NCBI RefSeq assembly: GCF_001306135.1
Contig: NZ_LGKP01000008.1
Coordinates: 124,001 to 188,000, forward strand
Length of the DNA: 64,000 nt
Direction: 5' to 3'
Source: Herpetosiphon geysericola
Lineage (GTDB): Bacteria; Chloroflexota; Chloroflexia; Chloroflexales; Herpetosiphonaceae
Under the pieces are notes generated by a model, which saw only the letters and a program-made list of their open reading frames with translations, had not been told where the DNA came from and did not search any database. The translations under genes and the position numbers were made by a program. Of this stretch, positions 1-64,000 are shown one piece after another. Every line of letters begins with the position of its first letter. Positions within the stretch are counted from its first letter, which is position 1.

Positions 1-869
1 ATCATCAAATCGATCATTGCGTATTGATCATCGGTGAAGCGTTCGCGGCTGATAAACGATTGCAACAAGATCGGAATTTTCAGTACGCTCATTCCAGAGA
101 AGACCGTATCGCCGCGATAATCGTACCATTGCTCGCTTTTAATATCGTAGACCGTAATCCCAAACACGCCATCCCATTCAGCTTCGCGTTCGGCCAACGC
201 GGCGGTCAGCTGCTCGGGGCTTGCTTGCAGATTATTGGTCAGCACTTGGGTTGGAATCGACAGGGTTTGGCTGAGCTGCAAGGTTTGGCTAATTTCGGCT
301 AACAGTGCTGTGCGATCAAGGGTTAAGCCTGGAGTGAGCACAAATGCTGAGCGTTCGCGATCGTAGCCAACCGTTGGCGAAAGAGCAACTGCTTGCTCAA
401 TTTTAGCAAATGTTTGATCGAGCAATTGCTGATCGAAGGTGCTCTTGATTGCCAAGCGCACGGGAATTTGCTTGTCGGCCAAATCGCGGGCGTCAAGCAG
501 CGCTTGCTGGAAATCATGCTGATAGCCAAGTTGATCCATGCTGAGCTTGATTGGTGCGAGCAAGCTTGGGTTGGTTAAGCTAAGCGTGGCATTGGGATAT
601 GCAGCTTGGAGTGCGGCTAGGGCCTGATCTTCGCTGAGGCCACCAATTTCGACGCTGCCAACTTTGCTGCGATCAGGAAAAACCCATTCGCTTGAAGAGA
701 GCATCGAAAGCGGCGGTGGCGCATCAAACTCGGCAGGAGTTGCAGCAGTGCGTTCAGAATGTGAATTGGAGGGAGTGACTGCTTCTGTGGCAGGCAGATA
801 GTAAATTGCTATCCCACAGGCCAGAATTGAGAGCATCGTCACCCAAAAGAGCAAAAAAGCTTTTTTCAT
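1..869 (-). CDS. Serine hydrolase with SxxK motif (class A beta-lactamase-like), C-terminally truncated by window edge
   Basis: An open minus-strand frame runs from ATG at 869 to the window edge (about 289 codons), so the C-terminus is missing. The N-terminus (MKKAFLLFWVTMLSILACG) is a membrane or lipoprotein signal with a possible lipobox cysteine. A roughly 180-residue middle follows. Near the edge, 'VFGITVYDIKSEQWYDYRG' and 'MSVLKIPIL' fit the start of the penicillin-binding/beta-lactamase fold, with S-V-L-K as the SxxK nucleophile motif. Likely an extracytoplasmic peptidoglycan-active or beta-lactamase-related hydrolase; the substrate is unknown. The SDN and KTG motifs would lie outside the window. 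Confidence 0.6.
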   Translation of the reverse strand, partial: MKKAFLLFWVTMLSILACGIAIYYLPATEAVTPSNSHSERTAATPAEFDAPPPLSMLSSSEWVFPDRSKVGSVEIGGLSEDQALAALQAAYPNATLSLTNPSLLAPIKLSMDQLGYQHDFQQALLDARDLADKQIPVRLAIKSTFDQQLLDQTFAKIEQAVALSPTVGYDRERSAFVLTPGLTLDRTALLAEISQTLQLSQTLSIPTQVLTNNLQASPEQLTAALAEREAEWDGVFGITVYDIKSEQWYDYRGDTVFSGMSVLKIPILLQSFISRERFTDDQYAMIDLM

Positions 870-1135
870 TGATGCATGTAGCTTGATAAGTGAATAGAAT
901 TGTGTACGATACGGCTAACCAGCACAGTGAGAACCCTCTAAGTATACCGCAGGTTGCTGCTTTGCGGGTACCTAGAGTTTGCTGTTTAAAATGAAGATTG
1001 TATGAGAATGTTTAAGCTCTTTAATCTTACCATGTGACGCAGCCCTTGCGAAGCCTGCTACAATACAGCCAGAACCGTTGCATCATTTTACAGGTTGCCT
1101 CGTATAGGCTGTATGGCATCGCCAAGGGAGGTACG

Positions 1136-2446
1136 ATGAGACAGCTTCGAATAATAGCGTTAATTGTTTGGCTAAGTTTGGTAATGCTGCCAAGCTTTAG
1201 TTATGCAGCAGCGGATAATGCGCTGTGTATGGCTTCGGTCAGTGGCATTATCAACCCAGCGGTCGCCGATTATCTGCAACGCAGCGTGATTCAAGCGGAG
1301 CGCCAAGCTTGCCAAGGCTTAGTCATCAAGCTCAATACTCCTGGTGGCCTCACATCTTCAACCTGGCAAATTGGCGAGACCTTGCTCAATGCCAAACTGC
1401 CAGTGATTGTCTATGTTACGCCGCAGGGAGCAAATGCAGGCTCGGCAGGGGTTTTCATTACCTACGCTGCGCACATTGCAGCAATGGCGCCCAACACCAA
1501 TATTGGGGCTGCCCATCCAGTCGATGGCAGTGGCTCGGATATAGATGGTGATCTACGCGATAAAATTACCAACGATGCCGTTGCGCGCATCACCACATGG
1601 GCCAAATCGAATGGCCGCGACCCTGAATGGGCTGAGCAAGCAGTGCGCCAAAGTGTTTCGATTGGCAGCAGCGAAGCGCTCGAACGTGGCGTGATCAATC
1701 TAATTGCCCAAGATGATGCTGATTTATTGCGTCAACTGAATGGTCGCCAAGTTAATTTGGCCAATGGCACGCAGGTTACATTGCAAACCCAAGCCAGTGC
1801 TTTTCAAGCAATCGAAATGACATGGCTCGAACGCCTATTACACTTCTTGGGCGACCCGACCATTGCCACGATGCTGATTAGCTTAGGCAGCCTAGGGATT
1901 TATTTCGAGGCAGCTAACCCAGGTTTAGGTGTAGGCGGCTTTTTGGGCGTCATTTCGATCTGTTTGGGCTTGTATGGCCTGAGTGTGTTGCCGCTGAATA
2001 CGGTTGGGGTTGTGCTATTGATCTTAGCTTTTGTGCTGTTTGCCGTTGATATTTTTGCAACAGCCCATGGAGCTTTGACAATTGGCGGTTTAGCTTCATT
2101 CGTGATAGGCGCCTTGTTGTTGGTTGATCCAGCAGAAGCACCAGGGATTATCGTCTCACGAGCCTTAATCACTGGGCTGAGCGTTGGTTTAGCGGTGATC
2201 ATTGGCCTTAGTCTTTGGATTATGCGCCGTAGTAAACTGGTTGGGCGGGGCGCTGGTGGCGAACGCCTAATTGGTACGATTGCCAAAGTTCGCTCAACGG
2301 TGGCGCCTGAAGGCACAGTTTTTGTTGATGGAGCCTTGTGGCAAGCTCGTTCGGACGATGCCTTGACGGTTGGTGATCAGGCTGAAATTGTTGGTTTAGA
2401 AGGGTTAACCTTGATTGTGCGTCGTGTGGCGCATAGTGGGCGCTAA
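1136..2446 (+). CDS. NfeD-family membrane serine protease (ClpP-class, long form)
   Basis: A 436-residue protein with an N-terminal signal or TM segment (residues 1-25), a ClpP-like protease domain (about 28-240), several TM helices (about 250-360) and a C-terminal OB-fold NfeD domain. The catalytic pair is visible: Ser103 in 'GANAGSAGVF' and Lys143 in 'DKITNDAVA', as in archaeal PH1510-type proteases that cleave stomatin. ATG 1136 is chosen over upstream in-frame starts because 'gggagg' lies just before it and the signal peptide follows directly. The next gene, 18 bp downstream, encodes a slipin, the known partner. The pair probably acts in membrane protein quality control. Confidence 0.88.
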   Translation: MRQLRIIALIVWLSLVMLPSFSYAAADNALCMASVSGIINPAVADYLQRSVIQAERQACQGLVIKLNTPGGLTSSTWQIGETLLNAKLPVIVYVTPQGANAGSAGVFITYAAHIAAMAPNTNIGAAHPVDGSGSDIDGDLRDKITNDAVARITTWAKSNGRDPEWAEQAVRQSVSIGSSEALERGVINLIAQDDADLLRQLNGRQVNLANGTQVTLQTQASAFQAIEMTWLERLLHFLGDPTIATMLISLGSLGIYFEAANPGLGVGGFLGVISICLGLYGLSVLPLNTVGVVLLILAFVLFAVDIFATAHGALTIGGLASFVIGALLLVDPAEAPGIIVSRALITGLSVGLAVIIGLSLWIMRRSKLVGRGAGGERLIGTIAKVRSTVAPEGTVFVDGALWQARSDDALTVGDQAEIVGLEGLTLIVRRVAHSGR

Positions 2447-2464
2447 TGCGCGGAGGTAAGTACA

Positions 2465-3340
2465 ATGGGTGAGTTTGGCGGTATTGTCTTGATTTTCATT
2501 GCCGTGATCTTATTTTTCTTTTTGATTTCGGCAATCAAAATTATTCCTGAGTATGAAAAAGGGGTCATTTTTCGCTTGGGTCGCTTGGTTGGGGTGCGTG
2601 GGCCTGGGTTGTTCTTTGTGATTCCCATGCTTGAGCGCATGTTCCGTATCGACACCCGGGTGATTACGATGGACGTGCCGGCCCAAGAAGTTATTACCCG
2701 CGATAACGTGACCATTCGGGTTAATGCGGTGCTCTACTTCTTGGTGATTGATCCAGGCAAGGCGGTGGTTAACGTGATGGATTACATTCGCGCGACCATG
2801 CAAATTGCCCAAACAACCTTGCGTTCAGTCGTTGGTCAATTTGAGCTTGACGAAATGCTTTCGCAACGTGAGCAAATTAACCATCGTTTGCAACAAATTA
2901 TCGACGAGCAAACGGAGCCTTGGGGGATTAAAGTTAATATCGTTGAAGTCAAAGACGTTGAATTGCCCCAATCAATGCAACGCGCGATGGCGAAACAAGC
3001 TGAAGCTGAACGTGAAAAACGCGCTAAGATCATTCACGCCGACGGTGAGTTCCAAGCTTCAAAGCGCTTGGCAGAAGCTGCCGATGTGATTTCACGCGAG
3101 CCAGTAACCTTGCAATTGCGTTATTTGCAAACCCTGACCGAAATTGCAGTGGAAAAGAACTCGACGTTGGTCTTCCCATTGCCAATCGACTTGATTCGGC
3201 CATTTATTGATCGGGCCTATAGTGGTCTGAATAATGATGGCTATTCGGAAGGTGGTAAAAAGCCAAATGAACCACGCCCTGCGAATCCTGAAGCGCGGCG
3301 CGGTCTGTTTGATCCAATGACGGGCTTGCCACTCGAATAA
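2465..3340 (+). CDS. Slipin / stomatin-like SPFH (band 7) membrane protein
   Basis: A 291-residue protein with one N-terminal TM segment (about 5-25) followed by a complete SPFH domain: '[26 protein letters not shown]', '[25 protein letters not shown]' and the helical '[17 protein letters not shown]' segment that drives oligomerisation. It is the bacterial QmcA/YbbK-like type. It lies directly behind the NfeD protease gene, the classical operon pair, and a hairpin with a T-run follows it. Predicted to scaffold membrane microdomains and to be the partner or substrate of the protease. Confidence 0.9.
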
Positions 3341-3362
3341 TGAGTGCCAAATCCGGCAATGT

Positions 3363-3397
3363 GCCCTGCTCTTTTGAACGAAGGAGCAGGGCTTTTT
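3363..3397 (+). terminator. Intrinsic terminator after the slipin gene
   Basis: A 9-bp perfect stem (gccctgctc/gagcagggc) followed by TTTTT. It lies between the convergent slipin and LacI-type genes. The T-run serves only the plus strand. Confidence 0.85.
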
Positions 3398-3400
3398 GAT

Positions 3401-4489
3401 TTAAATTGCTGCCGTTGAATCTCGCACCACAAGTTCGACCGCCAGCCGTTGATAGCCAGTTGGGCTTTGGCCTGCGAGGAGTTCAATCAAGGCTTGGCCA
3501 GCCGATAAGCCCTTTTGGCGATGATCTTGGCGAATGGTCGTGAGCGCTGGCGTGATTCTGGTTGCTTGCGGAATATCATCAAAGCCCACGATCGATAGCT
3601 GTTCGGGCACGTTATAGCCCGCCTGTTGTGCTCCGGCGATTGCCCCCAAGGCTAAGCGATCGGTCAAACAAAGAATTGCAGTAGGCCGAGGCGTGCGGGC
3701 CAGCAAAATCTGAATGGCTGCTGCGCCATCAGCTTCGTTATTATCATTGCAATCGTAAATTGGCACATCGCTCCAAGCAATGCCCGCCTGTTCGAGTGGC
3801 TGGCGATAGCCTTGCAAGCGTAATTGAGTTACAAAAAAGGTTGCTTCGCTTTGTGTCTGAACGTTGATTGGCGCATGTGATGGCCGAACGTGGGTTTCGA
3901 TCAAGCGATCGGTGATAATTGCAAAATGGCGATGGCCAAGGCTCAATAAATGTTCAGTTGCCATCCGCGCGCCAGCCTCGTCATCAACAATAATCGAAGG
4001 CACATCTGGCCGTGGCGGTTGATCAAGCAAGACTGTTGGCAAGCGCCGCTTCAAGGCTGCTTCAACCAAGGGATCAGTGTCCATCATCGAATAGACGATA
4101 AAGCCATCGACCAAGGCCTGCTGAACGGTGGTTGTATCGTCGTCGCGCCCAGGCACAAGCAATAAGCCAAGTTTGGCTTGTTCAAGGGTGCTGGCGATGC
4201 CTTCTAAAACCATTAATGCAGCTGGGTCGCGAAAAGCATAGGGCAAGCGTTCTGCAAACAAGACTCCGACCGCGCCAGCTCGTTGTTGGCGTAGGCTACG
4301 GGCCACTGGATTCGGGCCGGGATAACCAAGCTCAGCGGCCATCGCGAGCACCCGTTCGCGCAGGTCTGCTGAAAGTTGGTCGGGCCGATTGTAGGCGTTG
4401 GAAACAGTTGAGACGGCGACACCTAAAGCAGCGGCAACGGTGCTAATTGTGATGCGGTGCGGTTTGGCGGGTTCATGCTCGTTTGCCAC
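3401..4489 (-). CDS. LacI/GalR-family transcriptional repressor
   Basis: A 362-residue regulator. The N-terminal HTH is 'TISTVAAALGVAVSTVSNAYN', followed by the hinge 'VARSLRQQRAGAVGVLF' and a periplasmic-binding-protein-like sensor domain with the typical 'PTAILCLTDRLALGAI' and 'LSIVGFDDIPQA' motifs. The GTG start at 4489 is preceded at good spacing by 'ggagcag'. The gene is divergent from an MFS permease, and two LacI-type operators lie in the shared promoter (4542-4566). It probably represses that permease and possibly itself. The inducer is probably a sugar or nucleoside but cannot be read from the sequence. Confidence 0.92.
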   Translation of the reverse strand: MANEHEPAKPHRITISTVAAALGVAVSTVSNAYNRPDQLSADLRERVLAMAAELGYPGPNPVARSLRQQRAGAVGVLFAERLPYAFRDPAALMVLEGIASTLEQAKLGLLLVPGRDDDTTTVQQALVDGFIVYSMMDTDPLVEAALKRRLPTVLLDQPPRPDVPSIIVDDEAGARMATEHLLSLGHRHFAIITDRLIETHVRPSHAPINVQTQSEATFFVTQLRLQGYRQPLEQAGIAWSDVPIYDCNDNNEADGAAAIQILLARTPRPTAILCLTDRLALGAIAGAQQAGYNVPEQLSIVGFDDIPQATRITPALTTIRQDHRQKGLSAGQALIELLAGQSPTGYQRLAVELVVRDSTAAI

Positions 4490-4510
4490 AGATCTGCTCC
4501 TTTGGACTGA

Positions 4511-4539
4511 TTGTCAGGCTGTATTATACATGCTATACT
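4511..4539 (+). promoter_or_regulatory. Promoter of the MFS permease gene
   Basis: TTGTCA (4511-4516), a 17-bp spacer and TATACT (4534-4539), with an upstream TG making an extended -10. The predicted transcription start falls in the first LacI-type operator just downstream. Confidence 0.75.
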
Positions 4540-4541
4540 TC

Positions 4542-4566
4542 TGAATCGTTACAGAAAAACGTTTCA
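4542..4566. promoter_or_regulatory. Tandem LacI-family operators
   Basis: TGAATCGTTACA (4542-4553) and AAAAACGTTTCA (4555-4566) each match 10 of 12 bases of the LacI-family consensus TGAAACGTTTCA. Their CG centres are 13 bp apart. They cover the predicted start of transcription of the permease gene, next to the divergent repressor gene. Confidence 0.7.
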
Positions 4567-4586
4567 GAAAGGCAATGGGTTGAATT

Positions 4587-5774
4587 GTGTCATATTCTGT
4601 ACCTTCGCTTCGGCGGCATTCGACGCTTTTAGTTGGCTTGGCCTATGCAGCATTTATTAGTTTAGGCTTGCCAGACGGCCTAACAGGAGTTGCATGGCCA
4701 TCGGTTCGGGCGGAATTTGGTTTGCCGCTTGATGCGCTGGGAGCTTTGATTACCAGCGGCACGCTTGGGTATTTGATTTCGAGCTTCAGCAGTGGGCGAG
4801 TTTTAGCCAAAATTGGCGTTGGTTGGCTATTGGTGCTTAGTTGTTTGGCAACTGCGGTGAGCCTACTGGGCTATGGCTATGCTCCAGCATGGCTGTTTAT
4901 GGCTAGTTTGGGTATTTTAGCAGGTTTGGGCGCAGGCGCGATTGATGCTGGCCTTAATACCTATGCTGCTGAGAATTTCAACCCCCGGATGCTCAATTGG
5001 CTCCATGCCTCGTTTGGTTTGGGTGCGGCAAGTGGCCCAGTGATTATGAGTAGCATTATTAGTGCAAATCAATCGTGGCGGCTTGGCTATGTGCTAGTTG
5101 GAATTGCCCAATTATTGCTTGCTAGTGCCTTTGCTATCACCCGCAAACAGTGGCAAACCAATCAACCTGAAACTATGGTGGAACCGGTTGCAAGTGCAAG
5201 TATGCTACAAACCTTGCGCTTACCAGTCACATGGCTGAATATTCTGTTGTTCTTTCTGTATACGGGCTTAGAATTTTGTGCTGGTCAATGGTTGTATACG
5301 CTGCTGACAATCTCGCGAGGCATGGAGCCAGGCATTGCTGGGGTTTGGGTGAGCATTTATTGGGGCAGCTTAACGGTTGGCCGTTTGCTTTCTGGCGTGA
5401 TTGTTGGCCGCATGAGCGTGGTTAGTTTGTTGCGTTTGAGCATGCTCGTGGCAATTCTCGGCGTCGTTTTGTTCTGGCTGAATCTTGCGCCATGGCTTAC
5501 CGTGATTGGGATTGCCTTGCTTGGCTTAGCACTGGCCCCAATGTTCCCATCGTTCATCGCCTTAACGCCAGCGCGCATGGGGCCACGCCATTCGGCCAAT
5601 ACGATTGGCTTCCAAATTGCCGCAGCAACCTTGGGTGGAGCTTCGATTGCCAGTAGCTTCGGCTTGTTTGCCGATTTGATGGGGATTGAAGTGCTGGGAA
5701 CGTATTTGTTTGTGGTGGCAGTGGCGATGGCGCTCATTTTCGAGGCCTTGAATCGCCTAAAACCAGCTGTCTAA
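4587..5774 (+). CDS. MFS permease (sugar-type major facilitator)
   Basis: A 395-residue, strongly hydrophobic protein with about 12 predicted TM helices. The N-terminal half has 'AAFISLGLPDGLTGVAWPSVRAEFGL', and the C-terminal half has 'YWGSLTVGRLLSGVIVGRMS' and 'GLALAPMFPSFIALTPARMG', resembling fucose-permease-like MFS proteins. The GTG start at 4587 is used because the only nearby upstream ATG (4575) meets a stop after two codons. Control by the divergent LacI-type repressor suggests carbohydrate uptake. The substrate is not determinable. Confidence 0.85.
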   Translation: MSYSVPSLRRHSTLLVGLAYAAFISLGLPDGLTGVAWPSVRAEFGLPLDALGALITSGTLGYLISSFSSGRVLAKIGVGWLLVLSCLATAVSLLGYGYAPAWLFMASLGILAGLGAGAIDAGLNTYAAENFNPRMLNWLHASFGLGAASGPVIMSSIISANQSWRLGYVLVGIAQLLLASAFAITRKQWQTNQPETMVEPVASASMLQTLRLPVTWLNILLFFLYTGLEFCAGQWLYTLLTISRGMEPGIAGVWVSIYWGSLTVGRLLSGVIVGRMSVVSLLRLSMLVAILGVVLFWLNLAPWLTVIGIALLGLALAPMFPSFIALTPARMGPRHSANTIGFQIAAATLGGASIASSFGLFADLMGIEVLGTYLFVVAVAMALIFEALNRLKPAV

Positions 5775-5803
5775 GGATAAAGCCAAAAGTCAAAATTCAA
5801 AAG
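5773..5803. repeat. Dispersed intergenic repeat, A-rich module
   Basis: The stretch containing 'aaggataaagccaaaagtca' matches, in reverse orientation, the module at 48289-48335, and is weakly matched at 10841-10864. It starts right at the stop codon of the permease gene. Confidence 0.5.
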
Positions 5804-5806
5804 GGA

Positions 5807-5847
5807 ATGGGGATCGGTTGTTGGGGGCTGGGGTTCAGTGGGCTGGG
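5807..5847 (+). repeat. G-rich repeat module with quadruplex pattern
   Basis: A G-rich stretch. G-runs of 5, 4, 3 and 3 with short loops at 5823-5847 fit the G-quadruplex pattern. It resembles the G-rich arm at 17898-17922. The rest of 5775-6139 holds no credible gene. Confidence 0.45.
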
Positions 5848-5891
5848 TTAGCGGCTGATGGCTATTGGGGAGCAGGAACAATAATCCAAAT

Positions 5892-5909
5892 AATCTGTGG
5901 AATTTGTGG
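5892..5909. repeat. AATCTGTGG repeat module
   Basis: AATCTGTGG followed by AATTTGTGG. The same doublet occurs at 10912-10929 and, inverted, at 48181-48199. Confidence 0.5.
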
Positions 5910-5997
5910 CTAAAATAATGTGAGCGGCAGAATCTAGGCTTTTGGTCGACCATGAGTATTTCCAACTATGAACCCTATAGCCCATAGCCTTCTACCC

Positions 5998-6026
5998 CTT
6001 CGTGCTCTTCGCGTTCTTCGCGGTTT
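5998..6026. repeat. 9-bp-period CTTCG(C/T)G repeat
   Basis: Three CTTCG(T/C)G units at 9-bp spacing (5998, 6007, 6016). The same triplet occurs at 10780 and, inverted as CACGAAG, at 10698 and 48144. Confidence 0.6.
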
Positions 6027-6139
6027 CAACGTGCCTGATCCCTCTACGCCCTCAGGTGTATCGAATGATGCATTACGAGCAGCGAGCAGCCTGCTAGACT
6101 AGCGCTAGCACCCTTGATTACTGCGTTGGAGGTCTGACC

Positions 6140-6919
6140 ATGATTGCTGCTCGCCGCCCAAGCTTTAGCCGTTTTTTACTGATGAGTAGCCTCTTGACGG
6201 GGCTTTTGATTCTGCTTTTTGCCATGACCCGTTGGTTTGATATTCCTGCTGGCGACGTGACTGATTGGTTGGTGGGGATTGTCAGTGTCTGGTGGCTTTT
6301 GGCGATTACCATCATTCCTTGGAATATATATTTTGATGCGCGCACGGTGATAGCTGATGCTGAAATGTCGCAGCAACGGGGAATTACCGTTCAAGCCAGC
6401 CAACAGCAATACGCCGCTAGCATTGCCAAACGCTCATTACTTGGCGCTGTGCTTTTGCATCTGGTTTCTGCAGGTGTGTTGTATGCGATTGCTGCTAGCA
6501 ATATTAGCAGCGTAGGCTATGTTGCAGCGGGAGCGGCAATTTTGCTGACTGGTTTACGGCCTGCTTTGCGTGGCTACGAATATGTGGCCCAACGCTTGGC
6601 AACCATTCACGAGGAAGTTCGCTTTCCCCGTGACGATATTATGCTGCTGAAACATCAAGTAGCGAGCTTAGAATCTAAAATTGAGCAATTAGACCTTGAG
6701 GAAGCAGATTCATGGGCTAGCCAGCAGGTCAAACAGGCCAAACACTTGGAGCGCCAAATTGAGCAATTAAAGCTTGAACTGCAAAGCCTCAGTACCAACA
6801 ACGAAGCGGCGCATCGCCAAATTAGCCGTGAGATTGATCATGCTGTGGCCCAAATTTCCACCGATGGCCAATTTTTGGAGCATGCTCGCGAGCTGATTCG
6901 TTTTTTCAAACAAGCCTAA
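6140..6919 (+). CDS. Uncharacterised membrane protein with C-terminal coiled coil
   Basis: A 259-residue protein of no recognised family. Four likely TM helices lie at about 10-30, 42-62, 95-118 and 122-142. A charged helical tail (about 155-259) follows, with heptad-like 'LKHQVASLESKIEQLDLEEA' and 'LERQIEQLKLELQSLSTNNE' segments predicting a cytoplasmic coiled coil. ATG 6140 has 'ggagg' upstream. It stands alone between a repeat-filled spacer and a strong hairpin. The architecture suggests a membrane-anchored oligomer or scaffold, but that is only inference. Confidence 0.75.
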   Translation: MIAARRPSFSRFLLMSSLLTGLLILLFAMTRWFDIPAGDVTDWLVGIVSVWWLLAITIIPWNIYFDARTVIADAEMSQQRGITVQASQQQYAASIAKRSLLGAVLLHLVSAGVLYAIAASNISSVGYVAAGAAILLTGLRPALRGYEYVAQRLATIHEEVRFPRDDIMLLKHQVASLESKIEQLDLEEADSWASQQVKQAKHLERQIEQLKLELQSLSTNNEAAHRQISREIDHAVAQISTDGQFLEHARELIRFFKQA

Positions 6920-6926
6920 ATTAATC

Positions 6927-6956
6927 GCGAGCGATCCAGTTTTCTGGATCGCTCGC
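6927..6956. terminator. Perfect 13-bp hairpin between convergent genes
   Basis: GCGAGCGATCCAG pairs perfectly with CTGGATCGCTCGC around a TTTT loop, between the convergent membrane-protein and DsbA-like genes. No T-run follows, so it may be a weak or factor-assisted terminator, or an mRNA 3'-end stabiliser. Confidence 0.6.
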
Positions 6957-6965
6957 TCGTTGTGG

Positions 6966-7715
6966 TTAATTATTGCTGCTGGCTGGCAATTTGGCATCGA
7001 CGGCGGTCATCAACGTTTTGGCAAAGTCGGTTTCGAAATTGACTTGCTGACCATCAACAAAGACGGTGGGCGTTTGTTGCAATTGGCGTTCAACCGCTGC
7101 ATCATAGGCGTCGTTAATCACACCAGTATAGGTTCCTGCTTCGATGCAGCTTTCGATTTGTTGGCGATCAGCACCAGCCTGCTCGACGGCGGCCATAATT
7201 TGGGTTTTTGGCCCAAGGCTTTTGGCCCATTGGGTTTGGCTATCGAATAAGGCATTGTGAATCGGCCAGAACAGATTTTGATCGCCAGCGCAGCGGGCAA
7301 TTTCCGCAGTGAGTTGCGCCGATTTATGGATGGTTTTCAGCGGAAACTCGCGGAAAATCACTTGGGCTTTGCCTGTCTCCACATATAAGCCATCGAAATT
7401 AGCTTGCGCCAATTCAACTTCCAAACTGCGACAGGCTGGGCATTCATAATCGGCGTAGATTTCGACTTTAACTGGTGCATCGGGCTTACCTTTGTACCAA
7501 TAATTATCGTCGGTTTTGCCAACTGGAGCATTCAGGCCAGCTTGGTTGGGCATTGGGCCGGTGTTGCTGACACTGGCGGGCTTGCTCAGGGCTTGAAATA
7601 GCACAAAGCCAATTCCCAAAACAGCAATTAAGCCCAAGCCAAGATAAAACATTTTGAATGAACGGGTTGGTTGATTGCGGCGCTGGCTTTTGCCAGAGCG
7701 AGTTGAGCTAGTCAT
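6966..7715 (-). CDS. DsbA-family thiol-disulfide oxidoreductase, membrane anchored
   Basis: A 249-residue protein with a basic N-terminus, one TM anchor (about 22-42) and an extracytoplasmic thioredoxin-fold domain. 'EIYADYECPACRSLEVEL' holds the CPAC redox pair (Cys92, Cys95). 'VIFREFPLKTIHKSA' and the late cis-Pro segment 'QLQQTPTVFVDGQQVNFE' are typical of the BdbD/DsbA-like family. It probably catalyses or repairs disulfides in exported proteins. The adjacent upstream ORF (7786-8181) encodes a cysteine-containing exported protein, a plausible but unproven substrate. Confidence 0.88.
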   Translation of the reverse strand: MTSSTRSGKSQRRNQPTRSFKMFYLGLGLIAVLGIGFVLFQALSKPASVSNTGPMPNQAGLNAPVGKTDDNYWYKGKPDAPVKVEIYADYECPACRSLEVELAQANFDGLYVETGKAQVIFREFPLKTIHKSAQLTAEIARCAGDQNLFWPIHNALFDSQTQWAKSLGPKTQIMAAVEQAGADRQQIESCIEAGTYTGVINDAYDAAVERQLQQTPTVFVDGQQVNFETDFAKTLMTAVDAKLPASSNN

Positions 7716-7785
7716 AGTTCACATCCTCAATAAACGCTGTAGCTTTACAGCATTAACAACACTTGAATCGCGACCAAATGTGGAC

Positions 7786-8181
7786 TCAAGCGGGTGAGCG
7801 AGGAGGTGGCGTGAGCGGCAGCATACGATACGAGCAAGCCTTTTGGAGTGGGATGCGCCATTGGCGGCGCTGGCTTGCGAGGCTCTGATGGAGCTGTGGC
7901 ACAATCAAGACCATTGGAAACCAAGCTACTAACTGCGCAACCTGGTTGGTGGGAGCGCTTGGCTCGAGCGATTGGCTCGGCAGTAATTCGTGCTGACTTG
8001 GACAATCCAAGGCGCTTGATTGATCGTTGCGGGGAATGTGCTGGCCAAACTGTGTTTGGGCAACCCCGTTGACGACGCAGCCAACGGGACAGCCAACGCC
8101 AAGGTGCAGCACCATCGCCCAACAGAGCAATGGCTGCCATAAAATTCCGAGAACGCTGGTTATTTGGCGTAGTTTCAGCAC
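7786..8181 (-). CDS. Possible small exported cysteine-containing protein
   Basis: About 131 residues from a GTG start at 8181 (TTG 8187 is an alternative). The N-terminus is basic then hydrophobic ('ILWQPLLCWAMVLHLGVGC'), fitting a signal peptide, and the rest contains several cysteines and a proline-rich end. Codon use resembles neighbouring genes. An overlapping frame (7745-8140) is also open but looks less natural. I recognise no family. It lies 70 bp upstream of the DsbA-like gene on the same strand. Confidence 0.45.
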   Translation of the reverse strand: MLKLRQITSVLGILWQPLLCWAMVLHLGVGCPVGCVVNGVAQTQFGQHIPRNDQSSALDCPSQHELLPSQSLEPSAPTNQVAQLVAWFPMVLIVPQLHQSLASQRRQWRIPLQKACSYRMLPLTPPPRSPA

Positions 8182-8288
8182 ACCCAAACCCCTAATCGAT
8201 CAACCTAGCGCGATCATACCATAGCTTGGACCAGAAACATCAGGTTAAGTGCCGATTTTGGGGCAAATGCTTCGATTTTTAATCAGCG

Positions 8289-8672
8289 TTAATCAAGCGT
8301 TTCATAATAGCCAATTTTGCGAGTAACCGCCTCAAGATGCTCTTTAACCTCGCGCAATTGTTGCTCAACCCGCTGGCGATGTGCTTTCAAGAGATTCAGG
8401 CGGTCGCGCACAGTATTTTCGCCTTGCTGCAATAACTCGGTATAGCGTCGAATATCGCGAATTGGCATACCAGTAGCGCGCAGGCATTTGATAAAGTGAA
8501 TCCAATTGATATGGCGTTCGTTATAGGAGCGATAGCCGTTTTGCTGATTGCGATCGACCAGATCGAGCAAGCCAGCGCGTTCGTAATAGCGCAAGGTATG
8601 GGCGCTCAGACCAGTAACTTGGGCCATTTGTTGAATGGTTAGGTTTTCGGGCACTCCTTGTTGCATCACCAT
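8289..8672 (-). CDS. MerR-family transcriptional regulator
   Basis: A 127-residue regulator with the MerR winged HTH 'LTIQQMAQVTGLSAHTLRYYERAGLLD', then 'NGYRSYNERHINWIHFIKCLRATGMPIRDIRRY' and a C-terminal coiled coil (about 80-120). No metal-binding cysteines are seen, so it belongs with the small organic-signal or aldehyde/redox-responsive MerR proteins. ATG 8672 is chosen because AGGAG lies 6 bp upstream. It is divergent from a short-chain dehydrogenase, and MerR-type dyads lie in the promoters of both genes. It probably activates the dehydrogenase. Confidence 0.9.
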   Translation of the reverse strand: MVMQQGVPENLTIQQMAQVTGLSAHTLRYYERAGLLDLVDRNQQNGYRSYNERHINWIHFIKCLRATGMPIRDIRRYTELLQQGENTVRDRLNLLKAHRQRVEQQLREVKEHLEAVTRKIGYYETLD

Positions 8673-8720
8673 AATTAAGCTCCTGCACAATAACAATCAG
8701 CTACTGTCTATGGTATAGCC

Positions 8721-8734
8721 TAGAGTGCGCTCTA
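8721..8734. promoter_or_regulatory. MerR-type dyad operator in the merR-like gene promoter
   Basis: TAGAGTGCGCTCTA is a 12/14 palindrome between a TTGCTT -35 and a TATACC -10 read on the minus strand. It is upstream of the MerR-like gene and probably mediates autoregulation. Confidence 0.55.
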
Positions 8735-8765
8735 AAGCAAGTATCAATTTTGCCAACATTAGGGC

Positions 8766-8796
8766 TTGACTTAGAGCGCGCACGAAGGTTTAGACT
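8766..8796 (+). promoter_or_regulatory. MerR-type promoter (19-bp spacer) of the dehydrogenase gene
   Basis: TTGACT (8766-8771) and TAGACT (8791-8796) are separated by 19 bp, the overlong spacer typical of MerR-activated promoters. An imperfect dyad (TTAGAGCG/CGCACGAA) sits in the spacer and shares TTAGAGCGC with the second operator in reverse orientation. Confidence 0.65.
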
Positions 8797-8828
8797 GAGC
8801 TAGTGATTTAGTGTGAAGGATGCTTGCG

Positions 8829-9752
8829 ATGAGTTTGATAACCACCCCATTTGGCTTTGCCAGCACCGCCGCCGAGGTTGCCGCCGGAATCGATTGTCGT
8901 AGCCAGCGGATGATTGTTACTGGCGCTGCGTCGGGGATTGGCGTAGAAACTGCGCGTGCTTTGGCCAGCACTGGGGCCGAAGTTACCTTGGCCGTGCGTG
9001 ATCTTGCTGCTGGCGAAAAGGTTGCTGCTGAATTGCGGGCCAGCACTGGCAATGCTGCGATTCTGGTCAGCCAGCTTGATTTAGCTGATCGGGCTTCGAT
9101 TGCGCGCTTTGTGGCTCAATGGCAAGGGCCGTTGCATGTGCTGGTGAATAATGCTGGAGTGATGGCTTCACCTGAGCAGTATACCAACGAAGGTTGGGAA
9201 TCGCAGTTTGCGGTTAATCATCTTGGCCATTTTGCGCTAAGTCTTGGTTTGCAGCCTGCTTTAGTGGCGGCTGGCGGCGCACGGGTGGTTGTGGTTAGTT
9301 CTAGCGCGCATATGCGTTCGCCAGTGATTTTTGATGATGTGCATTTTGCCTTTCGTCCCTATGATCCATGGCTCGCTTATGGTCAGGCCAAAACCGCCAA
9401 TGTTTTGTTTGCGGTTGAGGCTGATGCCCGCTGGGCCGCCCAAGGCATTCGAGTTAATGCCTTAATGCCAGGCGCAATTTTGACCAACTTGCAACGCCAT
9501 GTTGGCGGCACAATGCGGGTTGCGCCGGAAATTCAAAAAACTGTTGCCCAAGGTGCGGCAACCTCGGTACTGCTCGGAATTTCGCCCTTGCTGACCGAGG
9601 TTGGAGGGCGCTATTTTGCCGATTGTAATGAGCAACCAATTGTCAGCCGCCGCCCCGTCGAAAACCCGTTACTGGGAGTTGCTGGCTATGCACTTGATCG
9701 CCACAATGCCCAGCGTCTGTGGAATGTTTCATTGGAGTTACTTGGTTTATAA
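8829..9752 (+). CDS. Short-chain dehydrogenase/reductase (retinol-dehydrogenase-like)
   Basis: A 307-residue NAD(P)-dependent oxidoreductase. The Rossmann motif is TGAASGIG and is followed by 'LVNNAGVM', Ser in 'VVVVSSSAHMRS' and the catalytic YGQAK (Y-x-x-x-K). Start ATG 8829 is preferred over ATG 8820 because 'gaagga' then lies 8 bp upstream instead of overlapping the codon. The length and N-terminal extension fit the WWOX/RDH-like SDR group. It is expressed from a MerR-type promoter. The substrate is unknown, perhaps a reactive aldehyde or ketone given the regulator. Confidence 0.9.
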   Translation: MSLITTPFGFASTAAEVAAGIDCRSQRMIVTGAASGIGVETARALASTGAEVTLAVRDLAAGEKVAAELRASTGNAAILVSQLDLADRASIARFVAQWQGPLHVLVNNAGVMASPEQYTNEGWESQFAVNHLGHFALSLGLQPALVAAGGARVVVVSSSAHMRSPVIFDDVHFAFRPYDPWLAYGQAKTANVLFAVEADARWAAQGIRVNALMPGAILTNLQRHVGGTMRVAPEIQKTVAQGAATSVLLGISPLLTEVGGRYFADCNEQPIVSRRPVENPLLGVAGYALDRHNAQRLWNVSLELLGL

Positions 9753-9766
9753 GACCTAAACAAGCA

Positions 9767-9810
9767 AAGCCCAGCGATCCAAATTTAAGGCTTGGATCGC
9801 TGGGCTTTTT
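9767..9810. terminator. Bidirectional terminator between two dehydrogenase genes
   Basis: A 16-bp perfect stem (AAGCCCAGCGATCCAA / TTGGATCGCTGGGCTT) with a 9-nt loop and a T-run on the plus side, between convergent genes. Confidence 0.85.
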
Positions 9811-9818
9811 TAATTCAG

Positions 9819-10559
9819 CTAGATAATTGGCCCCACAAAAACGGTATGGCCTTTGGGTTGGCTGCGATCGGCGGCGGCATCGACAATTGCTTGGGCAAAT
9901 TCCTCGATCGTAGGAATTGGCTCAGGGCTGTGTTCTTTGCGAGCAGCTAAAAAGCCAGGCTGAACCCTATCAAGCAATTTGGGCGTGATCGTGCCTTCAA
10001 TCATATCGCCGCTCACGACATAGAAGTGAATGCCACGTTGGCTGAATTCAGCGATGCGTTCGCGCAATGCCATTTCGCCAGCTTTTTTGCTGCTTGCTAC
10101 CGGTTCGTAGCCAGCGATAATTGGCCGTTCGCCATAAAAATGCGCCCAGTGGCTGGTGACGAACACAATGCAACTGCCAGCAGGCATCAATGGCAACATT
10201 GTTTCAACCGTTTGCACTTGCGCGGTCAGATTTAGATCCATAGCATAGGTTGCTGGCTTGTCTTTTTCAAGACCGCCACTAGCGTTAAGCACCAAAACAT
10301 CAAGCTTGCCAAAAGCTTGTTGAATTTGGGTTTGGGTTGTTATCAGGTCATTAATTTGGGTTAAATCGGCTTGGGCTAGCAACGCTTGCCTTCCCAGGGC
10401 GGTTATTTCGGCAGCAACCGCTTCAGCCCGGGCGGCCTTGCTGCGATAATTAAGCACAATATCGGCTCCCCGTTGGGCCAGTTGGCGGCTAATTTCGGCT
10501 CCAATGCCGCGCGAAGCTCCGGTTATCAGGGCAACTTGCCCAACAAAATCCTCTGGCAC
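9819..10559 (-). CDS. SDR-family oxidoreductase with atypical active site
   Basis: A 246-residue Rossmann protein with TGASRGIG, 'LVLNASGG' (in place of NNAG) and a catalytic Ser in 'VFVTSHWAH'. The expected YxxxK is replaced by 'GYEPVASSKKAGE', in which lysine comes 7 and 8 residues after the tyrosine. This matches a recognised SDR subgroup that also carries 'VVSGDMIEGT', present here. GTG 10559 is chosen over GTG 10574 because AAAGGA lies just upstream of it. Cofactor binding is likely. Whether it catalyses standard hydride transfer is open. Confidence 0.82.
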   Translation of the reverse strand: MPEDFVGQVALITGASRGIGAEISRQLAQRGADIVLNYRSKAARAEAVAAEITALGRQALLAQADLTQINDLITTQTQIQQAFGKLDVLVLNASGGLEKDKPATYAMDLNLTAQVQTVETMLPLMPAGSCIVFVTSHWAHFYGERPIIAGYEPVASSKKAGEMALRERIAEFSQRGIHFYVVSGDMIEGTITPKLLDRVQPGFLAARKEHSPEPIPTIEEFAQAIVDAAADRSQPKGHTVFVGPII

Positions 10560-10640
10560 ACATGATCCTTTCACGTCGCTTGGTTGGTTTTCCCATTGTG
10601 AGAAAAGCTAGCACGATTATACATATGCTGGCAAGCGGAT

Positions 10641-10668
10641 AAAGAACATAGAGCAAAGAACATAGAGC
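10641..10668. repeat. Tandem 14-mer repeat
   Basis: Two perfect adjacent copies of AAAGAACATAGAGC, followed by another 'ATAG'. Part of the repeat-filled 10560-11136 spacer, in which I see no gene. Confidence 0.8.
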
Positions 10669-10694
10669 ATAGGAGTTGAGGGTTGGCGTTGTTT

Positions 10695-10722
10695 AACCAC
10701 GAAGGACACGAAGATCACGAAG
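10695..10722. repeat. 9-bp-period CACGAAG repeat
   Basis: CACGAAG at 10698, 10707 and 10716. The inverted counterpart lies at 10780-10807. Confidence 0.65.
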
Positions 10723-10779
10723 TTCAGGTTTATCGTTTTATGCCAGTTATAAATATTCAAGTGTTTACCTAATTCAAAC

Positions 10780-10807
10780 CTTCGCGTGCTTCGCGCTCTT
10801 CGCGGTT
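10780..10807. repeat. 9-bp-period CTTCGCG repeat
   Basis: CTTCGCG at 10780, 10789 and 10798. Together with 10695-10722 it forms an imperfect long inverted repeat about 57 bp apart. Confidence 0.65.
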
Positions 10808-10840
10808 AGAATCATTTAACGTAGCGGCGTAGAGCTACGA

Positions 10841-10864
10841 AAGGATGAAAGATGAGGGATGAAG
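10841..10864. repeat. AAGGATGA repeat module
   Basis: 'aaggatgaaagatgagggat' matches, inverted, the 'atccctcatccttc' part of 48289-48335. Confidence 0.4.
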
Positions 10865-10911
10865 CTCGATTATTCGGACAATTCGTGGCGAAAAGATGTG
10901 GCTATCAAAAC

Positions 10912-10929
10912 AATCTGTGGAATCTGTGG
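10912..10929. repeat. AATCTGTGG doublet
   Basis: Two perfect adjacent AATCTGTGG units. The same doublet lies at 5892-5909 and, inverted, at 48181-48199. Confidence 0.6.
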
Positions 10930-11136
10930 CTTTAAAATAAACATCGGGCAATTCGCAGTTGCGATGACGAGCATAGAGAAACTGAATGTTGGGTTTTAGC
11001 AAATTTGCCTCATTTCTCGTTACGAAATTCACAATAATCGTAGCGAGGCTGCAACCCTGCAAGGTAGATCGCTCGGCTATGCTAAGATGGCATCGAGAGA
11101 AACAGCCTATTGGCTGTACGCTGCGAAAGGAACGTT

Positions 11137-12774
11137 ATGTTGGACTTGCTAGCGTCGAATCCACTATTGCTGCTGTTTGTGGTTGCAGCAATCGGCTATC
11201 CTTTGGGGCAATTGAATCTCGGCGGTGTGCGCCTCGGCGTTGCCGCCGTTTTGTTTGTGGGCTTGGCAATTGGCTCGCTTGATGAGCGGCTGAAACTGCC
11301 CGAAGTGCTGTATCAATTTGGCTTGGTGCTGTTTGTCTACACCGTCGGGTTGAGCAGCGGGCATCAGTTTTTTCGCTCGTGGCGCAGCAAAGGCTTGCGC
11401 GATAATCTCTTTATTGGCGGGATGATTGTCGTGGCCTATTTGTTTGCAATTCTGGCCCATTCATTCTTTAGCATTAAACCAACCTTAAGCGTTGGCCTGT
11501 TCACTGGCACGATCACGAATACGCCAGCCTTAGCAGCGGCCATTGAATATTTGAAATCGGCCTTGCCTGAGCAACAATTAGCCGCCGTGGTCAACGATCC
11601 GGTGGTTGGCTATTCGATTGCCTACCCAATGGGTGTGGTGGCGATGATGTTGGCAATTGTGTTGGTGCAACGCCTGTGGCGGGTCGATTATGCCAAAGAA
11701 TTGGCTTCGCGCCACGATTTAGAAGGCAACCACCAGGATATTACCAGCCGCACGGTTGAAATTACCAATCCTGAAGCAACCAAGCTTTCAGTTCAAGCCT
11801 TGATTGCCAAGTATCATTGGTCGATGGTGTTTGGGCGCTATCGCCGTGATGGCCATGTGGCGGTAACAACCGGCGCAACCCAATTTATGCTCGGCGATCA
11901 CGTCAGCATTGTTGGCTCAAGCGAGGTGCTGGAGCAAGTTATCGCTGTGCTTGGCCACGAAACCGAGGATATTTCCAACGATCGGCGCGAGCTTGATTAT
12001 CGCCGCATGTTTGTCTCCAACTCCAAAATTGTGGGGATTCGGCTGGAGCAACTGAATTTGCCCCAAGTGTTGGGCGCAACGATTACCCGCATTCGCCGTG
12101 GCGACGTGGAAATGTTGCCAACCGCAGATACCCGCTTAGAGCTTGGTGATCGGGTGCGGGTGATTGCTCGCCGCGCCGATATTCCCCAAGTGAGCCGTTT
12201 TTTTGGCGATTCGTATCGCGCCTTGAGCGAAGTTGATATTTTGACCTTCACCTTGGGTTTGGTGATGGGCTTGGTTATTGGTTCATTGGTCTTGCCGTTG
12301 CCTGGCGGTGTAAGCATCAAACTTGGCTTTGCTGGCGGGCCGTTGGTTGTTTCCTTGATTTTGGGGGCGCTTGATCGGACTGGCCCGTTGGTTTGGAACA
12401 TGCCCTATAGCACCAACCTGACGTTGCGCCAAATTGGGATTGTGATGTTCCTCGCTGGGGTCGGCACGCGCGCTGGCTATGATTTTGTCAAATTCTTATT
12501 CAGCAGCAATGGCTTGCTTTTGTTTGGAGTTGGCGCTGCAATCACCTTTACCCTCGCAATGCTCATTCTGACAATTGGCTATAAAGTGCTGAAAATTCCA
12601 ATGGGGATTCTCACGGGGATGTTGGCTGGTTTTCAGACCCAGCCCGCCTTGCTCAGTTTTGCTGTACAACAAAGCAATAACGATCTGCCAAACCAAGGCT
12701 ATGCAGCGGTTTATCCACTAGCATTAATCATCAAAATTATTCTTGCCCAGCTGATGCTGATTCAACTGCTATGA
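11137..12774 (+). CDS. AspT/YidE-type membrane transporter with two TrkA-C domains
   Basis: A 545-residue protein of the aspartate:alanine exchanger family. Two homologous membrane halves (about 5-165 and 370-545) flank a cytoplasmic pair of TrkA-C domains: 'AKYHWSMVFGRYRRDGH...LGDHVSIVGSSEVLEQV' and 'LNLPQVLGATITRIRRGDVEML...LGDRVRVIARRADI'. The pore-like 'GTITNTPALAAAIEYL' and 'GFQTQPALLSFAVQQS' repeats are clear. ATG 11137 has 'gaaagg' upstream. It probably exchanges or exports small carboxylates or amino acids, gated by a ligand at TrkA-C. The substrate is unknown. Confidence 0.88.
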   Translation: MLDLLASNPLLLLFVVAAIGYPLGQLNLGGVRLGVAAVLFVGLAIGSLDERLKLPEVLYQFGLVLFVYTVGLSSGHQFFRSWRSKGLRDNLFIGGMIVVAYLFAILAHSFFSIKPTLSVGLFTGTITNTPALAAAIEYLKSALPEQQLAAVVNDPVVGYSIAYPMGVVAMMLAIVLVQRLWRVDYAKELASRHDLEGNHQDITSRTVEITNPEATKLSVQALIAKYHWSMVFGRYRRDGHVAVTTGATQFMLGDHVSIVGSSEVLEQVIAVLGHETEDISNDRRELDYRRMFVSNSKIVGIRLEQLNLPQVLGATITRIRRGDVEMLPTADTRLELGDRVRVIARRADIPQVSRFFGDSYRALSEVDILTFTLGLVMGLVIGSLVLPLPGGVSIKLGFAGGPLVVSLILGALDRTGPLVWNMPYSTNLTLRQIGIVMFLAGVGTRAGYDFVKFLFSSNGLLLFGVGAAITFTLAMLILTIGYKVLKIPMGILTGMLAGFQTQPALLSFAVQQSNNDLPNQGYAAVYPLALIIKIILAQLMLIQLL

Positions 12775-12802
12775 CAGCGGTTGACACATACCTACCTATG
12801 CT

Positions 12803-12830
12803 AATGGCAGGCCAATCACGGCCTGCCATT
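12803..12830 (+). terminator. Perfect 11-bp hairpin before the STM4015-like operon
   Basis: AATGGCAGGCC / GGCCTGCCATT around AATCAC. It lies after the transporter gene and 19 bp before the first LRR gene. No T-run follows, so it could be a terminator or a leader hairpin. TTGACA at 12781 lies just upstream but no good -10 accompanies it. Confidence 0.55.
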
Positions 12831-12848
12831 CATATTTGCGAGGTTGGG

Positions 12849-13793
12849 ATGATCTTTGAATGGAAAAACCACTACGGTGCATTAGCCGTCCACAATTCAA
12901 CAGGATGGGAGCACTTTAAGCCAAGCGATGATCTGATGCGTTTTTATGTCGAAGATGACGATCCAAACCCATGGGAGATTTTCTTCAATGAGTGGCTTAC
13001 GAGCGATGAGCCAGCCAGCGTCACGGGCCTTGTGCTTGATCGCTGGTGGACTTGGAATGATCCAGTTGAGCGCATGAGTGCTAATTATGTTTTAGCCCAA
13101 CTTGCCGCTGCTAGCGAACGGATGCCATTGCTCAGAGCACTGTTTATCGGCGAAGTTACTGATAAGAAATTCGACCTTTCGTGGATTAGGCAAGGCAATT
13201 ATGCGCCATTTTTAGCAGCCTACCCACTGCTTGAATCGTTGGTGATTCGCGGTGGCCCTAGGTTGAGCTTTGGTTCGCTTCAGCATCAGCAGCTCAAAAC
13301 TTTGGTGATTCAATCTAATGGTTTATCAGCCCAAGTGGTGCGCGAGCTTGCTGCCGCCGATTTACCAGCTCTTGAACATTTGGAGCTTTGGCTGGGCTGG
13401 GCTGAGTCTGGTGGCGATTCGACGATTGCCGATTTGCAGCCGCTTTTGAATGGCGGAGGCTTGCCACAGTTAAAAACTTTGGCCTTGCGCAATTGTGATT
13501 ATGCAGACCTGCTGGCCCAAGCCCTTGCCAATGCCCCAATTCTTGAGCGGATCAAGGTGCTTGATCTTGCGCTGGGCAATTTGAGCGATGTTGGAGCCGA
13601 AGCCTTATTCGCTAGCCCAGCAATTCGCAAGCTTGATACGTTAGTGCTGCACCACCACTATCTGAGCGATGCAATGCTTGATTGTTGGGCATCGATTGAG
13701 CTTGCGGTTGAGGTGAGTTTTCAACAATTCGTACCAGACGACAACGAGGGTGAAGAAGTGTACCCAATCGCCATTAGCGGCTATCTTGCCTAA
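12849..13793 (+). CDS. STM4015-family leucine-rich repeat protein, copy 1
   Basis: A 314-residue protein opening the eight-gene operon. ATG 12849 follows 'gaggttggg' and aligns with the starts of the other copies. An N-terminal region of about 100 residues contains 'TGLVLDRWW'. Ribonuclease-inhibitor-like LRRs follow ('LESLVIRGGPRLSFGSLQHQQL', 'LEHLELWLG', 'LKTLALRNCDYADLLAQAL', 'KVLDLALGNLSDVGAEALF'), then a triple histidine in 'LVLHHHYLSDAML'. The C-terminus (YPIAISGYLA) differs from the RYIAVSE-like end of copies 2-4. LRR proteins usually bind other proteins. The function of this family is unreported to my knowledge. Confidence 0.85.
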   Translation: MIFEWKNHYGALAVHNSTGWEHFKPSDDLMRFYVEDDDPNPWEIFFNEWLTSDEPASVTGLVLDRWWTWNDPVERMSANYVLAQLAAASERMPLLRALFIGEVTDKKFDLSWIRQGNYAPFLAAYPLLESLVIRGGPRLSFGSLQHQQLKTLVIQSNGLSAQVVRELAAADLPALEHLELWLGWAESGGDSTIADLQPLLNGGGLPQLKTLALRNCDYADLLAQALANAPILERIKVLDLALGNLSDVGAEALFASPAIRKLDTLVLHHHYLSDAMLDCWASIELAVEVSFQQFVPDDNEGEEVYPIAISGYLA

Positions 13794-13873
13794 GCTGCTA
13801 GCGCTTTTTATCCATCGGGCTACGCGTTTGGTGCGATTGATTGGGCTTGGTATTGCTGTTTGAGGGCTAGGCT

Positions 13874-14815
13874 ATGGTTTTTGATTGGATCGGCTACTTT
13901 GGTGACTCGACGCTGGCAAATTGGGATGCTGAGGAGCAATTTGCGCCAATTGGCCACCCTGTGCGTCTGCATTTGGAATACGATTATGCGGCTAAATCGA
14001 CCACCCAAACGTGGAACGAGTATTTCAATGCGTGGCTGGCAACCGCCGAACCAGCCCAAACCACCGGATTGGTGATTGGTCGCTGGTGGCACGATACGGT
14101 CGATCCAGGTGATATTGACCGCGTTTTAGCCAGCATTATCAATGACCATGAGCAGTTGCCATTGCTCAAAGCCTTATTTGTTGGCGATTTCACCTACGAA
14201 GAATGGGAAATTTCGTGGATTATCCAAGGTGATTATGCTCCAGTTTTGGCAGCCTTTCCTGAACTTGAATATTTAGTTATTCGCGGTAGCTCAGAGCTGA
14301 GTTTTGGCACAGTTCAGCATCAAAATCTGAAAGCTTTGGTGATCCAAACTGGCGGTTTGGCGGCCCAGATTGTGCGGGAGCTTGCTGCTGCCGATTTTCC
14401 AGCGCTTGAACATTTGGAACTCTGGCTGGGCTGTGATTATTATGGTGGCGATTCAACGGTCGCTGATCTGCGACCAATTTTGCAGGCTGAAAATTTTCCA
14501 CAATTAGAAATTTTGGGCTTGCGTGATTGTGAATATGCCGATGAACTGGCCCAAGCGCTGGTTGATGCCCCGATTCTTAAGCAAATTAGCATACTCGACC
14601 TTTCGCTAGGCAATTTGAGCGATGTTGGGGCCGAGGTTTTGTTTGCGAGCGAGGCAATTCGCTGCCTCAACTTCCTCGATTTGCATCATCACTATCTGAG
14701 CAACGACATGCTTGAATGCTGGGATACAATTGGGCTATGGTGCGATGTGAGCGATCAGCAAGTGCCGCAAGAAGATAATGGCGAAGAATATCGTTTTGCG
14801 GCAGTGACCGAATGA
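13874..14815 (+). CDS. STM4015-family leucine-rich repeat protein, copy 2
   Basis: A 313-residue close paralogue of copies 1 and 3. It begins 'MVFDWIGYFGDSTLANWD' at ATG 13874. It shares with copy 3 an uninterrupted identical block around 'DFTYEEWEISWIIQGDYA'. LRRs occupy about 115-280, the HHH motif lies at 271-273, and an acidic linker leads to the C-terminal 'EYRFAAVTE'. It is separated from copy 1 by 80 bp without a clear terminator, so co-transcription is likely. The duplication looks recent compared with copy 4. Confidence 0.85.
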   Translation: MVFDWIGYFGDSTLANWDAEEQFAPIGHPVRLHLEYDYAAKSTTQTWNEYFNAWLATAEPAQTTGLVIGRWWHDTVDPGDIDRVLASIINDHEQLPLLKALFVGDFTYEEWEISWIIQGDYAPVLAAFPELEYLVIRGSSELSFGTVQHQNLKALVIQTGGLAAQIVRELAAADFPALEHLELWLGCDYYGGDSTVADLRPILQAENFPQLEILGLRDCEYADELAQALVDAPILKQISILDLSLGNLSDVGAEVLFASEAIRCLNFLDLHHHYLSNDMLECWDTIGLWCDVSDQQVPQEDNGEEYRFAAVTE

Positions 14816-14828
14816 GGGTTTGTGCCGA

Positions 14829-14849
14829 TTGTGACAGTATTTGTCGCAA
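14829..14849 (+). promoter_or_regulatory. Dyad/hairpin before STM4015-like copy 3
   Basis: TTGTGACA / TGTCGCAA around GTATT, an 8-bp stem with one wobble. A second short hairpin (TAGGC/GCCTA) follows at about 14868-14885. Hairpins precede copies 1 and 3 but no clear one was seen before copies 2 or 4. They may adjust the expression of individual copies. Confidence 0.4.
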
Positions 14850-14908
14850 ACTCAGGTATCCTACGAGTAGGCTTCAATCGGCCTACGCTTGTTGTTTATG
14901 AGGTAGAC

Positions 14909-15850
14909 ATGATCTTCGATTGGATGGGCTATTTTGGTGATTCGACCATTGCGAATTGGGATGGACGAAAAAACCTTGCGCCGATTGGCCACCCTGTGCG
15001 CCTGCACTTGGAGTATGACTATAGCGCAAAAGCGCCAGCCCCAACTTGGCAAGATTATTTTAATGCGTGGCTGGCGACCGATGAGCCTGCCAAAACCACA
15101 GGCTTGGTGATTGGGCGTTGGTGGCACGATTCGCCCGAAGATAATGATATTGAGCTTGTTTTAGAAGGCATCGTGAATGCTCGCGAACGCTTGCCCTTGC
15201 TCAAAGCCTTGTTTGTCGGCGATTTTACCTATGAAGAATGGGAAATTTCGTGGATTATCCAAGGCGATTATGCAGCGGTTTTGGCAGCCTACCCCCAGCT
15301 TGAATATTTAGCAATTCGTGGTGGCTCGAACTTGAGTTTTGGCGCGATTCAGCATCAACAGCTCAAGGGCTTAGTGATTCAGACTGGTGGCTTGCCTGTG
15401 CAAGTGGTGCGTGACGTGGCTGCTGCCAATCTGCCAGCGCTTGAACATTTGGAACTCTGGCTGGGTAATGATGAATATGGTGGCAATTCGACCGTCGATG
15501 ATCTGCAACCGATTTTAAGTGGCGAGCGTTTTCCAAGCTTAATCAACTTGGGTTTGCGCGATTGTGAATATGTAGATACGCTGGCCCAAGCAGTAGCTAA
15601 AGCCCCAATTCTGGAACGGATCAAGGTACTTGATCTTTCGCTGGGCAATCTGAGCGATGCTGGCGCTGAAGTTCTATTTACCAGCGAAGCCATTCGCAAG
15701 CTCGAATTTCTCGATTTGCACCACCACTATATGAGCGATGGCATGCGCGATTGTTGGGCCACGATTGAACTTAAAAGTGATGTTAGCGGACAAGAAACCG
15801 CCGACGAAGATGGGGACGAAGAATATCGCTATATCGCCGTCAGCGAGTAA
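14909..15850 (+). CDS. STM4015-family leucine-rich repeat protein, copy 3
   Basis: A 313-residue protein, ATG 14909 preceded by 'gaggtag'. Nearly colinear with copy 2: 'MIFDWMGYFGDSTIANWD', 'TGLVIGRWWHDS', identical 'DFTYEEWEISWIIQG', LRRs, 'LDLHHHYMSDGM', an acidic linker and the end 'EYRYIAVSE'. An upstream in-frame extension (to 14822) is rejected because the ATG with a ribosome-binding site aligns with the paralogues. Same operon as its neighbours. Its role is unknown beyond probable protein binding. Confidence 0.85.
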   Translation: MIFDWMGYFGDSTIANWDGRKNLAPIGHPVRLHLEYDYSAKAPAPTWQDYFNAWLATDEPAKTTGLVIGRWWHDSPEDNDIELVLEGIVNARERLPLLKALFVGDFTYEEWEISWIIQGDYAAVLAAYPQLEYLAIRGGSNLSFGAIQHQQLKGLVIQTGGLPVQVVRDVAAANLPALEHLELWLGNDEYGGNSTVDDLQPILSGERFPSLINLGLRDCEYVDTLAQAVAKAPILERIKVLDLSLGNLSDAGAEVLFTSEAIRKLEFLDLHHHYMSDGMRDCWATIELKSDVSGQETADEDGDEEYRYIAVSE

Positions 15851-15861
15851 GGAGCACAAGA

Positions 15862-16794
15862 ATGGCTCAATTGCCATGGATGTCGGAGCTTGCGCCATCG
15901 AACATTGCCGATTGGGATCACCCTAGTGTTTTGCAACCAAGCGGCGTTGTGCAGCGGGTTGGGCTGAGCTACGAAGATGATTATGATAGCAAGGTAACGT
16001 GGAGCGACCGCTTTGCCGATTTTTTGGCCTTGCCGAGCGTTGAAAAAACCACCGGCTTGGTGATTGGTACGTGGTGGGAGCTGGATGATGGCAATGGGCC
16101 AGTTGATGAAGTCGTTGAAAGTTTGGTTAGCGCTGCACCGCAATTGCCCAATTTACGCGCCTTATTCATTGGCGATATTATGAGCGAAGAATCGGAAATC
16201 TCATGGATCGAGCAGGATGATCTCTCGCCTTTGCTCTCGGCGTTTCCCAACTTACAGCATTTTGCGATTCGCGGCGCCAACGGCCTGAGCCTTGGTTCGT
16301 GCCAGCATGCCCAGCTCAAAACCTTGGTTATTCAAAGCGGTGGCTTGGCCAATCGGGTTGTGCAGGAGATTTTCCATGGCAAATTGCCTGCGCTCGAGCA
16401 TTTGGAATTGTGGCTTGGCTCCGAGTGGTATGGCGGCGATGTGACCTTGACTGATCTTGAGCCATTACTCAATGACGAATTGTTTCCGCAACTCAAGGTG
16501 CTGGCCTTGCGCGATTGCTCGTTTGCTGATGATTTGGCGATTGCCTTGAGCCAAGCGCCGATCATCAACCGCCTTGAGGTGCTTGATCTTTCGCTTGGCA
16601 ACCTTGGCGATGAAGGTGCAAAGGCCTTGTTGGCCTGCCCTGCGATTAAACAGCTGAAATTGCTCGATTTGCACTATCACTTTATTGATAGCGAGCTGGC
16701 GAAGCAATTCAAACACTTGGGAATTGAGGTTGATATTTCCGAACCGCAAGACCCCAATCGTCACGATCGCCGTTATATCGCGGTGAGTGAATGA
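15862..16794 (+). CDS. STM4015-family leucine-rich repeat protein, copy 4 (divergent)
   Basis: A 310-residue protein, ATG 15862 with AAGGAG upstream and only 11 bp after copy 3. It is more divergent than copies 1-3 but keeps the N-terminal 'TGLVIGTWWELDD', 'LRALFIGDIMSEESEISWIEQDD', the LRR series, 'LDLHYHFIDSELA' (HYH for HHH) and the C-terminal 'RRYIAVSE'. Its stop overlaps the STM4014-like start by 4 bp (ATGA), so it is translationally coupled. It is probably the ancestral cassette copy from which copies 1-3 were amplified. Confidence 0.88.
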   Translation: MAQLPWMSELAPSNIADWDHPSVLQPSGVVQRVGLSYEDDYDSKVTWSDRFADFLALPSVEKTTGLVIGTWWELDDGNGPVDEVVESLVSAAPQLPNLRALFIGDIMSEESEISWIEQDDLSPLLSAFPNLQHFAIRGANGLSLGSCQHAQLKTLVIQSGGLANRVVQEIFHGKLPALEHLELWLGSEWYGGDVTLTDLEPLLNDELFPQLKVLALRDCSFADDLAIALSQAPIINRLEVLDLSLGNLGDEGAKALLACPAIKQLKLLDLHYHFIDSELAKQFKHLGIEVDISEPQDPNRHDRRYIAVSE

Positions 16795-17948
16795 TCGTTA
16801 TTGGCAATCCGCGTGATCGGCGGGTGGCACTTTGGCAGGCGGCGTTGGCGCGTCAAGGCCAGCCGCCCGCACGGGTTATCAGCTATTACGATTTGCTGGC
16901 TGCTCGGCTTGATGTAGCGCAGTTGATCAAGCCCAACGAGTTGGTGCGGATTGAATCGCCGGGCAAAGATGAGCAACTGTATCGTGAATTGGTACGCTTT
17001 GCTGCTGAACTCGCGCCTGAACCAGATTTTGAGCACTGGCCAATCGATGCTGATTTGCCGCAAGAGCATGGGCGTTTGTGGGGCAGTCGCCAATGGTATC
17101 GGGGTTATTGCCACGTGTTGCGCCAACTCGAACAGCAATTAACTAGGTTGAATGCGCGCTTGTTGCAACATCCCGCTGATATTGCGGTGATGTTTGATAA
17201 AGTTGCTTGCCATGTGCGATTAGCACAAGCAGATGTCCTTGTGCCACGCAGTTTGCCAGCGATTGGCTCGTTTGAGCAATTGCAAATGGCGATGCAAGCC
17301 CAGCGCTGGCAGCGGGTGTTTATCAAACTTGCTCATGGCTCAAGCGCCTCAGGAGTGGTGGCCTATCGCACCAATGGCCGCCAGATGCAGGCCATTACCA
17401 CGGTTGAGTTGCTGCAAACCAGCACTGGCTTGCAATTGTACAACTCGCGCAATATCCGTACTTATACCCATCTACACGAGATTCAACCATTAATCGATGC
17501 TTTGGTGCAGCAGAGAATCCATGTCGAGGAATGGGTGCCCAAGGCGCGGCTAGCTGGCAAGGTCTACGATCTGCGCATGTTGGTGATTGCTGGCAAAGCT
17601 CAGCACACAGTGGTGCGCACCAGTAGCTCGCCGATTACCAACTTGCACTTGTTGAATCCGCGCGGCGATTTGGCGGCAGTGCAAGCACAATTAGGTGCTG
17701 AGTTTTGGCAAACGGTGCAACAACAAGCCCAAGCGGCGGCAGCATGTTTCGCTCGTTCGCTGTATGCTGGGGTTGATTTGCTGATTGCCAACAGCCTCAA
17801 ACATTGCTTAGTTGGCGAAGTTAATGCCTTCGGCGATCTGTTGCCTAATGTTTTGGTCAATGGGCTTGATAGTTATGAAGCTGAATTAGTTGAGGCTGGG
17901 GGTCGGGGGTCGGGGATTGGGATCAATAACAGCGAACACAGCGCGTAG
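16791..17948 (+). CDS. STM4014-family protein, ATP-grasp-like
   Basis: A 385-residue protein overlapping the preceding LRR gene by 4 bp. An ATP-grasp fold is suggested by 'VFIKLAHGSSASGVVAYR' (Lys179 and a glycine/serine loop), 'VEEWVPKARLAGKVYDLRMLVI' and the metal/ATP-binding 'GEVNAFGDLLPN' (Glu343, Asn345). Such enzymes form amide bonds via acyl phosphates, often on peptides. Residues from 370 onward (GRGSGIGINNSEHSA) are encoded by a G-rich repeat and are probably not part of the family's native C-terminus. The family has no published function that I know of. Confidence 0.85.
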   Translation: MIVIGNPRDRRVALWQAALARQGQPPARVISYYDLLAARLDVAQLIKPNELVRIESPGKDEQLYRELVRFAAELAPEPDFEHWPIDADLPQEHGRLWGSRQWYRGYCHVLRQLEQQLTRLNARLLQHPADIAVMFDKVACHVRLAQADVLVPRSLPAIGSFEQLQMAMQAQRWQRVFIKLAHGSSASGVVAYRTNGRQMQAITTVELLQTSTGLQLYNSRNIRTYTHLHEIQPLIDALVQQRIHVEEWVPKARLAGKVYDLRMLVIAGKAQHTVVRTSSSPITNLHLLNPRGDLAAVQAQLGAEFWQTVQQQAQAAAACFARSLYAGVDLLIANSLKHCLVGEVNAFGDLLPNVLVNGLDSYEAELVEAGGRGSGIGINNSEHSA

Positions 17949-17978
17949 GATTGTCCCGATCCCCAACCACCAACCCCC
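17898..17978 (+). repeat. G-rich imperfect inverted repeat with quadruplex motif inside the operon
   Basis: The left arm (17898-17922) holds G-runs of 5, 5, 4 and 3 with 2-3 nt loops, a canonical quadruplex pattern on the mRNA-sense strand. The right arm (17954-17978) is its reverse complement at 21 of 25 positions, the mismatches being mostly wobble-compatible. The STM4014-like stop codon lies in the loop. It ends 6 bp before the ribosome-binding site of the next gene. Confidence 0.85.
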
Positions 17979-17994
17979 AAACACCAGGAATCCA

Positions 17995-18798
17995 ATGAAA
18001 CAATACATTCCAACGCACGATATTGTGCTTTTGACCTTTGATACCTTGCGCTACGACGTGGCATGTGCTGAGTGGGCTAATGGCGGCACGCCCAATTTAC
18101 GTGCACTTTTGCCAGCTGGTTGGCAGGAGCGCCATAGCCCAGGCTCGTTTACCTATGCAGCTCATCAAGCGATGTTTGCTGGCTTTATGCCAACGCCCGC
18201 CACGCCCGGCCCGCATCCACGCTTGTTTGCGGCACGCTTTGCTGGCAGCGAAACCACGGTTGATCAAACCTTTGTATTTGATGCTCCCGAGGTGATAACT
18301 GGTTTGGCGCAAGTGGGCTATCGCACAATTTGCATTGGTGGCGTGGGCTTTTTCAATCGCCAAACTGCCTTGAGTTGTGTGCTGCCCGATTTATTTCACG
18401 AAGCATATTGGGAGCCGCATTTGGGCGTGACCGAGCCACGTTCGATCGAATTCCAGGTGGCGTTGGCAGTTGAGCGCTTGCGAGCGATTCCCGCCGCGCA
18501 ACGGATCTTTTTGTTTATCAATATTTCGGCGTTGCATCAACCAAATGCCCATTATTTGGCTGGGGCTACGGGTGATACAATTGAAAGCCATGCCGCTGCC
18601 TTGCGCTATGTTGATAGCCAGTTGCCTGCGTTATTTGCTGCGCTTCGCCAGCGCAACCCAACCTTTATGATGCTCTGTTCGGATCATGGCACGGCCTATG
18701 GCGAGGATGGTTTTTATGGCCATCGTTTGGCGCATCCCAGCGTTTGGACTGTGCCCTATGCTGATTGCTGCTTGGAGGAAGCCGATGCATCTGCGTGA
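17995..18798 (+). CDS. STM4013/SEN3800-family hydrolase (sulfatase superfamily)
   Basis: A 267-residue protein of the alkaline phosphatase/sulfatase superfamily, short for the fold. Metal ligands are visible: Asp16 in 'LLTFDTLRYDV', and Asp230/His231 in 'CSDHGTAYGEDGFYGHR', with a further His243. The usual nucleophile position falls at Thr53 in 'GSFTYAAHQAMFAG', so it lacks the Cys/Ser-x-Pro-x-Arg sulfatase signature and probably is not a formylglycine sulfatase. A phosphodiesterase- or phosphatase-like activity is possible. ATG 17995 has 'ccagga' upstream. The 3' end overlaps the next gene by 14 bp. Confidence 0.87.
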   Translation: MKQYIPTHDIVLLTFDTLRYDVACAEWANGGTPNLRALLPAGWQERHSPGSFTYAAHQAMFAGFMPTPATPGPHPRLFAARFAGSETTVDQTFVFDAPEVITGLAQVGYRTICIGGVGFFNRQTALSCVLPDLFHEAYWEPHLGVTEPRSIEFQVALAVERLRAIPAAQRIFLFINISALHQPNAHYLAGATGDTIESHAAALRYVDSQLPALFAALRQRNPTFMMLCSDHGTAYGEDGFYGHRLAHPSVWTVPYADCCLEEADASA

Positions 18799-20104
18799 AT
18801 ATGCCAATGCTACGCCCTATATGGGCTATAGCTATAGTTACCCGCACAAATCGGCCTATCGCCAGCTTGCGCCGCGTTCGTTGCGCGAGGTTTGGGCCAA
18901 CGAGGCGCACGAGCAATTATTTTTATATGTGCACATTCCGTTTTGCGAAATGCGTTGTGGTTTTTGCAATTTGTTCACCACCACCAACCCACAAGAAGCA
19001 GTGGTACAACGCTATTTGGCAACTTTAGAAACGCACATGCAGGCTGTCCATAACGAGCTTGGCCAATTGCAGTTTAGCCGCATGGCGATTGGTGGCGGCA
19101 CGCCAACCTACCTCGACGCAGCCGAATTGGAACAGCTATTTAGCATGAGCCAACGCTGGCTAGGCATCGATTCGCGCGCGATTCCGCTTTCGGTTGAAAC
19201 CTCGCCACATACTGCAACCGCTGATCGCATGGCGGTGCTGCGCCAAGCAGGGGTTGATCGGGTGAGCATTGGGGTGCAAAGTTTCCTTGATCACGAAGCC
19301 CATGGCGCTGGTCGTGCCCAACGCCGTCCAGAGGTTGAGCAGGCATTAACGACGATTCGTGCTGCCCAAATTCCTACGTTAAATATTGATTTGATCTATG
19401 GCTTGCCCAAACAAACCGTGGCGACATGGCTCGAATCGTTGGAAATTGCCTTGCAATGGCAGCCAGAAGAATTGTATTTGTATCCGTTGTATGTGCGACC
19501 GTTGACTGGCTTGGATCGGCGTGGCACGGGCTGGGAACAGGATGTGCGCTTGGAATGCTATCGAGTTGGCCGCGAACGCTTGTTGGCGGCAGGCTACCAA
19601 CAAATTTCAATGCGCATGTTTCGCGCTGCTCACGCCCCCGACGATAGCCAAGCGCCAAGCTATTGCTGCCAAACCGATGGCATGTTGGGCTTAGGCGCTG
19701 GCGCTCGTTCATATACCCGCGCCTTGCACTATTCCAGCGATTATGCGGTTGGCGCCAGCTCGGTGCGCCAAATTATTCAACGCTACAACCAACGCAGCTT
19801 GCTTGATTTGAGCCAAGTTGATTATGGCTGTGAAGTGTCGAGCGCTGAGCAACGCCGCCGCTTTGTGATTCAATCGTTGTTGCAAGTGAGTGGGCTGGAT
19901 GCGCAGGCTTATCGTGCGCAATTTGGCAGCGAGCTTTTGGACGATTTAGGCCAAATTAACGAGTTATTGGAATGTGGTTGGGCTGAATATCACAATGGCA
20001 GCTATCAACTAACCGCCGCAGGTCTAGAACGCTCGGATCTGATTGGGCCGTGGCTCTATTCGCCCCAGATTCGTCAGCTTAGCGAGGAGTTTATTCTGCG
20101 ATGA
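18785..20104 (+). CDS. STM4012-family radical SAM protein (HemN-like)
   Basis: A 439-residue radical SAM enzyme. The cluster motif is 'YVHIPFCEMRCGFCNLF' (Cys54, Cys58, Cys61), followed by 'MAIGGGTPTYLDAAELEQLF', 'PLSVETSPHTAT' and 'VDRVSIGVQSF' of the HemN/HemW fold. It resembles coproporphyrinogen dehydrogenase, but the cassette context and N-terminal 'YANATPYMGYSYSYPHKSAYR' point to the STM4012 family, a separate group. ATG 18785 is used because 'ggagg' lies upstream, in the coding end of the previous gene. Possible roles are methyl transfer or other radical chemistry. The substrate is unknown. Confidence 0.9.
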   Translation: MHLREYANATPYMGYSYSYPHKSAYRQLAPRSLREVWANEAHEQLFLYVHIPFCEMRCGFCNLFTTTNPQEAVVQRYLATLETHMQAVHNELGQLQFSRMAIGGGTPTYLDAAELEQLFSMSQRWLGIDSRAIPLSVETSPHTATADRMAVLRQAGVDRVSIGVQSFLDHEAHGAGRAQRRPEVEQALTTIRAAQIPTLNIDLIYGLPKQTVATWLESLEIALQWQPEELYLYPLYVRPLTGLDRRGTGWEQDVRLECYRVGRERLLAAGYQQISMRMFRAAHAPDDSQAPSYCCQTDGMLGLGAGARSYTRALHYSSDYAVGASSVRQIIQRYNQRSLLDLSQVDYGCEVSSAEQRRRFVIQSLLQVSGLDAQAYRAQFGSELLDDLGQINELLECGWAEYHNGSYQLTAAGLERSDLIGPWLYSPQIRQLSEEFILR

Positions 20105-20967
20105 ATCTAGCAATTCTTTATCGTGGCCCCTTATCAAGCTGTAATTATGGCTGTAGCTATTGCCCGTTTGCCAAGCACCAAGAAACGGCCGCCGAGCATG
20201 CCCACGATGAAGCTGCTTTGCAACGCTTTGTAGAATGGTCTGCTCAAAAAACTAAGCTTCAATTAAGCATTTTCTTCACGCCATGGGGCGAGGCATTGAT
20301 TCGGCGGCGCTATCAACGGGCAATCGTGGCGCTGGCCAACATGCCCCATGTGCAAAAAGTCGCGATTCAGACCAATCTTTCGGCTCGGCTTGATTGGGCC
20401 GAGGATTGCCCAAAAGAGCGGCTTGGTTTGTGGGCAACCTATCATCCAACCCAAACGCCACGCGAGCGCTTTTTGACCCGTTGCCACGAAGCAATTGAGC
20501 GCGGCATTCCAATTAGCGTTGGTGTGGTCGGCATGCACGAGCATCAGGCAGAAATTGCTGCCTTGCGCGAACTGCTGCCCAAGCAAATTTACCTTTGGGT
20601 CAATGCCTATAAACGCGAAGTTGACTATTACAGCCCTGAGGAAATTGCCCAACTGACAGCGATTGATCCGCTCTTTCCAATCAACAATACCCGCCATCCT
20701 TCGGCGGGTCGAGCTTGTGCCACTGGCGAAAGCGTGATTTCGGTTGATGGCGATGGCACGATCCGGCGTTGTCATTTTGTGCGTGAGCCAATTGGCAACA
20801 TTTATAATCCTGATTGGCAGGTTGCTTTGCAACCACGAGTTTGTGCCAATGCAACCTGTGGCTGTCATATTGGCTACATTCATATGCCACATTTGGGCTT
20901 GCAGCAGGTCTTTGGTCAAGGCATGCTCGCACGAATCCCGCAGATTCCGCTTGAGGCCTTAGGTTAA
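20101..20967 (+). CDS. STM4011-family radical SAM protein
   Basis: A 288-residue radical SAM protein with Cx3Cx2C at Cys14, Cys18 and Cys21 ('SSCNYGCSYCPFAKH'). A C-terminal cysteine-rich part ('GRACATG', 'GTIRRCHFVREPIGNIY', 'VCANATCGCHIGY') could bind an auxiliary iron-sulfur cluster like SPASM/twitch enzymes that modify peptides. It overlaps the STM4012-like gene by 4 bp (ATGA) and closes the operon. A second radical SAM enzyme in one small cassette suggests a multistep modification. The target is not known. Confidence 0.9.
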   Translation: MNLAILYRGPLSSCNYGCSYCPFAKHQETAAEHAHDEAALQRFVEWSAQKTKLQLSIFFTPWGEALIRRRYQRAIVALANMPHVQKVAIQTNLSARLDWAEDCPKERLGLWATYHPTQTPRERFLTRCHEAIERGIPISVGVVGMHEHQAEIAALRELLPKQIYLWVNAYKREVDYYSPEEIAQLTAIDPLFPINNTRHPSAGRACATGESVISVDGDGTIRRCHFVREPIGNIYNPDWQVALQPRVCANATCGCHIGYIHMPHLGLQQVFGQGMLARIPQIPLEALG

Positions 20968-20988
20968 ATTTCAGCAGTTGCTCCAGCG

Positions 20989-21020
20989 CATCCAGCTCTC
21001 GCAAGGCTGGATGTTTTTTT
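20989..21020 (+). terminator. Terminator of the STM4015-STM4011-like operon
   Basis: CATCCAGC / GCTGGATG stem followed by seven Ts. Confidence 0.85.
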
Positions 21021-21150
21021 ATGCCAAATTATTGTTTGATATTTACATAACTATGAGGCTTCGTGCATTAGAATCGGCATGGCAATCAATGGTAATAGTT
21101 GGATAATATCTACTGGTAGGGCTAGGCCGCTACTGCGCTATACAATGCTT

Positions 21151-21167
21151 TTGTGTGCTGAACACAA
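21151..21167. promoter_or_regulatory. Dyad near a possible promoter of the efflux operon
   Basis: TTGTGT-GCTGA-ACACAA lies just downstream of TATACA (21139-21144), with no convincing -35. The 21021-21319 spacer otherwise holds nothing I recognise. Confidence 0.35.
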
Positions 21168-21319
21168 CGCTGCTCCCTAAGCGCATCCACGTGCTCAGCA
21201 AAAAATTCCATTTACAGCTACAGCATAATTTTGAATTGACATAATTTGATAGCGATGATGATCAAGTTTGATCGTTGCGCTAGGTGTTTAATCCAAATTG
21301 CCCAATAAGGAGCGTTCCC

Positions 21320-23248
21320 ATGGCTGAATCAAGCTCAGCACAGCCCAAAAAACGTGGCTACAAATGGTTTGTGATTGGCGGGGCGGTGATTTTAGTTTTG
21401 GTCTTGCTGCCATTTGTTTTTGGCGGCAAGAATTCTGCGACCGTCTCGGCCAGCACGACCACGACCATCCAACGTGGCCGTTTGGTTTCATCGGTGCTTG
21501 GGAGCGGCACGATCAACCCCAAGCAAAGCCTTGATTTGAGCTTTCAGACCACGGGAATCGTGAGCACAGTCTTGGTGAGTGAAGGCCAAAATGTGGTTGC
21601 AGGCCAAATTCTGGCTGAGCTTGATGATCGTAATTTGGCATTAAGTGTGCTTTCTGCAGAAGCCAATTTGCAAAGTGCCCAAGCTCGTTTGCGCCAAACA
21701 GAAGAGGGCAATGCCCGACCTGAAGATTTAGCAGCCTCGCAAGCCAGCGTTGATAATGCTAAGGCCAATTTGCAAAAAACCGTGACAGGCAACACGACCG
21801 CTGCCGATATTGCTGCCGCTCAAGCCAGCGTTGCCAATGCAGAAGCCCAATTGCGCAAGGCCAAAAATGGCACTGCCACGCCTGCCGATTTGGCCAATGC
21901 TGAAGCCTCGGTGCGTTCTGCCCAAGCCAAACTCGACGATCTGCGGGCTGGGCCAAAGCCAGAAAAAGTCTCAAGTGCCCAAGCCACGCTTGATCAAGCC
22001 AAATCAAGCCTAGAGCAAGTTAAATCCGATGCTTCGAAGGCCAAAACCCAAGCTGGGCTTGATCGTGATACAGCGGCGAATGCGGTGCGCAACGCCCAAA
22101 CCAGCCTCAGCCAAATTTATTGGGAAACCCACGATGAGGCTGGCAATTGGAAGAAAAAGCCCGACGATGCTGGCTATCAAAACGATGTTGATCGCTATAC
22201 CAATGCCCAGCGCGACGAGCAAGATGCCCAAACTAAGCTCAACGCCGCCCAACTAGCCTACGATAACGCAGTTACCCAAGAAGGCTTGGATATTGCCAAT
22301 GCCGAAGCCAAAGTGCGCGATGCTGAAGTGCAATTGCAAACGGTGTTGAAGGGCGCGACGGCACTCGAAATTACTCAGGCAGAGGCTGCGCTCGACCAAG
22401 CTAAGGCCAATTTGGATAAACTCAAACAAGGCGGCACGCCCGATGATGTGGCAGCAGCCCAAGCTAATCTCGACCAAGCCAAAGCCAATTTGCGCAAATT
22501 GACCCAAGGTGGCACGGCGGCTGATGTTGCTGCGGCCCAAGCCAATGTTGATCAAGCTGAAGCCAATCGCGATAAGCTCACTGCGCCGCCAACCGATACC
22601 GATTTGGCAATTCAAGCGGCGGCGGTCTCGCAAAGTGAACAAGCGTTGAAGCAAGCCCAATTGCAACGTGATAATGCGACCTTGCGCGCCCCATTCGCTG
22701 GGGTAATTACCTCAGTTTCGATTGTGCCAGGTGGCTCGTCGAGCGGAGTGGTGATGCACATTCTTGATCGTAGCAATCTCTATGTTGAACTCAACTTGAG
22801 TGAAACCGATGTTGCCTTGGTTGCCTTGAATCAAAAAGTTGAGTTAACAATTGATGCCCTTGATGCTTGGAGCGCTGAGGGCACGGTCAGTTATATCTCG
22901 CCAGTTGCTGAAGTTTCGAATGGCGTGGTAATTTATCGGGTCAAAATCAGCGTGCCAAGCAACGATCCGCTGGTTAAAGTTGGCATGACGGTCAACACCA
23001 ATATTATTCTCAGCGAAAAAAGCGATGTTTTGCTCGTGCCTAATTCAGCCTTGTTGCCCAAAGGGAGTGGGCGGGCGGTGCAAGTGCCCGATGGCGCTGG
23101 CGTGCGCGAAGTCGATGTCGTAACGGGGATTAGCGATGGCTCGTTTACCGAAGTGCTGAGCGGCTTAAACGAAGGCGATACGATTATTGCCGTGCCAACC
23201 GCCGCCTCGGATAGCGGCAGCCGTGGCTTGTTCGGCGGAGGCCGCTAA
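21320..23248 (+). CDS. MacA-like periplasmic adaptor (HlyD/MFP family)
   Basis: A 642-residue adaptor of a tripartite-like efflux or secretion system. One N-terminal TM anchor (about 12-35) is followed by a lipoyl half-motif ('VSTVLVSEGQNVVAGQILAELDD'). A very long alanine-rich coiled-coil hairpin (about 100-455) with repeated 'AQANLDQAKANL(D/R)KL' units comes next, then the second lipoyl half ('ATLRAPFAGVITSVSIVPGGSS') and a beta-barrel/membrane-proximal domain. ATG 21320 has AAGGAG upstream. The hairpin is longer than in E. coli MacA. Its stop overlaps the ATPase start by 1 bp. Confidence 0.9.
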   Translation: MAESSSAQPKKRGYKWFVIGGAVILVLVLLPFVFGGKNSATVSASTTTTIQRGRLVSSVLGSGTINPKQSLDLSFQTTGIVSTVLVSEGQNVVAGQILAELDDRNLALSVLSAEANLQSAQARLRQTEEGNARPEDLAASQASVDNAKANLQKTVTGNTTAADIAAAQASVANAEAQLRKAKNGTATPADLANAEASVRSAQAKLDDLRAGPKPEKVSSAQATLDQAKSSLEQVKSDASKAKTQAGLDRDTAANAVRNAQTSLSQIYWETHDEAGNWKKKPDDAGYQNDVDRYTNAQRDEQDAQTKLNAAQLAYDNAVTQEGLDIANAEAKVRDAEVQLQTVLKGATALEITQAEAALDQAKANLDKLKQGGTPDDVAAAQANLDQAKANLRKLTQGGTAADVAAAQANVDQAEANRDKLTAPPTDTDLAIQAAAVSQSEQALKQAQLQRDNATLRAPFAGVITSVSIVPGGSSSGVVMHILDRSNLYVELNLSETDVALVALNQKVELTIDALDAWSAEGTVSYISPVAEVSNGVVIYRVKISVPSNDPLVKVGMTVNTNIILSEKSDVLLVPNSALLPKGSGRAVQVPDGAGVREVDVVTGISDGSFTEVLSGLNEGDTIIAVPTAASDSGSRGLFGGGR

Positions 23249-23925
23249 TGATTAGCTTGCGCGATATTCACAAAACCTACCAAATGGGCGATGTGCTGGT
23301 GTCAGCGCTGCAAGGCGTGAGTTTCAGCATCGATAAAGGCGATTTTGTGGCGATTATGGGGCCAAGCGGCAGCGGCAAAAGCACCGTCATGAACTTAATC
23401 GGCTGTTTGGATACGCCAACCTCGGGCGAATATGTGCTCGATGGCGTGGCGGTGGATCAGCTTTCGAGCAATGATTTGGCGCTGGTGCGTGGGCAAAAAT
23501 TAGGCTTTATTTTTCAGCAATACAATCTCTTGCCGCGCCAATCGGCCTTGCGCAACGTCGAAATGCCCATGATTTATCGCGGCGTTTCTGGGGCCGAACG
23601 CCAACGCCGCGCCTTGGCTGCACTGAATCTCGTGGGAATGGGCCAGCGCGTTGATCACCGCCCCAACGAGTTGAGTGGTGGCCAGCAACAACGGGTGGCG
23701 ATTGCCCGCGCCTTGGCTGGCAGCCCCTCGGTTATTCTGGCCGACGAACCAACTGGCGCCTTGGATAGCAAAACTAGCAGCGAAATTATGGAATTGCTGC
23801 GGCGTTTGAATCAGCAGCAAGGGATTACGGTTGTGCTGGTGACTCACGAACACGATGTAGCGGCCTATGCAGCGCGGGTGCTGACGATGCGCGATGGCCA
23901 GTTAATTGGCGATCAGCGTAACTAA
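23248..23925 (+). CDS. MacB/LolD-type ABC transporter ATPase
   Basis: A 225-residue ABC ATPase with Walker [11 protein letters not shown]-loop '[14 protein letters not shown]', signature LSGGQQQR, Walker B '[12 protein letters not shown]' and H-loop 'VTHEHDVA'. The length and motifs place it in the LolD/MacB/FtsE group that works with FtsX-like permeases by mechanotransmission. It sits between adaptor and permease genes with 1-bp overlap and an 11-bp gap. The complex probably exports a peptide, lipid or macrolide-like compound. Confidence 0.95.
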
Positions 23926-23936
23926 AGGATGCAACG

Positions 23937-25265
23937 ATGACAACGCTTGATGTGCATGCTGCCCCTGAATCGGCCCCTGTTGCTGCCGACAGCATTTTGT
24001 TTCAGCCGATTGCTGCCAGTTCGAGTGGCTTTGGCAGCCTCTGGGAAGTTGTGCGAATTTCGTTTGGCAGCTTGCTGGCCAATAAAGTACGCTCGTTGTT
24101 GACGATGTTGGGCGTGATTATTGGCGTGGCTTCGGTAGTTTCGCTGTTGGCACTAGGCAATGGCGCGAGCGCTTCGATTACTGGCGAAATTGAAGCGATT
24201 GGCACCAATATTCTGACAATTTCTGCTGGCTCGCAAAATCGCGGGCCTGGCAATGCAACCGCCGCCCAAAACCTAACCATGGACGATGCCAAGGCGATTG
24301 AAGCTTTGCAATTGCCAGTGATTGGGGTGGCTCCGCAGCTCAATTCAAACGCGCAAATCGTAGCCAAATCTGCTGATAAAAATGCCCAGATTATTGGCAT
24401 TACGCCGGCTTTTCAAGTGGTTAATAATTTGACCATGCAGCAAGGCAGTTTTATTACTGACGAGCATTTGCAAGGCGCCAATACGGTGATTGTGCTGGGT
24501 TCAACTTTGGCCAAAGATCTATTTGGTAATGGCCAAGCCTTAGGCCAAACCGTGCGAATCAATAATCAAAGTTTGCGGGTGGTTGGGGTGCTTACACCAC
24601 AAGGCGGGAGCGCCTTTGGCTCAGAAGACGATCGGGCCTATATTCCAATTACTACGGCTCAAAAACGCTTATTCAATGCGCGCACGCCTGATGGTAATGG
24701 CTATCGGGTTGGCTCGATTACGCTTTCAGCGATTAATGCCAGCGATCTTGATGCCTTGCAATCGCGGGTGAGCATGCTGCTGCGTGAGCGCCATCACCTT
24801 AAGCTTGATGGCAGTGCTGATGATTTTAATGTCATCAACCAAGCTGAAATTTTGGGCACACTCAACACCATTACCTCGATGATGACTCTGTTTTTGGCAG
24901 CTGTCGCAGGCATTTCGCTGCTGGTCGGCGGGATTGGAATTATGAATATTATGTTGGTGAGTGTGACCGAGCGTACCCGTGAAATTGGCTTGCGCAAAGC
25001 GGTAGGCGCCCGCAGCCATCATATTTTGATGCAATTTGTGGTTGAGGCCGCAGTGTTGAGTATGACGGGCGGTATGATTGGGCTGCTGCTTGGCAGCATT
25101 ATTCCAATTGTTGTCACCCAACTTGGCGTGCTCGATGCGCCGATTGATTTGCAAACCGTGGGCGTGGCAATTGGCTTCTCGCTTGGGGTTGGCTTATTCT
25201 TCGGCATTTACCCAGCCCAACGGGCCGCAAAACTGAACCCAATCGATGCCTTGCGCCACGAATAG
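23937..25265 (+). CDS. MacB-type ABC transporter permease (FtsX family)
   Basis: A 442-residue permease. TM1 (about 45-75, 'LLANKVRSLLTMLGVIIGVASVVSLLAL') is followed by an extracellular MacB-PCD domain (about 80-310) and a C-terminal FtsX domain with three TM helices ('IMLVSVTERTREIGLRKAVGARSHHILMQF', ending 'FGIYPAQRAAKLNPIDALRHE'). An N-terminal extension of about 35 residues precedes the first helix. It forms a complete MacA-MacB-like system with the two genes upstream. No outer-membrane channel gene is adjacent. Confidence 0.94.
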   Translation: MTTLDVHAAPESAPVAADSILFQPIAASSSGFGSLWEVVRISFGSLLANKVRSLLTMLGVIIGVASVVSLLALGNGASASITGEIEAIGTNILTISAGSQNRGPGNATAAQNLTMDDAKAIEALQLPVIGVAPQLNSNAQIVAKSADKNAQIIGITPAFQVVNNLTMQQGSFITDEHLQGANTVIVLGSTLAKDLFGNGQALGQTVRINNQSLRVVGVLTPQGGSAFGSEDDRAYIPITTAQKRLFNARTPDGNGYRVGSITLSAINASDLDALQSRVSMLLRERHHLKLDGSADDFNVINQAEILGTLNTITSMMTLFLAAVAGISLLVGGIGIMNIMLVSVTERTREIGLRKAVGARSHHILMQFVVEAAVLSMTGGMIGLLLGSIIPIVVTQLGVLDAPIDLQTVGVAIGFSLGVGLFFGIYPAQRAAKLNPIDALRHE

Positions 25266-25267
25266 AT

Positions 25268-25310
25268 TTTCCTCACCCTTCGCCCATATGGCGGGTGCTG
25301 GGTGAGGAAA
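25268..25310. terminator. Bidirectional hairpin between efflux operon and MalT-type regulator
   Basis: TTTCCTCACCC / GGGTGAGGAAA, 11 bp, flanked by T/A residues on both sides, between convergent genes. The spacer contains a smaller CGCC/GGCG hairpin. Confidence 0.7.
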
Positions 25311-25315
25311 TCACT

Positions 25316-27898
25316 TTAATCAATCAGTCCTTGCTCGCGGGCCTTAACGATTGCTGCTGTGCGATTATGCACATCGAGCTTGAGATACAAATTGCTAATA
25401 TGGCGTTTGAGCGTGCTTTCAGCAATCACCAAGGCTTCAGCAATTGCCCGATTGCCCAAACCAGCTGCCAAATAGCGCAAAATTTCGTGCTCGCGCGGCG
25501 TAATCGCCAGATCGTCAGTATCAAGCCGATTATGGTGCAGCAAGCGCACAACCATGGGGCTGCTTGGCAATTGCTGCAACAAGGGAATCAAGCCAGCATG
25601 CAAATCAAGCAACGGTTGAATAATCGATTCTGGCTCGGCGATTGCCAAGGCATGCTGCAATTGAGCAATTGCCTTGGGCAACTGACCCTGACGGGCTAAA
25701 ACCATGGCGATAGTTGCATGAATGCTAATCAACAATGGTACATAATTAATCCGCTCGGCAGTTGCTAGAGCTTTAGCAAGCAGCTCGCTGGCCTGAGCAA
25801 ACGCGCCTTGATGTAAGGCTAATACAGCACCAAGCCATTGATTGCTTGGATTGTTGATTTCCTCTTGGTTGGTGTTAATTAAAGCCAACCACTGGGCTGC
25901 TTGGCTCAAATCGTGTTGTTCGAGCGCAATCAGGCAGCGGGTTTGTTGAATAATCAGCCGCACCTTTTCGCTCTCTTGATCAATTGCTTGCTCTTCAAGC
26001 TGTTGCAGCGCTTGCAAGGCTTGGGGATACTCGTTGAGCGATTGCAAAATTGCCACGCGCTGGGCTTGAGCAACACACCACATATAGCGATTGTCCATTG
26101 CTTTGCTGTTAATGAGGCTTTGTTCGGTTGCGGCCATGGCTTCGGCCAATTGATTGCGCTGGTGATAAATTCGAGCCAGCATCCAATACATGCCAGCCAT
26201 AAACGGGCGCGGCGCTGGCAAGGCTTGCGATTGTTCGATCAAGCTCAAACACAATTGTTCAGCCCGATTAAAATGGCCTAAATCGGCCAATAAGCCTGCC
26301 CGATTGACCGCGCCGACGGTTGCTAAAAAGCGACTGTTGATTGTTTGACCCAAGGTTTCGGTTTGCTGATAGAACATTTCCGCTTGTTCTGCATCGCCTT
26401 GAAAATGGGCGACAACCGCCAAACAAAAGGTCATGACGCCCTGAATCACCGGATCATTGCTGGTATTGAGCCGCTTGGCTTGTTCGCCCCACAAGGTTGC
26501 TTGCTCCAATTTCGAGGTAATCGTGGCGGCTAACGCGCCTAAGGCCAAGGCTTCCGCCGCCAAGGGATTTGGCTCGCTACTATCGACCAATTGGCTAATC
26601 CGTTCGATATAACCTTGAACGCCTTCGCCATTACGCAGCGTGATCAAAATCCACATTTGGGCAATGCACAAACGTGGCTCGTTCCAAATCACATGGGTTG
26701 GCAGTTGATCAAGCCATGGTCGCAAGGTATAAAATGCTGCTTCACGCACAAATTGGCCAACCCAAGGCGCAAGAATGGTTGCGGCCAATTGATGGGCTTG
26801 AGCTTGCAACGCATAATGCATCGCATCGTGAATATAATGCTGCTCACCACACCATTGGGCTGCTAGCGCTAAAACCTTGTTGCGCAGCGCTGGTTCAACC
26901 AAACTGGCATGTTGCAGCAGAAAATCGCGAAACAGCGGGTGCAACTGCCACCACTCTTGATCAAGCGCCCCGATAAACAATTGGCGCTCAATAATTGGCT
27001 CAAGCTGGCTTGGACCGAGCGCTAAGGCCTGCTGAATAAACTCAGCTAGCGAACGATTAAAGCGCTCTAGCGGAGCTAAGGCCAATAAGGCTTGCTGAAC
27101 CGACGTTGGTTGTTGCTGAAAGACTTCTTCCAACAAATAGACGCTAATATCGCTTGCTTGGCCCGAATTGAGTGCGCGGAGGCCTTGTTCAGGGTTGGGC
27201 GCTTCGGATAAGGCTAAGGCTGCGAGCTGTAATCCTGCAATCCAGCCAGCACTTTGTTGCAAGACTTGGCTTTCAACCTGCTGATTGAGCCGCATATGCA
27301 TCACGTCGCGCAAAAACTCGCCGCCTTCGTTATCGGTGAAACGCAAATCGTTTACGCCAAGCGTGGTCAGCCAATTGCGGGCGCGCCAACGGGCTAAAGG
27401 CAAGCTTGGCTGTTGGCGACACGTCAATAAAATGTGTAATTGTGGTGGGCAATGCTCAATCAAGGTGCTGATGGCTTCATGAATCACTGGATGATCGATC
27501 ATTTGATAATCATCGAGCACCAGCACCCACTGCTCGCTTTGCTCGTGCAGTTGATTAATCAGGGTTGTGATCAAATTAATCACAACCTGATGGCCCATCA
27601 TTTCGAGCCATTGCCAATTGAATTGTGGTAGTTGGGCCTGAAAACCACGTTGCACATATTGGGCAAAGCGTAAGGGATCGTTATCGTGATCATTGAGGGT
27701 TAGCCAAACGTTGCGGGTTTGATTGTTGGCGTGCAGCCAGGCGCTGACTAAAGTTGTTTTGCCAAAGCCTGCTGGTGCGCTGATTAAGGTAAGCCGTTGT
27801 TTACGCCCATGGTCAAGCCGTTGATATAACCGCGAACGCTTGACGACTCGTTCACGCGGTGGTGGGACAACTAATTTAGTTTGAATGAGTTGGAGCAT
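25316..27898 (-). CDS. MalT-type LuxR-family ATP-dependent regulator (copy A)
   Basis: An 860-residue STAND-type regulator. Near the N-terminus are 'LIQTKLVVPPPRERVVKRSRLYQRL' and Walker A 'APAGFGKTT', then the P-loop NTPase/arm region ('WVLVLDDYQMIDHP'). A long alpha-solenoid of TPR-like repeats (about 400-780) follows, with a C-terminal LuxR HTH ('LTPREHEILRYLAAGLGNRAIAEAL' pattern, last 65 residues). ATG 27898 with a GAGGGA site is preferred over GTG 27916. It is divergent from the prolyl oligopeptidase gene, 120-140 bp away, which is a candidate target. The inducer is unknown. Confidence 0.9.
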   Translation of the reverse strand: MLQLIQTKLVVPPPRERVVKRSRLYQRLDHGRKQRLTLISAPAGFGKTTLVSAWLHANNQTRNVWLTLNDHDNDPLRFAQYVQRGFQAQLPQFNWQWLEMMGHQVVINLITTLINQLHEQSEQWVLVLDDYQMIDHPVIHEAISTLIEHCPPQLHILLTCRQQPSLPLARWRARNWLTTLGVNDLRFTDNEGGEFLRDVMHMRLNQQVESQVLQQSAGWIAGLQLAALALSEAPNPEQGLRALNSGQASDISVYLLEEVFQQQPTSVQQALLALAPLERFNRSLAEFIQQALALGPSQLEPIIERQLFIGALDQEWWQLHPLFRDFLLQHASLVEPALRNKVLALAAQWCGEQHYIHDAMHYALQAQAHQLAATILAPWVGQFVREAAFYTLRPWLDQLPTHVIWNEPRLCIAQMWILITLRNGEGVQGYIERISQLVDSSEPNPLAAEALALGALAATITSKLEQATLWGEQAKRLNTSNDPVIQGVMTFCLAVVAHFQGDAEQAEMFYQQTETLGQTINSRFLATVGAVNRAGLLADLGHFNRAEQLCLSLIEQSQALPAPRPFMAGMYWMLARIYHQRNQLAEAMAATEQSLINSKAMDNRYMWCVAQAQRVAILQSLNEYPQALQALQQLEEQAIDQESEKVRLIIQQTRCLIALEQHDLSQAAQWLALINTNQEEINNPSNQWLGAVLALHQGAFAQASELLAKALATAERINYVPLLISIHATIAMVLARQGQLPKAIAQLQHALAIAEPESIIQPLLDLHAGLIPLLQQLPSSPMVVRLLHHNRLDTDDLAITPREHEILRYLAAGLGNRAIAEALVIAESTLKRHISNLYLKLDVHNRTAAIVKAREQGLID

Positions 27899-28036
27899 GT
27901 GAAAATCCCTCAACACCTGTCTTTTTAGTCTACCATAGCCAACTACACCTTGTGGCTACACCTTTTGAATGAAGCTGGATTGCTGTGATTTCTCTACAAT
28001 AGCCTCAAACTTGCTGTTACCAAGGAGTGAAAAGAA

Positions 28037-29923
28037 ATGCCGCGCATCGAAGCCTTGCTTGCCGCCCGTCAATTTGTTGTGCCCCAACGCTCGGGCGAGT
28101 ATTTGTATTTTATTAGCGATTTGAATGGTCGCTTGAGTTTGTATCGAATGCTGCTGACTGGGAGTGTGCCTGAGCCACTGTTGCCACCAAATATTGCCTT
28201 GCAAACGCCACACCATATGGATGGTAAATCGTTTGTCGTGCTGGCCGAATATAATCAAATTGTGGTTATGATTGATCAAGATGGTGATGAAAACTACCAG
28301 CCAATGCGTATTCCCCTCACTGGGGGCTTCCCTGAGCTGATTTTCGGCGATCAATTTGCCGGAATGCAAACCAACCTTGCCAAAATTGATCTTAAAACTG
28401 GGATTGGTTATTTGACGGCTAGTTCACGCACGCGGCCTGAATTTAGCGGCTATCAAATTAATGTGCTTGAGAACAGCGCAACCTTACTCGCTACCGCCGC
28501 TGAAGGCCCATTCTATGCCACTTCCTCGCCCGATCAACAAACGATTGTGACCGTTGATGCTTATGGTATTGGCGATACGGTGGTTTATCGGCAACAGCTG
28601 GGTAGCACCGAGCGCAGTGTTATTTTTGGCACGCCCATGGAACAACGCACAACCACAATTGAGCCAAATGGTATGGGTTTTGCAGAATGGGTCAATGCTG
28701 ATTATGCTTTGTTTAGCACCAGCTTGTTTGATGATTGCTACAGTTTGGCATTGTTGCGGCTTGATGGCTCGCAAAGCTTAGATGCAGTTACGATTGAAGG
28801 CTTGGTTCACACTGGTCAAGGCGAGTTTGATCGGTTGACCAAGCTCAGCGAGCAGCGCTACGTGCTTGGCTACAACATCGATGGCTGTTCGTGGTGTTAC
28901 GAAGCTGAACTTGATCTCGCAAACAAGCGCATGCTGGTTAGCAATGTCTTGTGTGGGCAAGCGCCGCTTGATAATGGTGTTTTGGAATCAATTGCCTATG
29001 ATTCAGATAGCGATAGCTTTGCGCTTTCGTTCTCGACCGCAATCGCCCCAACCCAAATCTACACGATCAACTCCAGTAAAGAGCTGCAACAACATACCAA
29101 CGAACGGGTTTTGGGCATTCCAGTCGAGCATTTATCAGCTGGCGAAGATGCCTCATTCAACTCGCACGATGGCTTGCGGATTTCTGCGCGGCTGTATCGC
29201 CCAGCCCCAGCTTTGGGCTACGAAGGCCTACGTCCATTGGTCTATTACATCCATGGCGGCCCGCAAGGCCAAGAACGGCCTGATTTTGCCTGGTTCTCGA
29301 TGCCATTGATTCAATTTTTGACCTTGAAAGGCTTTGCAGTGTTTGTGCCCAATGTGCGCGGCAGTAGCGGCTATGGCTTTAATTATATGAACCAAGTTAC
29401 TCACGATTGGGGCGGCCAGGATCGGCTTGATCATGTGCATGCTATGACCAAGGTGCTTGCCAATGATCCCTTGATCGATACCAAACGTGCTGGAGTGATG
29501 GGCCGTTCGTATGGTGGCTTTATGACCTTAACCTTGCTTGGGCGGCATCCAGAGCTTTGGCAAGCTGGAATCGATATGTTTGGGCCTTATGATCTACACA
29601 CCTTCTCGGCCCGCGTGCCTGAAACATGGAAGGCCTATATGGCAACCCAAGTTGGCGATCCTGTAACCGAAGCAGATTTCTTGGTCGAGCGCTCGCCAAA
29701 AACCTACATTCACAATTTGGCTTGCCCCTTGTTGGTAACCCAAGGCGCCAACGATCCACGGGTGATCGAGCAGGAATCACGCGAGGTTGTGCACGAATTG
29801 CAAGCCCTGGGCAAAAACGTCGATTATCTGTTATTCAATGATGAAGGCCATGATGTGTTGAAATATGCCAATAAAGTGACCTGCTACAACCGCATCACCG
29901 ACTTTTTTAGTCAGTATCTCTAG
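28037..29923 (+). CDS. S9-family prolyl oligopeptidase
   Basis: A 628-residue serine peptidase with an N-terminal beta-propeller (about 1-370) and a C-terminal alpha/beta hydrolase domain. The nucleophile lies in 'GVMGRSYGGFMTL'. The acid is probably in 'VTQGANDPRV' and the histidine in 'LLFNDEGHDVLKY'. The oxyanion-hole region is 'YYIHGGPQGQERP'. No signal peptide, so it is cytoplasmic. ATG 28037 follows AAGGAG. It belongs to the acylaminoacyl-peptidase/dipeptidyl-peptidase-like subgroup of S9 and probably degrades short peptides. Confidence 0.92.
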   Translation: MPRIEALLAARQFVVPQRSGEYLYFISDLNGRLSLYRMLLTGSVPEPLLPPNIALQTPHHMDGKSFVVLAEYNQIVVMIDQDGDENYQPMRIPLTGGFPELIFGDQFAGMQTNLAKIDLKTGIGYLTASSRTRPEFSGYQINVLENSATLLATAAEGPFYATSSPDQQTIVTVDAYGIGDTVVYRQQLGSTERSVIFGTPMEQRTTTIEPNGMGFAEWVNADYALFSTSLFDDCYSLALLRLDGSQSLDAVTIEGLVHTGQGEFDRLTKLSEQRYVLGYNIDGCSWCYEAELDLANKRMLVSNVLCGQAPLDNGVLESIAYDSDSDSFALSFSTAIAPTQIYTINSSKELQQHTNERVLGIPVEHLSAGEDASFNSHDGLRISARLYRPAPALGYEGLRPLVYYIHGGPQGQERPDFAWFSMPLIQFLTLKGFAVFVPNVRGSSGYGFNYMNQVTHDWGGQDRLDHVHAMTKVLANDPLIDTKRAGVMGRSYGGFMTLTLLGRHPELWQAGIDMFGPYDLHTFSARVPETWKAYMATQVGDPVTEADFLVERSPKTYIHNLACPLLVTQGANDPRVIEQESREVVHELQALGKNVDYLLFNDEGHDVLKYANKVTCYNRITDFFSQYL

Positions 29924-29929
29924 AAGTAG

Positions 29930-29957
29930 GGGTCAGGATTCAGGGGTTAGGATTGAA
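29930..29957 (+). repeat. G-rich GGGGTCAGGATT repeat
   Basis: 'aggggtcaggattcagggg' followed by 'ttaggattg': two tandem GGGGT(C/T)AGGATT units resembling the G-rich arm at 17898-17922. Confidence 0.4.
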
Positions 29958-29980
29958 GTAGTAGAACATTTAGACTCCAC

Positions 29981-30018
29981 TCAGGGGAACGCAGGGTTTC
30001 GTCTTTGCGTTCCCCTGA
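29981..30018. terminator. Perfect 13-bp hairpin after the peptidase gene
   Basis: TCAGGGGAACGCA / TGCGTTCCCCTGA with a 12-nt loop, between the peptidase gene and the tRNA. It lacks a T-run. Confidence 0.6.
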
Positions 30019-30080
30019 ATGGGTACTTGAAATATTGCACCATTATTTGAAAAATATGGTACTATACACTCCGGTGAGAA

Positions 30081-30156
30081 GGGCCATTAGCTCAACGGTT
30101 AGAGCACGCGGCTCATACCCGCTTGGTTGGGGGTTCGAATCCCTCATGGCCCACCA
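30081..30156 (+). tRNA. tRNA with anticodon CAT (Met, or Ile2 if lysidinylated)
   Basis: A full cloverleaf. The acceptor stem GGGCCAT/ATGGCCC is perfect, the D-stem is GCTC/GAGC, the anticodon loop is CTCATAC (anticodon CAT) and the T-arm is GGGGG-TTCGAAT-CCCTC. CCA is encoded. It lacks the C1:A72 mismatch and the GGG/CCC anticodon-stem pairs of initiators, so it is an elongator Met tRNA or a TilS-modified Ile2 tRNA. The 'CGCTTGGT' segment recalls bacterial Ile2. Base 27 mispairs with 43 (C-T). Confidence 0.93.
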
Positions 30157-30322
30157 TCAACCTCCGCTCACCACAGCTCCCAAATTTTAGCACCCAGTAC
30201 CAATTCTATACCTAACATTTAAATATAGCTTACGGCCAGGCAATCCGCTGGCTTATAAGCGTTAGCATAAAAACCTGCTGCCCAACATCGCTCCTAGATG
30301 GCTTGTTTTGATGTTAACTATT

Positions 30323-30361
30323 CTATACATATTGACAAGAATGATTTACATGATGTATAGT
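30323..30361 (+). promoter_or_regulatory. Promoter and flanking dyad of membrane/XRE pair A
   Basis: TTGACA (30332-30337), an 18-bp spacer and TATAGT (30356-30361). CTATACAT (30323-30330) and ATGTATAG (30353-30360) form an 8-bp perfect inverted repeat flanking and overlapping the promoter, a likely autoregulatory operator for the XRE protein. Confidence 0.65.
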
Positions 30362-30404
30362 TTTTTTAACATCAATCAGTTGAACTAGCTTGGAGGAGTG
30401 TTCA

Positions 30405-30830
30405 ATGGCATATCGTGAAAAAACCGCGTGGCTCTCATTGATTGCGCTGGCAGTGGCGTTTGGCCCTTATTTTGGTATGACGTTGCTTTGGCCGCCTGAT
30501 AATACATTGCCCAATTTGAGCCAACTAGGCTTCTTTGGCATTGCTAGCGTGGTTCGCATGCTGATTCTTGGAGGTGGCTATCTGTATTTGCACTACAACG
30601 TACCCAAGGCCGACCGCATGCCGCCCGACGAGCGCGATCGGGCAATTTCTCAGCGTTCCATTACCGCTGCCTACTATGTATTGATGGCTGGCATGCTTAT
30701 TGTAGGCATGATTATGCCGTTCAATCAAAGCGGTTGGACGTTGGTTAATAGCGCCTTATTGATGATTGTGCTTGCAGAGGTTGTGTGTGGCAGCATTGTT
30801 GTGCTGAGCTATCGCTGGCAGCGGGCATGA
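30405..30830 (+). CDS. Small four-TM membrane protein paired with XRE regulator (pair A)
   Basis: A 141-residue protein with four predicted TM helices (about 6-28, 43-66, 88-107 and 113-137) and a charged loop 'VPKADRMPPDERDRAISQRS' between helices 2 and 3. ATG 30405 is preceded by 'ggagg'. Its stop overlaps the XRE gene by 4 bp (ATGA). It resembles small bacterial membrane proteins of the DUF2178-like type that travel with YozG-like regulators, but the family assignment is tentative. No function can be read from the sequence. Confidence 0.78.
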   Translation: MAYREKTAWLSLIALAVAFGPYFGMTLLWPPDNTLPNLSQLGFFGIASVVRMLILGGGYLYLHYNVPKADRMPPDERDRAISQRSITAAYYVLMAGMLIVGMIMPFNQSGWTLVNSALLMIVLAEVVCGSIVVLSYRWQRA

Positions 30831-31051
30831 AAGCAACGCTTGTCAATCGAATTCGCCTATTGCGCTTTCAGCATGGCGAAATGTCGCAGGCTGAGCTTGG
30901 CCAGTATATTGGCGTAACTCGCCAAACAATTGCCGCCATCGAGGCTGGCAAATATTCACCATCGCTTGAGGCGGCGTTTCGCATTGCCTACGTGTTTAAG
31001 GTTCCCTTAGAAGAGGTTTTTCAGTGGGAAGTTGACGAGCAGGCTGATTAA
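30827..31051 (+). CDS. XRE-family regulator, YozG-like (pair A)
   Basis: A 74-residue protein that is little more than a Cro/CI-type HTH: 'RIRLLRFQHGEMSQAELGQYIGVTRQTIAAIEAGKYSPSLEAAFRIAYVF' with a short 'PLEEVFQWE' tail. ATG 30827 overlaps the upstream stop, so it is translationally coupled to the membrane protein. It probably represses its own operon through the dyad at 30323-30360. The same gene pair occurs again at 49071-49669. Confidence 0.9.
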   Translation: MKATLVNRIRLLRFQHGEMSQAELGQYIGVTRQTIAAIEAGKYSPSLEAAFRIAYVFKVPLEEVFQWEVDEQAD

Positions 31052-31097
31052 TTAAAGAGGCAGCGCCCTTGATTGCAAGGGTGCTGCATTTTGTGCA

Positions 31098-32696
31098 TTA
31101 TTGTGGGGTTAAGAAAATAGGCGCGCCAGTAAGTTGGATGTTGCTTCCGCTGATTATGCTACTTGTGCCATTCCACGTTACTTTGCTGTAGGTTCCGCTC
31201 AGGTTAATGCTTGCGCTAGCAGTTTCATTGCGATCAAGCGTGGTTTTGGCCCAAAGCACATAGCGCAGTTGGTTGTTTTTGCGAAAGGCCGCGCCATCGA
31301 TCTTCGTGGGCAAATTAAGCGCTGTCGTGGCTGCTGCATCGTAGCGCCAGCCATACAATTGATTGTAGGTTGTGCGGTTTGCAATCCCTTCACTTGTCAT
31401 AATTTGGCTATTTGGCGCATCACGTTTGAGATTTTCGTAAAATCCCATTAATTGATATTCATCTTGGGCGGTTGCATAATCTGCGCCTTCGCCAGTTGCA
31501 AACCAATAGATTTGTAAAATACCAAGCTGCTGCCCTTTGACAATCGCCTTAATTAAGTAATTGCGCTGAATTTCCTCGCCGCCTGCATAATTATTGAAGG
31601 CTTTGCGCGAAACATTGGTTTCAGTGATAATGCTTGGTTTACGGGGAAAGTTTGTGCCATTATAGTTGCGATTGACCAAGGTTTGGTTCATTCCATAATA
31701 TTGATCTTGGAAAACTTGGCTCATGCGGTCGCTATGGCGCGCATAGACAAAGCCACCTGCGTTATTATCCCAATATGAACCACCATATTGTGGATAAATA
31801 TGATAACTCAGAGCATCAAAATAGGCTCCGCCAGTTAATGGATATTGGCTGGTAATTTTGCCCGCATCAGGATTATCACTATAACGCAGCAAGGCATCCA
31901 AAAATGAGGCATAGCCAATCCCACCTGGTGCAACATAGCTATCGGGATCAGTTTTTTTGATCACAGTATAGGCAATGCGTAATAAACGAATGTAGTTATA
32001 GATTGGTGCGTTCAGATTTGGTAATTCATTCGGCGTTGGTGCGCTATCCCACCAGCTACCGCCGCTTGCCCCGGGGTTGGCATAGGCTCTGGGGCTGCTA
32101 GTATAATCTGGCTCATTGATAATCTCATAGAAGCGCATATATTTGCCATAGGTGCTGGCAATCTGCCATGCATAGACGGCAAATGTATTTGCATCGTTGA
32201 CTGGTGTGCCATTCTCGCCATTATCCCAAATTGGCTCGTACATGCCTTGCCAAAGCTTGCTCTGCACTGGCGTGCCATTGCTGCTGAAATAGCTGGCCGA
32301 ATCGCGCCAAGCTGCCCGTGGTTCGCCTAAAAAGACCGTGTTTTCGCGAAAATTGAGCGTCGTGGAAATATACTCAAAAACTGGAACCCGAATTGCTGCG
32401 CCCCATTGGCCAATAAAACTATCGGGCAGCGAAGCTCGCGCGCTGTGGGCACCAGCATCAGCGCCAATTGCATAAATTTTCTGATCGTCCCAGCCGTTGC
32501 CATAATAACCAGGATTAAGCCCAAATTGAAAAAGTGCTGAATAACTTGGTACAAACGTATTTGCCGTAAACTCGGAATTGCCCATCACAACTGGCAAATA
32601 GGTGCTGCTTGGCGGCAAATAATTGGCCCCAAGCCCTGAAACCGATCCCAATAGCAAGCAAACGAGCGCGAATCGCCGCAAGGCATGCCTAGACAT
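31098..32696 (-). CDS. Secreted glycoside hydrolase, (beta/alpha)8 clan A type
   Basis: A 532-residue protein with an N-terminal signal peptide (about 1-25) and a TIM-barrel catalytic domain. 'RFYEIINEPDYTSS' holds the probable acid/base Glu after Asn, and 'PSIITETNVSRKA' holds the probable nucleophile Glu, the clan GH-A arrangement. A small beta-rich C-terminal domain (about 440-532) follows. The exact GH family is not clear (GH39-like or a cellulase-related group). 'aggagg' precedes the ATG. Likely acts on extracellular polysaccharide. Confidence 0.75.
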   Translation of the reverse strand: MSRHALRRFALVCLLLGSVSGLGANYLPPSSTYLPVVMGNSEFTANTFVPSYSALFQFGLNPGYYGNGWDDQKIYAIGADAGAHSARASLPDSFIGQWGAAIRVPVFEYISTTLNFRENTVFLGEPRAAWRDSASYFSSNGTPVQSKLWQGMYEPIWDNGENGTPVNDANTFAVYAWQIASTYGKYMRFYEIINEPDYTSSPRAYANPGASGGSWWDSAPTPNELPNLNAPIYNYIRLLRIAYTVIKKTDPDSYVAPGGIGYASFLDALLRYSDNPDAGKITSQYPLTGGAYFDALSYHIYPQYGGSYWDNNAGGFVYARHSDRMSQVFQDQYYGMNQTLVNRNYNGTNFPRKPSIITETNVSRKAFNNYAGGEEIQRNYLIKAIVKGQQLGILQIYWFATGEGADYATAQDEYQLMGFYENLKRDAPNSQIMTSEGIANRTTYNQLYGWRYDAAATTALNLPTKIDGAAFRKNNQLRYVLWAKTTLDRNETASASINLSGTYSKVTWNGTSSIISGSNIQLTGAPIFLTPQ

Positions 32697-32720
32697 ACAA
32701 CCTCCTGACGTTGTTGGTTG

Positions 32721-33104
32721 TTAATTGTCGAAACGCTTGGTAGCAGTTGATTTGAGGTTGAAATGGACAGTGCCATTCATTAGCTCATTGGTGAGGCGGG
32801 GAATAATATGCATATGCACATGCTGAATGACCACACCAGTAACCTCGCCGCAATTCCAGCCAATTGTATAGCCAAGTGGTTTATGGCTGATATTGATGAA
32901 AATTTTGACGAGGTTGAGCATGTCTTGCATCGCATCCCATTCATCAAGATCCATGTCGTGGCGGGTTGGACAATGGCGTTTGGGAATAATCACGCCCGAA
33001 CCAGCGAGGACTTTATCGGGTTGTTGCAGAAAGTAGCACAAGCGATTTTCGAGCATGGTTTCGATTTCGAGGGTGGCGGGATCGCAAAATGGGCAAGCAT
33101 TCAT
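32721..33104 (-). CDS. HIT-family nucleotide hydrolase/transferase
   Basis: A 127-residue histidine-triad protein. The signature is 'VIQHVHMHIIPR' (H-x-H-x-H). An N-terminal 'CPFC' pair and 'SGVIIPKRHCPTRHDMD' with further Cys/His suggest a zinc site as in Fhit-like members. It overlaps the HEAT-repeat gene by 4 bp. It probably hydrolyses dinucleoside polyphosphates or AMP conjugates. Confidence 0.9.
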   Translation of the reverse strand: MNACPFCDPATLEIETMLENRLCYFLQQPDKVLAGSGVIIPKRHCPTRHDMDLDEWDAMQDMLNLVKIFINISHKPLGYTIGWNCGEVTGVVIQHVHMHIIPRLTNELMNGTVHFNLKSTATKRFDN

Positions 33105-33781
33105 GGCGTTTCCTCATCCGCTTCGTCATCTTCGTTGGATTTTAACATATCGCCAAGCCGCATTAAGGCTTCGATCAAACTATGATCGTGGGGTTTTTCT
33201 GCTTCTTCTAAGGCCCGAACCATCCCCTCGCGCACTGACGTACCCCAAGTTGTTTCAATCCGTGGATCTTCGTGGAGCAGCGCTTCTTGCAAATGGGTGA
33301 TTGAATCGGGAACATGCAGCGCGGCCAAAGCCACGGCAGCTTCGTAGCGCACATCGCTATCTGGGTGGCGCAAGGCCAGCACCAAGGCATGAAATGCCCG
33401 TGGATCGCCAATTTTGCCCAGCGAGCGAGCGGCTCTGGCGGCGATTTCGGGGTCAAAATCAGTTAATGCAATCAATAAATGATTGAATACCCGCGCTTGG
33501 CCAATGACGCCTAAGATGCGAATTGCCTCGATCCGTAATTGGCGGTTTTTTTGCTCCATCAGGTCGAGCAAGGCAGGCACGGCGCCAGCGCCGATGACGC
33601 CCAGCGTCCATGCTGCGCGCATGCGAATTTCGCGCTGTGGCGAGCGCAACAGTGGAATCAAAAATGGCACGGCTGGCTCGCCGAATAACCCAAGGGTAAA
33701 CGCCGCCTGCGAACGCACAAACTCATCGGTGTGTTGCAAATCGGCGACTAATTGAACGATCGATTCAGGTGTGCGCTCCAT
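33101..33781 (-). CDS. HEAT-repeat protein (PBS-lyase type repeats)
   Basis: A 226-residue all-helical protein with about five HEAT repeats of roughly 31 residues ('VRSQAAFTLGLFGEPAVPFLIPLL', 'IRMRAAWTLGVIGAGAVPALLDLM', 'IAARAARSLGKIGDPRAFHALVLAL', 'VRYEAAVALAAL') and an acidic end (NEDDEADEETP). Likely a protein-binding scaffold. It starts 3 bp before the reductase-like gene ends and is coupled to the HIT gene, so these three genes may be one transcript. Confidence 0.9.
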   Translation of the reverse strand: MERTPESIVQLVADLQHTDEFVRSQAAFTLGLFGEPAVPFLIPLLRSPQREIRMRAAWTLGVIGAGAVPALLDLMEQKNRQLRIEAIRILGVIGQARVFNHLLIALTDFDPEIAARAARSLGKIGDPRAFHALVLALRHPDSDVRYEAAVALAALHVPDSITHLQEALLHEDPRIETTWGTSVREGMVRALEEAEKPHDHSLIEALMRLGDMLKSNEDDEADEETP

Positions 33782-33784
33782 GCG

Positions 33785-34651
33785 TCACCTCCTTGTGACA
33801 TCATCAATGCTTCGAAGAATAGTGCTAAGTTGCGATTGAGTTGCGCGATTATCGACGACAACCCGCGATGGGCGACGTAAGCCACTGGCGCTTGTGTTGC
33901 CAGCGGGCAAACCAGTGGAATCAATGCCATTCCACGCGAGCAAGGCTTGGCCAAGCTCAAATCGACTGAGAATTTGTGGGCCTACAAGGTGAAATATACC
34001 ATAAAGCCTTGGTTGTTGTGCAAGTTCAAGCAAGGCTTGGGCCACATCTTCAACAAAGACAGGGCAACGCATTTCATCGGTAAATAAGGCCCCATCTCGC
34101 TCGCCACGCACCATTGCTAAAGCCATAGTGGTATTGGGGTCAAGCGGGTTTTGGCCGTACAATAGCGAGGTGCGAGCAATCGCTGCCGCAGGGTTTAGCG
34201 CTTCCACCAGCGCCTCGCCTGCTGCCTTCGATGCGCCATACGGATGGATTGGTGCTGGCACATCGCTTTCAGTATACGCCGTATCACGTCCACCCCAAAC
34301 TGCATCCGAAGAAACATGGACAAAGCGCGCCTCATGCTGAGCCGCCCACGCTGCTAACGTGGCTGTAGCTTGCACATTTACTGCCCACAAAGCCTCGTTG
34401 GTCATAGCAGCGCCCATGGCTGGCGTGACCGCTGCTGTATGAATAATTGCATTTGGCTGAATGCGATCAAGCAGAGCTTGGAGTTGGGCTTGATTCGCCA
34501 AATCGCAGGCCACATGCTCGCCTGCAAGGGCTGGGTTGCGCCAACTCTGGCTATATATTTTATTCCAAATTGTTGTCTGCTGAGCAAAATAAGCAACTCG
34601 CTGACCAAGATAGCCCGATGCTCCGGTAATTAATAAGCGACCCATTGGCAT
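33785..34651 (-). CDS. NAD-dependent sugar-nucleotide reductase/epimerase-like (RmlD family)
   Basis: A 288-residue extended SDR. The nucleotide-binding motif is 'LITGASGYLGQRVA' and the catalytic motif 'PYGASKAAGEALV' (Y-x-x-x-K), with 'HVSSDAVWGG' supplying the Ser/Thr and 'FHLVGPQILSRFELG' near the end. The short size and layout resemble dTDP-4-dehydrorhamnose reductase. The natural substrate is uncertain because no other rhamnose or LPS genes are near. No strong ribosome-binding site is seen before ATG 34651. Confidence 0.82.
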   Translation of the reverse strand: MPMGRLLITGASGYLGQRVAYFAQQTTIWNKIYSQSWRNPALAGEHVACDLANQAQLQALLDRIQPNAIIHTAAVTPAMGAAMTNEALWAVNVQATATLAAWAAQHEARFVHVSSDAVWGGRDTAYTESDVPAPIHPYGASKAAGEALVEALNPAAAIARTSLLYGQNPLDPNTTMALAMVRGERDGALFTDEMRCPVFVEDVAQALLELAQQPRLYGIFHLVGPQILSRFELGQALLAWNGIDSTGLPAGNTSASGLRRPSRVVVDNRATQSQLSTILRSIDDVTRR

Positions 34652-34716
34652 ACCAGTGCTAAAATAATGATCCTATTGTAGCCGAGCCTGCAAGCATTGC
34701 AAACGTGCTTATTAGT

Positions 34717-35457
34717 TTAGGCGCTTGATGCTACTGGTTCAAAAACCGTGAGGATTGCCTGTGGTTGATAGCCCAATTTTTGGTAGAGTGGTAGGCCAGC
34801 CTCGGAGGCTACAAGTACGCTCCAATGTTCGCCAAGCGCTGCTGCTTGCTGCAAAACAGCGATCATCAGCGCCTGAGCAATCCCACGCCGCCGATAGTTG
34901 GGGGCAGTATATAAATTTGTCACATAGCTATGCGCTGGATCAACCTGGCAAACCCGCACTCGCGCCACCACCTCAGCATCAAGCAGAATAAAACTATGGC
35001 GTAGCCGTGGCTCATGCAGGCGAGTGGCCGTGATCCAAGCTCGCTTGGCTGGATCATGCGTGTTGAGCCATTCCATCTCGGCGATGGTTGTAGCTTGGGC
35101 TATTGAATAGCGCGGCTCGAACGCTGGCACATCGTTGAGCGAGCGGGCAAGCAGCACTTCGCTTGAGCTATGGCGATAGCCTGCGGCGTGGTAGGTGGCA
35201 TGCTCGCTTGCTGGCCGATCAACGAGCGTAATGCGATGATCGGTGCTTGGCTGGTAGGCTGCAAGCAGCGCAAGCACCTCCGCAGGCGAATGGGTTTGCA
35301 CAATCGCCTCATCAGCAATCTGGCGCTGCTGATTCCAAACATCATCACTATGCAGAATGTTGAGGCCATTCAATTGCTGGCGATTTGAGCGATTTTCAGC
35401 ACTAGCAATCCCAATCTCGCCGTTCATAAAAATTTCCAAGGCGTGCTTGCGCTGCAT
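34717..35457 (-). CDS. GNAT-family N-acetyltransferase
   Basis: A 246-residue protein with a C-terminal GNAT domain: the acetyl-CoA loop is 'YTAPNYRRRGIAQALMIAVL' (RRxGxA) followed by 'LVASEAGLPLYQKLGYQPQ'. The N-terminal half is a less conserved, GNAT-like region. ATG 35457 has GGGGAG 7 bp upstream and is preferred over TTG 35472. The acceptor substrate is unknown. Confidence 0.85.
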   Translation of the reverse strand: MQRKHALEIFMNGEIGIASAENRSNRQQLNGLNILHSDDVWNQQRQIADEAIVQTHSPAEVLALLAAYQPSTDHRITLVDRPASEHATYHAAGYRHSSSEVLLARSLNDVPAFEPRYSIAQATTIAEMEWLNTHDPAKRAWITATRLHEPRLRHSFILLDAEVVARVRVCQVDPAHSYVTNLYTAPNYRRRGIAQALMIAVLQQAAALGEHWSVLVASEAGLPLYQKLGYQPQAILTVFEPVASSA

Positions 35458-35567
35458 GGTTCTGCTCCCCAATAATTACTTAAACGATGGAAATACTCTA
35501 TTCCAAAGGCCCAAATTGCATCTTATACTAGGTTTATTGGCTCTTGATCGGCCTAACGAGGGAATCT

Positions 35568-36311
35568 ATGACTGAACTATTTGATCAGGGTCTGATTGCA
35601 ACCTTGCGGGCAGCCCGTTCGCTCACAATTTTGACCGGAGCGGGGATGTCGGCAGAGAGTGGCATCCCAACATTTCGTGATAGTTTGACTGGACTTTGGA
35701 ACACATTTGAGATTGAACAAGTGGCAAGTTTGGCGGGCTATTTGCAGCAACCGCAAGCAGTTTGGGGTTGGTATCACACCCATCGCCAACAGATTTTGGC
35801 TGTTCAGCCCAATTTAGGTCATGTTGCTTTAGCTCAACTTGAGCAACATATCTCAAGTGTCACACTGATTACCCAAAATATCGATGCTCTGCATCAGCGA
35901 GCTGGCTCAAGCAATGTGATCGAGTTGCATGGCACAATTGATACTATTCGGTGTAGTGCTGGTGATCATGGTATTTCAGCTTGGCCTGATCAGCCAGATT
36001 TGCCGCTTTGTGCGGTTTGTGGTGCGCCATTACGCCCTGATGTGGTTTGGTTTGGTGAACGTTTGGATCTTGCCAAGATTCAGGCGGCTGAATTCGCTAG
36101 CCAAACCTGTGATGTATTTTTGGCAATTGGCACATCGGGCTTGGTTGCCCCAGCAGCGACCTTTCCGATGACAGCCCGAGCGCATCGTGCCCGTTTGATC
36201 GACCTGAATCTTGAGGATACGCCGTTGAGCCGCCATGCGCGCCATCGTTTACGTGGCCCAGCAGCGCAACTATTGCCAGCCTTGGTTGCTGCAACCTGGC
36301 CTGAGGCCTAA
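35568..36311 (+). CDS. Sirtuin (Sir2/CobB-type NAD-dependent deacylase)
   Basis: A 247-residue sirtuin with 'LTGAGMSAESGIPTFRD', 'TQNIDALHQRAG', catalytic His in 'VIELHGTID', 'WFGERLD' and 'AIGTSGLV'. The zinc region has three cysteines (RCSAGDHG ... CAVC), the reduced pattern also seen in CobB. The acyl-pocket 'WYHTHRQQ' keeps the tyrosine, but the arginine is one position later than in the YxxR motif of desuccinylases. ATG 35568 follows GAGGGA. It probably removes acetyl or related groups from protein lysines. Confidence 0.92.
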   Translation: MTELFDQGLIATLRAARSLTILTGAGMSAESGIPTFRDSLTGLWNTFEIEQVASLAGYLQQPQAVWGWYHTHRQQILAVQPNLGHVALAQLEQHISSVTLITQNIDALHQRAGSSNVIELHGTIDTIRCSAGDHGISAWPDQPDLPLCAVCGAPLRPDVVWFGERLDLAKIQAAEFASQTCDVFLAIGTSGLVAPAATFPMTARAHRARLIDLNLEDTPLSRHARHRLRGPAAQLLPALVAATWPEA

Positions 36312-36388
36312 GTTTGTGCAATTTGCTCGAATAGGTTTTGGATAGTTTGCCTAGTGGTGGCGATTTTTGGCTCGGCTATACTGGCGTA

Positions 36389-37084
36389 ATGATGCTGAAC
36401 CCTGCTTTGGCCCAACTCAAATTATTGCAACTTGCCGATAGCGCCTTGCCAATTGGCTCAACCGCCCATTCGTATGGCGTTGAATCGTTGGTGGCCGAGG
36501 GCCAACTTGGCGTGGCTGGCCTCGGCCAGTTTCTGCACGCCTTTGTGCAGGAGAGCGGCCAACTTGAAGCCTATTTGGCCTATCAGGCTTGGCGATTGGC
36601 TGATGTGAGTGCATTTGATCAGGCTTGGCTCGATTTGAACGATCAGGCAGCGGCCTTCAAGCCAGCCCGCGAGAGCCGTCATGCTAGCGCTGTGCTTGGT
36701 CGACGTTTGTTAAGTTTGGCCTTGCAACTAGAACCCTTGCCACGTTGGCATCAAGCCAGTAGCCTCGCCCAAACCCAGCAGATCGAAACTCACCATAGCT
36801 GTGTGTTTGGCATGGTTGCAGCTGGCTTGAGAATTGAGGCCGAGGCCATGCTTGTAGCCTTATTGCAACAAATGACATTAAGTTTAATTTTGGCCTGCCA
36901 AAAAATTTTGCCGCTTGGCCAAGTGCAGGCCCAGCAATTGTTATGGCAGTTGCATCCAAGCATTCAAGCGGTGGTTGCTCAAACCCCAAGCACCTCGTTT
37001 GCCGACCTCGTACCATGCAGCATTGGCTTAGATGGTGCGAGTATGCGTCACCCCTTGTTGGGGACGCGCCTGTTTATAAGTTGA
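36389..37084 (+). CDS. ureF: Urease accessory protein UreF
   Basis: A 231-residue protein opening the urease operon. It is a UreF by 'LLQLADSALPIGSTAHSYGVESLV' and the C-terminal 'STSFADLVPCSIGLDGASMRH'. It works with UreD and UreG in loading nickel on the apo-urease. ATG 36389 (or 36392) has no ribosome-binding site, and a TATACT lies only 7 bp upstream. A leaderless transcript is possible, or the real start is elsewhere. Its stop overlaps the next start by 1 bp. Confidence 0.92.
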   Translation: MMLNPALAQLKLLQLADSALPIGSTAHSYGVESLVAEGQLGVAGLGQFLHAFVQESGQLEAYLAYQAWRLADVSAFDQAWLDLNDQAAAFKPARESRHASAVLGRRLLSLALQLEPLPRWHQASSLAQTQQIETHHSCVFGMVAAGLRIEAEAMLVALLQQMTLSLILACQKILPLGQVQAQQLLWQLHPSIQAVVAQTPSTSFADLVPCSIGLDGASMRHPLLGTRLFIS

Positions 37085-37947
37085 TGCAAACACTGTCGCG
37101 CCTTGAGCGCATGCATGGCCATTTGGCGCTCGATTTTACGCTCAAGCAGCAACGCACGCGTTTGATGGTGCGCGAACATCGGCCACCATTGCAGGTTGTG
37201 CGCGATTTTGGGCTGGCTGATGGCACCAGTTTTGTGCATTTGCATAATGTTGCTGGCGGCGTGTTGGCGGGCGATCAGCTGACTACTACAATCAATTTAG
37301 CCGCCTCAACCAAAGCCCAACTAACCACCACCAGCTCAACGCGAATCTATCGCAGCGATGGCGAGCAAGTGGCTTATCAAGCGGTGCAGGCCAATTTGGC
37401 CGAACATAGCTTGTTGGAATATTGGCCAGATACGACGATTCCATTTGCTGAGAGTGTGTATCAGCAACAGACCCGCATCGATTTGGCGGATGATGCTGGG
37501 TTATGTTGGTGGGAATTTCTTGCGCCTGGCCGCGAAGCCTATGGCGAGCGCTTTGCTTATCGCCGGCTGCGTTTGGATTGCGATATTTATGCCTTGGGTC
37601 GGCCATTATTGCTTGATCGCATGCGTTTGCAACCAAGCCTGCAACAGCTCAATAATCCATTGTATTTTGGCAACTACAGCTATTTGGCTACGGGCTACAT
37701 CTGTCGGGTTGGGCTGGATGCTGGCCTGTGGAAAGCCCTCGAAGCCGAATTAATGGCGTTTGCTGCGAGCCAAACCAAGCTTGGTCGCTGTTTGTGGGGC
37801 GTGAGTTGTTTGGCTGCTCATGGCTTGGTGATTCGCGGCCTCAGCAGCAACAGCCGCGATCTGCTGGCGACGGCATTTGAATATTGGCGCTTTGCCAAAC
37901 AAGCCTTGTATGGCACAAGCCCGAATCTGCCGCGCAAAATTTATTAG
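37084..37947 (+). CDS. ureD: Urease accessory protein UreD
   Basis: About 287 residues if ATG 37084 is used. The upstream frame is open to 36943 but would overlap ureF deeply, and UreD homology begins around 'GHLALDFTLKQQRTRL'. Conserved features include 'FVHLHNVAGGVLAGDQL', 'AQLTTTSSTRIYRS' and 'WWEFLAPGREAYGERF'. It is the scaffold that binds apo-urease and passes nickel from UreG. It is coupled to ureF by TGATG overlap. Confidence 0.93.
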   Translation: MQTLSRLERMHGHLALDFTLKQQRTRLMVREHRPPLQVVRDFGLADGTSFVHLHNVAGGVLAGDQLTTTINLAASTKAQLTTTSSTRIYRSDGEQVAYQAVQANLAEHSLLEYWPDTTIPFAESVYQQQTRIDLADDAGLCWWEFLAPGREAYGERFAYRRLRLDCDIYALGRPLLLDRMRLQPSLQQLNNPLYFGNYSYLATGYICRVGLDAGLWKALEAELMAFAASQTKLGRCLWGVSCLAAHGLVIRGLSSNSRDLLATAFEYWRFAKQALYGTSPNLPRKIY

Positions 37948-37962
37948 CACGAGGCTTAATCA

Positions 37963-38265
37963 ATGCATTTAACTCCGCGTGAACAAGAAAAATTGCTGAT
38001 TGTGGTGGCCGCCGATTTGGCGCGGCGGCGTCAGGCGCGTGGCCTCAAGCTGAATTACCCCGAAGCGGTGGCGATTATCAGCGCCGAATTGCTGGAAGCA
38101 GCCCGCGATGGCAAAAGCGTCGCCGAAATTATGAGCTATGGCACGACGATTTTGAGCGTTGATGATGTGATGGATGGCGTTGCCACGATGATTCACGAGG
38201 TGCAAGTTGAGGCAACCTTTCCTGATGGCACCAAACTTGTGACTGTGCACGACCCAATTCGTTAA
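37963..38265 (+). CDS. ureA: Urease gamma subunit UreA
   Basis: A 100-residue separate gamma subunit of standard length: '[23 protein letters not shown]', '[21 protein letters not shown]' and the end '[18 protein letters not shown]'. GAGG lies upstream. The gene is 15 bp after ureD and 13 bp before ureB. Structural subunit of the urea-hydrolysing enzyme. Confidence 0.97.
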
Positions 38266-38278
38266 ACAGGAGCCGCGA

Positions 38279-38671
38279 ATGCAGCCAGGCGAATATTTAA
38301 TCGATCAACCAAACGAGGCAATTGCTGCCAATCTTGGCCGTGCAACCTGCGAAATCCTCGTTGCCCACACTGGCGATCGGCCAATTCAGGTTGGCAGCCA
38401 TTATCACTTTTTCGAGGTCAATCGGGCTTTAGTCTTTGATCGTAGGCTTGCCTATGGGATGCATCTCAATATTCCTGCGGGCACGGCGGTGCGTTTCGAG
38501 CCAGGCGATAGCAAAATCGTCAATTTGGTGGCTTTTGCTGGCTCACGCCAGATCTATGGCCATAATGGCTTGGTCAACGGTGCCTTAGATGCAGCTGATC
38601 AAGTACAACTAAGCCTCAGTGCTGCCCAGCAGCAGCAATTTGGCCATCGCCCGCAAGGAGATTTGGAATGA
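38279..38671 (+). CDS. ureB: Urease beta subunit UreB
   Basis: A 130-residue beta subunit: '[10 protein letters not shown]', '[15 protein letters not shown]', '[17 protein letters not shown]' and '[10 protein letters not shown]'. AGGAG precedes the ATG. The C-terminal tail, with a Gln-rich segment, is somewhat longer than the core family. It overlaps ureC by 4 bp (ATGA). Confidence 0.97.
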
Positions 38672-40377
38672 GCCTTTGGATTCCGCGCCAAACCTATGCC
38701 GATTTGTATGGCCCAACCAAAGGCGACCGCCTGCGTTTGGCTGATACTGAATTAATTATCGAGATTGAGCACGATTTTGCCCATTATGGCGATGAAATTA
38801 CCTTCGGCGGCGGTAAGGTGATTCGCGATGGCATGGGCCAAAGTAGTAGCGCCCACAATGTACTTGATTTAGTCATCACCAATGCGATCATCATCGATCA
38901 TTGGGGCATCGTCAAAGGCGATATTGGGATCAAACAAGGTCGAATTGTCAAAGTTGGCAAGGCTGGTAATCCCGACACGATGGCCGGAGTTGACCCCGAA
39001 TTGGTGGTTGGCGCGAATACCGAGGTGATCGCTGGCGAGCATCTGATCGTCACTGCTGGCGGGATTGATAGCCATATTCACTTTATTGCGCCTGGCCAAA
39101 TTCCCGAAGCGCTTTCGAATGGTGTGACCACCCTGCTTGGCGGCGGCACTGGCCCAGCCACGGGCACAAAGGCGACGACTTGCACGCCAGGCGTTTGGAA
39201 TATGGCGCGCATGTTGCAAGCAGCCGATGCTTGGCCAGTCAATATTGGCTTCTTGGGCAAAGGCAATGCCGCTCAGCCAGAATCGTTGATTCAGCAAATT
39301 CAGGCTGGCGCGTGTGGCTTAAAATTGCACGAAGATTGGGGCACAACGCCTGCTGCAATCGACATGTGCTTGAGCGTAGCCGACCAATACGACGTGCAAG
39401 TGGCAATTCATACCGACACGATCAACGAAGCTGGCTTTTTAGAAGATACGCTGCGAGCGATTGCTGGCCGTACTATCCACACCTATCATACTGAAGGCGC
39501 TGGCGGTGGCCATGCTCCCGATATTATCAAAATTGCTGGCGAACGTTATGTGCTGCCCTCATCAACCAACCCTACCCGCCCGTATACCGTCAATACGATT
39601 GCCGAACACCTTGATATGTTGATGGTTTGCCACCACCTTAACCCGCAAGTGCCCGAAGATGTGGCCTTTGCTGAAAGCCGCATTCGGCCAGAAACGATCG
39701 CCGCCGAAGATATTTTGCACGATCTCGGCGTAATTAGCATGATTTCGAGCGATTCGCAGGCGATGGGTCGGATTGGCGAAGTTGTGACCCGCACCTGGCA
39801 AACCGCCCACAAAATGAAGGTTCAACGCGGCCCGTTGCTTGGTGATTCGGCGCGCAACGATAATCAACGGGTCAAGCGCTATATTGCCAAATACACGATC
39901 AATCCAGCCTTGGCCCATGGCATTGCTCATGAGGTTGGCTCGCTTGAGCCAGGCAAATTGGCTGATTTGGTGCTCTGGCAGCCAGCCTTTTTTGGCGTAA
40001 AACCAGAGCTGATTGTTAAAGGCGGCATGATTGCTTGGAATGCCATGGGCGATGCCAACGCGTCGATTCCTACGCCGCAACCAGTGCTCTATCGCCCAAT
40101 GTTTGGGGCCTTTGGCGGGGCGATTGGGGCTACGAGTTTGACTTTTGTTTCGGCGGCGGCTCAACAAGCAGGCCTTGGCCAACAATTGAGTTTGCAGAAG
40201 AAAACTGCTGCGGTGCGTGGTTGCAGGAGCGTCCAAAAAGCCGATCTCATTCACAACAACGCAACACCAACAATTGAAGTTGATCCTGAAACCTATGCTG
40301 TGCGCGCTGATGGCGAACTATTGACCTGCGAGCCAGCCAGCAGTTTGCCCTTGGCTCAGCGCTATTTTTTATTCTAA
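38668..40377 (+). CDS. ureC: Urease alpha (catalytic) subunit UreC
   Basis: A 569-residue catalytic subunit at normal length. The nickel ligands and carbamylated lysine are in place: '[13 protein letters not shown]' (HxH), 'GLKLHEDWG' (Lys), 'AIHTDTINE', '[14 protein letters not shown]', and the active-site flap '[22 protein letters not shown]' with Cys-His. It hydrolyses urea to ammonia and carbamate. All key residues are present, so the enzyme should be active once nickel is inserted. Confidence 0.98.
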
Positions 40378-40390
40378 CTGCGAGGAATGT

Positions 40391-41041
40391 ATGCAGGAAC
40401 CCCTGTTGCGAATTGGGATTGCCGGCCCAGTGGGCAGTGGCAAAACAGCTTTAGCCCATTGTTTGAGCGTGCATCTCACCAAGCGCTACTCGGTAGCCGT
40501 GGTAACCAACGATATTTACACCAAAGAAGATGCAGAATTTTTGCTGCGCCAAGGTGTGTTGCCAGCAGAACGGGTGCGCGGGGTGGAAACTGGCGGCTGC
40601 CCACACTCGGCGATTCGCGATGATGCCTCGATGAACCTCGAAGCGATTGCCGATTTATGTGCAACCCTGCCCGATTTGCAAATTGTGTTTGTTGAGAGCG
40701 GCGGCGATAATCTGGCGGCCTCGTTTAGCCCAGAGTTGGTCGATTATTGGATATATGTCATCGATGTGGCTGGCGGTGATAAAGTTCCGCGCAAAGGTGG
40801 CCCGGGCGTGACGCGCTCCGATTTATTGGTGATCAACAAAATTGATCTGGCTGAGCTGGTTGGCGCATCGTTGGATGTAATGGAGCACGATGCCAAACAG
40901 ATGCGTGGTGAATTACCGCTGGTGTTCACCAACCTCAAGGCTGAAACTGGCTTAGATCAGGTGCTCGCTTGGATTGATCAAGTCTATGCAGCGCCACGGC
41001 CTGAGCCAATTCAGATTCATGATCATCACCATCATCACTAG
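40391..41041 (+). CDS. ureG: Urease accessory GTPase UreG with histidine-rich tail
   Basis: A 216-residue SIMIBI GTPase with P-loop [10 protein letters not shown], the metal-binding '[14 protein letters not shown]' (Cys-Pro-His), '[18 protein letters not shown]' and '[15 protein letters not shown]'. It delivers nickel through UreF/UreD. The C-terminus ends '[10 protein letters not shown]', a nickel-binding type tail normally found on UreE or at the N-terminus of some UreG proteins. No ureE is present in the operon, so the tail may replace its nickel-storage function. Confidence 0.96.
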
Positions 41042-41048
41042 GATTTAC

Positions 41049-41083
41049 AGGCAGCAACAGCCTTGATGGCGCTGTTGCTGCCT
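41049..41083. terminator. Perfect 13-bp hairpin after the urease operon
   Basis: AGGCAGCAACAGC / GCTGTTGCTGCCT with a 9-nt loop, 8 bp after the ureG stop. No T-run. Confidence 0.65.
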
Positions 41084-41335
41084 TCATCGGGCTACCTGCC
41101 AACCATTCTGGCGCGAAATGTTTGATCTTGGTTGATTTATGAACCTAACGCGCTTGATCCTCGGGCTGAAACGAAATCAATTACCGACTGTTTGAAGCCA
41201 AAGACTGCTTGAAAGCTGCTAGTGTGTGTGATGATATATTAATATAATGCTAATCGTAATTAAGCGCAATTTCTAAACAAAAACCTCAGGTAGAGTAAGC
41301 TGCCTGACTATACCATGCAGGCATAAAAAAGTATC

Positions 41336-41364
41336 TTGCAGAAAAAGTTAAAAATTGGTATAAT
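41336..41364 (+). promoter_or_regulatory. Strong sigma-70-type promoter upstream of the MFS exporter
   Basis: TTGCAG (41336-41341), an exact 17-bp A-rich spacer and TATAAT (41359-41364). It predicts a leader of about 270 nt before the coding start at 41642. The preceding 41084-41335 holds nothing recognisable. Confidence 0.75.
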
Positions 41365-41370
41365 TCGCCT

Positions 41371-41641
41371 CACGATCATAGCCTACATTCCAACTTCTGA
41401 TTTACAGTCTAGCAGGCCAGAGAGACCAGCCATCCATGCCGATAACTGCTTTCCGCGCCAATGCTTGCCACGAATGCTCGCGAATGCTCAGCAGCAACGC
41501 AGCAGCGTACTCATAACTCCAAGATTGTTGGGCTAAGGGTTCCACGCTGAAACTCCCATGCACACGATTGCACACGATTTAAGCTGAGCAAGCCGAATGT
41601 GGGGAGGTTGCTCAGCGTAGCGCGAAATTGTAGGAGGAAGC
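41371..41641 (+). promoter_or_regulatory. Long 5' leader of the MFS exporter with hairpin and possible leader peptide
   Basis: The leader contains a possible 26-codon ORF (41436-41516, MPITAFRANACHECSRMLSS...) without a clear ribosome-binding site. Close to the gene is a perfect 9-bp stem (GCTGAGCAA 41583-41591 / TTGCTCAGC 41608-41616), ending 15 bp before the AGGAGG site. The layout recalls translational attenuation of antibiotic exporters. I could not match a known riboswitch. Confidence 0.4.
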
Positions 41642-42904
41642 ATGACCTCAAGTACCTCGGAGAACGGTTTATTTCGGCCCTTACAACAACGCTTGTTTGC
41701 AATGCTCTGGACTGGGCAAACGATTTCGCGTTTGGGCGATACGATGTATCAAGTTGCGCTCTCGTTGTGGGTTTTGGAAAAAACCGGCTCGGCTACTGCG
41801 ATGGGCTTAGTGTTAATCTGTTCGTTTGCGCCGATGATCATCTTTTCATTGCTCGGTGGCGCTGCGGTTGATCGCTTTTCGCGTGGTTGGCTGATGTTTA
41901 GCTCCGATATGCTGCGGGCCTTAATTGTTGGTGGCGTTGGGATTCTGGCCCTGACGAATACCTTACAACTTTGGCATATTTATGCGGCTAGTATCTCGTT
42001 TGGCTTCTTTGATTCGTTTTTTCAGCCAGCATATAGCGCTTTAGTGCCCGATGTTGTGCCAGCAGAATCGTTGCCTGGCGCCAACTCGCTGACTGCTTTG
42101 AGTGCCCAAATGACCTTGATTTTGGGGCCATTGATTGCCTCCTTGATTGTGGGTATCGGCGGCGCACCAACCGCATTTTTATTCAACAGTTTCTCGTTTT
42201 TGGTTTCTGGCTTGTGCTTAATACCGTTGCTCTCAACCGATGCCAGTCGCGCGAAAGCTCGACGCTCGACTGGCATTTTAAAAGATGTTGGCGCAGGCCT
42301 GAGAACGGTCAGCATGAATCCTTGGCTCTGGATGACGATTATTCTTTCGTCGATGGCCAATATGCTGTTGGCTGCCCCAGCCCAAACTGCGTTGCCAATT
42401 CTGATCAATAAATTTTTGCTATTGCCTAGTGAACGACTTGGCTGGGCACATGCAAGCATTGCCTTGGGCGCGGTTTCGGCCTCGATTTGGCTGAGCAAAG
42501 GCAATCGTTTGCGCCGCCGTGGCTTGATGAGCTATGGTGCCTTGTTTTTGGCTAGCTTAGCAACCTTGGTTGTTGGCGTAATTGGCTTTAATGTTGGCGT
42601 GCTTGGCAGCACTATCGCCTTAGCTGCCTTGCTTGGCGTGTTGGTCTTTCGTGGGGTTGGGATTGCAACCTTTGGCTTGATTTGGACGCATACTATGCAA
42701 GAAATGGTTGATCGCGAACAACTCGGGCGGGTTGCTAGCATCGACTTGCTTGGCTCGGTCGCGTTGTTGCCAATTGGCTATGGCCTAGCTGGGATCATCG
42801 CCGACAACTTTGGCGCTCCAGCCTTGTTTGCTACCTGTGGCGCAATTATGTTGGTTATGACGACCTTGTTTAGCTTCCACCCTGCCGTCCGCAAATTAAA
42901 CTAA
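41642..42904 (+). CDS. MFS drug exporter (macrolide-efflux-like)
   Basis: A 420-residue, 12-TM MFS protein. 'WTGQTISRLGDTMYQVALSLWVLEKTGSATAMGLVLICSFAP' and 'GVGIATFGLIWTHTMQEMVDREQLGRVASID' match the Mef/enterobactin-exporter-like subgroup. ATG 41642 follows AGGAGG. It is expressed from a strong promoter through a long structured leader and closed by a T-rich terminator. It probably exports a hydrophobic drug or natural product. The specificity cannot be read. Confidence 0.87.
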   Translation: MTSSTSENGLFRPLQQRLFAMLWTGQTISRLGDTMYQVALSLWVLEKTGSATAMGLVLICSFAPMIIFSLLGGAAVDRFSRGWLMFSSDMLRALIVGGVGILALTNTLQLWHIYAASISFGFFDSFFQPAYSALVPDVVPAESLPGANSLTALSAQMTLILGPLIASLIVGIGGAPTAFLFNSFSFLVSGLCLIPLLSTDASRAKARRSTGILKDVGAGLRTVSMNPWLWMTIILSSMANMLLAAPAQTALPILINKFLLLPSERLGWAHASIALGAVSASIWLSKGNRLRRRGLMSYGALFLASLATLVVGVIGFNVGVLGSTIALAALLGVLVFRGVGIATFGLIWTHTMQEMVDREQLGRVASIDLLGSVALLPIGYGLAGIIADNFGAPALFATCGAIMLVMTTLFSFHPAVRKLN

Positions 42905-42928
42905 GCGTAGACTGACAGATAAACCTCA

Positions 42929-42959
42929 ACCACGGCTCACTGCGAGGCGTGGTTTTTTT
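42929..42959 (+). terminator. Terminator of the MFS exporter gene
   Basis: ACCACG / CGTGGT stem followed by a run of seven Ts. Confidence 0.8.
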
Positions 42960-42995
42960 GCGCTATAATCGGCTATATTTGCAAAAGGAGCATTC

Positions 42996-43436
42996 ATGAA
43001 TCGCCAATTAGATTCGCAGGCATGTTTTGTCTGTGGCAAAAATAACCCTAGTGGCTTGCAATTAGATTTCTTCGAGGAAGAAAATCGGGTTGTGACGCGC
43101 TTTAGCTCCACCTCGCTGCATCAAGGCTGGCCGGGCTTTGTCCATGGCGGCATCATTGCGACGATTCTTGATGAAACTTTAGGCCGGGTTGGCTTTTTGA
43201 TCGATGCTTGGACGATGACTGGCCGTTTTGAAGTACGCTATCGTCAGCCAGCCCCGATTGACCAAGAAATTACTTTTACTGGCAGCATTGTGCGTGATCG
43301 AGGGCGGGCGCTTGAGGTCGAGGGCTTTGCCCAATTGTCCGATGGCACGATTGTGGCCGAAGCAACTGGCTTGTATATGCGGGTTTCGCCAGAATTGCGC
43401 GCCACACTTTCCGAGCAAATTGCTGAAGGCTATTAA
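42996..43436 (+). CDS. PaaI-type hotdog-fold thioesterase
   Basis: A 146-residue thioesterase with 'CFVCGKNNPSGLQLDFF' at the start and the hotdog signature 'HGGIIATILDETLGR' (conserved HGG and acidic residue), then 'GRFEVRYRQPAPIDQEI'. 'aaggag' precedes ATG 42996. It probably hydrolyses acyl-CoA or aryl-CoA esters. The N-terminal Cys-x-x-Cys is common in this subgroup. Confidence 0.88.
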   Translation: MNRQLDSQACFVCGKNNPSGLQLDFFEEENRVVTRFSSTSLHQGWPGFVHGGIIATILDETLGRVGFLIDAWTMTGRFEVRYRQPAPIDQEITFTGSIVRDRGRALEVEGFAQLSDGTIVAEATGLYMRVSPELRATLSEQIAEGY

Positions 43437-43513
43437 TTGACTAATCAATGATATTAACTTAATTGTGATCAAGCTTACGTTTAGTACCAGAAACATATTG
43501 GAGGAGCGTTAAC

Positions 43514-43819
43514 ATGAGTAATCTTGAAGCCCAATTTCTCCAAGAAATGCTTGATGGCTATCGTTTGGCAGCAAAACAAGGCTATAAGGCTACCTATTAT
43601 TTACGTATGCTCGAAGAATTGGGGGCAATTCCTGCTGCCAAGCGCTTGGTCGCAGACCCCGAAATTAGCAGTGGTTTGCAACAGCTTTGCTTGATCGGTT
43701 TGCTCAGTACTTCGGCAGAGGCAATTATGCTCAAGCCCGAATATGCTGAATTATTTACCGATGCAGAACGCCAAGTTGCCCGCGAAAAATTAATTGCCCT
43801 CGGCTGGAACGCTGAATAA
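43514..43819 (+). CDS. Uncharacterised small helical protein
   Basis: A 101-residue, mostly helical protein with 'GYRLAAKQGYKATYYLRMLEELGAIPAAKRLVADPEISSGLQQLCLIGLLSTSAEAIMLKPEYAELFTDAER'. I have seen the 'YKATY(Y/F)LRML...G...AAK.L' pattern as a widespread stand-alone or C-terminal domain in bacteria, sometimes beside restriction functions, but know no assigned role. ATG 43514 has 'ggagg' upstream. A perfect terminator follows, so it is a separate gene. Confidence 0.75.
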   Translation: MSNLEAQFLQEMLDGYRLAAKQGYKATYYLRMLEELGAIPAAKRLVADPEISSGLQQLCLIGLLSTSAEAIMLKPEYAELFTDAERQVAREKLIALGWNAE

Positions 43820-43850
43820 TTATCCTCATGCTTGATTGGCTTTGATCAGC

Positions 43851-43883
43851 GCCCCGCATCTCCAGCGAGATGCGGGGCTTTTT
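43851..43883 (+). terminator. Terminator after the small helical protein gene
   Basis: GCCCCGCATCTC / GAGATGCGGGGC with a CAGC loop and TTTTT. Confidence 0.9.
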
Positions 43884-44026
43884 GATACTCACCTCGGCCT
43901 GAATCCTCATAGCAAGCACTTCAGATCCTAACAGTTTTATAACAATTGCTCGCTACACTCTTAACCAGAAGCTAACAAAGATTGCCGATCGCTTTTGGCG
44001 TTGCGGCGTGCAAAGGAATAGAGTTT

Positions 44027-44869
44027 ATGCTGCAACAACTGCGTTATCAACCAACCCTCATCTGGCCAACTGAACCAACGCTCGCGTGCGAACCAGCACA
44101 ACTAGCCCCAAAGCCGCTGATTGACCAACACTTGGCTGCCTTTGGGCCAATTAGTTTGCAACAGATGGATTCGGTGGCCTTGCTGAATCGCACCGATAGC
44201 AAATATGTCTGCTCAATTCAGCAATTGACCGCAATTTTGCCAGCTTTAATGGCCGATTATCGGGTGTTGGAGATTGCTGGGCGGCACATGCATCGCTATC
44301 ATACGCGCTATTTCGATAGCGCTGATTTTGCGCTCTATCGACGACATCATGCTGGGGGCCGCAATCGCTACAAAGTGCGCAGCCGTACCTATCTCGACAC
44401 GCAGCATTATTTTCTCGAAGTAAAGCACAAAATTAATAAATATCGCACGATCAAGCATCGAATGCCAACGTCAACTGGCTTGGAAACGCTTAATCCAGCC
44501 AGCAAAGCCTTCGTGCAGCAACGGGTGCCGTTCGATGTGCGCTTATTACAGCCAACCCTGACCAACGATTTTAGCCGCATCACCTTGGTGAATATTGCTG
44601 CACACGAGCGAGTAACCTTGGATATTGGGATTCAGTTTCAGGCTAATCTACAGACGATTGAACTGACGGGAGTGGTGATTGCCGAAGTCAAACAGGCTGG
44701 GATTAACCGCAGTTCGCCCTTTATCCAAGGCATTCGCGGCGAGCATGTGCACCCAATCGGCATGAGCAAATATTGCAGCGGCGCAGCCTTGCTCTACCCA
44801 GAATTACCACGCAACAGCTTCAAACCAACCTTACGCTATTTGCATAGCTTGATGGAGAATGCTCGATGA
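44027..44869 (+). CDS. VTC-domain protein (polyphosphate polymerase-like)
   Basis: A 280-residue protein with a VTC (CYTH-like tunnel) domain: 'LLNRTDSKYVCSIQQL', 'HRYHTRYFDSADFALYRRHHAGGRNRYKVRSRTYLD', 'YFLEVKHKINKYRTIKHRM' and, near the end, 'IAEVKQAG', 'GMSKYCSGAALL'. The basic and acidic residues lining the tunnel are present. Yeast VTC4 makes polyphosphate from ATP; bacterial members are less studied. ATG 44027 with AAAGGA is chosen over TTG 43982. It overlaps the DUF4956 gene by 4 bp. Confidence 0.88.
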   Translation: MLQQLRYQPTLIWPTEPTLACEPAQLAPKPLIDQHLAAFGPISLQQMDSVALLNRTDSKYVCSIQQLTAILPALMADYRVLEIAGRHMHRYHTRYFDSADFALYRRHHAGGRNRYKVRSRTYLDTQHYFLEVKHKINKYRTIKHRMPTSTGLETLNPASKAFVQQRVPFDVRLLQPTLTNDFSRITLVNIAAHERVTLDIGIQFQANLQTIELTGVVIAEVKQAGINRSSPFIQGIRGEHVHPIGMSKYCSGAALLYPELPRNSFKPTLRYLHSLMENAR

Positions 44870-45504
44870 CAACCGAATTAACTCAATTTTTGCTGGGAGC
44901 GGGCTTTAATTTATTCGTAACGCTGCTAATTGTGCGTGGCGTGTATTACCCCGTGACCCAAGATAAAAATTTCGTTTTTACCTTTATTGGCTTTAATATG
45001 ATCATCTACTTTGTGCTGGGCTTTTTGACCAGCGTGGAAGTGGGCGTTGGGGTTGGCTTTGGCCTGTTTGCGATTTTCTCGTTGCTACGCTATCGCACCG
45101 ATGAGATTCCGATTCGCGAGATGACCTATTTGTTTATTTTGATTGCCTTGGGCGTGATGAATTCGCTGATGCATAGCGGCAGTTTGCTGCAAATTGGCAT
45201 CGCCAACTCCGTGATTCTAGTGATTTTGTTTGTGCTTGAAAAAGGTTGGGGCTTTCAATTTGAAGCCAACAAGCGGGTTGCCTACGACAAAATCGAGCTG
45301 ATCGGGCCTGATCGCTCAGCAGAATTATTGGCCGATTTACGCCAACGCACCGGCATTTTGGTTAAGCGGGTTGAAATTGGGCGCATCGATTTATTGCACG
45401 ATATGGCCGATTTGAAAATTTTCTACGATGAAACGCCACGCTTGAGCGCCAACCACCAGCCAACCAATCCCCGTGTGTTGCGCGATCAACATCAATTGCC
45501 CTAA
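44866..45504 (+). CDS. DUF4956 membrane protein
   Basis: A 212-residue protein with about four TM helices (about 5-25, 35-55, 60-80 and 87-125) and a cytoplasmic C-terminal domain of about 80 residues. 'GFGLFAIFSLLRYRTDEIPIREMTYLFILIALGVMNS' is the conserved core of the DUF4956 family. It is coupled to the VTC gene (ATGA) and followed by a CotH gene, a recurrent bacterial trio. It may be the membrane subunit of a polyphosphate-related complex. This is inference. Confidence 0.87.
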   Translation: MTTELTQFLLGAGFNLFVTLLIVRGVYYPVTQDKNFVFTFIGFNMIIYFVLGFLTSVEVGVGVGFGLFAIFSLLRYRTDEIPIREMTYLFILIALGVMNSLMHSGSLLQIGIANSVILVILFVLEKGWGFQFEANKRVAYDKIELIGPDRSAELLADLRQRTGILVKRVEIGRIDLLHDMADLKIFYDETPRLSANHQPTNPRVLRDQHQLP

Positions 45505-45556
45505 GCGAAATTTGGCTCTTGGCTCGCTCTTTAATCTGCATAAGAATGAGGTTACG

Positions 45557-47236
45557 ATGAAATATTGGCGCTGGCTCTGTTTGGTTGCTGTTGGATTAAA
45601 CTTGGTGGCATGTGCAACTTCGAGCACTTCGACCATTACGCCTGCTGAAACGACTGTTATTGATGGTGTAACGCGGCCTGCTGGCTGGAATGAAGCCTCG
45701 CATGGCGAAAGTGCCGAGCCAAATTATGCTGTGGTTTTTCCGCAAACTAAAGTTAATCAACTAATCATAACGATCGATTCTGCTTCGTGGCAAGCCATGC
45801 AAGCGAATATGACTGAGCTTTTTGGCGAGCCTGGCAGCCGTCAGCTGGGTGGTGGTTTTCCTGGTGGCGTGTTTACTGATACCAATGGCTTGCCAATGCG
45901 CCCAAATGGTGCTTTTACTAATACGAATGGCTTGCCAATGCCTCCCAATGGAGCCTTTACCGAGACGATGGGTATGCCTGGTGGTTTCCCTAGTGGCGCC
46001 TTCACCGACACCCAACGTATGCCCGGCGGGATACCAAATATGGGCGATTTGGTGACCGAAAACCCGATGTGGGTGACGGCAACCCTAAGCTTTGAAGGCC
46101 AAACATGGACCAATGTTGGCGTGCGCTACAAAGGCAATTCCTCCTTGATGAGTGCTTGGAATAGCCAACAAGCCAATTTGCCCTTCAAGCTCGATTTTGA
46201 TCAATTTGAAAAAACCTATCCTGCAATTGATAACCAACGCTTTTATGGCTTCAAACAATTGGCGCTAGCAAACAATTTAGGCGATCTGACGGCGATGCGC
46301 GAGACACTTGCCTACGATCTCTTTGCCCAAATGGGCTTGCCCGCCGCCGAAACCGCGACCTATGAAGTGCTGCTTGATCATGGCAACGGGGTTGAAAGCT
46401 TGGGTCTGTACACCGCAGTTGAAGTGATCGACGACACAGCCATTGCCCGCGTTTTTGGTGATGATAGCGGCAATATTTACGAAGGCGATGGCAGCGCTGC
46501 CAGTTTGGCCGAAGGCACCAAAGCTGCGATTAATGAAAGTTTTCAGAAGGAGAATAACGATGCAACAGGCTGGGCCGATGTTGAAGCGCTCTACGATGTG
46601 TTGCACTCAAGCGAACGCACCAGCGATCCGGCGGCATGGCGGACCAAATTAGAGGCCGTGTTCGATGTGCCGAACTTCTTGCAATGGCTTGGCGTGAGCA
46701 CCTTGCTTGAGCATTGGGATACCTATGGCGCAATGACCCACAATTATTATCTGTATAACAATCCTGCGACAGGCAAACTGACGTGGATTTCGTGGGATCA
46801 TAATTTTGTGCTGGGGGCGAGCATGGGTGGCGGTCGCAATCAAGCGCCTGCTGGGATGCAGAACAATCCTAATCAACCAGCCAACGGCAACAACCAAGCC
46901 ATTCCCAATAACCCTAATCGACCCGCCAATGGCGGCGGCTTTGGCGGCCAAAACAACAGCTTCGATAAAGCCAGCGTGACCAGCGATTGGCCCTTGATTC
47001 GCTATTTGCTTGATGACCCGACCTACTATGCGGCCTATATTGCGGCGCTACGCGAAACCAGCAGCCAATTTGATGTTGAGGCCTTGGTGCAAAAATACAC
47101 AGCCTTAGCCGCCACCATCAGCCCAAGCGCAATCAAAAAAACCAGCCTTGATGAGTACAACGCTGCCGTTACGAGCCTAATGGAGCGGATTCGCACCCGC
47201 AGCAACGATTTGAAAAGCTTTTTGGCAACTCAATAA
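45557..47236 (+). CDS. CotH-kinase-family lipoprotein with low-complexity repeats
   Basis: A 559-residue lipoprotein: signal 'MKYWRWLCLVAVGLNLVACAT' with the lipobox cysteine. The CotH kinase-like domain includes 'WTNVGVRYKGNSSL', 'LPFKLDFDQFE', 'GLYTAVEVIDDTAIARVF' and 'WISWDHNFVLG'. Two unusual insertions occur: a four-fold 'NGAFT(N/E/D)T.G(L/M)P(M)' repeat near the N-terminus (45853-46029) and an Asn/Pro/Gly-rich stretch after the DHNF motif (about 46825-46965). CotH proteins phosphorylate proteins on the surface. Here the location is outside the membrane, where ATP supply is unclear. Confidence 0.87.
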   Translation: MKYWRWLCLVAVGLNLVACATSSTSTITPAETTVIDGVTRPAGWNEASHGESAEPNYAVVFPQTKVNQLIITIDSASWQAMQANMTELFGEPGSRQLGGGFPGGVFTDTNGLPMRPNGAFTNTNGLPMPPNGAFTETMGMPGGFPSGAFTDTQRMPGGIPNMGDLVTENPMWVTATLSFEGQTWTNVGVRYKGNSSLMSAWNSQQANLPFKLDFDQFEKTYPAIDNQRFYGFKQLALANNLGDLTAMRETLAYDLFAQMGLPAAETATYEVLLDHGNGVESLGLYTAVEVIDDTAIARVFGDDSGNIYEGDGSAASLAEGTKAAINESFQKENNDATGWADVEALYDVLHSSERTSDPAAWRTKLEAVFDVPNFLQWLGVSTLLEHWDTYGAMTHNYYLYNNPATGKLTWISWDHNFVLGASMGGGRNQAPAGMQNNPNQPANGNNQAIPNNPNRPANGGGFGGQNNSFDKASVTSDWPLIRYLLDDPTYYAAYIAALRETSSQFDVEALVQKYTALAATISPSAIKKTSLDEYNAAVTSLMERIRTRSNDLKSFLATQ

Positions 47237-47240
47237 AAAC

Positions 47241-47275
47241 AAGGCCTGTGAGTTTATGGCAAACTCACAGGCCTT
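47241..47275. terminator. Perfect 15-bp hairpin between CotH and SDR genes
   Basis: AAGGCCTGTGAGTTT / AAACTCACAGGCCTT around ATGGC, between convergent genes. No long T-run. Confidence 0.75.
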
Positions 47276-47281
47276 CGTTGT

Positions 47282-48031
47282 TTAGGCGCTTAAACCGCCG
47301 TCGACGTTGATGGTCGCGCCCGTGATAAAGCCAGCAGCTGGGCTGGCCAAGAAGGCTACGGTAGCGCCAACTTCTTCGGCCTTACCCAAACGTTTGAGCG
47401 CAATCGCTTGGGTAAATACTTCAAGCATTGGGCTATCGCCGGGACCCATATCGGTGTCGATTGGGCCTGGTTGCACATTATTAACTGTGATCCCACGTTG
47501 GCCTAGCTCGCGTGCCCATGCGCGGGTATAGCTGGCAACCGCCGCCTTCGAGGCTGAATAATCGGCTAGCCCAGCAAATGGCGAGCCATCAGCGGCCACC
47601 GAGCCAATCGAAATAATCCGCCCGCCATCTTGCAACAAGGGCGTTGCAGTGCGCACGGCGGTGGCAACACCTTTAACATTGACCGCAAACATATGCTCAA
47701 TCGCTTCAACATCGGTGTTGGGGTCGCTCAAGATTGCGCCCTGAAAGACCCCAGCGTTATTGACCAAAATATCGAGCTTGCCAAAATGCGCCACGACATT
47801 ATTGACCAAACTGGCCACTTGGTCGCTATCTGCTTGGTCGGCCTGGAAGGCTGCGGCTTTAACGCCAAGCGCTTGTAATTGCTCGACCACTGCTGCTGCT
47901 TTGCTGGCCGAGGCGACATAACTAATTGCAACGTCTGCACCTTGCTCGGCCAACGCCAGCGCGCTGGCGGCGCCAATTCCGCGTGAACCACCTGTGACCA
48001 AGGCAACTTTTCCGGCTAACGGCTTGCTCAT
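47282..48031 (-). CDS. SDR oxidoreductase (3-oxoacyl-ACP-reductase-like)
   Basis: A 249-residue classical SDR: TGGSRGIG, 'ILVNNAGVF', Ser in 'IISIGSVAADG', YSASK, and the C-terminal 'SPAAGFITGATINVDGGLSA'. ATG 48031 with GGAAG just upstream is chosen; the open frame reaches 48250 but through promoter and operator DNA. It is under a promoter covered by two TetR-type operators next to the divergent TetR gene. Probably a stress- or xenobiotic-inducible reductase rather than fatty acid synthesis. Confidence 0.9.
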   Translation of the reverse strand: MSKPLAGKVALVTGGSRGIGAASALALAEQGADVAISYVASASKAAAVVEQLQALGVKAAAFQADQADSDQVASLVNNVVAHFGKLDILVNNAGVFQGAILSDPNTDVEAIEHMFAVNVKGVATAVRTATPLLQDGGRIISIGSVAADGSPFAGLADYSASKAAVASYTRAWARELGQRGITVNNVQPGPIDTDMGPGDSPMLEVFTQAIALKRLGKAEEVGATVAFLASPAAGFITGATINVDGGLSA

Positions 48032-48065
48032 GGGCTTCCTTCCAAGATTCAATAAAAATAATATA

Positions 48066-48102
48066 GTACCTTTTAGTACATATATTTTGTACTGATCGGT
48101 AC
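48066..48102. promoter_or_regulatory. Paired TetR-type operators (GTAC-N6-GTAC)
   Basis: GTACCTTTTAGTAC (48066-48079) and GTACTGATCGGTAC (48089-48102) have the same architecture with centres 23 bp apart. They are nested inside a perfect ATATAGTACC/GGTACTATAT inverted repeat (48061-48107). Site B overlaps the -10 of the SDR gene. Confidence 0.75.
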
Positions 48103-48129
48103 TATATGAAAAGCCAATCAATTTGTCAA
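48101..48129 (-). promoter_or_regulatory. Promoter of the TetR-controlled SDR gene
   Basis: On the minus strand, TTGACA (48129-48124), a 17-bp spacer and TATAGT (48106-48101). The -10 is partly inside operator B. Confidence 0.8.
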
Positions 48130-48142
48130 GCCCGAATTTGAT

Positions 48143-48170
48143 CCACGAAGGATACGAAGAGCACGAAGGA
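48143..48170. repeat. 9-bp-period CACGAAG repeat
   Basis: (C/T)ACGAAG at 48144, 48153 and 48162, the same unit and spacing as at 10698-10722. Confidence 0.65.
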
Positions 48171-48180
48171 TGATTTTTTG

Positions 48181-48199
48181 CCACAGATTCACACAGATT
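48181..48199. repeat. CCACAGATT repeat module
   Basis: CCACAGATT followed by ACACAGATT. It is the inverse of the AATCTGTGG doublets at 5892 and 10912. Confidence 0.55.
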
Positions 48200-48288
48200 A
48201 TTTAGATTTGATTTTTCGCCACCAAGGGGCCGAAGCTTTATTTTCGCCACGAATTACACGAAGGGCTATAGCCTTATAGGCTATCGCG

Positions 48289-48335
48289 TTCTGACTTCTG
48301 ATTTCTGACTTTTGCCTTCATCCCTCATCCTTCGC
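48289..48335. repeat. TCTGACTT / CCTCATCCTTC repeat module
   Basis: 'ttctgacttctgatttctga' then 'cttttgccttcatccctcat'. It matches, inverted, the modules at 5773 and 10841. It ends just before the TetR gene promoter. Confidence 0.5.
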
Positions 48336-48342
48336 CTCTAGC

Positions 48343-48371
48343 TTGTGTTATCCAGCTGTTTGGCGTATGAT
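48343..48371 (+). promoter_or_regulatory. Promoter of the TetR-family gene
   Basis: TTGTGT (48343-48348), a 17-bp spacer and TATGAT (48366-48371). It lies about 240 bp from the operators, separated by the repeat block. Confidence 0.55.
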
Positions 48372-48408
48372 CAATTATGGTCAATCCAGCCTAGATTGGT
48401 TAGCAACG

Positions 48409-49026
48409 ATGAAAGCAATGACAGAACAAAAAGTTGGCCGACCGCGCGCCTTTGATCGCGATCAGGCCTTATTTCAAGCATTAAATGTCTTTTGGCGTTT
48501 GGGCTATGAAGGCGCTTCGTTGAGCGATTTAACCGAAGCGATGGGGATTAATCGGCCCAGCTTATATGCAGCATTTGGCAATAAAGAGCAACTTTTTCGC
48601 GAAGTTTTGGCGCGTTATCACGAGCTGAGTGTGCCTTCGATTGCGATGGCATTGGAGCATGCTGAGATTTATGTGGCGCTTGAGCAATTGTTGCGGATTA
48701 ATATTCGCCAAATTACCAACCCCAACGTGCCTGCTGGCTGCTTATTGATTCGCGGCGTGCCCGTCTGCAATGATACAACTGCGCCAATTTATCAGGCAGT
48801 GGTTGACCAACGCCTCGGTCAAGAAAGCTTAATTCGCGAGCGTTTGGAGCAATCAGCCCAAGCAGGCGAACTTGCAGCGAATGTTGATCCTGTTGATCTG
48901 GCGCGCACGATTATGGCCTTTTCCAATGGCTTATCGATTCAAAGTGTCAATGGGGCAACCCATGCAGAGCTAGAACGCTCGGTTGAGCTGTTTTTACGTG
49001 GCTTGAAAGTATTGTTGGTAGCCTAA
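48409..49026 (+). CDS. TetR/AcrR-family transcriptional repressor
   Basis: About 205 residues from ATG 48409 (48418 is equally possible; neither has a strong ribosome-binding site). The HTH is 'DRDQALFQALNVFWRLGYEGASLSDLTEAMGINRPSLYAAFGNKEQLFREVL', with a ligand-binding C-terminal domain containing 'NVPAGCLLIRG'. It is divergent from the SDR gene. It probably binds the paired GTAC-N6-GTAC sites and is released by a small, perhaps electrophilic, ligand. Confidence 0.9.
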   Translation: MKAMTEQKVGRPRAFDRDQALFQALNVFWRLGYEGASLSDLTEAMGINRPSLYAAFGNKEQLFREVLARYHELSVPSIAMALEHAEIYVALEQLLRINIRQITNPNVPAGCLLIRGVPVCNDTTAPIYQAVVDQRLGQESLIRERLEQSAQAGELAANVDPVDLARTIMAFSNGLSIQSVNGATHAELERSVELFLRGLKVLLVA

Positions 49027-49070
49027 AACCCGTTTACGGCATGCTTCAAAATGAGCATGCCGTAGCGGGT

Positions 49071-49292
49071 TTAATCGTTGCTTGCTGATTGATTATCGGC
49101 GCTAGGCCGCTCGAAAATTTGCTCAATCGCTAGCTCAAACAGATCGGCTATTTTGAAGGCGAGTGGTAAACTCGGGTCGTATTTGCCGGTTTCAAGCGCA
49201 TTAATGGTTTGGCGGGAGACTCCCAAGGCTTGGGCCAAATCGGCTTGTGACCAATCGTGTTCGGCACGCAAGACACGTAAGCGATTTTTCAT
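49071..49292 (-). CDS. XRE-family regulator, YozG-like (pair B)
   Basis: A 73-residue HTH protein: 'RLRVLRAEHDWSQADLAQALGVSRQTINALETGKYDPSLPLAFKIADLF', very similar to pair A. ATG 49292 overlaps the stop of the membrane gene (ATGA), so the longer open frame from 49364 is rejected. It probably represses its own operon through the TGCTTTACA sites upstream. Confidence 0.92.
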   Translation of the reverse strand: MKNRLRVLRAEHDWSQADLAQALGVSRQTINALETGKYDPSLPLAFKIADLFELAIEQIFERPSADNQSASND

Positions 49293-49669
49293 TGGTAGCT
49301 CCGATTGGCGAAGGCTAAGCCAAAACTCCAACAGGTTGTCAACAGTGGCAAGACCCACAGCCACGACAATTGTGGTAGATTGACCAACAGTTGCAGCAAG
49401 CCATAAGCGCAGCTAATAAAGATGGTAGCTCCCACGGCAAACGTAAAGGCCAGCAGTTGAACGTGGCGTTGAAATTCATCCATGCTGCTAACTGCCCGAT
49501 ACATTGCTTGAATGCCAAGCCCCACCGGAACCAACGGCACGATTGCGAGCAACGCCCGCCATGGCGATTCTGGCAATTGAGGCAGCACCAAAATCACGGC
49601 CATCAACAAGATTGGGAACAACACGAACGCGATGATCAATTGGCGAATTGCTGTTGATTGGGCTTTCAT
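49289..49669 (-). CDS. Small four-TM membrane protein paired with XRE regulator (pair B)
   Basis: A 126-residue protein with four predicted TM helices (about 8-30, 38-58, 70-95 and 100-120) and a short 'RAVSSMDEFQRHVQ' loop. It is a distant counterpart of the pair A membrane protein. One copy of the TGCTTTACA operator element overlaps its ribosome-binding region (49672-49680), so the XRE protein or RNA structure could also affect translation. The function is unknown. Confidence 0.8.
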   Translation of the reverse strand: MKAQSTAIRQLIIAFVLFPILLMAVILVLPQLPESPWRALLAIVPLVPVGLGIQAMYRAVSSMDEFQRHVQLLAFTFAVGATIFISCAYGLLQLLVNLPQLSWLWVLPLLTTCWSFGLAFANRSYQ

Positions 49670-49671
49670 TG

Positions 49672-49774
49672 TAAAGCATCCTTGACTAAATCATTGAACT
49701 GGCGGGAGTATACACCCGTTTTTTATTTAAGTCAAGCATGCTTTACAAAAAGAAATGTCTGCTTTACAAAAAGA
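49672..49774 (-). promoter_or_regulatory. Promoter and operator array of membrane/XRE pair B
   Basis: The minus-strand promoter is TTGACT (49735-49730), 17 bp, TATACT (49712-49707). Flanking it is a near-perfect inverted repeat of about 22 bp (TGTAAAGCAT..TTGACT from 49671 against AAGTCAAGCATGCTTTACA to 49748). Two direct TGCTTTACAAAAAGA copies (49739-49753, 49760-49774) are 21 bp apart, two helical turns. A GTATAC-centred near-palindrome overlaps the -10. Confidence 0.75.
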
Positions 49775-49794
49775 CATTGAACATTGACATGCGC

Positions 49795-51507
49795 TTAGAA
49801 TAAACCAATGCTTTGGCCGTGCTCATCGATATCAATGTTTTCGGCGGCAGGGTGGGTGCTGAGGCCAGGCATGGTCATCATATCGCCAGCAATGGGGTAA
49901 ATAAAGCCAGCGCCAATGCTAGCGCGAACCTCGCGAATTGGAAAGGTATAATCGCTTGGGGCGCCTTTGAGCGCCGGATCATGGCTGATGCTCAGATGGG
50001 TTTTGGCCATACAAATTGGCAAATTGCCAAAGCCATTGGCTTCGAGTTTGGCCAATTGTTCGCTGGCCTCAGGGCTATAACTGACCTCGGCAGCGCCATA
50101 GATAGTCGTGGCGATGCTGGCAATTTTGGCGGTTAACGGCTGCTCAAGTTCATATAAAAACTTAGCTTGGCCTGCTTGCTCAATCGCTGCCAGCACTTTT
50201 TCGGCTAAGGCTTCGCCACCAGCTCCGCCTTGGCTAAATACTGTACTTACTGCCACATCGAAAGCGCCTGCACTCATGGCAATTTCCTGTACAGCGTCGA
50301 TTTCCGAAGGATGATCATCGGGAAAGGCATTGAGCGCAACCACAACTGGCAAGCCGAATAATTGGGCGTTGCGAATGTGTTTCTGGAGATTTGCCCCGCC
50401 AGCATACACCGCATCAGGATTTTCTTGCAACAAATCGGCTGGCAATGGCCGACCTGGCTTAATGTTCCAGCGCCCGCTGTGGGCTTTGAGCGCGCGAATC
50501 GTGGCCACCAATACCACCACGGCGGGTTTGGCATCAAAGGAGCGGCACTTAATATCGAAAAACTTCTCGCCGCCCATATCCATCGCAAAACCCGCTTCAG
50601 TCACCACGTAATCGGCGATCCGCAGCCCAACTTGGTCGGCAACCACGCTGGCATTGCCGTGGGCGATGTTGGCAAACGGCCCACCATGCATCAACACTGG
50701 CGTGTTTTCGATCGTTTGCATGAGGGTTGGGTGAATTGCGTTGCGCATAATAACCGTGGCTGCACCTGCTGCCCGAATAGCATCAGCGGTAATTGGCTGG
50801 CCTTGGCGATCGAATGCCACGACCATGCGCCCGATGCGCTGGCGTAAATCGCGCATCACAGCGGCGTGGGTTTCGCCGCTCACCAAGGCCAAAATTGCCA
50901 TTAATTCGCTGGCTGCGGTAATATCAAACCCAGTTTGGCGCGGAATGCCATGCTGCGCCCCACCTTGGCCAATGGTGATTGAGCGCAAAAAGCGATCGTT
51001 AACATCAAGCACCCGCCGAATCTGAATTTGCTCAGGGTCGATGCCAAGTGGATTTTTCTGATACCAACTATTGTCGGTCATGGCGGCAATTTGGTTGTGG
51101 GCTTGGGTCACGGCGTGAATATCGCCAGTCAAGTGCATCAAGCTATCTTCCAAGGGGATAACCTGCGAATAGCCGCCCCCAGAGCCGCCGCCCTTGATGC
51201 CAAAGACTGGACCAAGCGAGCTTTGACGCAAGGTACAGATGGCGCGTTTGCCTAAACGATTGAGCGCCATACTCAGGCCGATGGTGGTAGCAGTTTTGCC
51301 CTCGCCAAGCGGCGTTGGCGTCATAGCGGTTACTAAAATCTGTTTGCCACGAGGCCGATCGTGGCTTGCATCAAGCAGATCGAGGTTAATCTTGGCACGA
51401 TACCGCCCATAGGGTTCGACAAATTGCTCAGCAATCGCCAGCGCTTCGGCAATTTGGGCGATCGGGCGGGGAGAGGCCTCGGCAGCGATTTGTAAACTAC
51501 TTTTCAT
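49795..51507 (-). CDS. fhs: Formate-tetrahydrofolate ligase
   Basis: A 570-residue enzyme that makes 10-formyl-tetrahydrofolate from formate, THF and ATP. P-loop-like 'TPLGEGKTATTIGLSMAL', 'RQSSLGPVFGIKGGGSGGGYSQVIP', 'GGPFANIAHGNASV' and 'FPIREVRASIGAGFIYPIAGDMMTMPGLSTHPAAENI' are all present. ATG 51507 matches the family start, while the frame is open to 51564. No folD or other one-carbon genes lie beside it, so it probably feeds purine and formyl-Met synthesis rather than an acetogenic pathway. Confidence 0.97.
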   Translation of the reverse strand: MKSSLQIAAEASPRPIAQIAEALAIAEQFVEPYGRYRAKINLDLLDASHDRPRGKQILVTAMTPTPLGEGKTATTIGLSMALNRLGKRAICTLRQSSLGPVFGIKGGGSGGGYSQVIPLEDSLMHLTGDIHAVTQAHNQIAAMTDNSWYQKNPLGIDPEQIQIRRVLDVNDRFLRSITIGQGGAQHGIPRQTGFDITAASELMAILALVSGETHAAVMRDLRQRIGRMVVAFDRQGQPITADAIRAAGAATVIMRNAIHPTLMQTIENTPVLMHGGPFANIAHGNASVVADQVGLRIADYVVTEAGFAMDMGGEKFFDIKCRSFDAKPAVVVLVATIRALKAHSGRWNIKPGRPLPADLLQENPDAVYAGGANLQKHIRNAQLFGLPVVVALNAFPDDHPSEIDAVQEIAMSAGAFDVAVSTVFSQGGAGGEALAEKVLAAIEQAGQAKFLYELEQPLTAKIASIATTIYGAAEVSYSPEASEQLAKLEANGFGNLPICMAKTHLSISHDPALKGAPSDYTFPIREVRASIGAGFIYPIAGDMMTMPGLSTHPAAENIDIDEHGQSIGLF

Positions 51508-51692
51508 GAACGCTCTGTCCTTTATCAATTGTCCACACCGCCGTTGGTGTGGTTGCCATTGCATGCAATAGCTAGCGATTAAGCAAAGCCACCGCTTGGC
51601 AGGTTTGCCCCAATCATGGCTATTGTAGCGGTGTTTTGCTGGCTAAATTATAGTTATTTTTAGTGATTGAGGTTTACAAATCGCAACCCAAC

Positions 51693-53018
51693 TTAGGCTC
51701 GCCCAAACATGCGCCCAAGCACGCCGCGCACCACTTTGGGCCGGAGCAAGGCTTCTGGGCCTGCTAACAGATGCATCACATCTAAAAAGGCTTGGTAAAT
51801 TTCGGTCGATTGCGCGCTGAGCCAAAACACATGCTCGGTATACCATTGCAAAAAGCGAATTTTTGGGCTACGTGAGCCTGGCATTCCTTTGAAGCGCAAG
51901 GCCTCAGCTTGAGTGATGAGCCATGGAACTTCGATAATTTTTTGGGTCTGCTTGAAAAAAGCTTGGGCAAGAGTTGCGGCTTGTTGGCCTTGGGCCGAAG
52001 CCAGCACCTGATCGAGTGCCTGAGCCTCTTTGCATGCTAAAGTCATGCCTTGACCAAAGACTGGGTCAACGCTACATAAGGCATCGCCAAGCACCAAAAA
52101 GCCTTGCGGAAAGCGTTTAAGCTTGTCATAACGTTGAAAAACTTGTTGCGGATAGCCAAAGCGCACAGGCTCGCTGACTGCTGTAGCTTCGGCCAAGGTG
52201 GTATAAATATCGGGCACTGGCAGATTTTTGACAAACTCCAACACATCAGCGTTGGTTGGGGTTGGGTGCTGGCCGAGATAGCCAAACAGCGTCACAATCC
52301 AATGCTCGTCGTCGATTGGCGCAATAATCGCGCCGCGCGGCGAATTTTTCGAAGGGTGACATGCTAAGCATTGCCAATTGCGTGGCGTAGCAGTTTTTTT
52401 GAAAACCTGACTTACATAGACCAAATCGATCAGCATCACTTCTTTGGTGGGCGTTTGATAGCCAGCAGCTTCGAGCCATTGACCAGTACGCGAACCACGG
52501 CCAGTTGTATCAACCACCAAGTCGGCAGCAATTTCGCTGCTTTGCTCGGCTTGATTGACCAACACGCCAGTTACCTTAGTTTTGCTGGCATCGAACAGCA
52601 ATTGCTCGACTTTCGTTTGGCCGCGAAACTCTATCTTAGGATGTTGGCGCACATACTCGCGAATGCGGCTTTCGAGGGTTGCCCGAGCTTGAGGATAAAA
52701 GCTGATGCTGCATGGTTGGCGAGTTTTCCACGAGCCAGCTTGAAACCATTGCACATCGCGCGACCAATTGAGCTGTGGCACGCCTGCGGCGTTTAAATCG
52801 CTGGTGAAGCTTGGAAAATAATGCTGAAGTACATTAAAGCCACCAGTTAATAAAATATGCACATGGTTCGCTTGGGGTACGCCTTTGCGGGGCTGGGTTG
52901 TTGGATCCAAGTCATCGCGCTCAACGATAATCACCTTTTGAAAATGGTTGGCTAAGGCGCGAGCCGCGACTAAGCCCGCGATACTGGCCCCAATCACGAC
53001 CGCCTGTTGTCGTTGCAT
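51693..53018 (-). CDS. FAD-dependent monooxygenase-like oxidoreductase
   Basis: A 441-residue flavoprotein with an N-terminal GxGxxG-type motif 'VVIGASIAGLVAARALANHFQKVIIVERDD', a central 'ADLVVDTTGRGSRTGQWLEAAGY' and FAD-binding 'FPQGFLVLGDALCSVDPVFGQGMTLACKEAQAL'. This resembles geranylgeranyl-reductase/tryptophan-halogenase-like hydroxylases. ATG 53018 has AGGAG 6 bp upstream. The last about 60 residues are a helical extension. The substrate is unknown and no pathway genes adjoin. Confidence 0.85.
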   Translation of the reverse strand: MQRQQAVVIGASIAGLVAARALANHFQKVIIVERDDLDPTTQPRKGVPQANHVHILLTGGFNVLQHYFPSFTSDLNAAGVPQLNWSRDVQWFQAGSWKTRQPCSISFYPQARATLESRIREYVRQHPKIEFRGQTKVEQLLFDASKTKVTGVLVNQAEQSSEIAADLVVDTTGRGSRTGQWLEAAGYQTPTKEVMLIDLVYVSQVFKKTATPRNWQCLACHPSKNSPRGAIIAPIDDEHWIVTLFGYLGQHPTPTNADVLEFVKNLPVPDIYTTLAEATAVSEPVRFGYPQQVFQRYDKLKRFPQGFLVLGDALCSVDPVFGQGMTLACKEAQALDQVLASAQGQQAATLAQAFFKQTQKIIEVPWLITQAEALRFKGMPGSRSPKIRFLQWYTEHVFWLSAQSTEIYQAFLDVMHLLAGPEALLRPKVVRGVLGRMFGRA

Positions 53019-53305
53019 AACACTCTCCTGAAAACGTTTGATATTTGCTAATGCTGCTGAAAGACGTAAAAACTAACAGTTTCTTTCTGTGATGAGGCGA
53101 TAGACCTCGCGCTCAGTGGCGAGTAATCGTTAAATGCCTGGCTGAAGCAAAGGGATAACCCAGATCAGTTGGCTGCATAAGGATGCCTTGATCTGAGTTG
53201 ACAAGTATTTATCCTAAAACTGCTATACAATGTAATTTATTGATGGGATGCGAATGGCTAGAACGCTTCGTTATTCCATAGCTAAGTTCTAGCAGGATAA
53301 CAATC

Positions 53306-53752
53306 ATGCGTTGGTTAACTAAATTGGTTCTGCTTATGAGCCTTAGCACTTTTTGGAGTGGCTGTGCGCAACAATCTGAACGTTCAGCATCCATGGCAAC
53401 GAATGATCCTGTGACCGTGCAACTTGATATGACTGCGGGCATGCCTCCACCAACGTGGCAAATGTCAGCTACCCAACAGAGTGAATTTTTCACCATCCTT
53501 CAGCAACTTACACCAGTAGAGGCTAGAAAAGCCTTTGATAATTTAGGCAATCGAGGGTTTGTTGTTACCACCATGAATCCCGCCCGTACAATTCGGGTTC
53601 AACAAGGATTTGTTTGGATCATAGGCGATAACTATGAACGGGTGTTTAGCGATCAGCATAATGATCTCGAACGTTTTTTGCTCCTCAGTGGTCAGCCAAC
53701 CTTGGAGCCTGCACTCTATACAATGTTGGAAAAAGGGATTGGCCAAAACTAA
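53306..53752 (+). CDS. Uncharacterised small lipoprotein
   Basis: A 148-residue protein with a clear lipoprotein signal 'MRWLTKLVLLMSLSTFWSGCAQQ' (lipobox Cys20). The mature part has 'MPPTWQMSATQQSEFFTILQQLTPVE' and 'LGNRGFVVTTMNPARTIRVQQGFVWIIGDNYERVFSDQHNDLERFLLLSG'. I recognise no family. It stands alone and its 3' end overlaps the convergent NUDIX gene by 4 bp. Confidence 0.75.
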   Translation: MRWLTKLVLLMSLSTFWSGCAQQSERSASMATNDPVTVQLDMTAGMPPPTWQMSATQQSEFFTILQQLTPVEARKAFDNLGNRGFVVTTMNPARTIRVQQGFVWIIGDNYERVFSDQHNDLERFLLLSGQPTLEPALYTMLEKGIGQN

Positions 53753-54216
53753 AAATTGTGCTCTGTATGCAACTCATACGCTGCCCCAAGCTCGCGCGAA
53801 GCTACACTGTAGGCGCGATAGCTGACTGATGGGCATGGATTGAGCATCGTTTGCAAACGCGCACGAATTGCTGGCCGTTGAACCACGTTAAATGCTTGGC
53901 TTGGTTCAATCCATTCCACCGCTAAACTCTCAGCACTGGTGGTTAATTGACCAGCTTGGTACAAACAGCGAAAATCAAGATTAACGCTGCCCAATGCGAG
54001 ATTCGACGATACGCCAACCAAGCGTTCAATTGTGGCATAAACTCCTGTTTCTTCAAAAATCTCACGCGCGAGTGCTTTGGGCAAGCTCTCACCAACCTCG
54101 ACCTGGCCGCCGGGAAATTCCCATCCGCCGCGTGGGCTTTGCAATAATAAAATTTCGCCAGCCTGATTAAAAACACCGCCTGCAACCGTCACAATATGGC
54201 GTGGAATTTGCTGCAT
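53749..54216 (-). CDS. NUDIX hydrolase
   Basis: A 155-residue protein with a complete Nudix box 'GGQVEVGESLPKALAREIFEETGV' (Gx5Ex7REUxEExGU). The N-terminus 'RHIVTVAGGVFNQAGEILLLQSPRGGWEFPG' is typical. It probably hydrolyses a nucleoside diphosphate derivative, possibly an oxidised nucleotide. The start 'MQQIP' is preceded by AAGGAG. It overlaps the lipoprotein gene tail to tail. Confidence 0.92.
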   Translation of the reverse strand: MQQIPRHIVTVAGGVFNQAGEILLLQSPRGGWEFPGGQVEVGESLPKALAREIFEETGVYATIERLVGVSSNLALGSVNLDFRCLYQAGQLTTSAESLAVEWIEPSQAFNVVQRPAIRARLQTMLNPCPSVSYRAYSVASRELGAAYELHTEHNF

Positions 54217-54453
54217 CCAAGCTCCTTACCAAACTATTCTGGTGCAACCATAGCTGCTTGTGCTATCTACGACAATGGCACGTAGCTGATAATGCGCTGA
54301 CTCTAGCTTTTAGTTATTTTAGCCTATGGGTGAGCAGAACCAACCCGACGGTTAACCGTTTGGATAGGACAAATGAGTTTTAGCATCCGCTAAGCTAGGA
54401 ACCTTGATAGATGGTATACTCAGGCTACTCGTGGCTTTACGGAGATTCGCTGC

Positions 54454-56139
54454 ATGGCTCGCTCGTTTCAAGCTCTGATTCCGCGCCTGCGGCTGCATGC
54501 TGGTTTGGCGCTTTTGCTCTACGTTACAACCCACCTGCTGAACCATGTTTGGGGAATCTTTGGCCTCGAAGCCTTGGAATCGGCGCGCCGATTTTTTCTA
54601 GGTTTTTGGCGTCATCCAGCAATTTTTTGGGTTGTGCCAGCAAGTTTACTGGTGCATATCGTCTTATCGGGCTATAAATTACTAACGATCACCAATTGGC
54701 GGCGCTTGCATTGGAACGAATGGCTACAACTGAGCTTAAGCCTGATGATGCCCTTGCTCATTAGCTCGCATGTTTATGTGACGCGTTTTGCTACCCTCTT
54801 GTATGGTGTGCGCGATACCTATAGCTATGTGTTGCTTGGCCAAATGACAATCGCAATCGATCTGTATTTGATGCTGGTGGTGGTTTGGTTGCATGGCAAT
54901 CTTGGTTTGATGAGCTATTTATGGCATAAACCATGGTTTCGCCGGATTAAACAACCCTTGCTGATTGCCCAAATTGTGATTCCCTTGCTTGCCATGGTTG
55001 GGATCATTGTCGCCCATCGCGAGGTGAATCAGCTTAAACAAGACCCAGCATGGCTCGCCAGCGTGATGCAATTTACCAACCCAAACAATGTAGATTTGGT
55101 GGCTGCCTCAAGCAATTTTATGGCGCGATTCGGCGCAGGCTATGCAGCTATCTTATTGGGTTTGGGTGGCGGTCGGGCTTTGGTGTTGCGTTTACGGCGC
55201 AAGCATTATCTGATTACGGTGGAATATAAGGGCATTGCCACAGTCACAATTCCGCCTGGCACCAGCTTGCTTGAAGCTAGCCTTGCCAATGGCATTCCGC
55301 ATGCCCATAGTTGTGGCGGTCGCGGGCGTTGCTCAACCTGCCGAATCGAAATTATCGAAGGCGCTAAAGCGTTAAATTCGCCGAATGAAACCGAGCAACG
55401 CTTGCTCAAGCGCTTTGGAGCTGGCAGCGATATTCGCTTGGCATGCCAAACGATTCCAACTGGCGCGTGTGTTGTGCGGCCATTATTACACCACCATGAT
55501 CGCGCCCAACTAGGCGCGCCAACCATGATTAGCCATGGCGCAGATAAGCAAATTGTGATTATGTTTGCCGATTTGCGCGGCTTTACCACGCTTTCCGAGG
55601 GCAAATTGCCCTATGATACGGTTTTTATTCTGAACCAATATTTTCAATCGATGGGCCAAGTCATCGAATCCAATGGTGGCTATCTCGATAAATTTATTGG
55701 TGATGGGATTATGGCTTTGTTTGGCTTGGAAGGCACTTTAGAGCAAGCTTGTCATAATGCACTGGCAGCGGCCCAAGCCATGGCGCATCAACTCGACGTG
55801 CTCAATCAGCGTTTGCAAGACGATGTGAGCGAGCCGTTGCGCATGGGCATTGGGATTCATTGTGGCCATGTGATTGTTGGCGATTTGGGCTATAAACGGG
55901 CGAAACATCTGACCGCAATTGGTGATGCGGTAAATATTGCTGCCCGTTTGGAAGAAGCCACCAAAACCTTGCAAACCCAATTGGTTGTTTCGCGAGCCGT
56001 GATGCAGCATAGCAGCTTGGATTTGCATGATTTGAGGTTGAGCGAAATTCCGATTCGTGGCCGCAGCCAACCTTTGGAGATCTACTCGATTGAGAGTGCC
56101 AAAAGCCTTGTGCTGGTGCCATTAACCTTGAATAGCTAA
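54454..56139 (+). CDS. Membrane class III adenylate cyclase with 2Fe-2S ferredoxin domain
   Basis: A 561-residue fusion. Residues 1-245 form about six TM helices with several membrane histidines ('YVTTHLLNHVWG', 'LLVHIVLSGY', 'LISSHVYVTR'), recalling succinate-dehydrogenase-type cytochrome b anchors. Residues 250-350 form a plant-type ferredoxin with 'HAHSCGGRGRCSTCRIEI' and a later Cys in 'RLACQT'. Residues 365-545 form a cyclase domain with both metal aspartates ('FADLRGFT', 'FIGDGIMALFG'), Lys in 'LDKFIGDG', Asp in 'TAIGDAVN' and Asn/Arg in 'NIAARLE'. All catalytic residues are present, so it probably makes cAMP in response to redox state. Confidence 0.9.
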   Translation: MARSFQALIPRLRLHAGLALLLYVTTHLLNHVWGIFGLEALESARRFFLGFWRHPAIFWVVPASLLVHIVLSGYKLLTITNWRRLHWNEWLQLSLSLMMPLLISSHVYVTRFATLLYGVRDTYSYVLLGQMTIAIDLYLMLVVVWLHGNLGLMSYLWHKPWFRRIKQPLLIAQIVIPLLAMVGIIVAHREVNQLKQDPAWLASVMQFTNPNNVDLVAASSNFMARFGAGYAAILLGLGGGRALVLRLRRKHYLITVEYKGIATVTIPPGTSLLEASLANGIPHAHSCGGRGRCSTCRIEIIEGAKALNSPNETEQRLLKRFGAGSDIRLACQTIPTGACVVRPLLHHHDRAQLGAPTMISHGADKQIVIMFADLRGFTTLSEGKLPYDTVFILNQYFQSMGQVIESNGGYLDKFIGDGIMALFGLEGTLEQACHNALAAAQAMAHQLDVLNQRLQDDVSEPLRMGIGIHCGHVIVGDLGYKRAKHLTAIGDAVNIAARLEEATKTLQTQLVVSRAVMQHSSLDLHDLRLSEIPIRGRSQPLEIYSIESAKSLVLVPLTLNS

Positions 56140-57098
56140 ATCTCGATTACCACATTACCTTTTTTGCGACCTGTTTCGACATAACGATGGGCTTCGGCCA
56201 AATCGGCCAAACGATAGCGGCGATCGATCACCGCCTTGAGTTTGCCAGCAGCGATTAATTGAGCCAAAAAGTTGAGGTTGGCTGGGTTTTGATTCAGCCC
56301 CGTGGCCGCGAATTTGGCTTTTTTGCCTTTGCCAAAGCTTGTCCACGCCATATTCAGCATAATGCCAAAGCTTGGCACGGTCATTAGATAGCTGCCGTTG
56401 GCTGTAAGCAAGCGTTTGCAACGGCGATATGAGCTTTTGCCAATTGCATCGAACACCACATCATAGCGCTGTTGGCTTTGGGTAAAATCGCTGCTGGTGT
56501 AATCGATCACATGATCGGCTCCATAGTGGGTTGCCAATTCGTGATTGGCGGCGCTGCACACGGCAGTAACTGTCGCGCCATAATATTTGGCCAATTGCAC
56601 GGCGTAGATTCCGACCGCTCCCGAAGCGCCATTGATCAAGATGTGTTGGCCAGCTTGGAGCTTGGCAATATCGCGCAAAAAGATTAATGCTGTGGTTGAA
56701 CCATCGCAAATTGCCACAGCTTCGGCGGCGCTTACATTGTTTGGCTGTTTGGCGATTGGCTTATCTTCGGCGAGGCATAAATATTCGCCGTAGCTGCCAA
56801 AGCTCTTGGGACTCATACCGAACACTTGATCGCCAAGCTTGAAGCGCTGGACTGCTGGGCCAATCGCCTCGACCGTGCCCGCGAATTCGACCCCAAGAAT
56901 TGGAAATTTTGGCTTGCGCAAGCCATACATCAGCTTGATGATGAAGGGATCGCCTTTGCGAAAGGCGCAATCCGAGGGCGTGACGCTGGCTGCTTGAACC
57001 TTGATGAGCAGCTCGTTGGCCTTGGGCGTTGGCTTGCTAGCCTCGCTGAATTGCAAAACCTCAGGCGAACCATAGCCAGTACAAATTATTGCTTTCAT
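56136..57098 (-). CDS. MDR-family oxidoreductase (quinone-oxidoreductase-like), copy 1
   Basis: A 320-residue medium-chain dehydrogenase/reductase: 'MKAIICTGYGSPEVLQFSE', 'GVEFAGTVEAIGPAVQRFKLGDQVFG' and NADPH-binding 'ILINGASGAVGIYAVQLAKYYGATVTAV'. No structural-zinc cysteine cluster, so it is of the zinc-independent QOR type. It overlaps the next paralogue by 4 bp and convergently touches the cyclase gene end. It probably reduces quinones or enones with NADPH. Confidence 0.9.
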   Translation of the reverse strand: MKAIICTGYGSPEVLQFSEASKPTPKANELLIKVQAASVTPSDCAFRKGDPFIIKLMYGLRKPKFPILGVEFAGTVEAIGPAVQRFKLGDQVFGMSPKSFGSYGEYLCLAEDKPIAKQPNNVSAAEAVAICDGSTTALIFLRDIAKLQAGQHILINGASGAVGIYAVQLAKYYGATVTAVCSAANHELATHYGADHVIDYTSSDFTQSQQRYDVVFDAIGKSSYRRCKRLLTANGSYLMTVPSFGIMLNMAWTSFGKGKKAKFAATGLNQNPANLNFLAQLIAAGKLKAVIDRRYRLADLAEAHRYVETGRKKGNVVIEI

Positions 57099-58090
57099 CC
57101 ACGTTGCTCCACTGCTTGCTCAGCGTGCAGCTTGATTAAGATTTTGCCTTTGGCGTGGCCTGCTTGCAAATAGCGCATGGCCGCAGGCGCCTCTGCAAGC
57201 GGATAGCTGCGATCGATAACTGCTTTAATATCGCCATTGGCTAGCAAAAAGCTCATTTTAGCTAAATCGGCTTGATTGGTTTTGGCCGTCAAGTTACTTA
57301 GCTGCTTCGTGCTGCCGATTGAAAGCAACTTGCCTAAGGCGAGGGCTTGAAAAATTTGGCTCATATCGCCACCAAGCATGACATAACGGCCTTTGGGCGT
57401 TAAACTACGTTTGTAGCTGAAAATTGAGCGATAGCCATTGACCCCCAGAATTAAATCGTAGCGTTGACCGTTGCTAGCAAAATCATCTTTGGCATAATCC
57501 AAAACCTGATCCGCGCCCAACGACCGCATCAGCTCGTGTTTGGCGGCACTGGCAACGGCGGTGACGGTTGCGCCAAAATGTTTCGCAAGTTGGACTGCGA
57601 ATGTGCCAGCCCCGCCGGAAGCACCGTAAATTAAGACGTTTTGGCCAGCAGCAATGTGGCCTTGACGCAACCCTTGGAGTGCAGTAACCGCAGCCATCGG
57701 CGTGGCAGCTGCTTGCTCAAAACTAACATTCGCTGGTTTGAGTACCAGCATATGCTCTGGGACACAGATATATTGACTTAAACCGCTAGCGCCACTGCCC
57801 CAAATATTGCCAAGTACTGCATCACCAACTTTAAATTGGGTAACGTTACGCCCAACTGCTTCGATAATTCCAGCGATATCGGTGCCAAGCATGCTTTGTT
57901 TGGGCTTGAATAGACCAGTCATAAAGCGCAAAGGCAAGGGTTTACCCGTCATCAAACGCCAATCGGCAGCGTTCAGCGCGGTAACATAGACGTTGATCAA
58001 CACTTGATCGGCGTTGGGTATTGGGCGGCTTACGTCGCTGAGCTGCAACACGTCAGCTGAGCCATATTCACGATAGATAATTGCTTGCAT
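57095..58090 (-). CDS. MDR-family oxidoreductase (quinone-oxidoreductase-like), copy 2
   Basis: A 331-residue paralogue of the downstream gene: 'MQAIIYREYGSADVLQLSDVSRP', 'GTDIAGIIEAVGRNVTQFKVGDAVLG', 'VLIYGASGGAGTFAVQLAKHFGATVTAV'. Also zinc-independent. It lies 17 bp after the small protein gene and overlaps copy 1 by 4 bp, so the three are one operon next to the MalT-type regulator. Confidence 0.9.
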   Translation of the reverse strand: MQAIIYREYGSADVLQLSDVSRPIPNADQVLINVYVTALNAADWRLMTGKPLPLRFMTGLFKPKQSMLGTDIAGIIEAVGRNVTQFKVGDAVLGNIWGSGASGLSQYICVPEHMLVLKPANVSFEQAAATPMAAVTALQGLRQGHIAAGQNVLIYGASGGAGTFAVQLAKHFGATVTAVASAAKHELMRSLGADQVLDYAKDDFASNGQRYDLILGVNGYRSIFSYKRSLTPKGRYVMLGGDMSQIFQALALGKLLSIGSTKQLSNLTAKTNQADLAKMSFLLANGDIKAVIDRSYPLAEAPAAMRYLQAGHAKGKILIKLHAEQAVEQRG

Positions 58091-58107
58091 CTGAAAACTC
58101 CCGTTTG

Positions 58108-58380
58108 TTAGTGCTCGTTTGGGTTTGAATTGAATGGGCTGGTTGTTGAGTGCAACGGCATTAGCGAAATTAAGGGCATGCCCAAATCGCGAACTTTTTT
58201 AATCAGGCCATATAAGGCTGCTTGATCAGGAATGACGCCAACTAGAAGCGTATCGCCATTGGCCAGCGCAACGATTTCCAAGCCTGCAAACCATTCGGAC
58301 CAGGTTTGATCAAGCTGGCCACGCAGGCAAATTTGATAGATCATTGCTTCTGGTGCTCGTTGCTGGTGGTTGGTCATCAT
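58108..58380 (-). CDS. Small conserved protein upstream of the MDR genes
   Basis: About 90 residues from ATG 58380 with AGAGG upstream. The core is 'YQICLRGQLDQTWSEWFAGLEIVALANGDTLLVGVIPDQAALYGLIKKVRDLGMPLISL'. This pattern (YQI..RG.LD..WS.WF.GL...DQAALHGLL..IRDLGL.L) recurs in bacteria beside stress oxidoreductases and regulators, in my recollection, without an assigned role. The fold looks ferredoxin-like alpha/beta. It is followed by the tandem MDR genes. Confidence 0.8.
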   Translation of the reverse strand: MMTNHQQRAPEAMIYQICLRGQLDQTWSEWFAGLEIVALANGDTLLVGVIPDQAALYGLIKKVRDLGMPLISLMPLHSTTSPFNSNPNEH

Positions 58381-58495
58381 TGCCTCTGCTAGAACAAGCG
58401 CCGCGTTCCATGCCAACGGCTCAACTGCTTTCTAGCATAAGCAATTGAACTGAGCTTGGTTAGACACCAAAGTGTTGTTGTAGGCAAGTTAAGGA

Positions 58496-61126
58496 TTATT
58501 GGCTGAGCAAGCCCAATTCGCGGGCGCGGGCGACGGCCTCGGTGCGGCGTTGAACCTGAAGTTTTTCAAAAATTCGTCGATTGTGGCCTTTGACGGTATC
58601 TAAGGCAAGGTGAAGTTGTTGGCAGATTGCTTGATTTGAATGGCCTTGCGCAATAAGTTCCAGCACTTCGCGCTCGCGTTGGCTCAGCAGATCAAGCAAG
58701 CTTGGGGCGGCGGGATAAAGTTGCTTGGGGTTTTCGTGGGCAAATTGGCTGAGCAAAAAATCGCGATAGGCTGCTTGGGCTGATTGAGGATTGATGCTGG
58801 CAAGCAGGTTTTGCATTGCGCTGCCATGATCAAGAAATAGGCGCACAAACCCCTTGGCTTCTGCATGGAGCAACATTTTTGTGAGCATTTGCAAAGCTTG
58901 GCCATGCTCGCCGAGCGCTGCTAAACCTAAGCATTGGATTGAACTTAACCATAATTGGTGGTCGTGCCAGCCGTTTGCTTGGGCCTGTTCGAGTGCTGGT
59001 TTGAGCACAGCTAAGGCCGCGCTTGGCTGTTGTTGGGCCAAATAAACTTGGGCTTGGCTAATTGCTAGGTTGTGGTTTTGAGCCAGCTGTTGGGCTGCTT
59101 GAATTTGGCCGCGCAGCAAATGAATCCGCACCTGTTCGGCAGCAATTTTGGCGGGCTGGGTGCTATGGCGATGCTGTTGGGCCGCAATCTGTGCTTGCTC
59201 CAACAGCAAACTTGCTTGCTCCAGCTGGCCTTGGGCAATTAACAAGCGTGCTTTGACCACCTGACAGGCGACTTCGCGATCAGTGTGCTGCAATAATTGG
59301 GCTGCTTGCAAGGCCCGTTGATAATGCTGCTCAGCGAGATCAAGCTGATTTGATTGATAATAAATTCGGGCGAGGCCAAGCTCAGCTCCACAATTGGCCG
59401 CAGGCAATCCAAGTTGGCTGCAAGCGCTAAGCACCTGCTGGTAGGTCGCCGCCGCCAGCGTAAGCCGATTATCGCTTTCTTGGAGATTGCCCAAGCCGAT
59501 TGAAGCCAAGAGCACCGTGACCAGATTGCCTGAACGCTGGCCAATGTTAATTGCTTGCTCGTAGGCTTGTTTGGCGGCGTTGCGTTGGTCTTGTAACTGA
59601 TAAGCATAGCCCAATTTCCAAACTGTCGAGGTGCGAAACGAGAGATTATCAAGCGCAAGATAGGCCAATGCGCGTTCCGATTGGGCGATAATGGCGTTGG
59701 CATCGTTTTGGCTGAGTGCTAACGTCCCGCGAATGGCTGCGATTCGGCCTATCAAATCCTGTTCTTTTGGGCCTTGTTCATGTGTAGCCAAGGCCTGTTC
59801 TGCTGCTTGCAAGCGTTGCTCAATGCCATTTACTTGGCCTGTTGCCAGCCAAACCGAGGCTGCGGTAACCCAAAGTGAGGGGTGTTGATTAAACACGCTG
59901 GTAGGCAAACCTTGCAGCCAATACATAATTGGCAGTAAGGCGCCTTGAAATTGCAGTGGCACCCGTTTGCCTTCGATTAAGCGTTCAGCCCGTTCGATTG
60001 CATTGGCAGCGGCGGCGTGTTCAAACGCTTCAATTTCTAATTCATTGTGCTCAAACCAGTTGCTGGCGCGAATGTGCAGCGCTTCGAGGCTGGGTGTTGT
60101 TTGTTGGGCCAAACTGCGTTGCAAGCGTTGGCGCAGCAATTCACCAAATAAATGATGATAGCGATACCAACGCCGCTCGTGATCAAGCGCCACAATAAAC
60201 ATATTGGCTTGTTCGAGATATTCAAGCGTGCTTTGGCCAGTTCGTTCGTTGTTTGGCAGCAGCGCATCGCACAACGAGCCGCACATACGATTAAGGATTG
60301 AGCTGTGTAATAAAAATTGCTGAATCGCTGGCGGTTGGTGTTGCAGCACCTCTTCAAGCAAATAATCCATCACAAAATGGTGACTGCCCGTGAACGAAGC
60401 GATAAAACTTGGCCGATCAGTTTGGTGTTGCATTGAAAGCCCTGCCAATTGCAAGCCTGCAATCCAACCTTCGGTGCGCGCTTCCAAGGCCGCAACTTCA
60501 GCTCCACTCAGCTCGAGGTGCATGGCATTATTGAGAAATTGTTGGGCTTCAGCGAGGCTAAATCGCAGGTCGGCGCTGCGCAATTCGTGCAGTTGGCCTC
60601 GGGCACGCAGCCGTGCCAACGGCAAATTCGGATCTTCACGGGTGGCGATTATCAAGCGCAACTCAGCTGGTAGATGTTCCAGTAAAAAGCTTAGTGCTTG
60701 GTCAAGGGCGTGGTTTTCGATCACATGATAATCATCAAGCACCAAATTGATTGTTTCGTTGCGGCCACTTAATTCATTGATCAGACTAATCAGCGCTTGT
60801 TCGATTGCATTGGGCTGCGTTTGAATCAAGCGCAATGCTGCGACGCCCAGCGTTGGCACAATAGTTTGGATGGCATGAATAAGATAGCTGAAAAATCGGC
60901 TAGGCTCGTTATCGCCTTCGTCAAGCGCCAGCCATGCCACCTGCTGCTGGGTGTTGGCCTGCCATTCGCTAAGCAAACTACTTTTACCAAAGCCAGCTGG
61001 CGCCGAAATCAACCGCAAGCCACAATGCTGGGCAGCCTCGAAACGGGCGATTAAATGCGGACGGGCCACTCCATTTGGGCGTGGTTGCGGAAGATGCAGC
61101 TTGGTTGCTAAAATGGGTATTGGCAT
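58496..61126 (-). CDS. MalT-type LuxR-family ATP-dependent regulator (copy B)
   Basis: An 876-residue STAND regulator: N-terminal 'ATKLHLPQPRPNGVARPHLIARFEAA', Walker A 'APAGFGKSSLL', 'LVLDDYHVIENHALDQAL', a TPR-like helical solenoid (about 380-790) and a C-terminal LuxR HTH 'LSQREREVLELIAQGHSNQAICQQLHLALDTVKGHNRRIF'. It lies upstream of, and parallel to, the small protein/MDR operon (gap 115 bp) and is its likely regulator. It differs clearly from copy A and the two are not a recent duplication. Confidence 0.92.
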   Translation of the reverse strand: MPIPILATKLHLPQPRPNGVARPHLIARFEAAQHCGLRLISAPAGFGKSSLLSEWQANTQQQVAWLALDEGDNEPSRFFSYLIHAIQTIVPTLGVAALRLIQTQPNAIEQALISLINELSGRNETINLVLDDYHVIENHALDQALSFLLEHLPAELRLIIATREDPNLPLARLRARGQLHELRSADLRFSLAEAQQFLNNAMHLELSGAEVAALEARTEGWIAGLQLAGLSMQHQTDRPSFIASFTGSHHFVMDYLLEEVLQHQPPAIQQFLLHSSILNRMCGSLCDALLPNNERTGQSTLEYLEQANMFIVALDHERRWYRYHHLFGELLRQRLQRSLAQQTTPSLEALHIRASNWFEHNELEIEAFEHAAAANAIERAERLIEGKRVPLQFQGALLPIMYWLQGLPTSVFNQHPSLWVTAASVWLATGQVNGIEQRLQAAEQALATHEQGPKEQDLIGRIAAIRGTLALSQNDANAIIAQSERALAYLALDNLSFRTSTVWKLGYAYQLQDQRNAAKQAYEQAINIGQRSGNLVTVLLASIGLGNLQESDNRLTLAAATYQQVLSACSQLGLPAANCGAELGLARIYYQSNQLDLAEQHYQRALQAAQLLQHTDREVACQVVKARLLIAQGQLEQASLLLEQAQIAAQQHRHSTQPAKIAAEQVRIHLLRGQIQAAQQLAQNHNLAISQAQVYLAQQQPSAALAVLKPALEQAQANGWHDHQLWLSSIQCLGLAALGEHGQALQMLTKMLLHAEAKGFVRLFLDHGSAMQNLLASINPQSAQAAYRDFLLSQFAHENPKQLYPAAPSLLDLLSQREREVLELIAQGHSNQAICQQLHLALDTVKGHNRRIFEKLQVQRRTEAVARARELGLLSQ

Positions 61127-61278
61127 AGCTCAATTATAGAGTGCGCCGATTTGCCGCGTCAATCCAACCACACCCAGCAGAGTGTTAGCATTGATGAACG
61201 ACCTAGCATTGGAGCAGCGATGAATGCAACCAAATGGTAATCGTAAGTTGACGTAATCCTATTTGATGCCCAAAAGCA

Positions 61279-61431
61279 TCAAATTTTATTGGTATTGGGC
61301 AAAATTGCTAATTGCGATTGGCTGCGTTGCCCTGCATCGCCGTACACCAAAACCAACTGCTGGCCGCTGCCATGAATTTCATAGTAGAGTTTTAGATCGT
61401 TAATCGGGGCATAACCACTTTTTACCAACAT
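61279..61431 (-). pseudogene. Remnant of an alpha/beta hydrolase with internal deletion
   Basis: The short frame (about 50 codons) joins the typical N-terminus 'SGYAPINDLKLYYEIHGSGQQLVLVYGD' of an alpha/beta hydrolase to 'SQSQLAILPNTNKI', which resembles the segment before the catalytic histidine (usually LPxTTH, here without the histidine). About 200 residues, including the nucleophile, are missing between them. It appears to be an internal deletion product and is non-functional. Confidence 0.6.
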
Positions 61432-61475
61432 TTGCACTGCTCCATTCAATTCAATAGTGGACTCACATTCATTAG

Positions 61476-62282
61476 TTACTTGAGCGGATTTGCGTTCGTG
61501 CTGGGATAGAGATCGTCGGCGTGCCCTTGGGCTAGGCGTGACCATTGGGCAATTGGCCGTTCGCTCAAAGGATTCTCGTTTTGGGGCGTGTTTGGTATGC
61601 ACATGGTATTAAAAAATTGCTGCGGCCAACCAGTTGGGACAGTTTGCCAAACCTCTTGGCGACCATAGACGGTCAAATCGAGCATAGCAAATGAACTGCC
61701 CATCTGCTCACAGCCACGGTCGGTCGTCCAATAGGTTTCAAACACGCGCTCGTCTTGACGCAGATAACATGCCCACATGCCAAAATGACGACCAGCAATC
61801 AGCGGTTCAACCGAGGCGCTAGGAACCGAATACCATGGCATTGTCCAGCCCATAAATTCGCGATAGCGATTGCTTGGATCAAACGGCCCTTGGCAGAAGA
61901 CTGCAAGCGTAACATCGCGGCTATGCAAATAGCCTAGTTCGGGGATGTGGTTGATGACCATTGTGCAGCCAGGGCATTGTTGAGCTGCGGTTTTGCCTTC
62001 GTGCCACATCATATAGGCGACCATCAGCTGTTGGCGACCCTCGAAGACCTCGATAAGTGGAACTACTCCGTTTGGCCCAACCACCGACGTTAATGCATCC
62101 ACCTCGACCATTGGCAGTTGGCGTCGTTCTGCGGCAATCGCATCAGCTTCGCGGGTAAGTGCCTTCTCGCGAACGCGCAACCTATCGACGTTGGCTTGGA
62201 AGTGCTGGCGATCAACAATTGTAGGCGTGGTTGCTGAATCGTTGCTGACAAACGCGATCGGCTGTGGCGTAACCTTGGTCAT
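61476..62282 (-). CDS. DUF899 family protein (thioredoxin-like)
   Basis: A 268-residue member of the DUF899 family: 'REKALTREADAIAAERRQLPMVEVD', 'MVAYMMWHEGKTAAQQCPGCTMVINHI' (Cys-x-x-Cys at the thioredoxin position), 'FMGWTMPWYSVPS', and the C-terminal 'TYWTTDRGCEQMGSSFAMLDLTVYGRQE'. The ATG has GGAG upstream. Members are predicted thioredoxin-fold proteins of unproven role. Confidence 0.85.
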   Translation of the reverse strand: MTKVTPQPIAFVSNDSATTPTIVDRQHFQANVDRLRVREKALTREADAIAAERRQLPMVEVDALTSVVGPNGVVPLIEVFEGRQQLMVAYMMWHEGKTAAQQCPGCTMVINHIPELGYLHSRDVTLAVFCQGPFDPSNRYREFMGWTMPWYSVPSASVEPLIAGRHFGMWACYLRQDERVFETYWTTDRGCEQMGSSFAMLDLTVYGRQEVWQTVPTGWPQQFFNTMCIPNTPQNENPLSERPIAQWSRLAQGHADDLYPSTNANPLK

Positions 62283-62512
62283 GCTAGGCTCCTTGAATCA
62301 CGAAAATACAAGCGCTCAATGCTCTCGAAATGCTAAGGTTGTACTGCAATGAAACATTTGTGCGTTGATTTTAGCAGCTTAACTATAAAAATACAAGTTT
62401 TAACTTCAAAAAAGCAAGTATGAAATTGCGACAGCAATTGGGCATGCTGCTAGCTATAATTCTGGCTCAAAAGGCTGTACAATAACGCCGAATCCGTTGT
62501 GAAGGAGCCTGT

Positions 62513-63688
62513 GTGCGTATCGCCTTAACTGCAATTATGTTGCCAATTGTGTTGCTGGCCTTGGTCAGTGCGACGATGCTGGTTTTGCCAGCGCCCAATT
62601 TTATCTTTTTTCAGTTTGGCATTGCGGCCCAAGAATGGGCACCGTGGTTTTTACTGGTGCTTTTGGTTGGGGTTGGCGTGTTATTTGGATTTGCACCGCC
62701 TAACGGTCTTTGGCGCTTGATCAATCGTTTGACCGGCTTGGTGGCGATGATCAGCTTTTTTGTGATTGCAGGCATGCTGGTGCGCGGCTTATTGACCGAT
62801 TTGCGGGTGCGCTCGAATCAGCCAGCAGTGGTTGATGCTGGGCCTGGCAGCTTTCGCCTAAGCCAATTTGCTCTCGGCGATACTTCGCCACAAGGCCTAT
62901 TGCGCGAGCAAAATACGGTGTATGCAGAGGTAGCGGGCGAATCGTTGCTGGTTGATATTTATGTGCCGCCAACCGCGCCAGTTAATGCTCCAGCCTTGGT
63001 GGTAGTCCATGGCGGCTCGTGGCGGGGTGGCGGCAAAGGCGATATTCCTGCTTGGAATCGTTGGGCAGCTGGCCAAGGCTATGTTGTGTTTGATATTAGC
63101 TATCGCTTAGCACCGCAATCTCAGTTTCCGGCGGCGGTGAGCGATGTTAAATGTGCAATTGGCTATGTGCGGCGCAATGCAGCGCGTTTCGGGGTTGATC
63201 CGCAGCGTTTGGGCTTGGTTGGGCGTTCTGCTGGGGCACAATTAGCCTTGATCGCGGCCTATTCCGATGCCACGATTGCTCCCAGTTGCGATGCACCAGA
63301 TACCAGCGTGAAAGCCGTGGTCAGCTATTATGCGCCGACGCGACTTGATTATTACAACGTGATCAAGCCTGAGTTAGCACCAAGAGCGTTAGATGATTAT
63401 CTTGGTGGGCCGCCCGAAGCGCATGCTGAAGCCTACCGCCAAGCACGTCCGGCCACATGGGTCAATCAAAATACGCCAGCGACCTTGCTGCTGCATGGTG
63501 GGCGCGATCAATTTATTCGTCCGCTTGATGCAGATGTCGTCGCCGATGCCTTGGCGCAAGCCAATCGGCCTTATACCATGATTGAATTGCCCTTGGCCAA
63601 CCATGGCTTTGATTTTAATCTCTATGGAGTGAGTAATCAGCAAGTGCAGCCCTATGTCATGCGCTTTTTAGCTCAAACTTTGCAATAG
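62513..63688 (+). CDS. Membrane-anchored alpha/beta hydrolase (BD-FAE/HSL-like esterase)
   Basis: A 391-residue protein starting at GTG 62513 with 'aaggag' upstream. Three TM helices (about 2-25, 38-60 and 70-95) precede an exported-side alpha/beta hydrolase: oxyanion-hole 'VVHGGSWRGGGKGD', nucleophile in 'GLVGRSAGAQLALIA', acid in 'LHGGRDQFI' and histidine in 'LANHGFDF'. It resembles carbohydrate-ester hydrolases. The substrate is unknown. Followed closely (14 bp) by an oxidase-like gene. Confidence 0.87.
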   Translation: MRIALTAIMLPIVLLALVSATMLVLPAPNFIFFQFGIAAQEWAPWFLLVLLVGVGVLFGFAPPNGLWRLINRLTGLVAMISFFVIAGMLVRGLLTDLRVRSNQPAVVDAGPGSFRLSQFALGDTSPQGLLREQNTVYAEVAGESLLVDIYVPPTAPVNAPALVVVHGGSWRGGGKGDIPAWNRWAAGQGYVVFDISYRLAPQSQFPAAVSDVKCAIGYVRRNAARFGVDPQRLGLVGRSAGAQLALIAAYSDATIAPSCDAPDTSVKAVVSYYAPTRLDYYNVIKPELAPRALDDYLGGPPEAHAEAYRQARPATWVNQNTPATLLLHGGRDQFIRPLDADVVADALAQANRPYTMIELPLANHGFDFNLYGVSNQQVQPYVMRFLAQTLQ

Positions 63689-63702
63689 TTAGGAGAATGC
63701 CT

Positions 63703-64000
63703 ATGAGTGGAAGCTTTGAATTGCCAAAACCGCTGGATTTTAGCCAACCAGTCGATTTCGAAATGCTGCTAGCGCATGCATGGAGCTTGATTGAACATGG
63801 CGTGCATGATCGCCATGATCCGTTGCATACGCCAGTGCTTGGCACCAGCGACGAGCATGGCAGCGATCAACGGGTGGTCGTGTTGCGTGGGTTTGATCCA
63901 ACAACGCGGCGTCTGTGGTTCCATAGCGATCTACGTTCGCCCAAAATTGGCTTGCTTGAACGTGATCCACGGGTGAGTTGGTTGTTGTATCATCCTGCTG
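63703..64000 (+). CDS. Pyridoxamine 5'-phosphate oxidase-like flavin-binding protein, truncated by window edge
   Basis: About 99 codons to the window end, beginning MSGSFELPKPLDF at ATG 63703 (AGGAG 7 bp upstream; ATG 63697 is too close to it). 'TPVLGTSDEHGSDQRVVVLRGFDPTTRRLWFHSDLRSPKIGLLERDPRVSWLLYHP' is the FMN-binding split-barrel start of the PNPOx family. The C-terminal half is outside the window, so the subgroup is undecided. Confidence 0.82.
   Translation, partial: MSGSFELPKPLDFSQPVDFEMLLAHAWSLIEHGVHDRHDPLHTPVLGTSDEHGSDQRVVVLRGFDPTTRRLWFHSDLRSPKIGLLERDPRVSWLLYHPA

Follow-up and report, generated by a model that had tools for sequence, protein, structure and literature searches.

What signal does an adenylate cyclase answer to when it is fused to a membrane domain rich in conserved histidines and to a ferredoxin? 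The question is raised by a gene in a 64 000 nucleotide stretch of the Herpetosiphon geysericola genome (referred to here as the window). The reading that we consider likely is that its product is a redox-regulated adenylate cyclase of the CyaC type, in which a di-haem anchor would respond to the membrane quinone pool and pass its redox state on as cAMP.

The gene and its soluble modules

The gene is a single intact ORF, which opens with an ATG and runs through 561 codons to its stop (Table 1). A GGAG-like motif was noted by eye approximately 10 bases 5′ of the ATG, and the N-terminus, MARxFQALIPRLRLHAGL, is common to all six Herpetosiphon copies, that of the window included. The protein is 97 % identical to the copy in H. 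giganteus DSM 589, 92 % to that of H. llansteffanensis and 87 % to that of H. aurantiacus DSM 785. Codon differences from the H. giganteus copy number 20, 6 and 100 at positions 1, 2 and 3, respectively, and an excess at the third position was also seen against the other Herpetosiphon copies (five compared in all). Hence, the differences are distributed as in a gene under purifying selection. Scans for promoters and terminators produced no more matches than were obtained with shuffled sequence.

Table 1. Features of the fusion gene, numbered from the first base of the window
Feature	Position	Strand	Evidence
Whole gene, 561 aa: anchor, 2Fe-2S ferredoxin and class III adenylate cyclase fusion (probable CyaC type)	54454..56139	+	
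Six-helix membrane anchor, residues 1–251, predicted di-haem b SQR/QFR C-subunit fold	54454..55206	+	AlphaFold2, fold search
H27 codon, predicted haem ligand, helix 1	54532..54534	+	81/81
H68 codon, predicted haem ligand, helix 2	54655..54657	+	81/81
H106 codon, predicted haem ligand, helix 3	54769..54771	+	81/81
H147 codon, predicted haem ligand, helix 4	54892..54894	+	81/81
2Fe-2S ferredoxin domain, residues ~254–345; predicted ligands C287, C293, C296 and C331	55213..55488	+	Fer2, 81/81 cysteines
Class III cyclase catalytic domain, residues ~362–546	55537..56091	+	Guanylate_cyc, VIA Z 26.3 to 1wc1

The two soluble modules were recognized by Pfam as Fer2 (residues 262–336, E 2.7e-12, 46.9 bits against a cut-off of 21) and Guanylate_cyc (residues 365–546, E 5e-22, 78.8 bits against a gathering cut-off of 21.9), and no family scored above its cut-off in the anchor (about residues 1–250). 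A Presenilin match there (E 0.063, 12.5 bits against a cut-off of 34.3) was dismissed as chance. The AlphaFold2 model of the full-length protein, built with 81 family sequences, has a pLDDT of 86.7 and a pTM of 0.56. The relative placement of the domains in it is uncertain, and the linker between ferredoxin and cyclase (residues 347–358) has a pLDDT below 50. The last anchor helix, residues 215–251 in this model, runs into the ferredoxin domain within a few residues.

Conservation was assessed in an alignment of 81 rows, made up of the window protein, 77 named loci and the additional loci L047, L012 and L013. Loci cut by contig ends (L107, L111 and L142) and those repeating named loci (L044–L046 and L009–L011) were left out, and two frames that have no anchor (L048 and L049) were entered in the tree only. 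Pfam detected Fer2 and Guanylate_cyc in all 81 members though, as the query used to collect the rows comprised anchor and ferredoxin, only the presence of the cyclase is an independent finding.

The four cysteines of the middle domain, spaced C-x5-C-x2-C-x34-C in the window protein, are found in every row. This spacing, together with sequence matches to ISC ferredoxin, Ferredoxin-4 and putidaredoxin, places the domain with the adrenodoxin/ISC type. Whereas ISC ferredoxin, putidaredoxin and adrenodoxin are free carriers, here the ferredoxin is one domain of a probable sensor.

The cyclase residues are almost as well conserved. D373 and D417, which we take to be the metal residues, are found in 81 and 80 of the 81 rows, K413 and T487, presumably responsible for adenine (ATP) selection, in 73 and 79, and N494 and R498, presumably also catalytic, in 76 and 81. 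The window protein has all six, making cAMP the likely product. Among solved class III structures the cyclase model best matches that of the soluble CyaC of Spirulina (Arthrospira) platensis (1wc1; rmsd 1.7 over 186 aligned residues, 35 % identity). The match is limited to the catalytic domain, and the gene name shared with the S. meliloti protein considered below is a coincidence. Catalytic residues have been lost in some family members (L146, L205, L207 and L208) and, thus, some anchors may have no active cyclase to drive.

The membrane anchor

The anchor is predicted by AlphaFold2 to consist of six long transmembrane helices (about residues 2–36, 60–78, 87–117, 132–156, 162–194 and 215–250). 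The first four of these each carry one of the invariant histidines listed in Table 1, and histidine accounts for four of the nine invariant columns in the anchor-only alignment, which argues that this conservation is not due to chance. N30 is also invariant (81/81), and a fifth histidine, H31, is kept in 79 of the 81 rows. The four histidines and the four ferredoxin cysteines are likewise intact in all 16 full-length copies of a separate, hand-picked Hyphomicrobiales alignment, and in the copy on the Rhizobium etli plasmid p42e. The claim in the earlier note that one chain unites membrane histidines, a full set of ferredoxin cysteines and an intact cyclase was borne out, the histidines and cysteines being present in 81/81 rows and the six catalytic residues in the window protein.

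One histidine ligand on each of helices 1–4 is the pattern of the di-haem b C subunits of QFR and SDH. As the list from a fold search with the full-length model was filled by cyclase matches, the anchor was modelled by itself (pLDDT 92.7, pTM 0.88). With this model, the top five Foldseek rows were all SQR/QFR C subunits (Chloroflexus SDH 9lay, three Wolinella FrdC entries and Desulfovibrio gigas QFR) at a probability of 0.99–1.00, with the next row at 0.28, though the E-values for these subunits were weak (0.03–0.5, none below 0.001). The best six rows from VIA-align were again all SQR/QFR C subunits, with Z of 14.4–11.1, in a method where a best Z of about 14 is within reach of mostly helical models that match nothing clearly, and an rmsd of 3.1–3.9 over 181–203 residues. 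The next row was STEAP2 at Z 6.0. This gap in Z, and the occurrence of one family alone at the top, argue against an artefact of helical bundles. The fold search is the strongest evidence on the anchor, and points to the fold of the di-haem b C subunits (2bs3, 5xmj, 9lay); unlike these, the Herpetosiphon anchor is fused to a ferredoxin and a cyclase.

Kinship with SdhC at the sequence level was also sought. The NCBIfam model for SdhC b558, TIGR02046, aligned to the anchor in the correct register (16–167 to 12–187), at a non-significant E of 0.27 and at 10.8 bits, which is under its curated cut-off of 96, and the anchor is therefore not filed as SdhC. A local hhalign comparison of the anchor with a profile of three SdhC sequences returned a probability of 4.6 % and a score of 24.4, compared to 19.3 with the profile reversed and at most 20.2 in 100 column shuffles, and was two helices out of register, placing anchor helices 1–2 on SdhC helices 3–4; a global run was likewise out of register. 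A sequence-level proof of descent from SdhC was, hence, dropped. The genome encodes a separate, genuine SdhC (228.3 bits against the cut-off of 96) that is close kin of 9lay_C (E 8.6e-60), and a Pfam scan of the four genes nearest to the fusion gene found neither SdhA nor SdhB.

The loops on the inside, with helix ends set and charges summed by hand, contain 10 basic residues and 1 acidic residue, compared to 5 of each on the outside, which fits an anchor with both termini inside. With the N-terminus so placed, H27 and H106 lie in the outer halves of their helices and H68 and H147 further in. In the modelled fold an outer haem would probably sit between H27 and H106 and an inner haem between H68 and H147. 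This order matches that of the haem ligands of Wolinella FrdC, which we take to be H44/H143 and H93/H182.

Distribution and other layouts

The family to which the protein belongs is widespread, and the rhizobia, from which CyaC was described, are among its principal hosts. A pattern-based scan of the genomes of named species recovered 415 stretches with an anchor-ferredoxin relative, some of which may be ferredoxin-only matches, and the best 80 were retained. The frame is continuous through all three modules in 77 of the best 80, and the remaining three are cut by contig ends. By title, the best 80 of the 415 are mostly alphaproteobacterial, with Beta- and Gammaproteobacteria, Rokuibacteriota, Myxococcota, Nitrospinota, Binatota and Chloroflexota also represented. 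In the order of L146, which is labelled Xanthobacteraceae and so falls in the Hyphomicrobiales, 77 of 297 genomes (counted by hand) include a match that spans anchor and ferredoxin in one piece.

Within the Chloroflexota, ten of 400 drawn genomes encode anchor and ferredoxin, namely the six Herpetosiphon and four others, and in a search of 60 genomes of relatives the full protein was found in six, all Herpetosiphon and the genome of the window among them. The latter, of 6.14 Mb, contains 18 further matches, of which 17 are to the cyclase part of the query and the other is to its ferredoxin part; none is accompanied by this anchor. In a quick tree the Herpetosiphon copies, borne on a long stem, branch outside a cluster of 73 rows (SH-aLRT 92) that takes in the four other Chloroflexota copies. 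The two sets thus fall apart, as they might after horizontal transfer, but monophyly of all ten Chloroflexota copies was not rejected (p-AU 0.217), and long branches lie beside Herpetosiphon.

Relatives are also found on plasmids. At least 80 % of the protein is covered in 152 of 393 matching records, and the 40 of these among the matches listed are all Rhizobium replicons; the R. etli p42e copy is 38.2 % identical over 92 % of the query. When the anchor alone was the query, 139 records matched, none with a coverage of 80 %, and the matches listed mostly begin at residue 34. The first helix with its histidine is nonetheless present in the R. etli copy. No relatives of the whole protein were found in viral contigs.

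Residue K413 is replaced in 10 of the 16 aligned full-length Hyphomicrobiales copies, by Q in L196–L201 and L209, by A in L205 and L207, and by S in L208, and product or activity may differ in these; Q occupies this position in 8 of the 81 family rows. The modules also occur in other layouts. Proteins of 245–278 aa consisting of the anchor only are found in Hyphomicrobiales (L213:2953-3687, L215:2833-3567 and L214:2812-3645, all on the minus strand). They include the four histidines and N30/H31, no ferredoxin or cyclase part could be aligned and, in L213 and L215, the gene comes after one for a CobW-type GTPase, with the ends touching. Two further genes (L205:2878-4041 and L206:2893-4377, both minus strand) encode anchor and ferredoxin and no cyclase domain, with the Pfam run made on the L205 copy. 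They retain the four histidines and four cysteines, have Ala in place of H31, and adjoin a gene of approximately 673 aa that in L205 includes mechanosensitive-channel domains. The two Chloroflexota frames that have no anchor combine ferredoxin and cyclase (L048:880-1845, minus strand) and ferredoxin, cyclase and Rieske domains (L049:394-1866, minus strand). At E 0.001, all 81 members were without a Pfam match in this part of the protein, and the anchor appears to represent a family of sensor anchors that lacks a Pfam description.

Redox input to the cyclase

Sinorhizobium meliloti is a root-nodule bacterium and Herpetosiphon a gliding predatory one. Purified CyaC from the former reportedly also carried a binuclear iron-sulfur cluster, and is said to have a tetra-histidine signature with one histidine on each of four helices. 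Excerpts of a published account describe S. meliloti CyaC (SMc01818) as a class III cyclase whose six-helix domain binds two haem b, in what is likely the arrangement of di-haem succinate dehydrogenases and fumarate reductases; ubiquinone oxidizes or reduces the haem and affects cyclase activity (PMC10463352). Excerpts of two further papers agree (PMC9552081, PMC13259868), and all three cite Wissig et al. 2019 (doi 10.1111/mmi.14251). The Herpetosiphon protein resembles CyaC, as so described, in its N-terminal six-helix domain, in the four histidines on four helices and in the class III cyclase, as well as in the predicted di-haem b SDH/QFR fold of its anchor, and has a 2Fe-2S domain between anchor and cyclase. 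It differs in coming from another phylum, the Chloroflexota, and in probably using menaquinone rather than ubiquinone. The context also differs, as genes for TetR and LysR regulators flank cyaC (excerpts of PMC10463352) whereas the Herpetosiphon neighbours encode a Nudix protein and zinc-type dehydrogenases. The TetR and LysR neighbours were used in a search for the S. meliloti gene by the layout of 17 Hyphomicrobiales loci (L196–L212), and the four neighbours scanned with Pfam included neither. Among the open-licence papers listed in searches naming Herpetosiphon, none had a title or opening lines of an abstract that concern this gene.

Menaquinones MK-6 and MK-7 have been reported for H. giganteus Hp a2 (excerpts of PMC3368417). 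In the genome of the window, a gene of the futalosine route (PF02621) scored 192 bits against a cut-off of 26, and the best scores for MenD (76.7 bits; cut-off 244.2) and Ubi-OHases (77.7 bits; cut-off 224.65) were below threshold. The quinone of Herpetosiphon is thus probably menaquinone and, if so, the haem potentials should be lower than in S. meliloti CyaC. The PF02621 gene and another cyclase-domain match, the latter in a 1026 aa frame, are separated by approximately 600 bases (G000:C19:35211-35978 and 36561-37127), which may be a coincidence. Thirteen places in the genome match cNMP-binding domains above the cut-off and could receive cAMP.

In the mechanism that we propose, the anchor would bind two b haems, which would exchange electrons with the membrane quinone pool, probably menaquinone in Herpetosiphon. 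The redox state would reach the cyclase either directly or via the [2Fe-2S] domain, which follows the last membrane helix and precedes the catalytic domain, and the cyclase, which we infer to be a homodimer, would then make cAMP. Haem b binding, the response to quinone and cAMP synthesis are carried over by analogy from the literature on S. meliloti CyaC. An electron path from quinol through the outer and inner haems to the cluster is plausible, as is control of the cyclase by a change in shape of the helices. The suggestion in the earlier note that membrane redox state is turned into cAMP, thus, gains support from the characterized S. meliloti protein, while passage of the electrons through the iron-sulfur centre remains a proposal. 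Its statement that fusions of this kind are known while their mechanism is poorly described was right just in part, as Wissig et al. 2019, to judge by its title and by the papers citing it, addresses such a protein. A stronger form would make electron flow from menaquinol through outer and inner haem to the cluster the obligatory switch of the cyclase, and the anchor a general plug-in redox module that is also used with no cyclase, beside genes for CobW GTPases and mechanosensitive channels; this we regard as tentative and, on balance, doubtful.

Though electrons could instead enter from the cytosol, with a ferredoxin reductase or soluble ferredoxin loading the [2Fe-2S] cluster, the haems draining to quinone and the cyclase reporting the balance between reductant and quinone, this is unlikely. 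It would suit the resemblance of the cluster domain to ferredoxins of the adrenodoxin/ISC type, for which soluble reductases are the normal electron donors, and the two frames without an anchor indicate that the pairing of a ferredoxin domain with a cyclase does not require the anchor. However, none of the four neighbouring genes scanned encodes a ferredoxin reductase. Two, on the other strand, encode zinc-type medium-chain dehydrogenases, a group that includes NADPH:quinone reductases, and a link to these neighbours is possible. Excerpts on S. meliloti CyaC also report it to be quinone-responsive (PMC10463352).

Haem and Fe-S centres often act as sensors of gases or oxidants, or as structural parts. 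That they do so here, sensing O2 or NO or being just structural, so that regulation does not go through quinone, would be in keeping with this and with H31, which is conserved and has no role in the proposed haem pairing. However, with two pairs of invariant histidines spread over four helices the haems would presumably be six-coordinate, and poor binders of gases, and the predicted anchor fold is that of quinone-reactive subunits, so we find this reading decidedly improbable. That the protein is mainly an electron carrier with a vestigial cyclase is hardly credible: a few members have lost cyclase residues (L146, L205, L207 and L208), and anchor-ferredoxin and anchor-only proteins exist, but none of the six catalytic residues checked is missing from the window protein and, among Herpetosiphon copies, the cyclase part has diverged less than the anchor (for H. 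aurantiacus, at codon positions 1 and 2, 18 changes in 202 codons compared to 68 in 250).

If a CyaC-type redox-regulated cyclase is accepted, the design of a quinone-to-cAMP sensor is already known and has largely been tested on the S. meliloti relative. What is modestly new is that every one of the six Herpetosiphon genomes examined retains the gene, in a genus that probably uses menaquinone, CyaC having been studied with ubiquinone. The design would extend to the Chloroflexota and probably to a menaquinone pool of low potential, and would give a natural counterpart with which to compare the ubiquinone-linked CyaC.

The fusion gene is a solitary one. Upstream of it a Nudix gene points away, and downstream two zinc-type dehydrogenase genes converge on it, the nearer of which overlaps its 3′ end by four bases; the fourth of the nearest neighbours encodes a protein with no Pfam match. 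The nearer dehydrogenase and the Nudix gene also adjoin the gene in H. giganteus DSM 589, H. llansteffanensis and H. aurantiacus DSM 785. In L012 the dehydrogenase at this place is just 50 % identical, and in L013 a lipoprotein gene intervenes. A putative lipoprotein of 148 aa (window 53306-53752, plus strand), which has no Pfam match and a lipobox-like SGC seen by eye, is also encoded near the gene in L069, L070 and L013, and is absent from the stretches examined for H. aurantiacus (L071) and L012. The next neighbour, at 51693-53018, encodes a flavoprotein of 441 aa with a weak match to the TIGR01988 hydroxylases.
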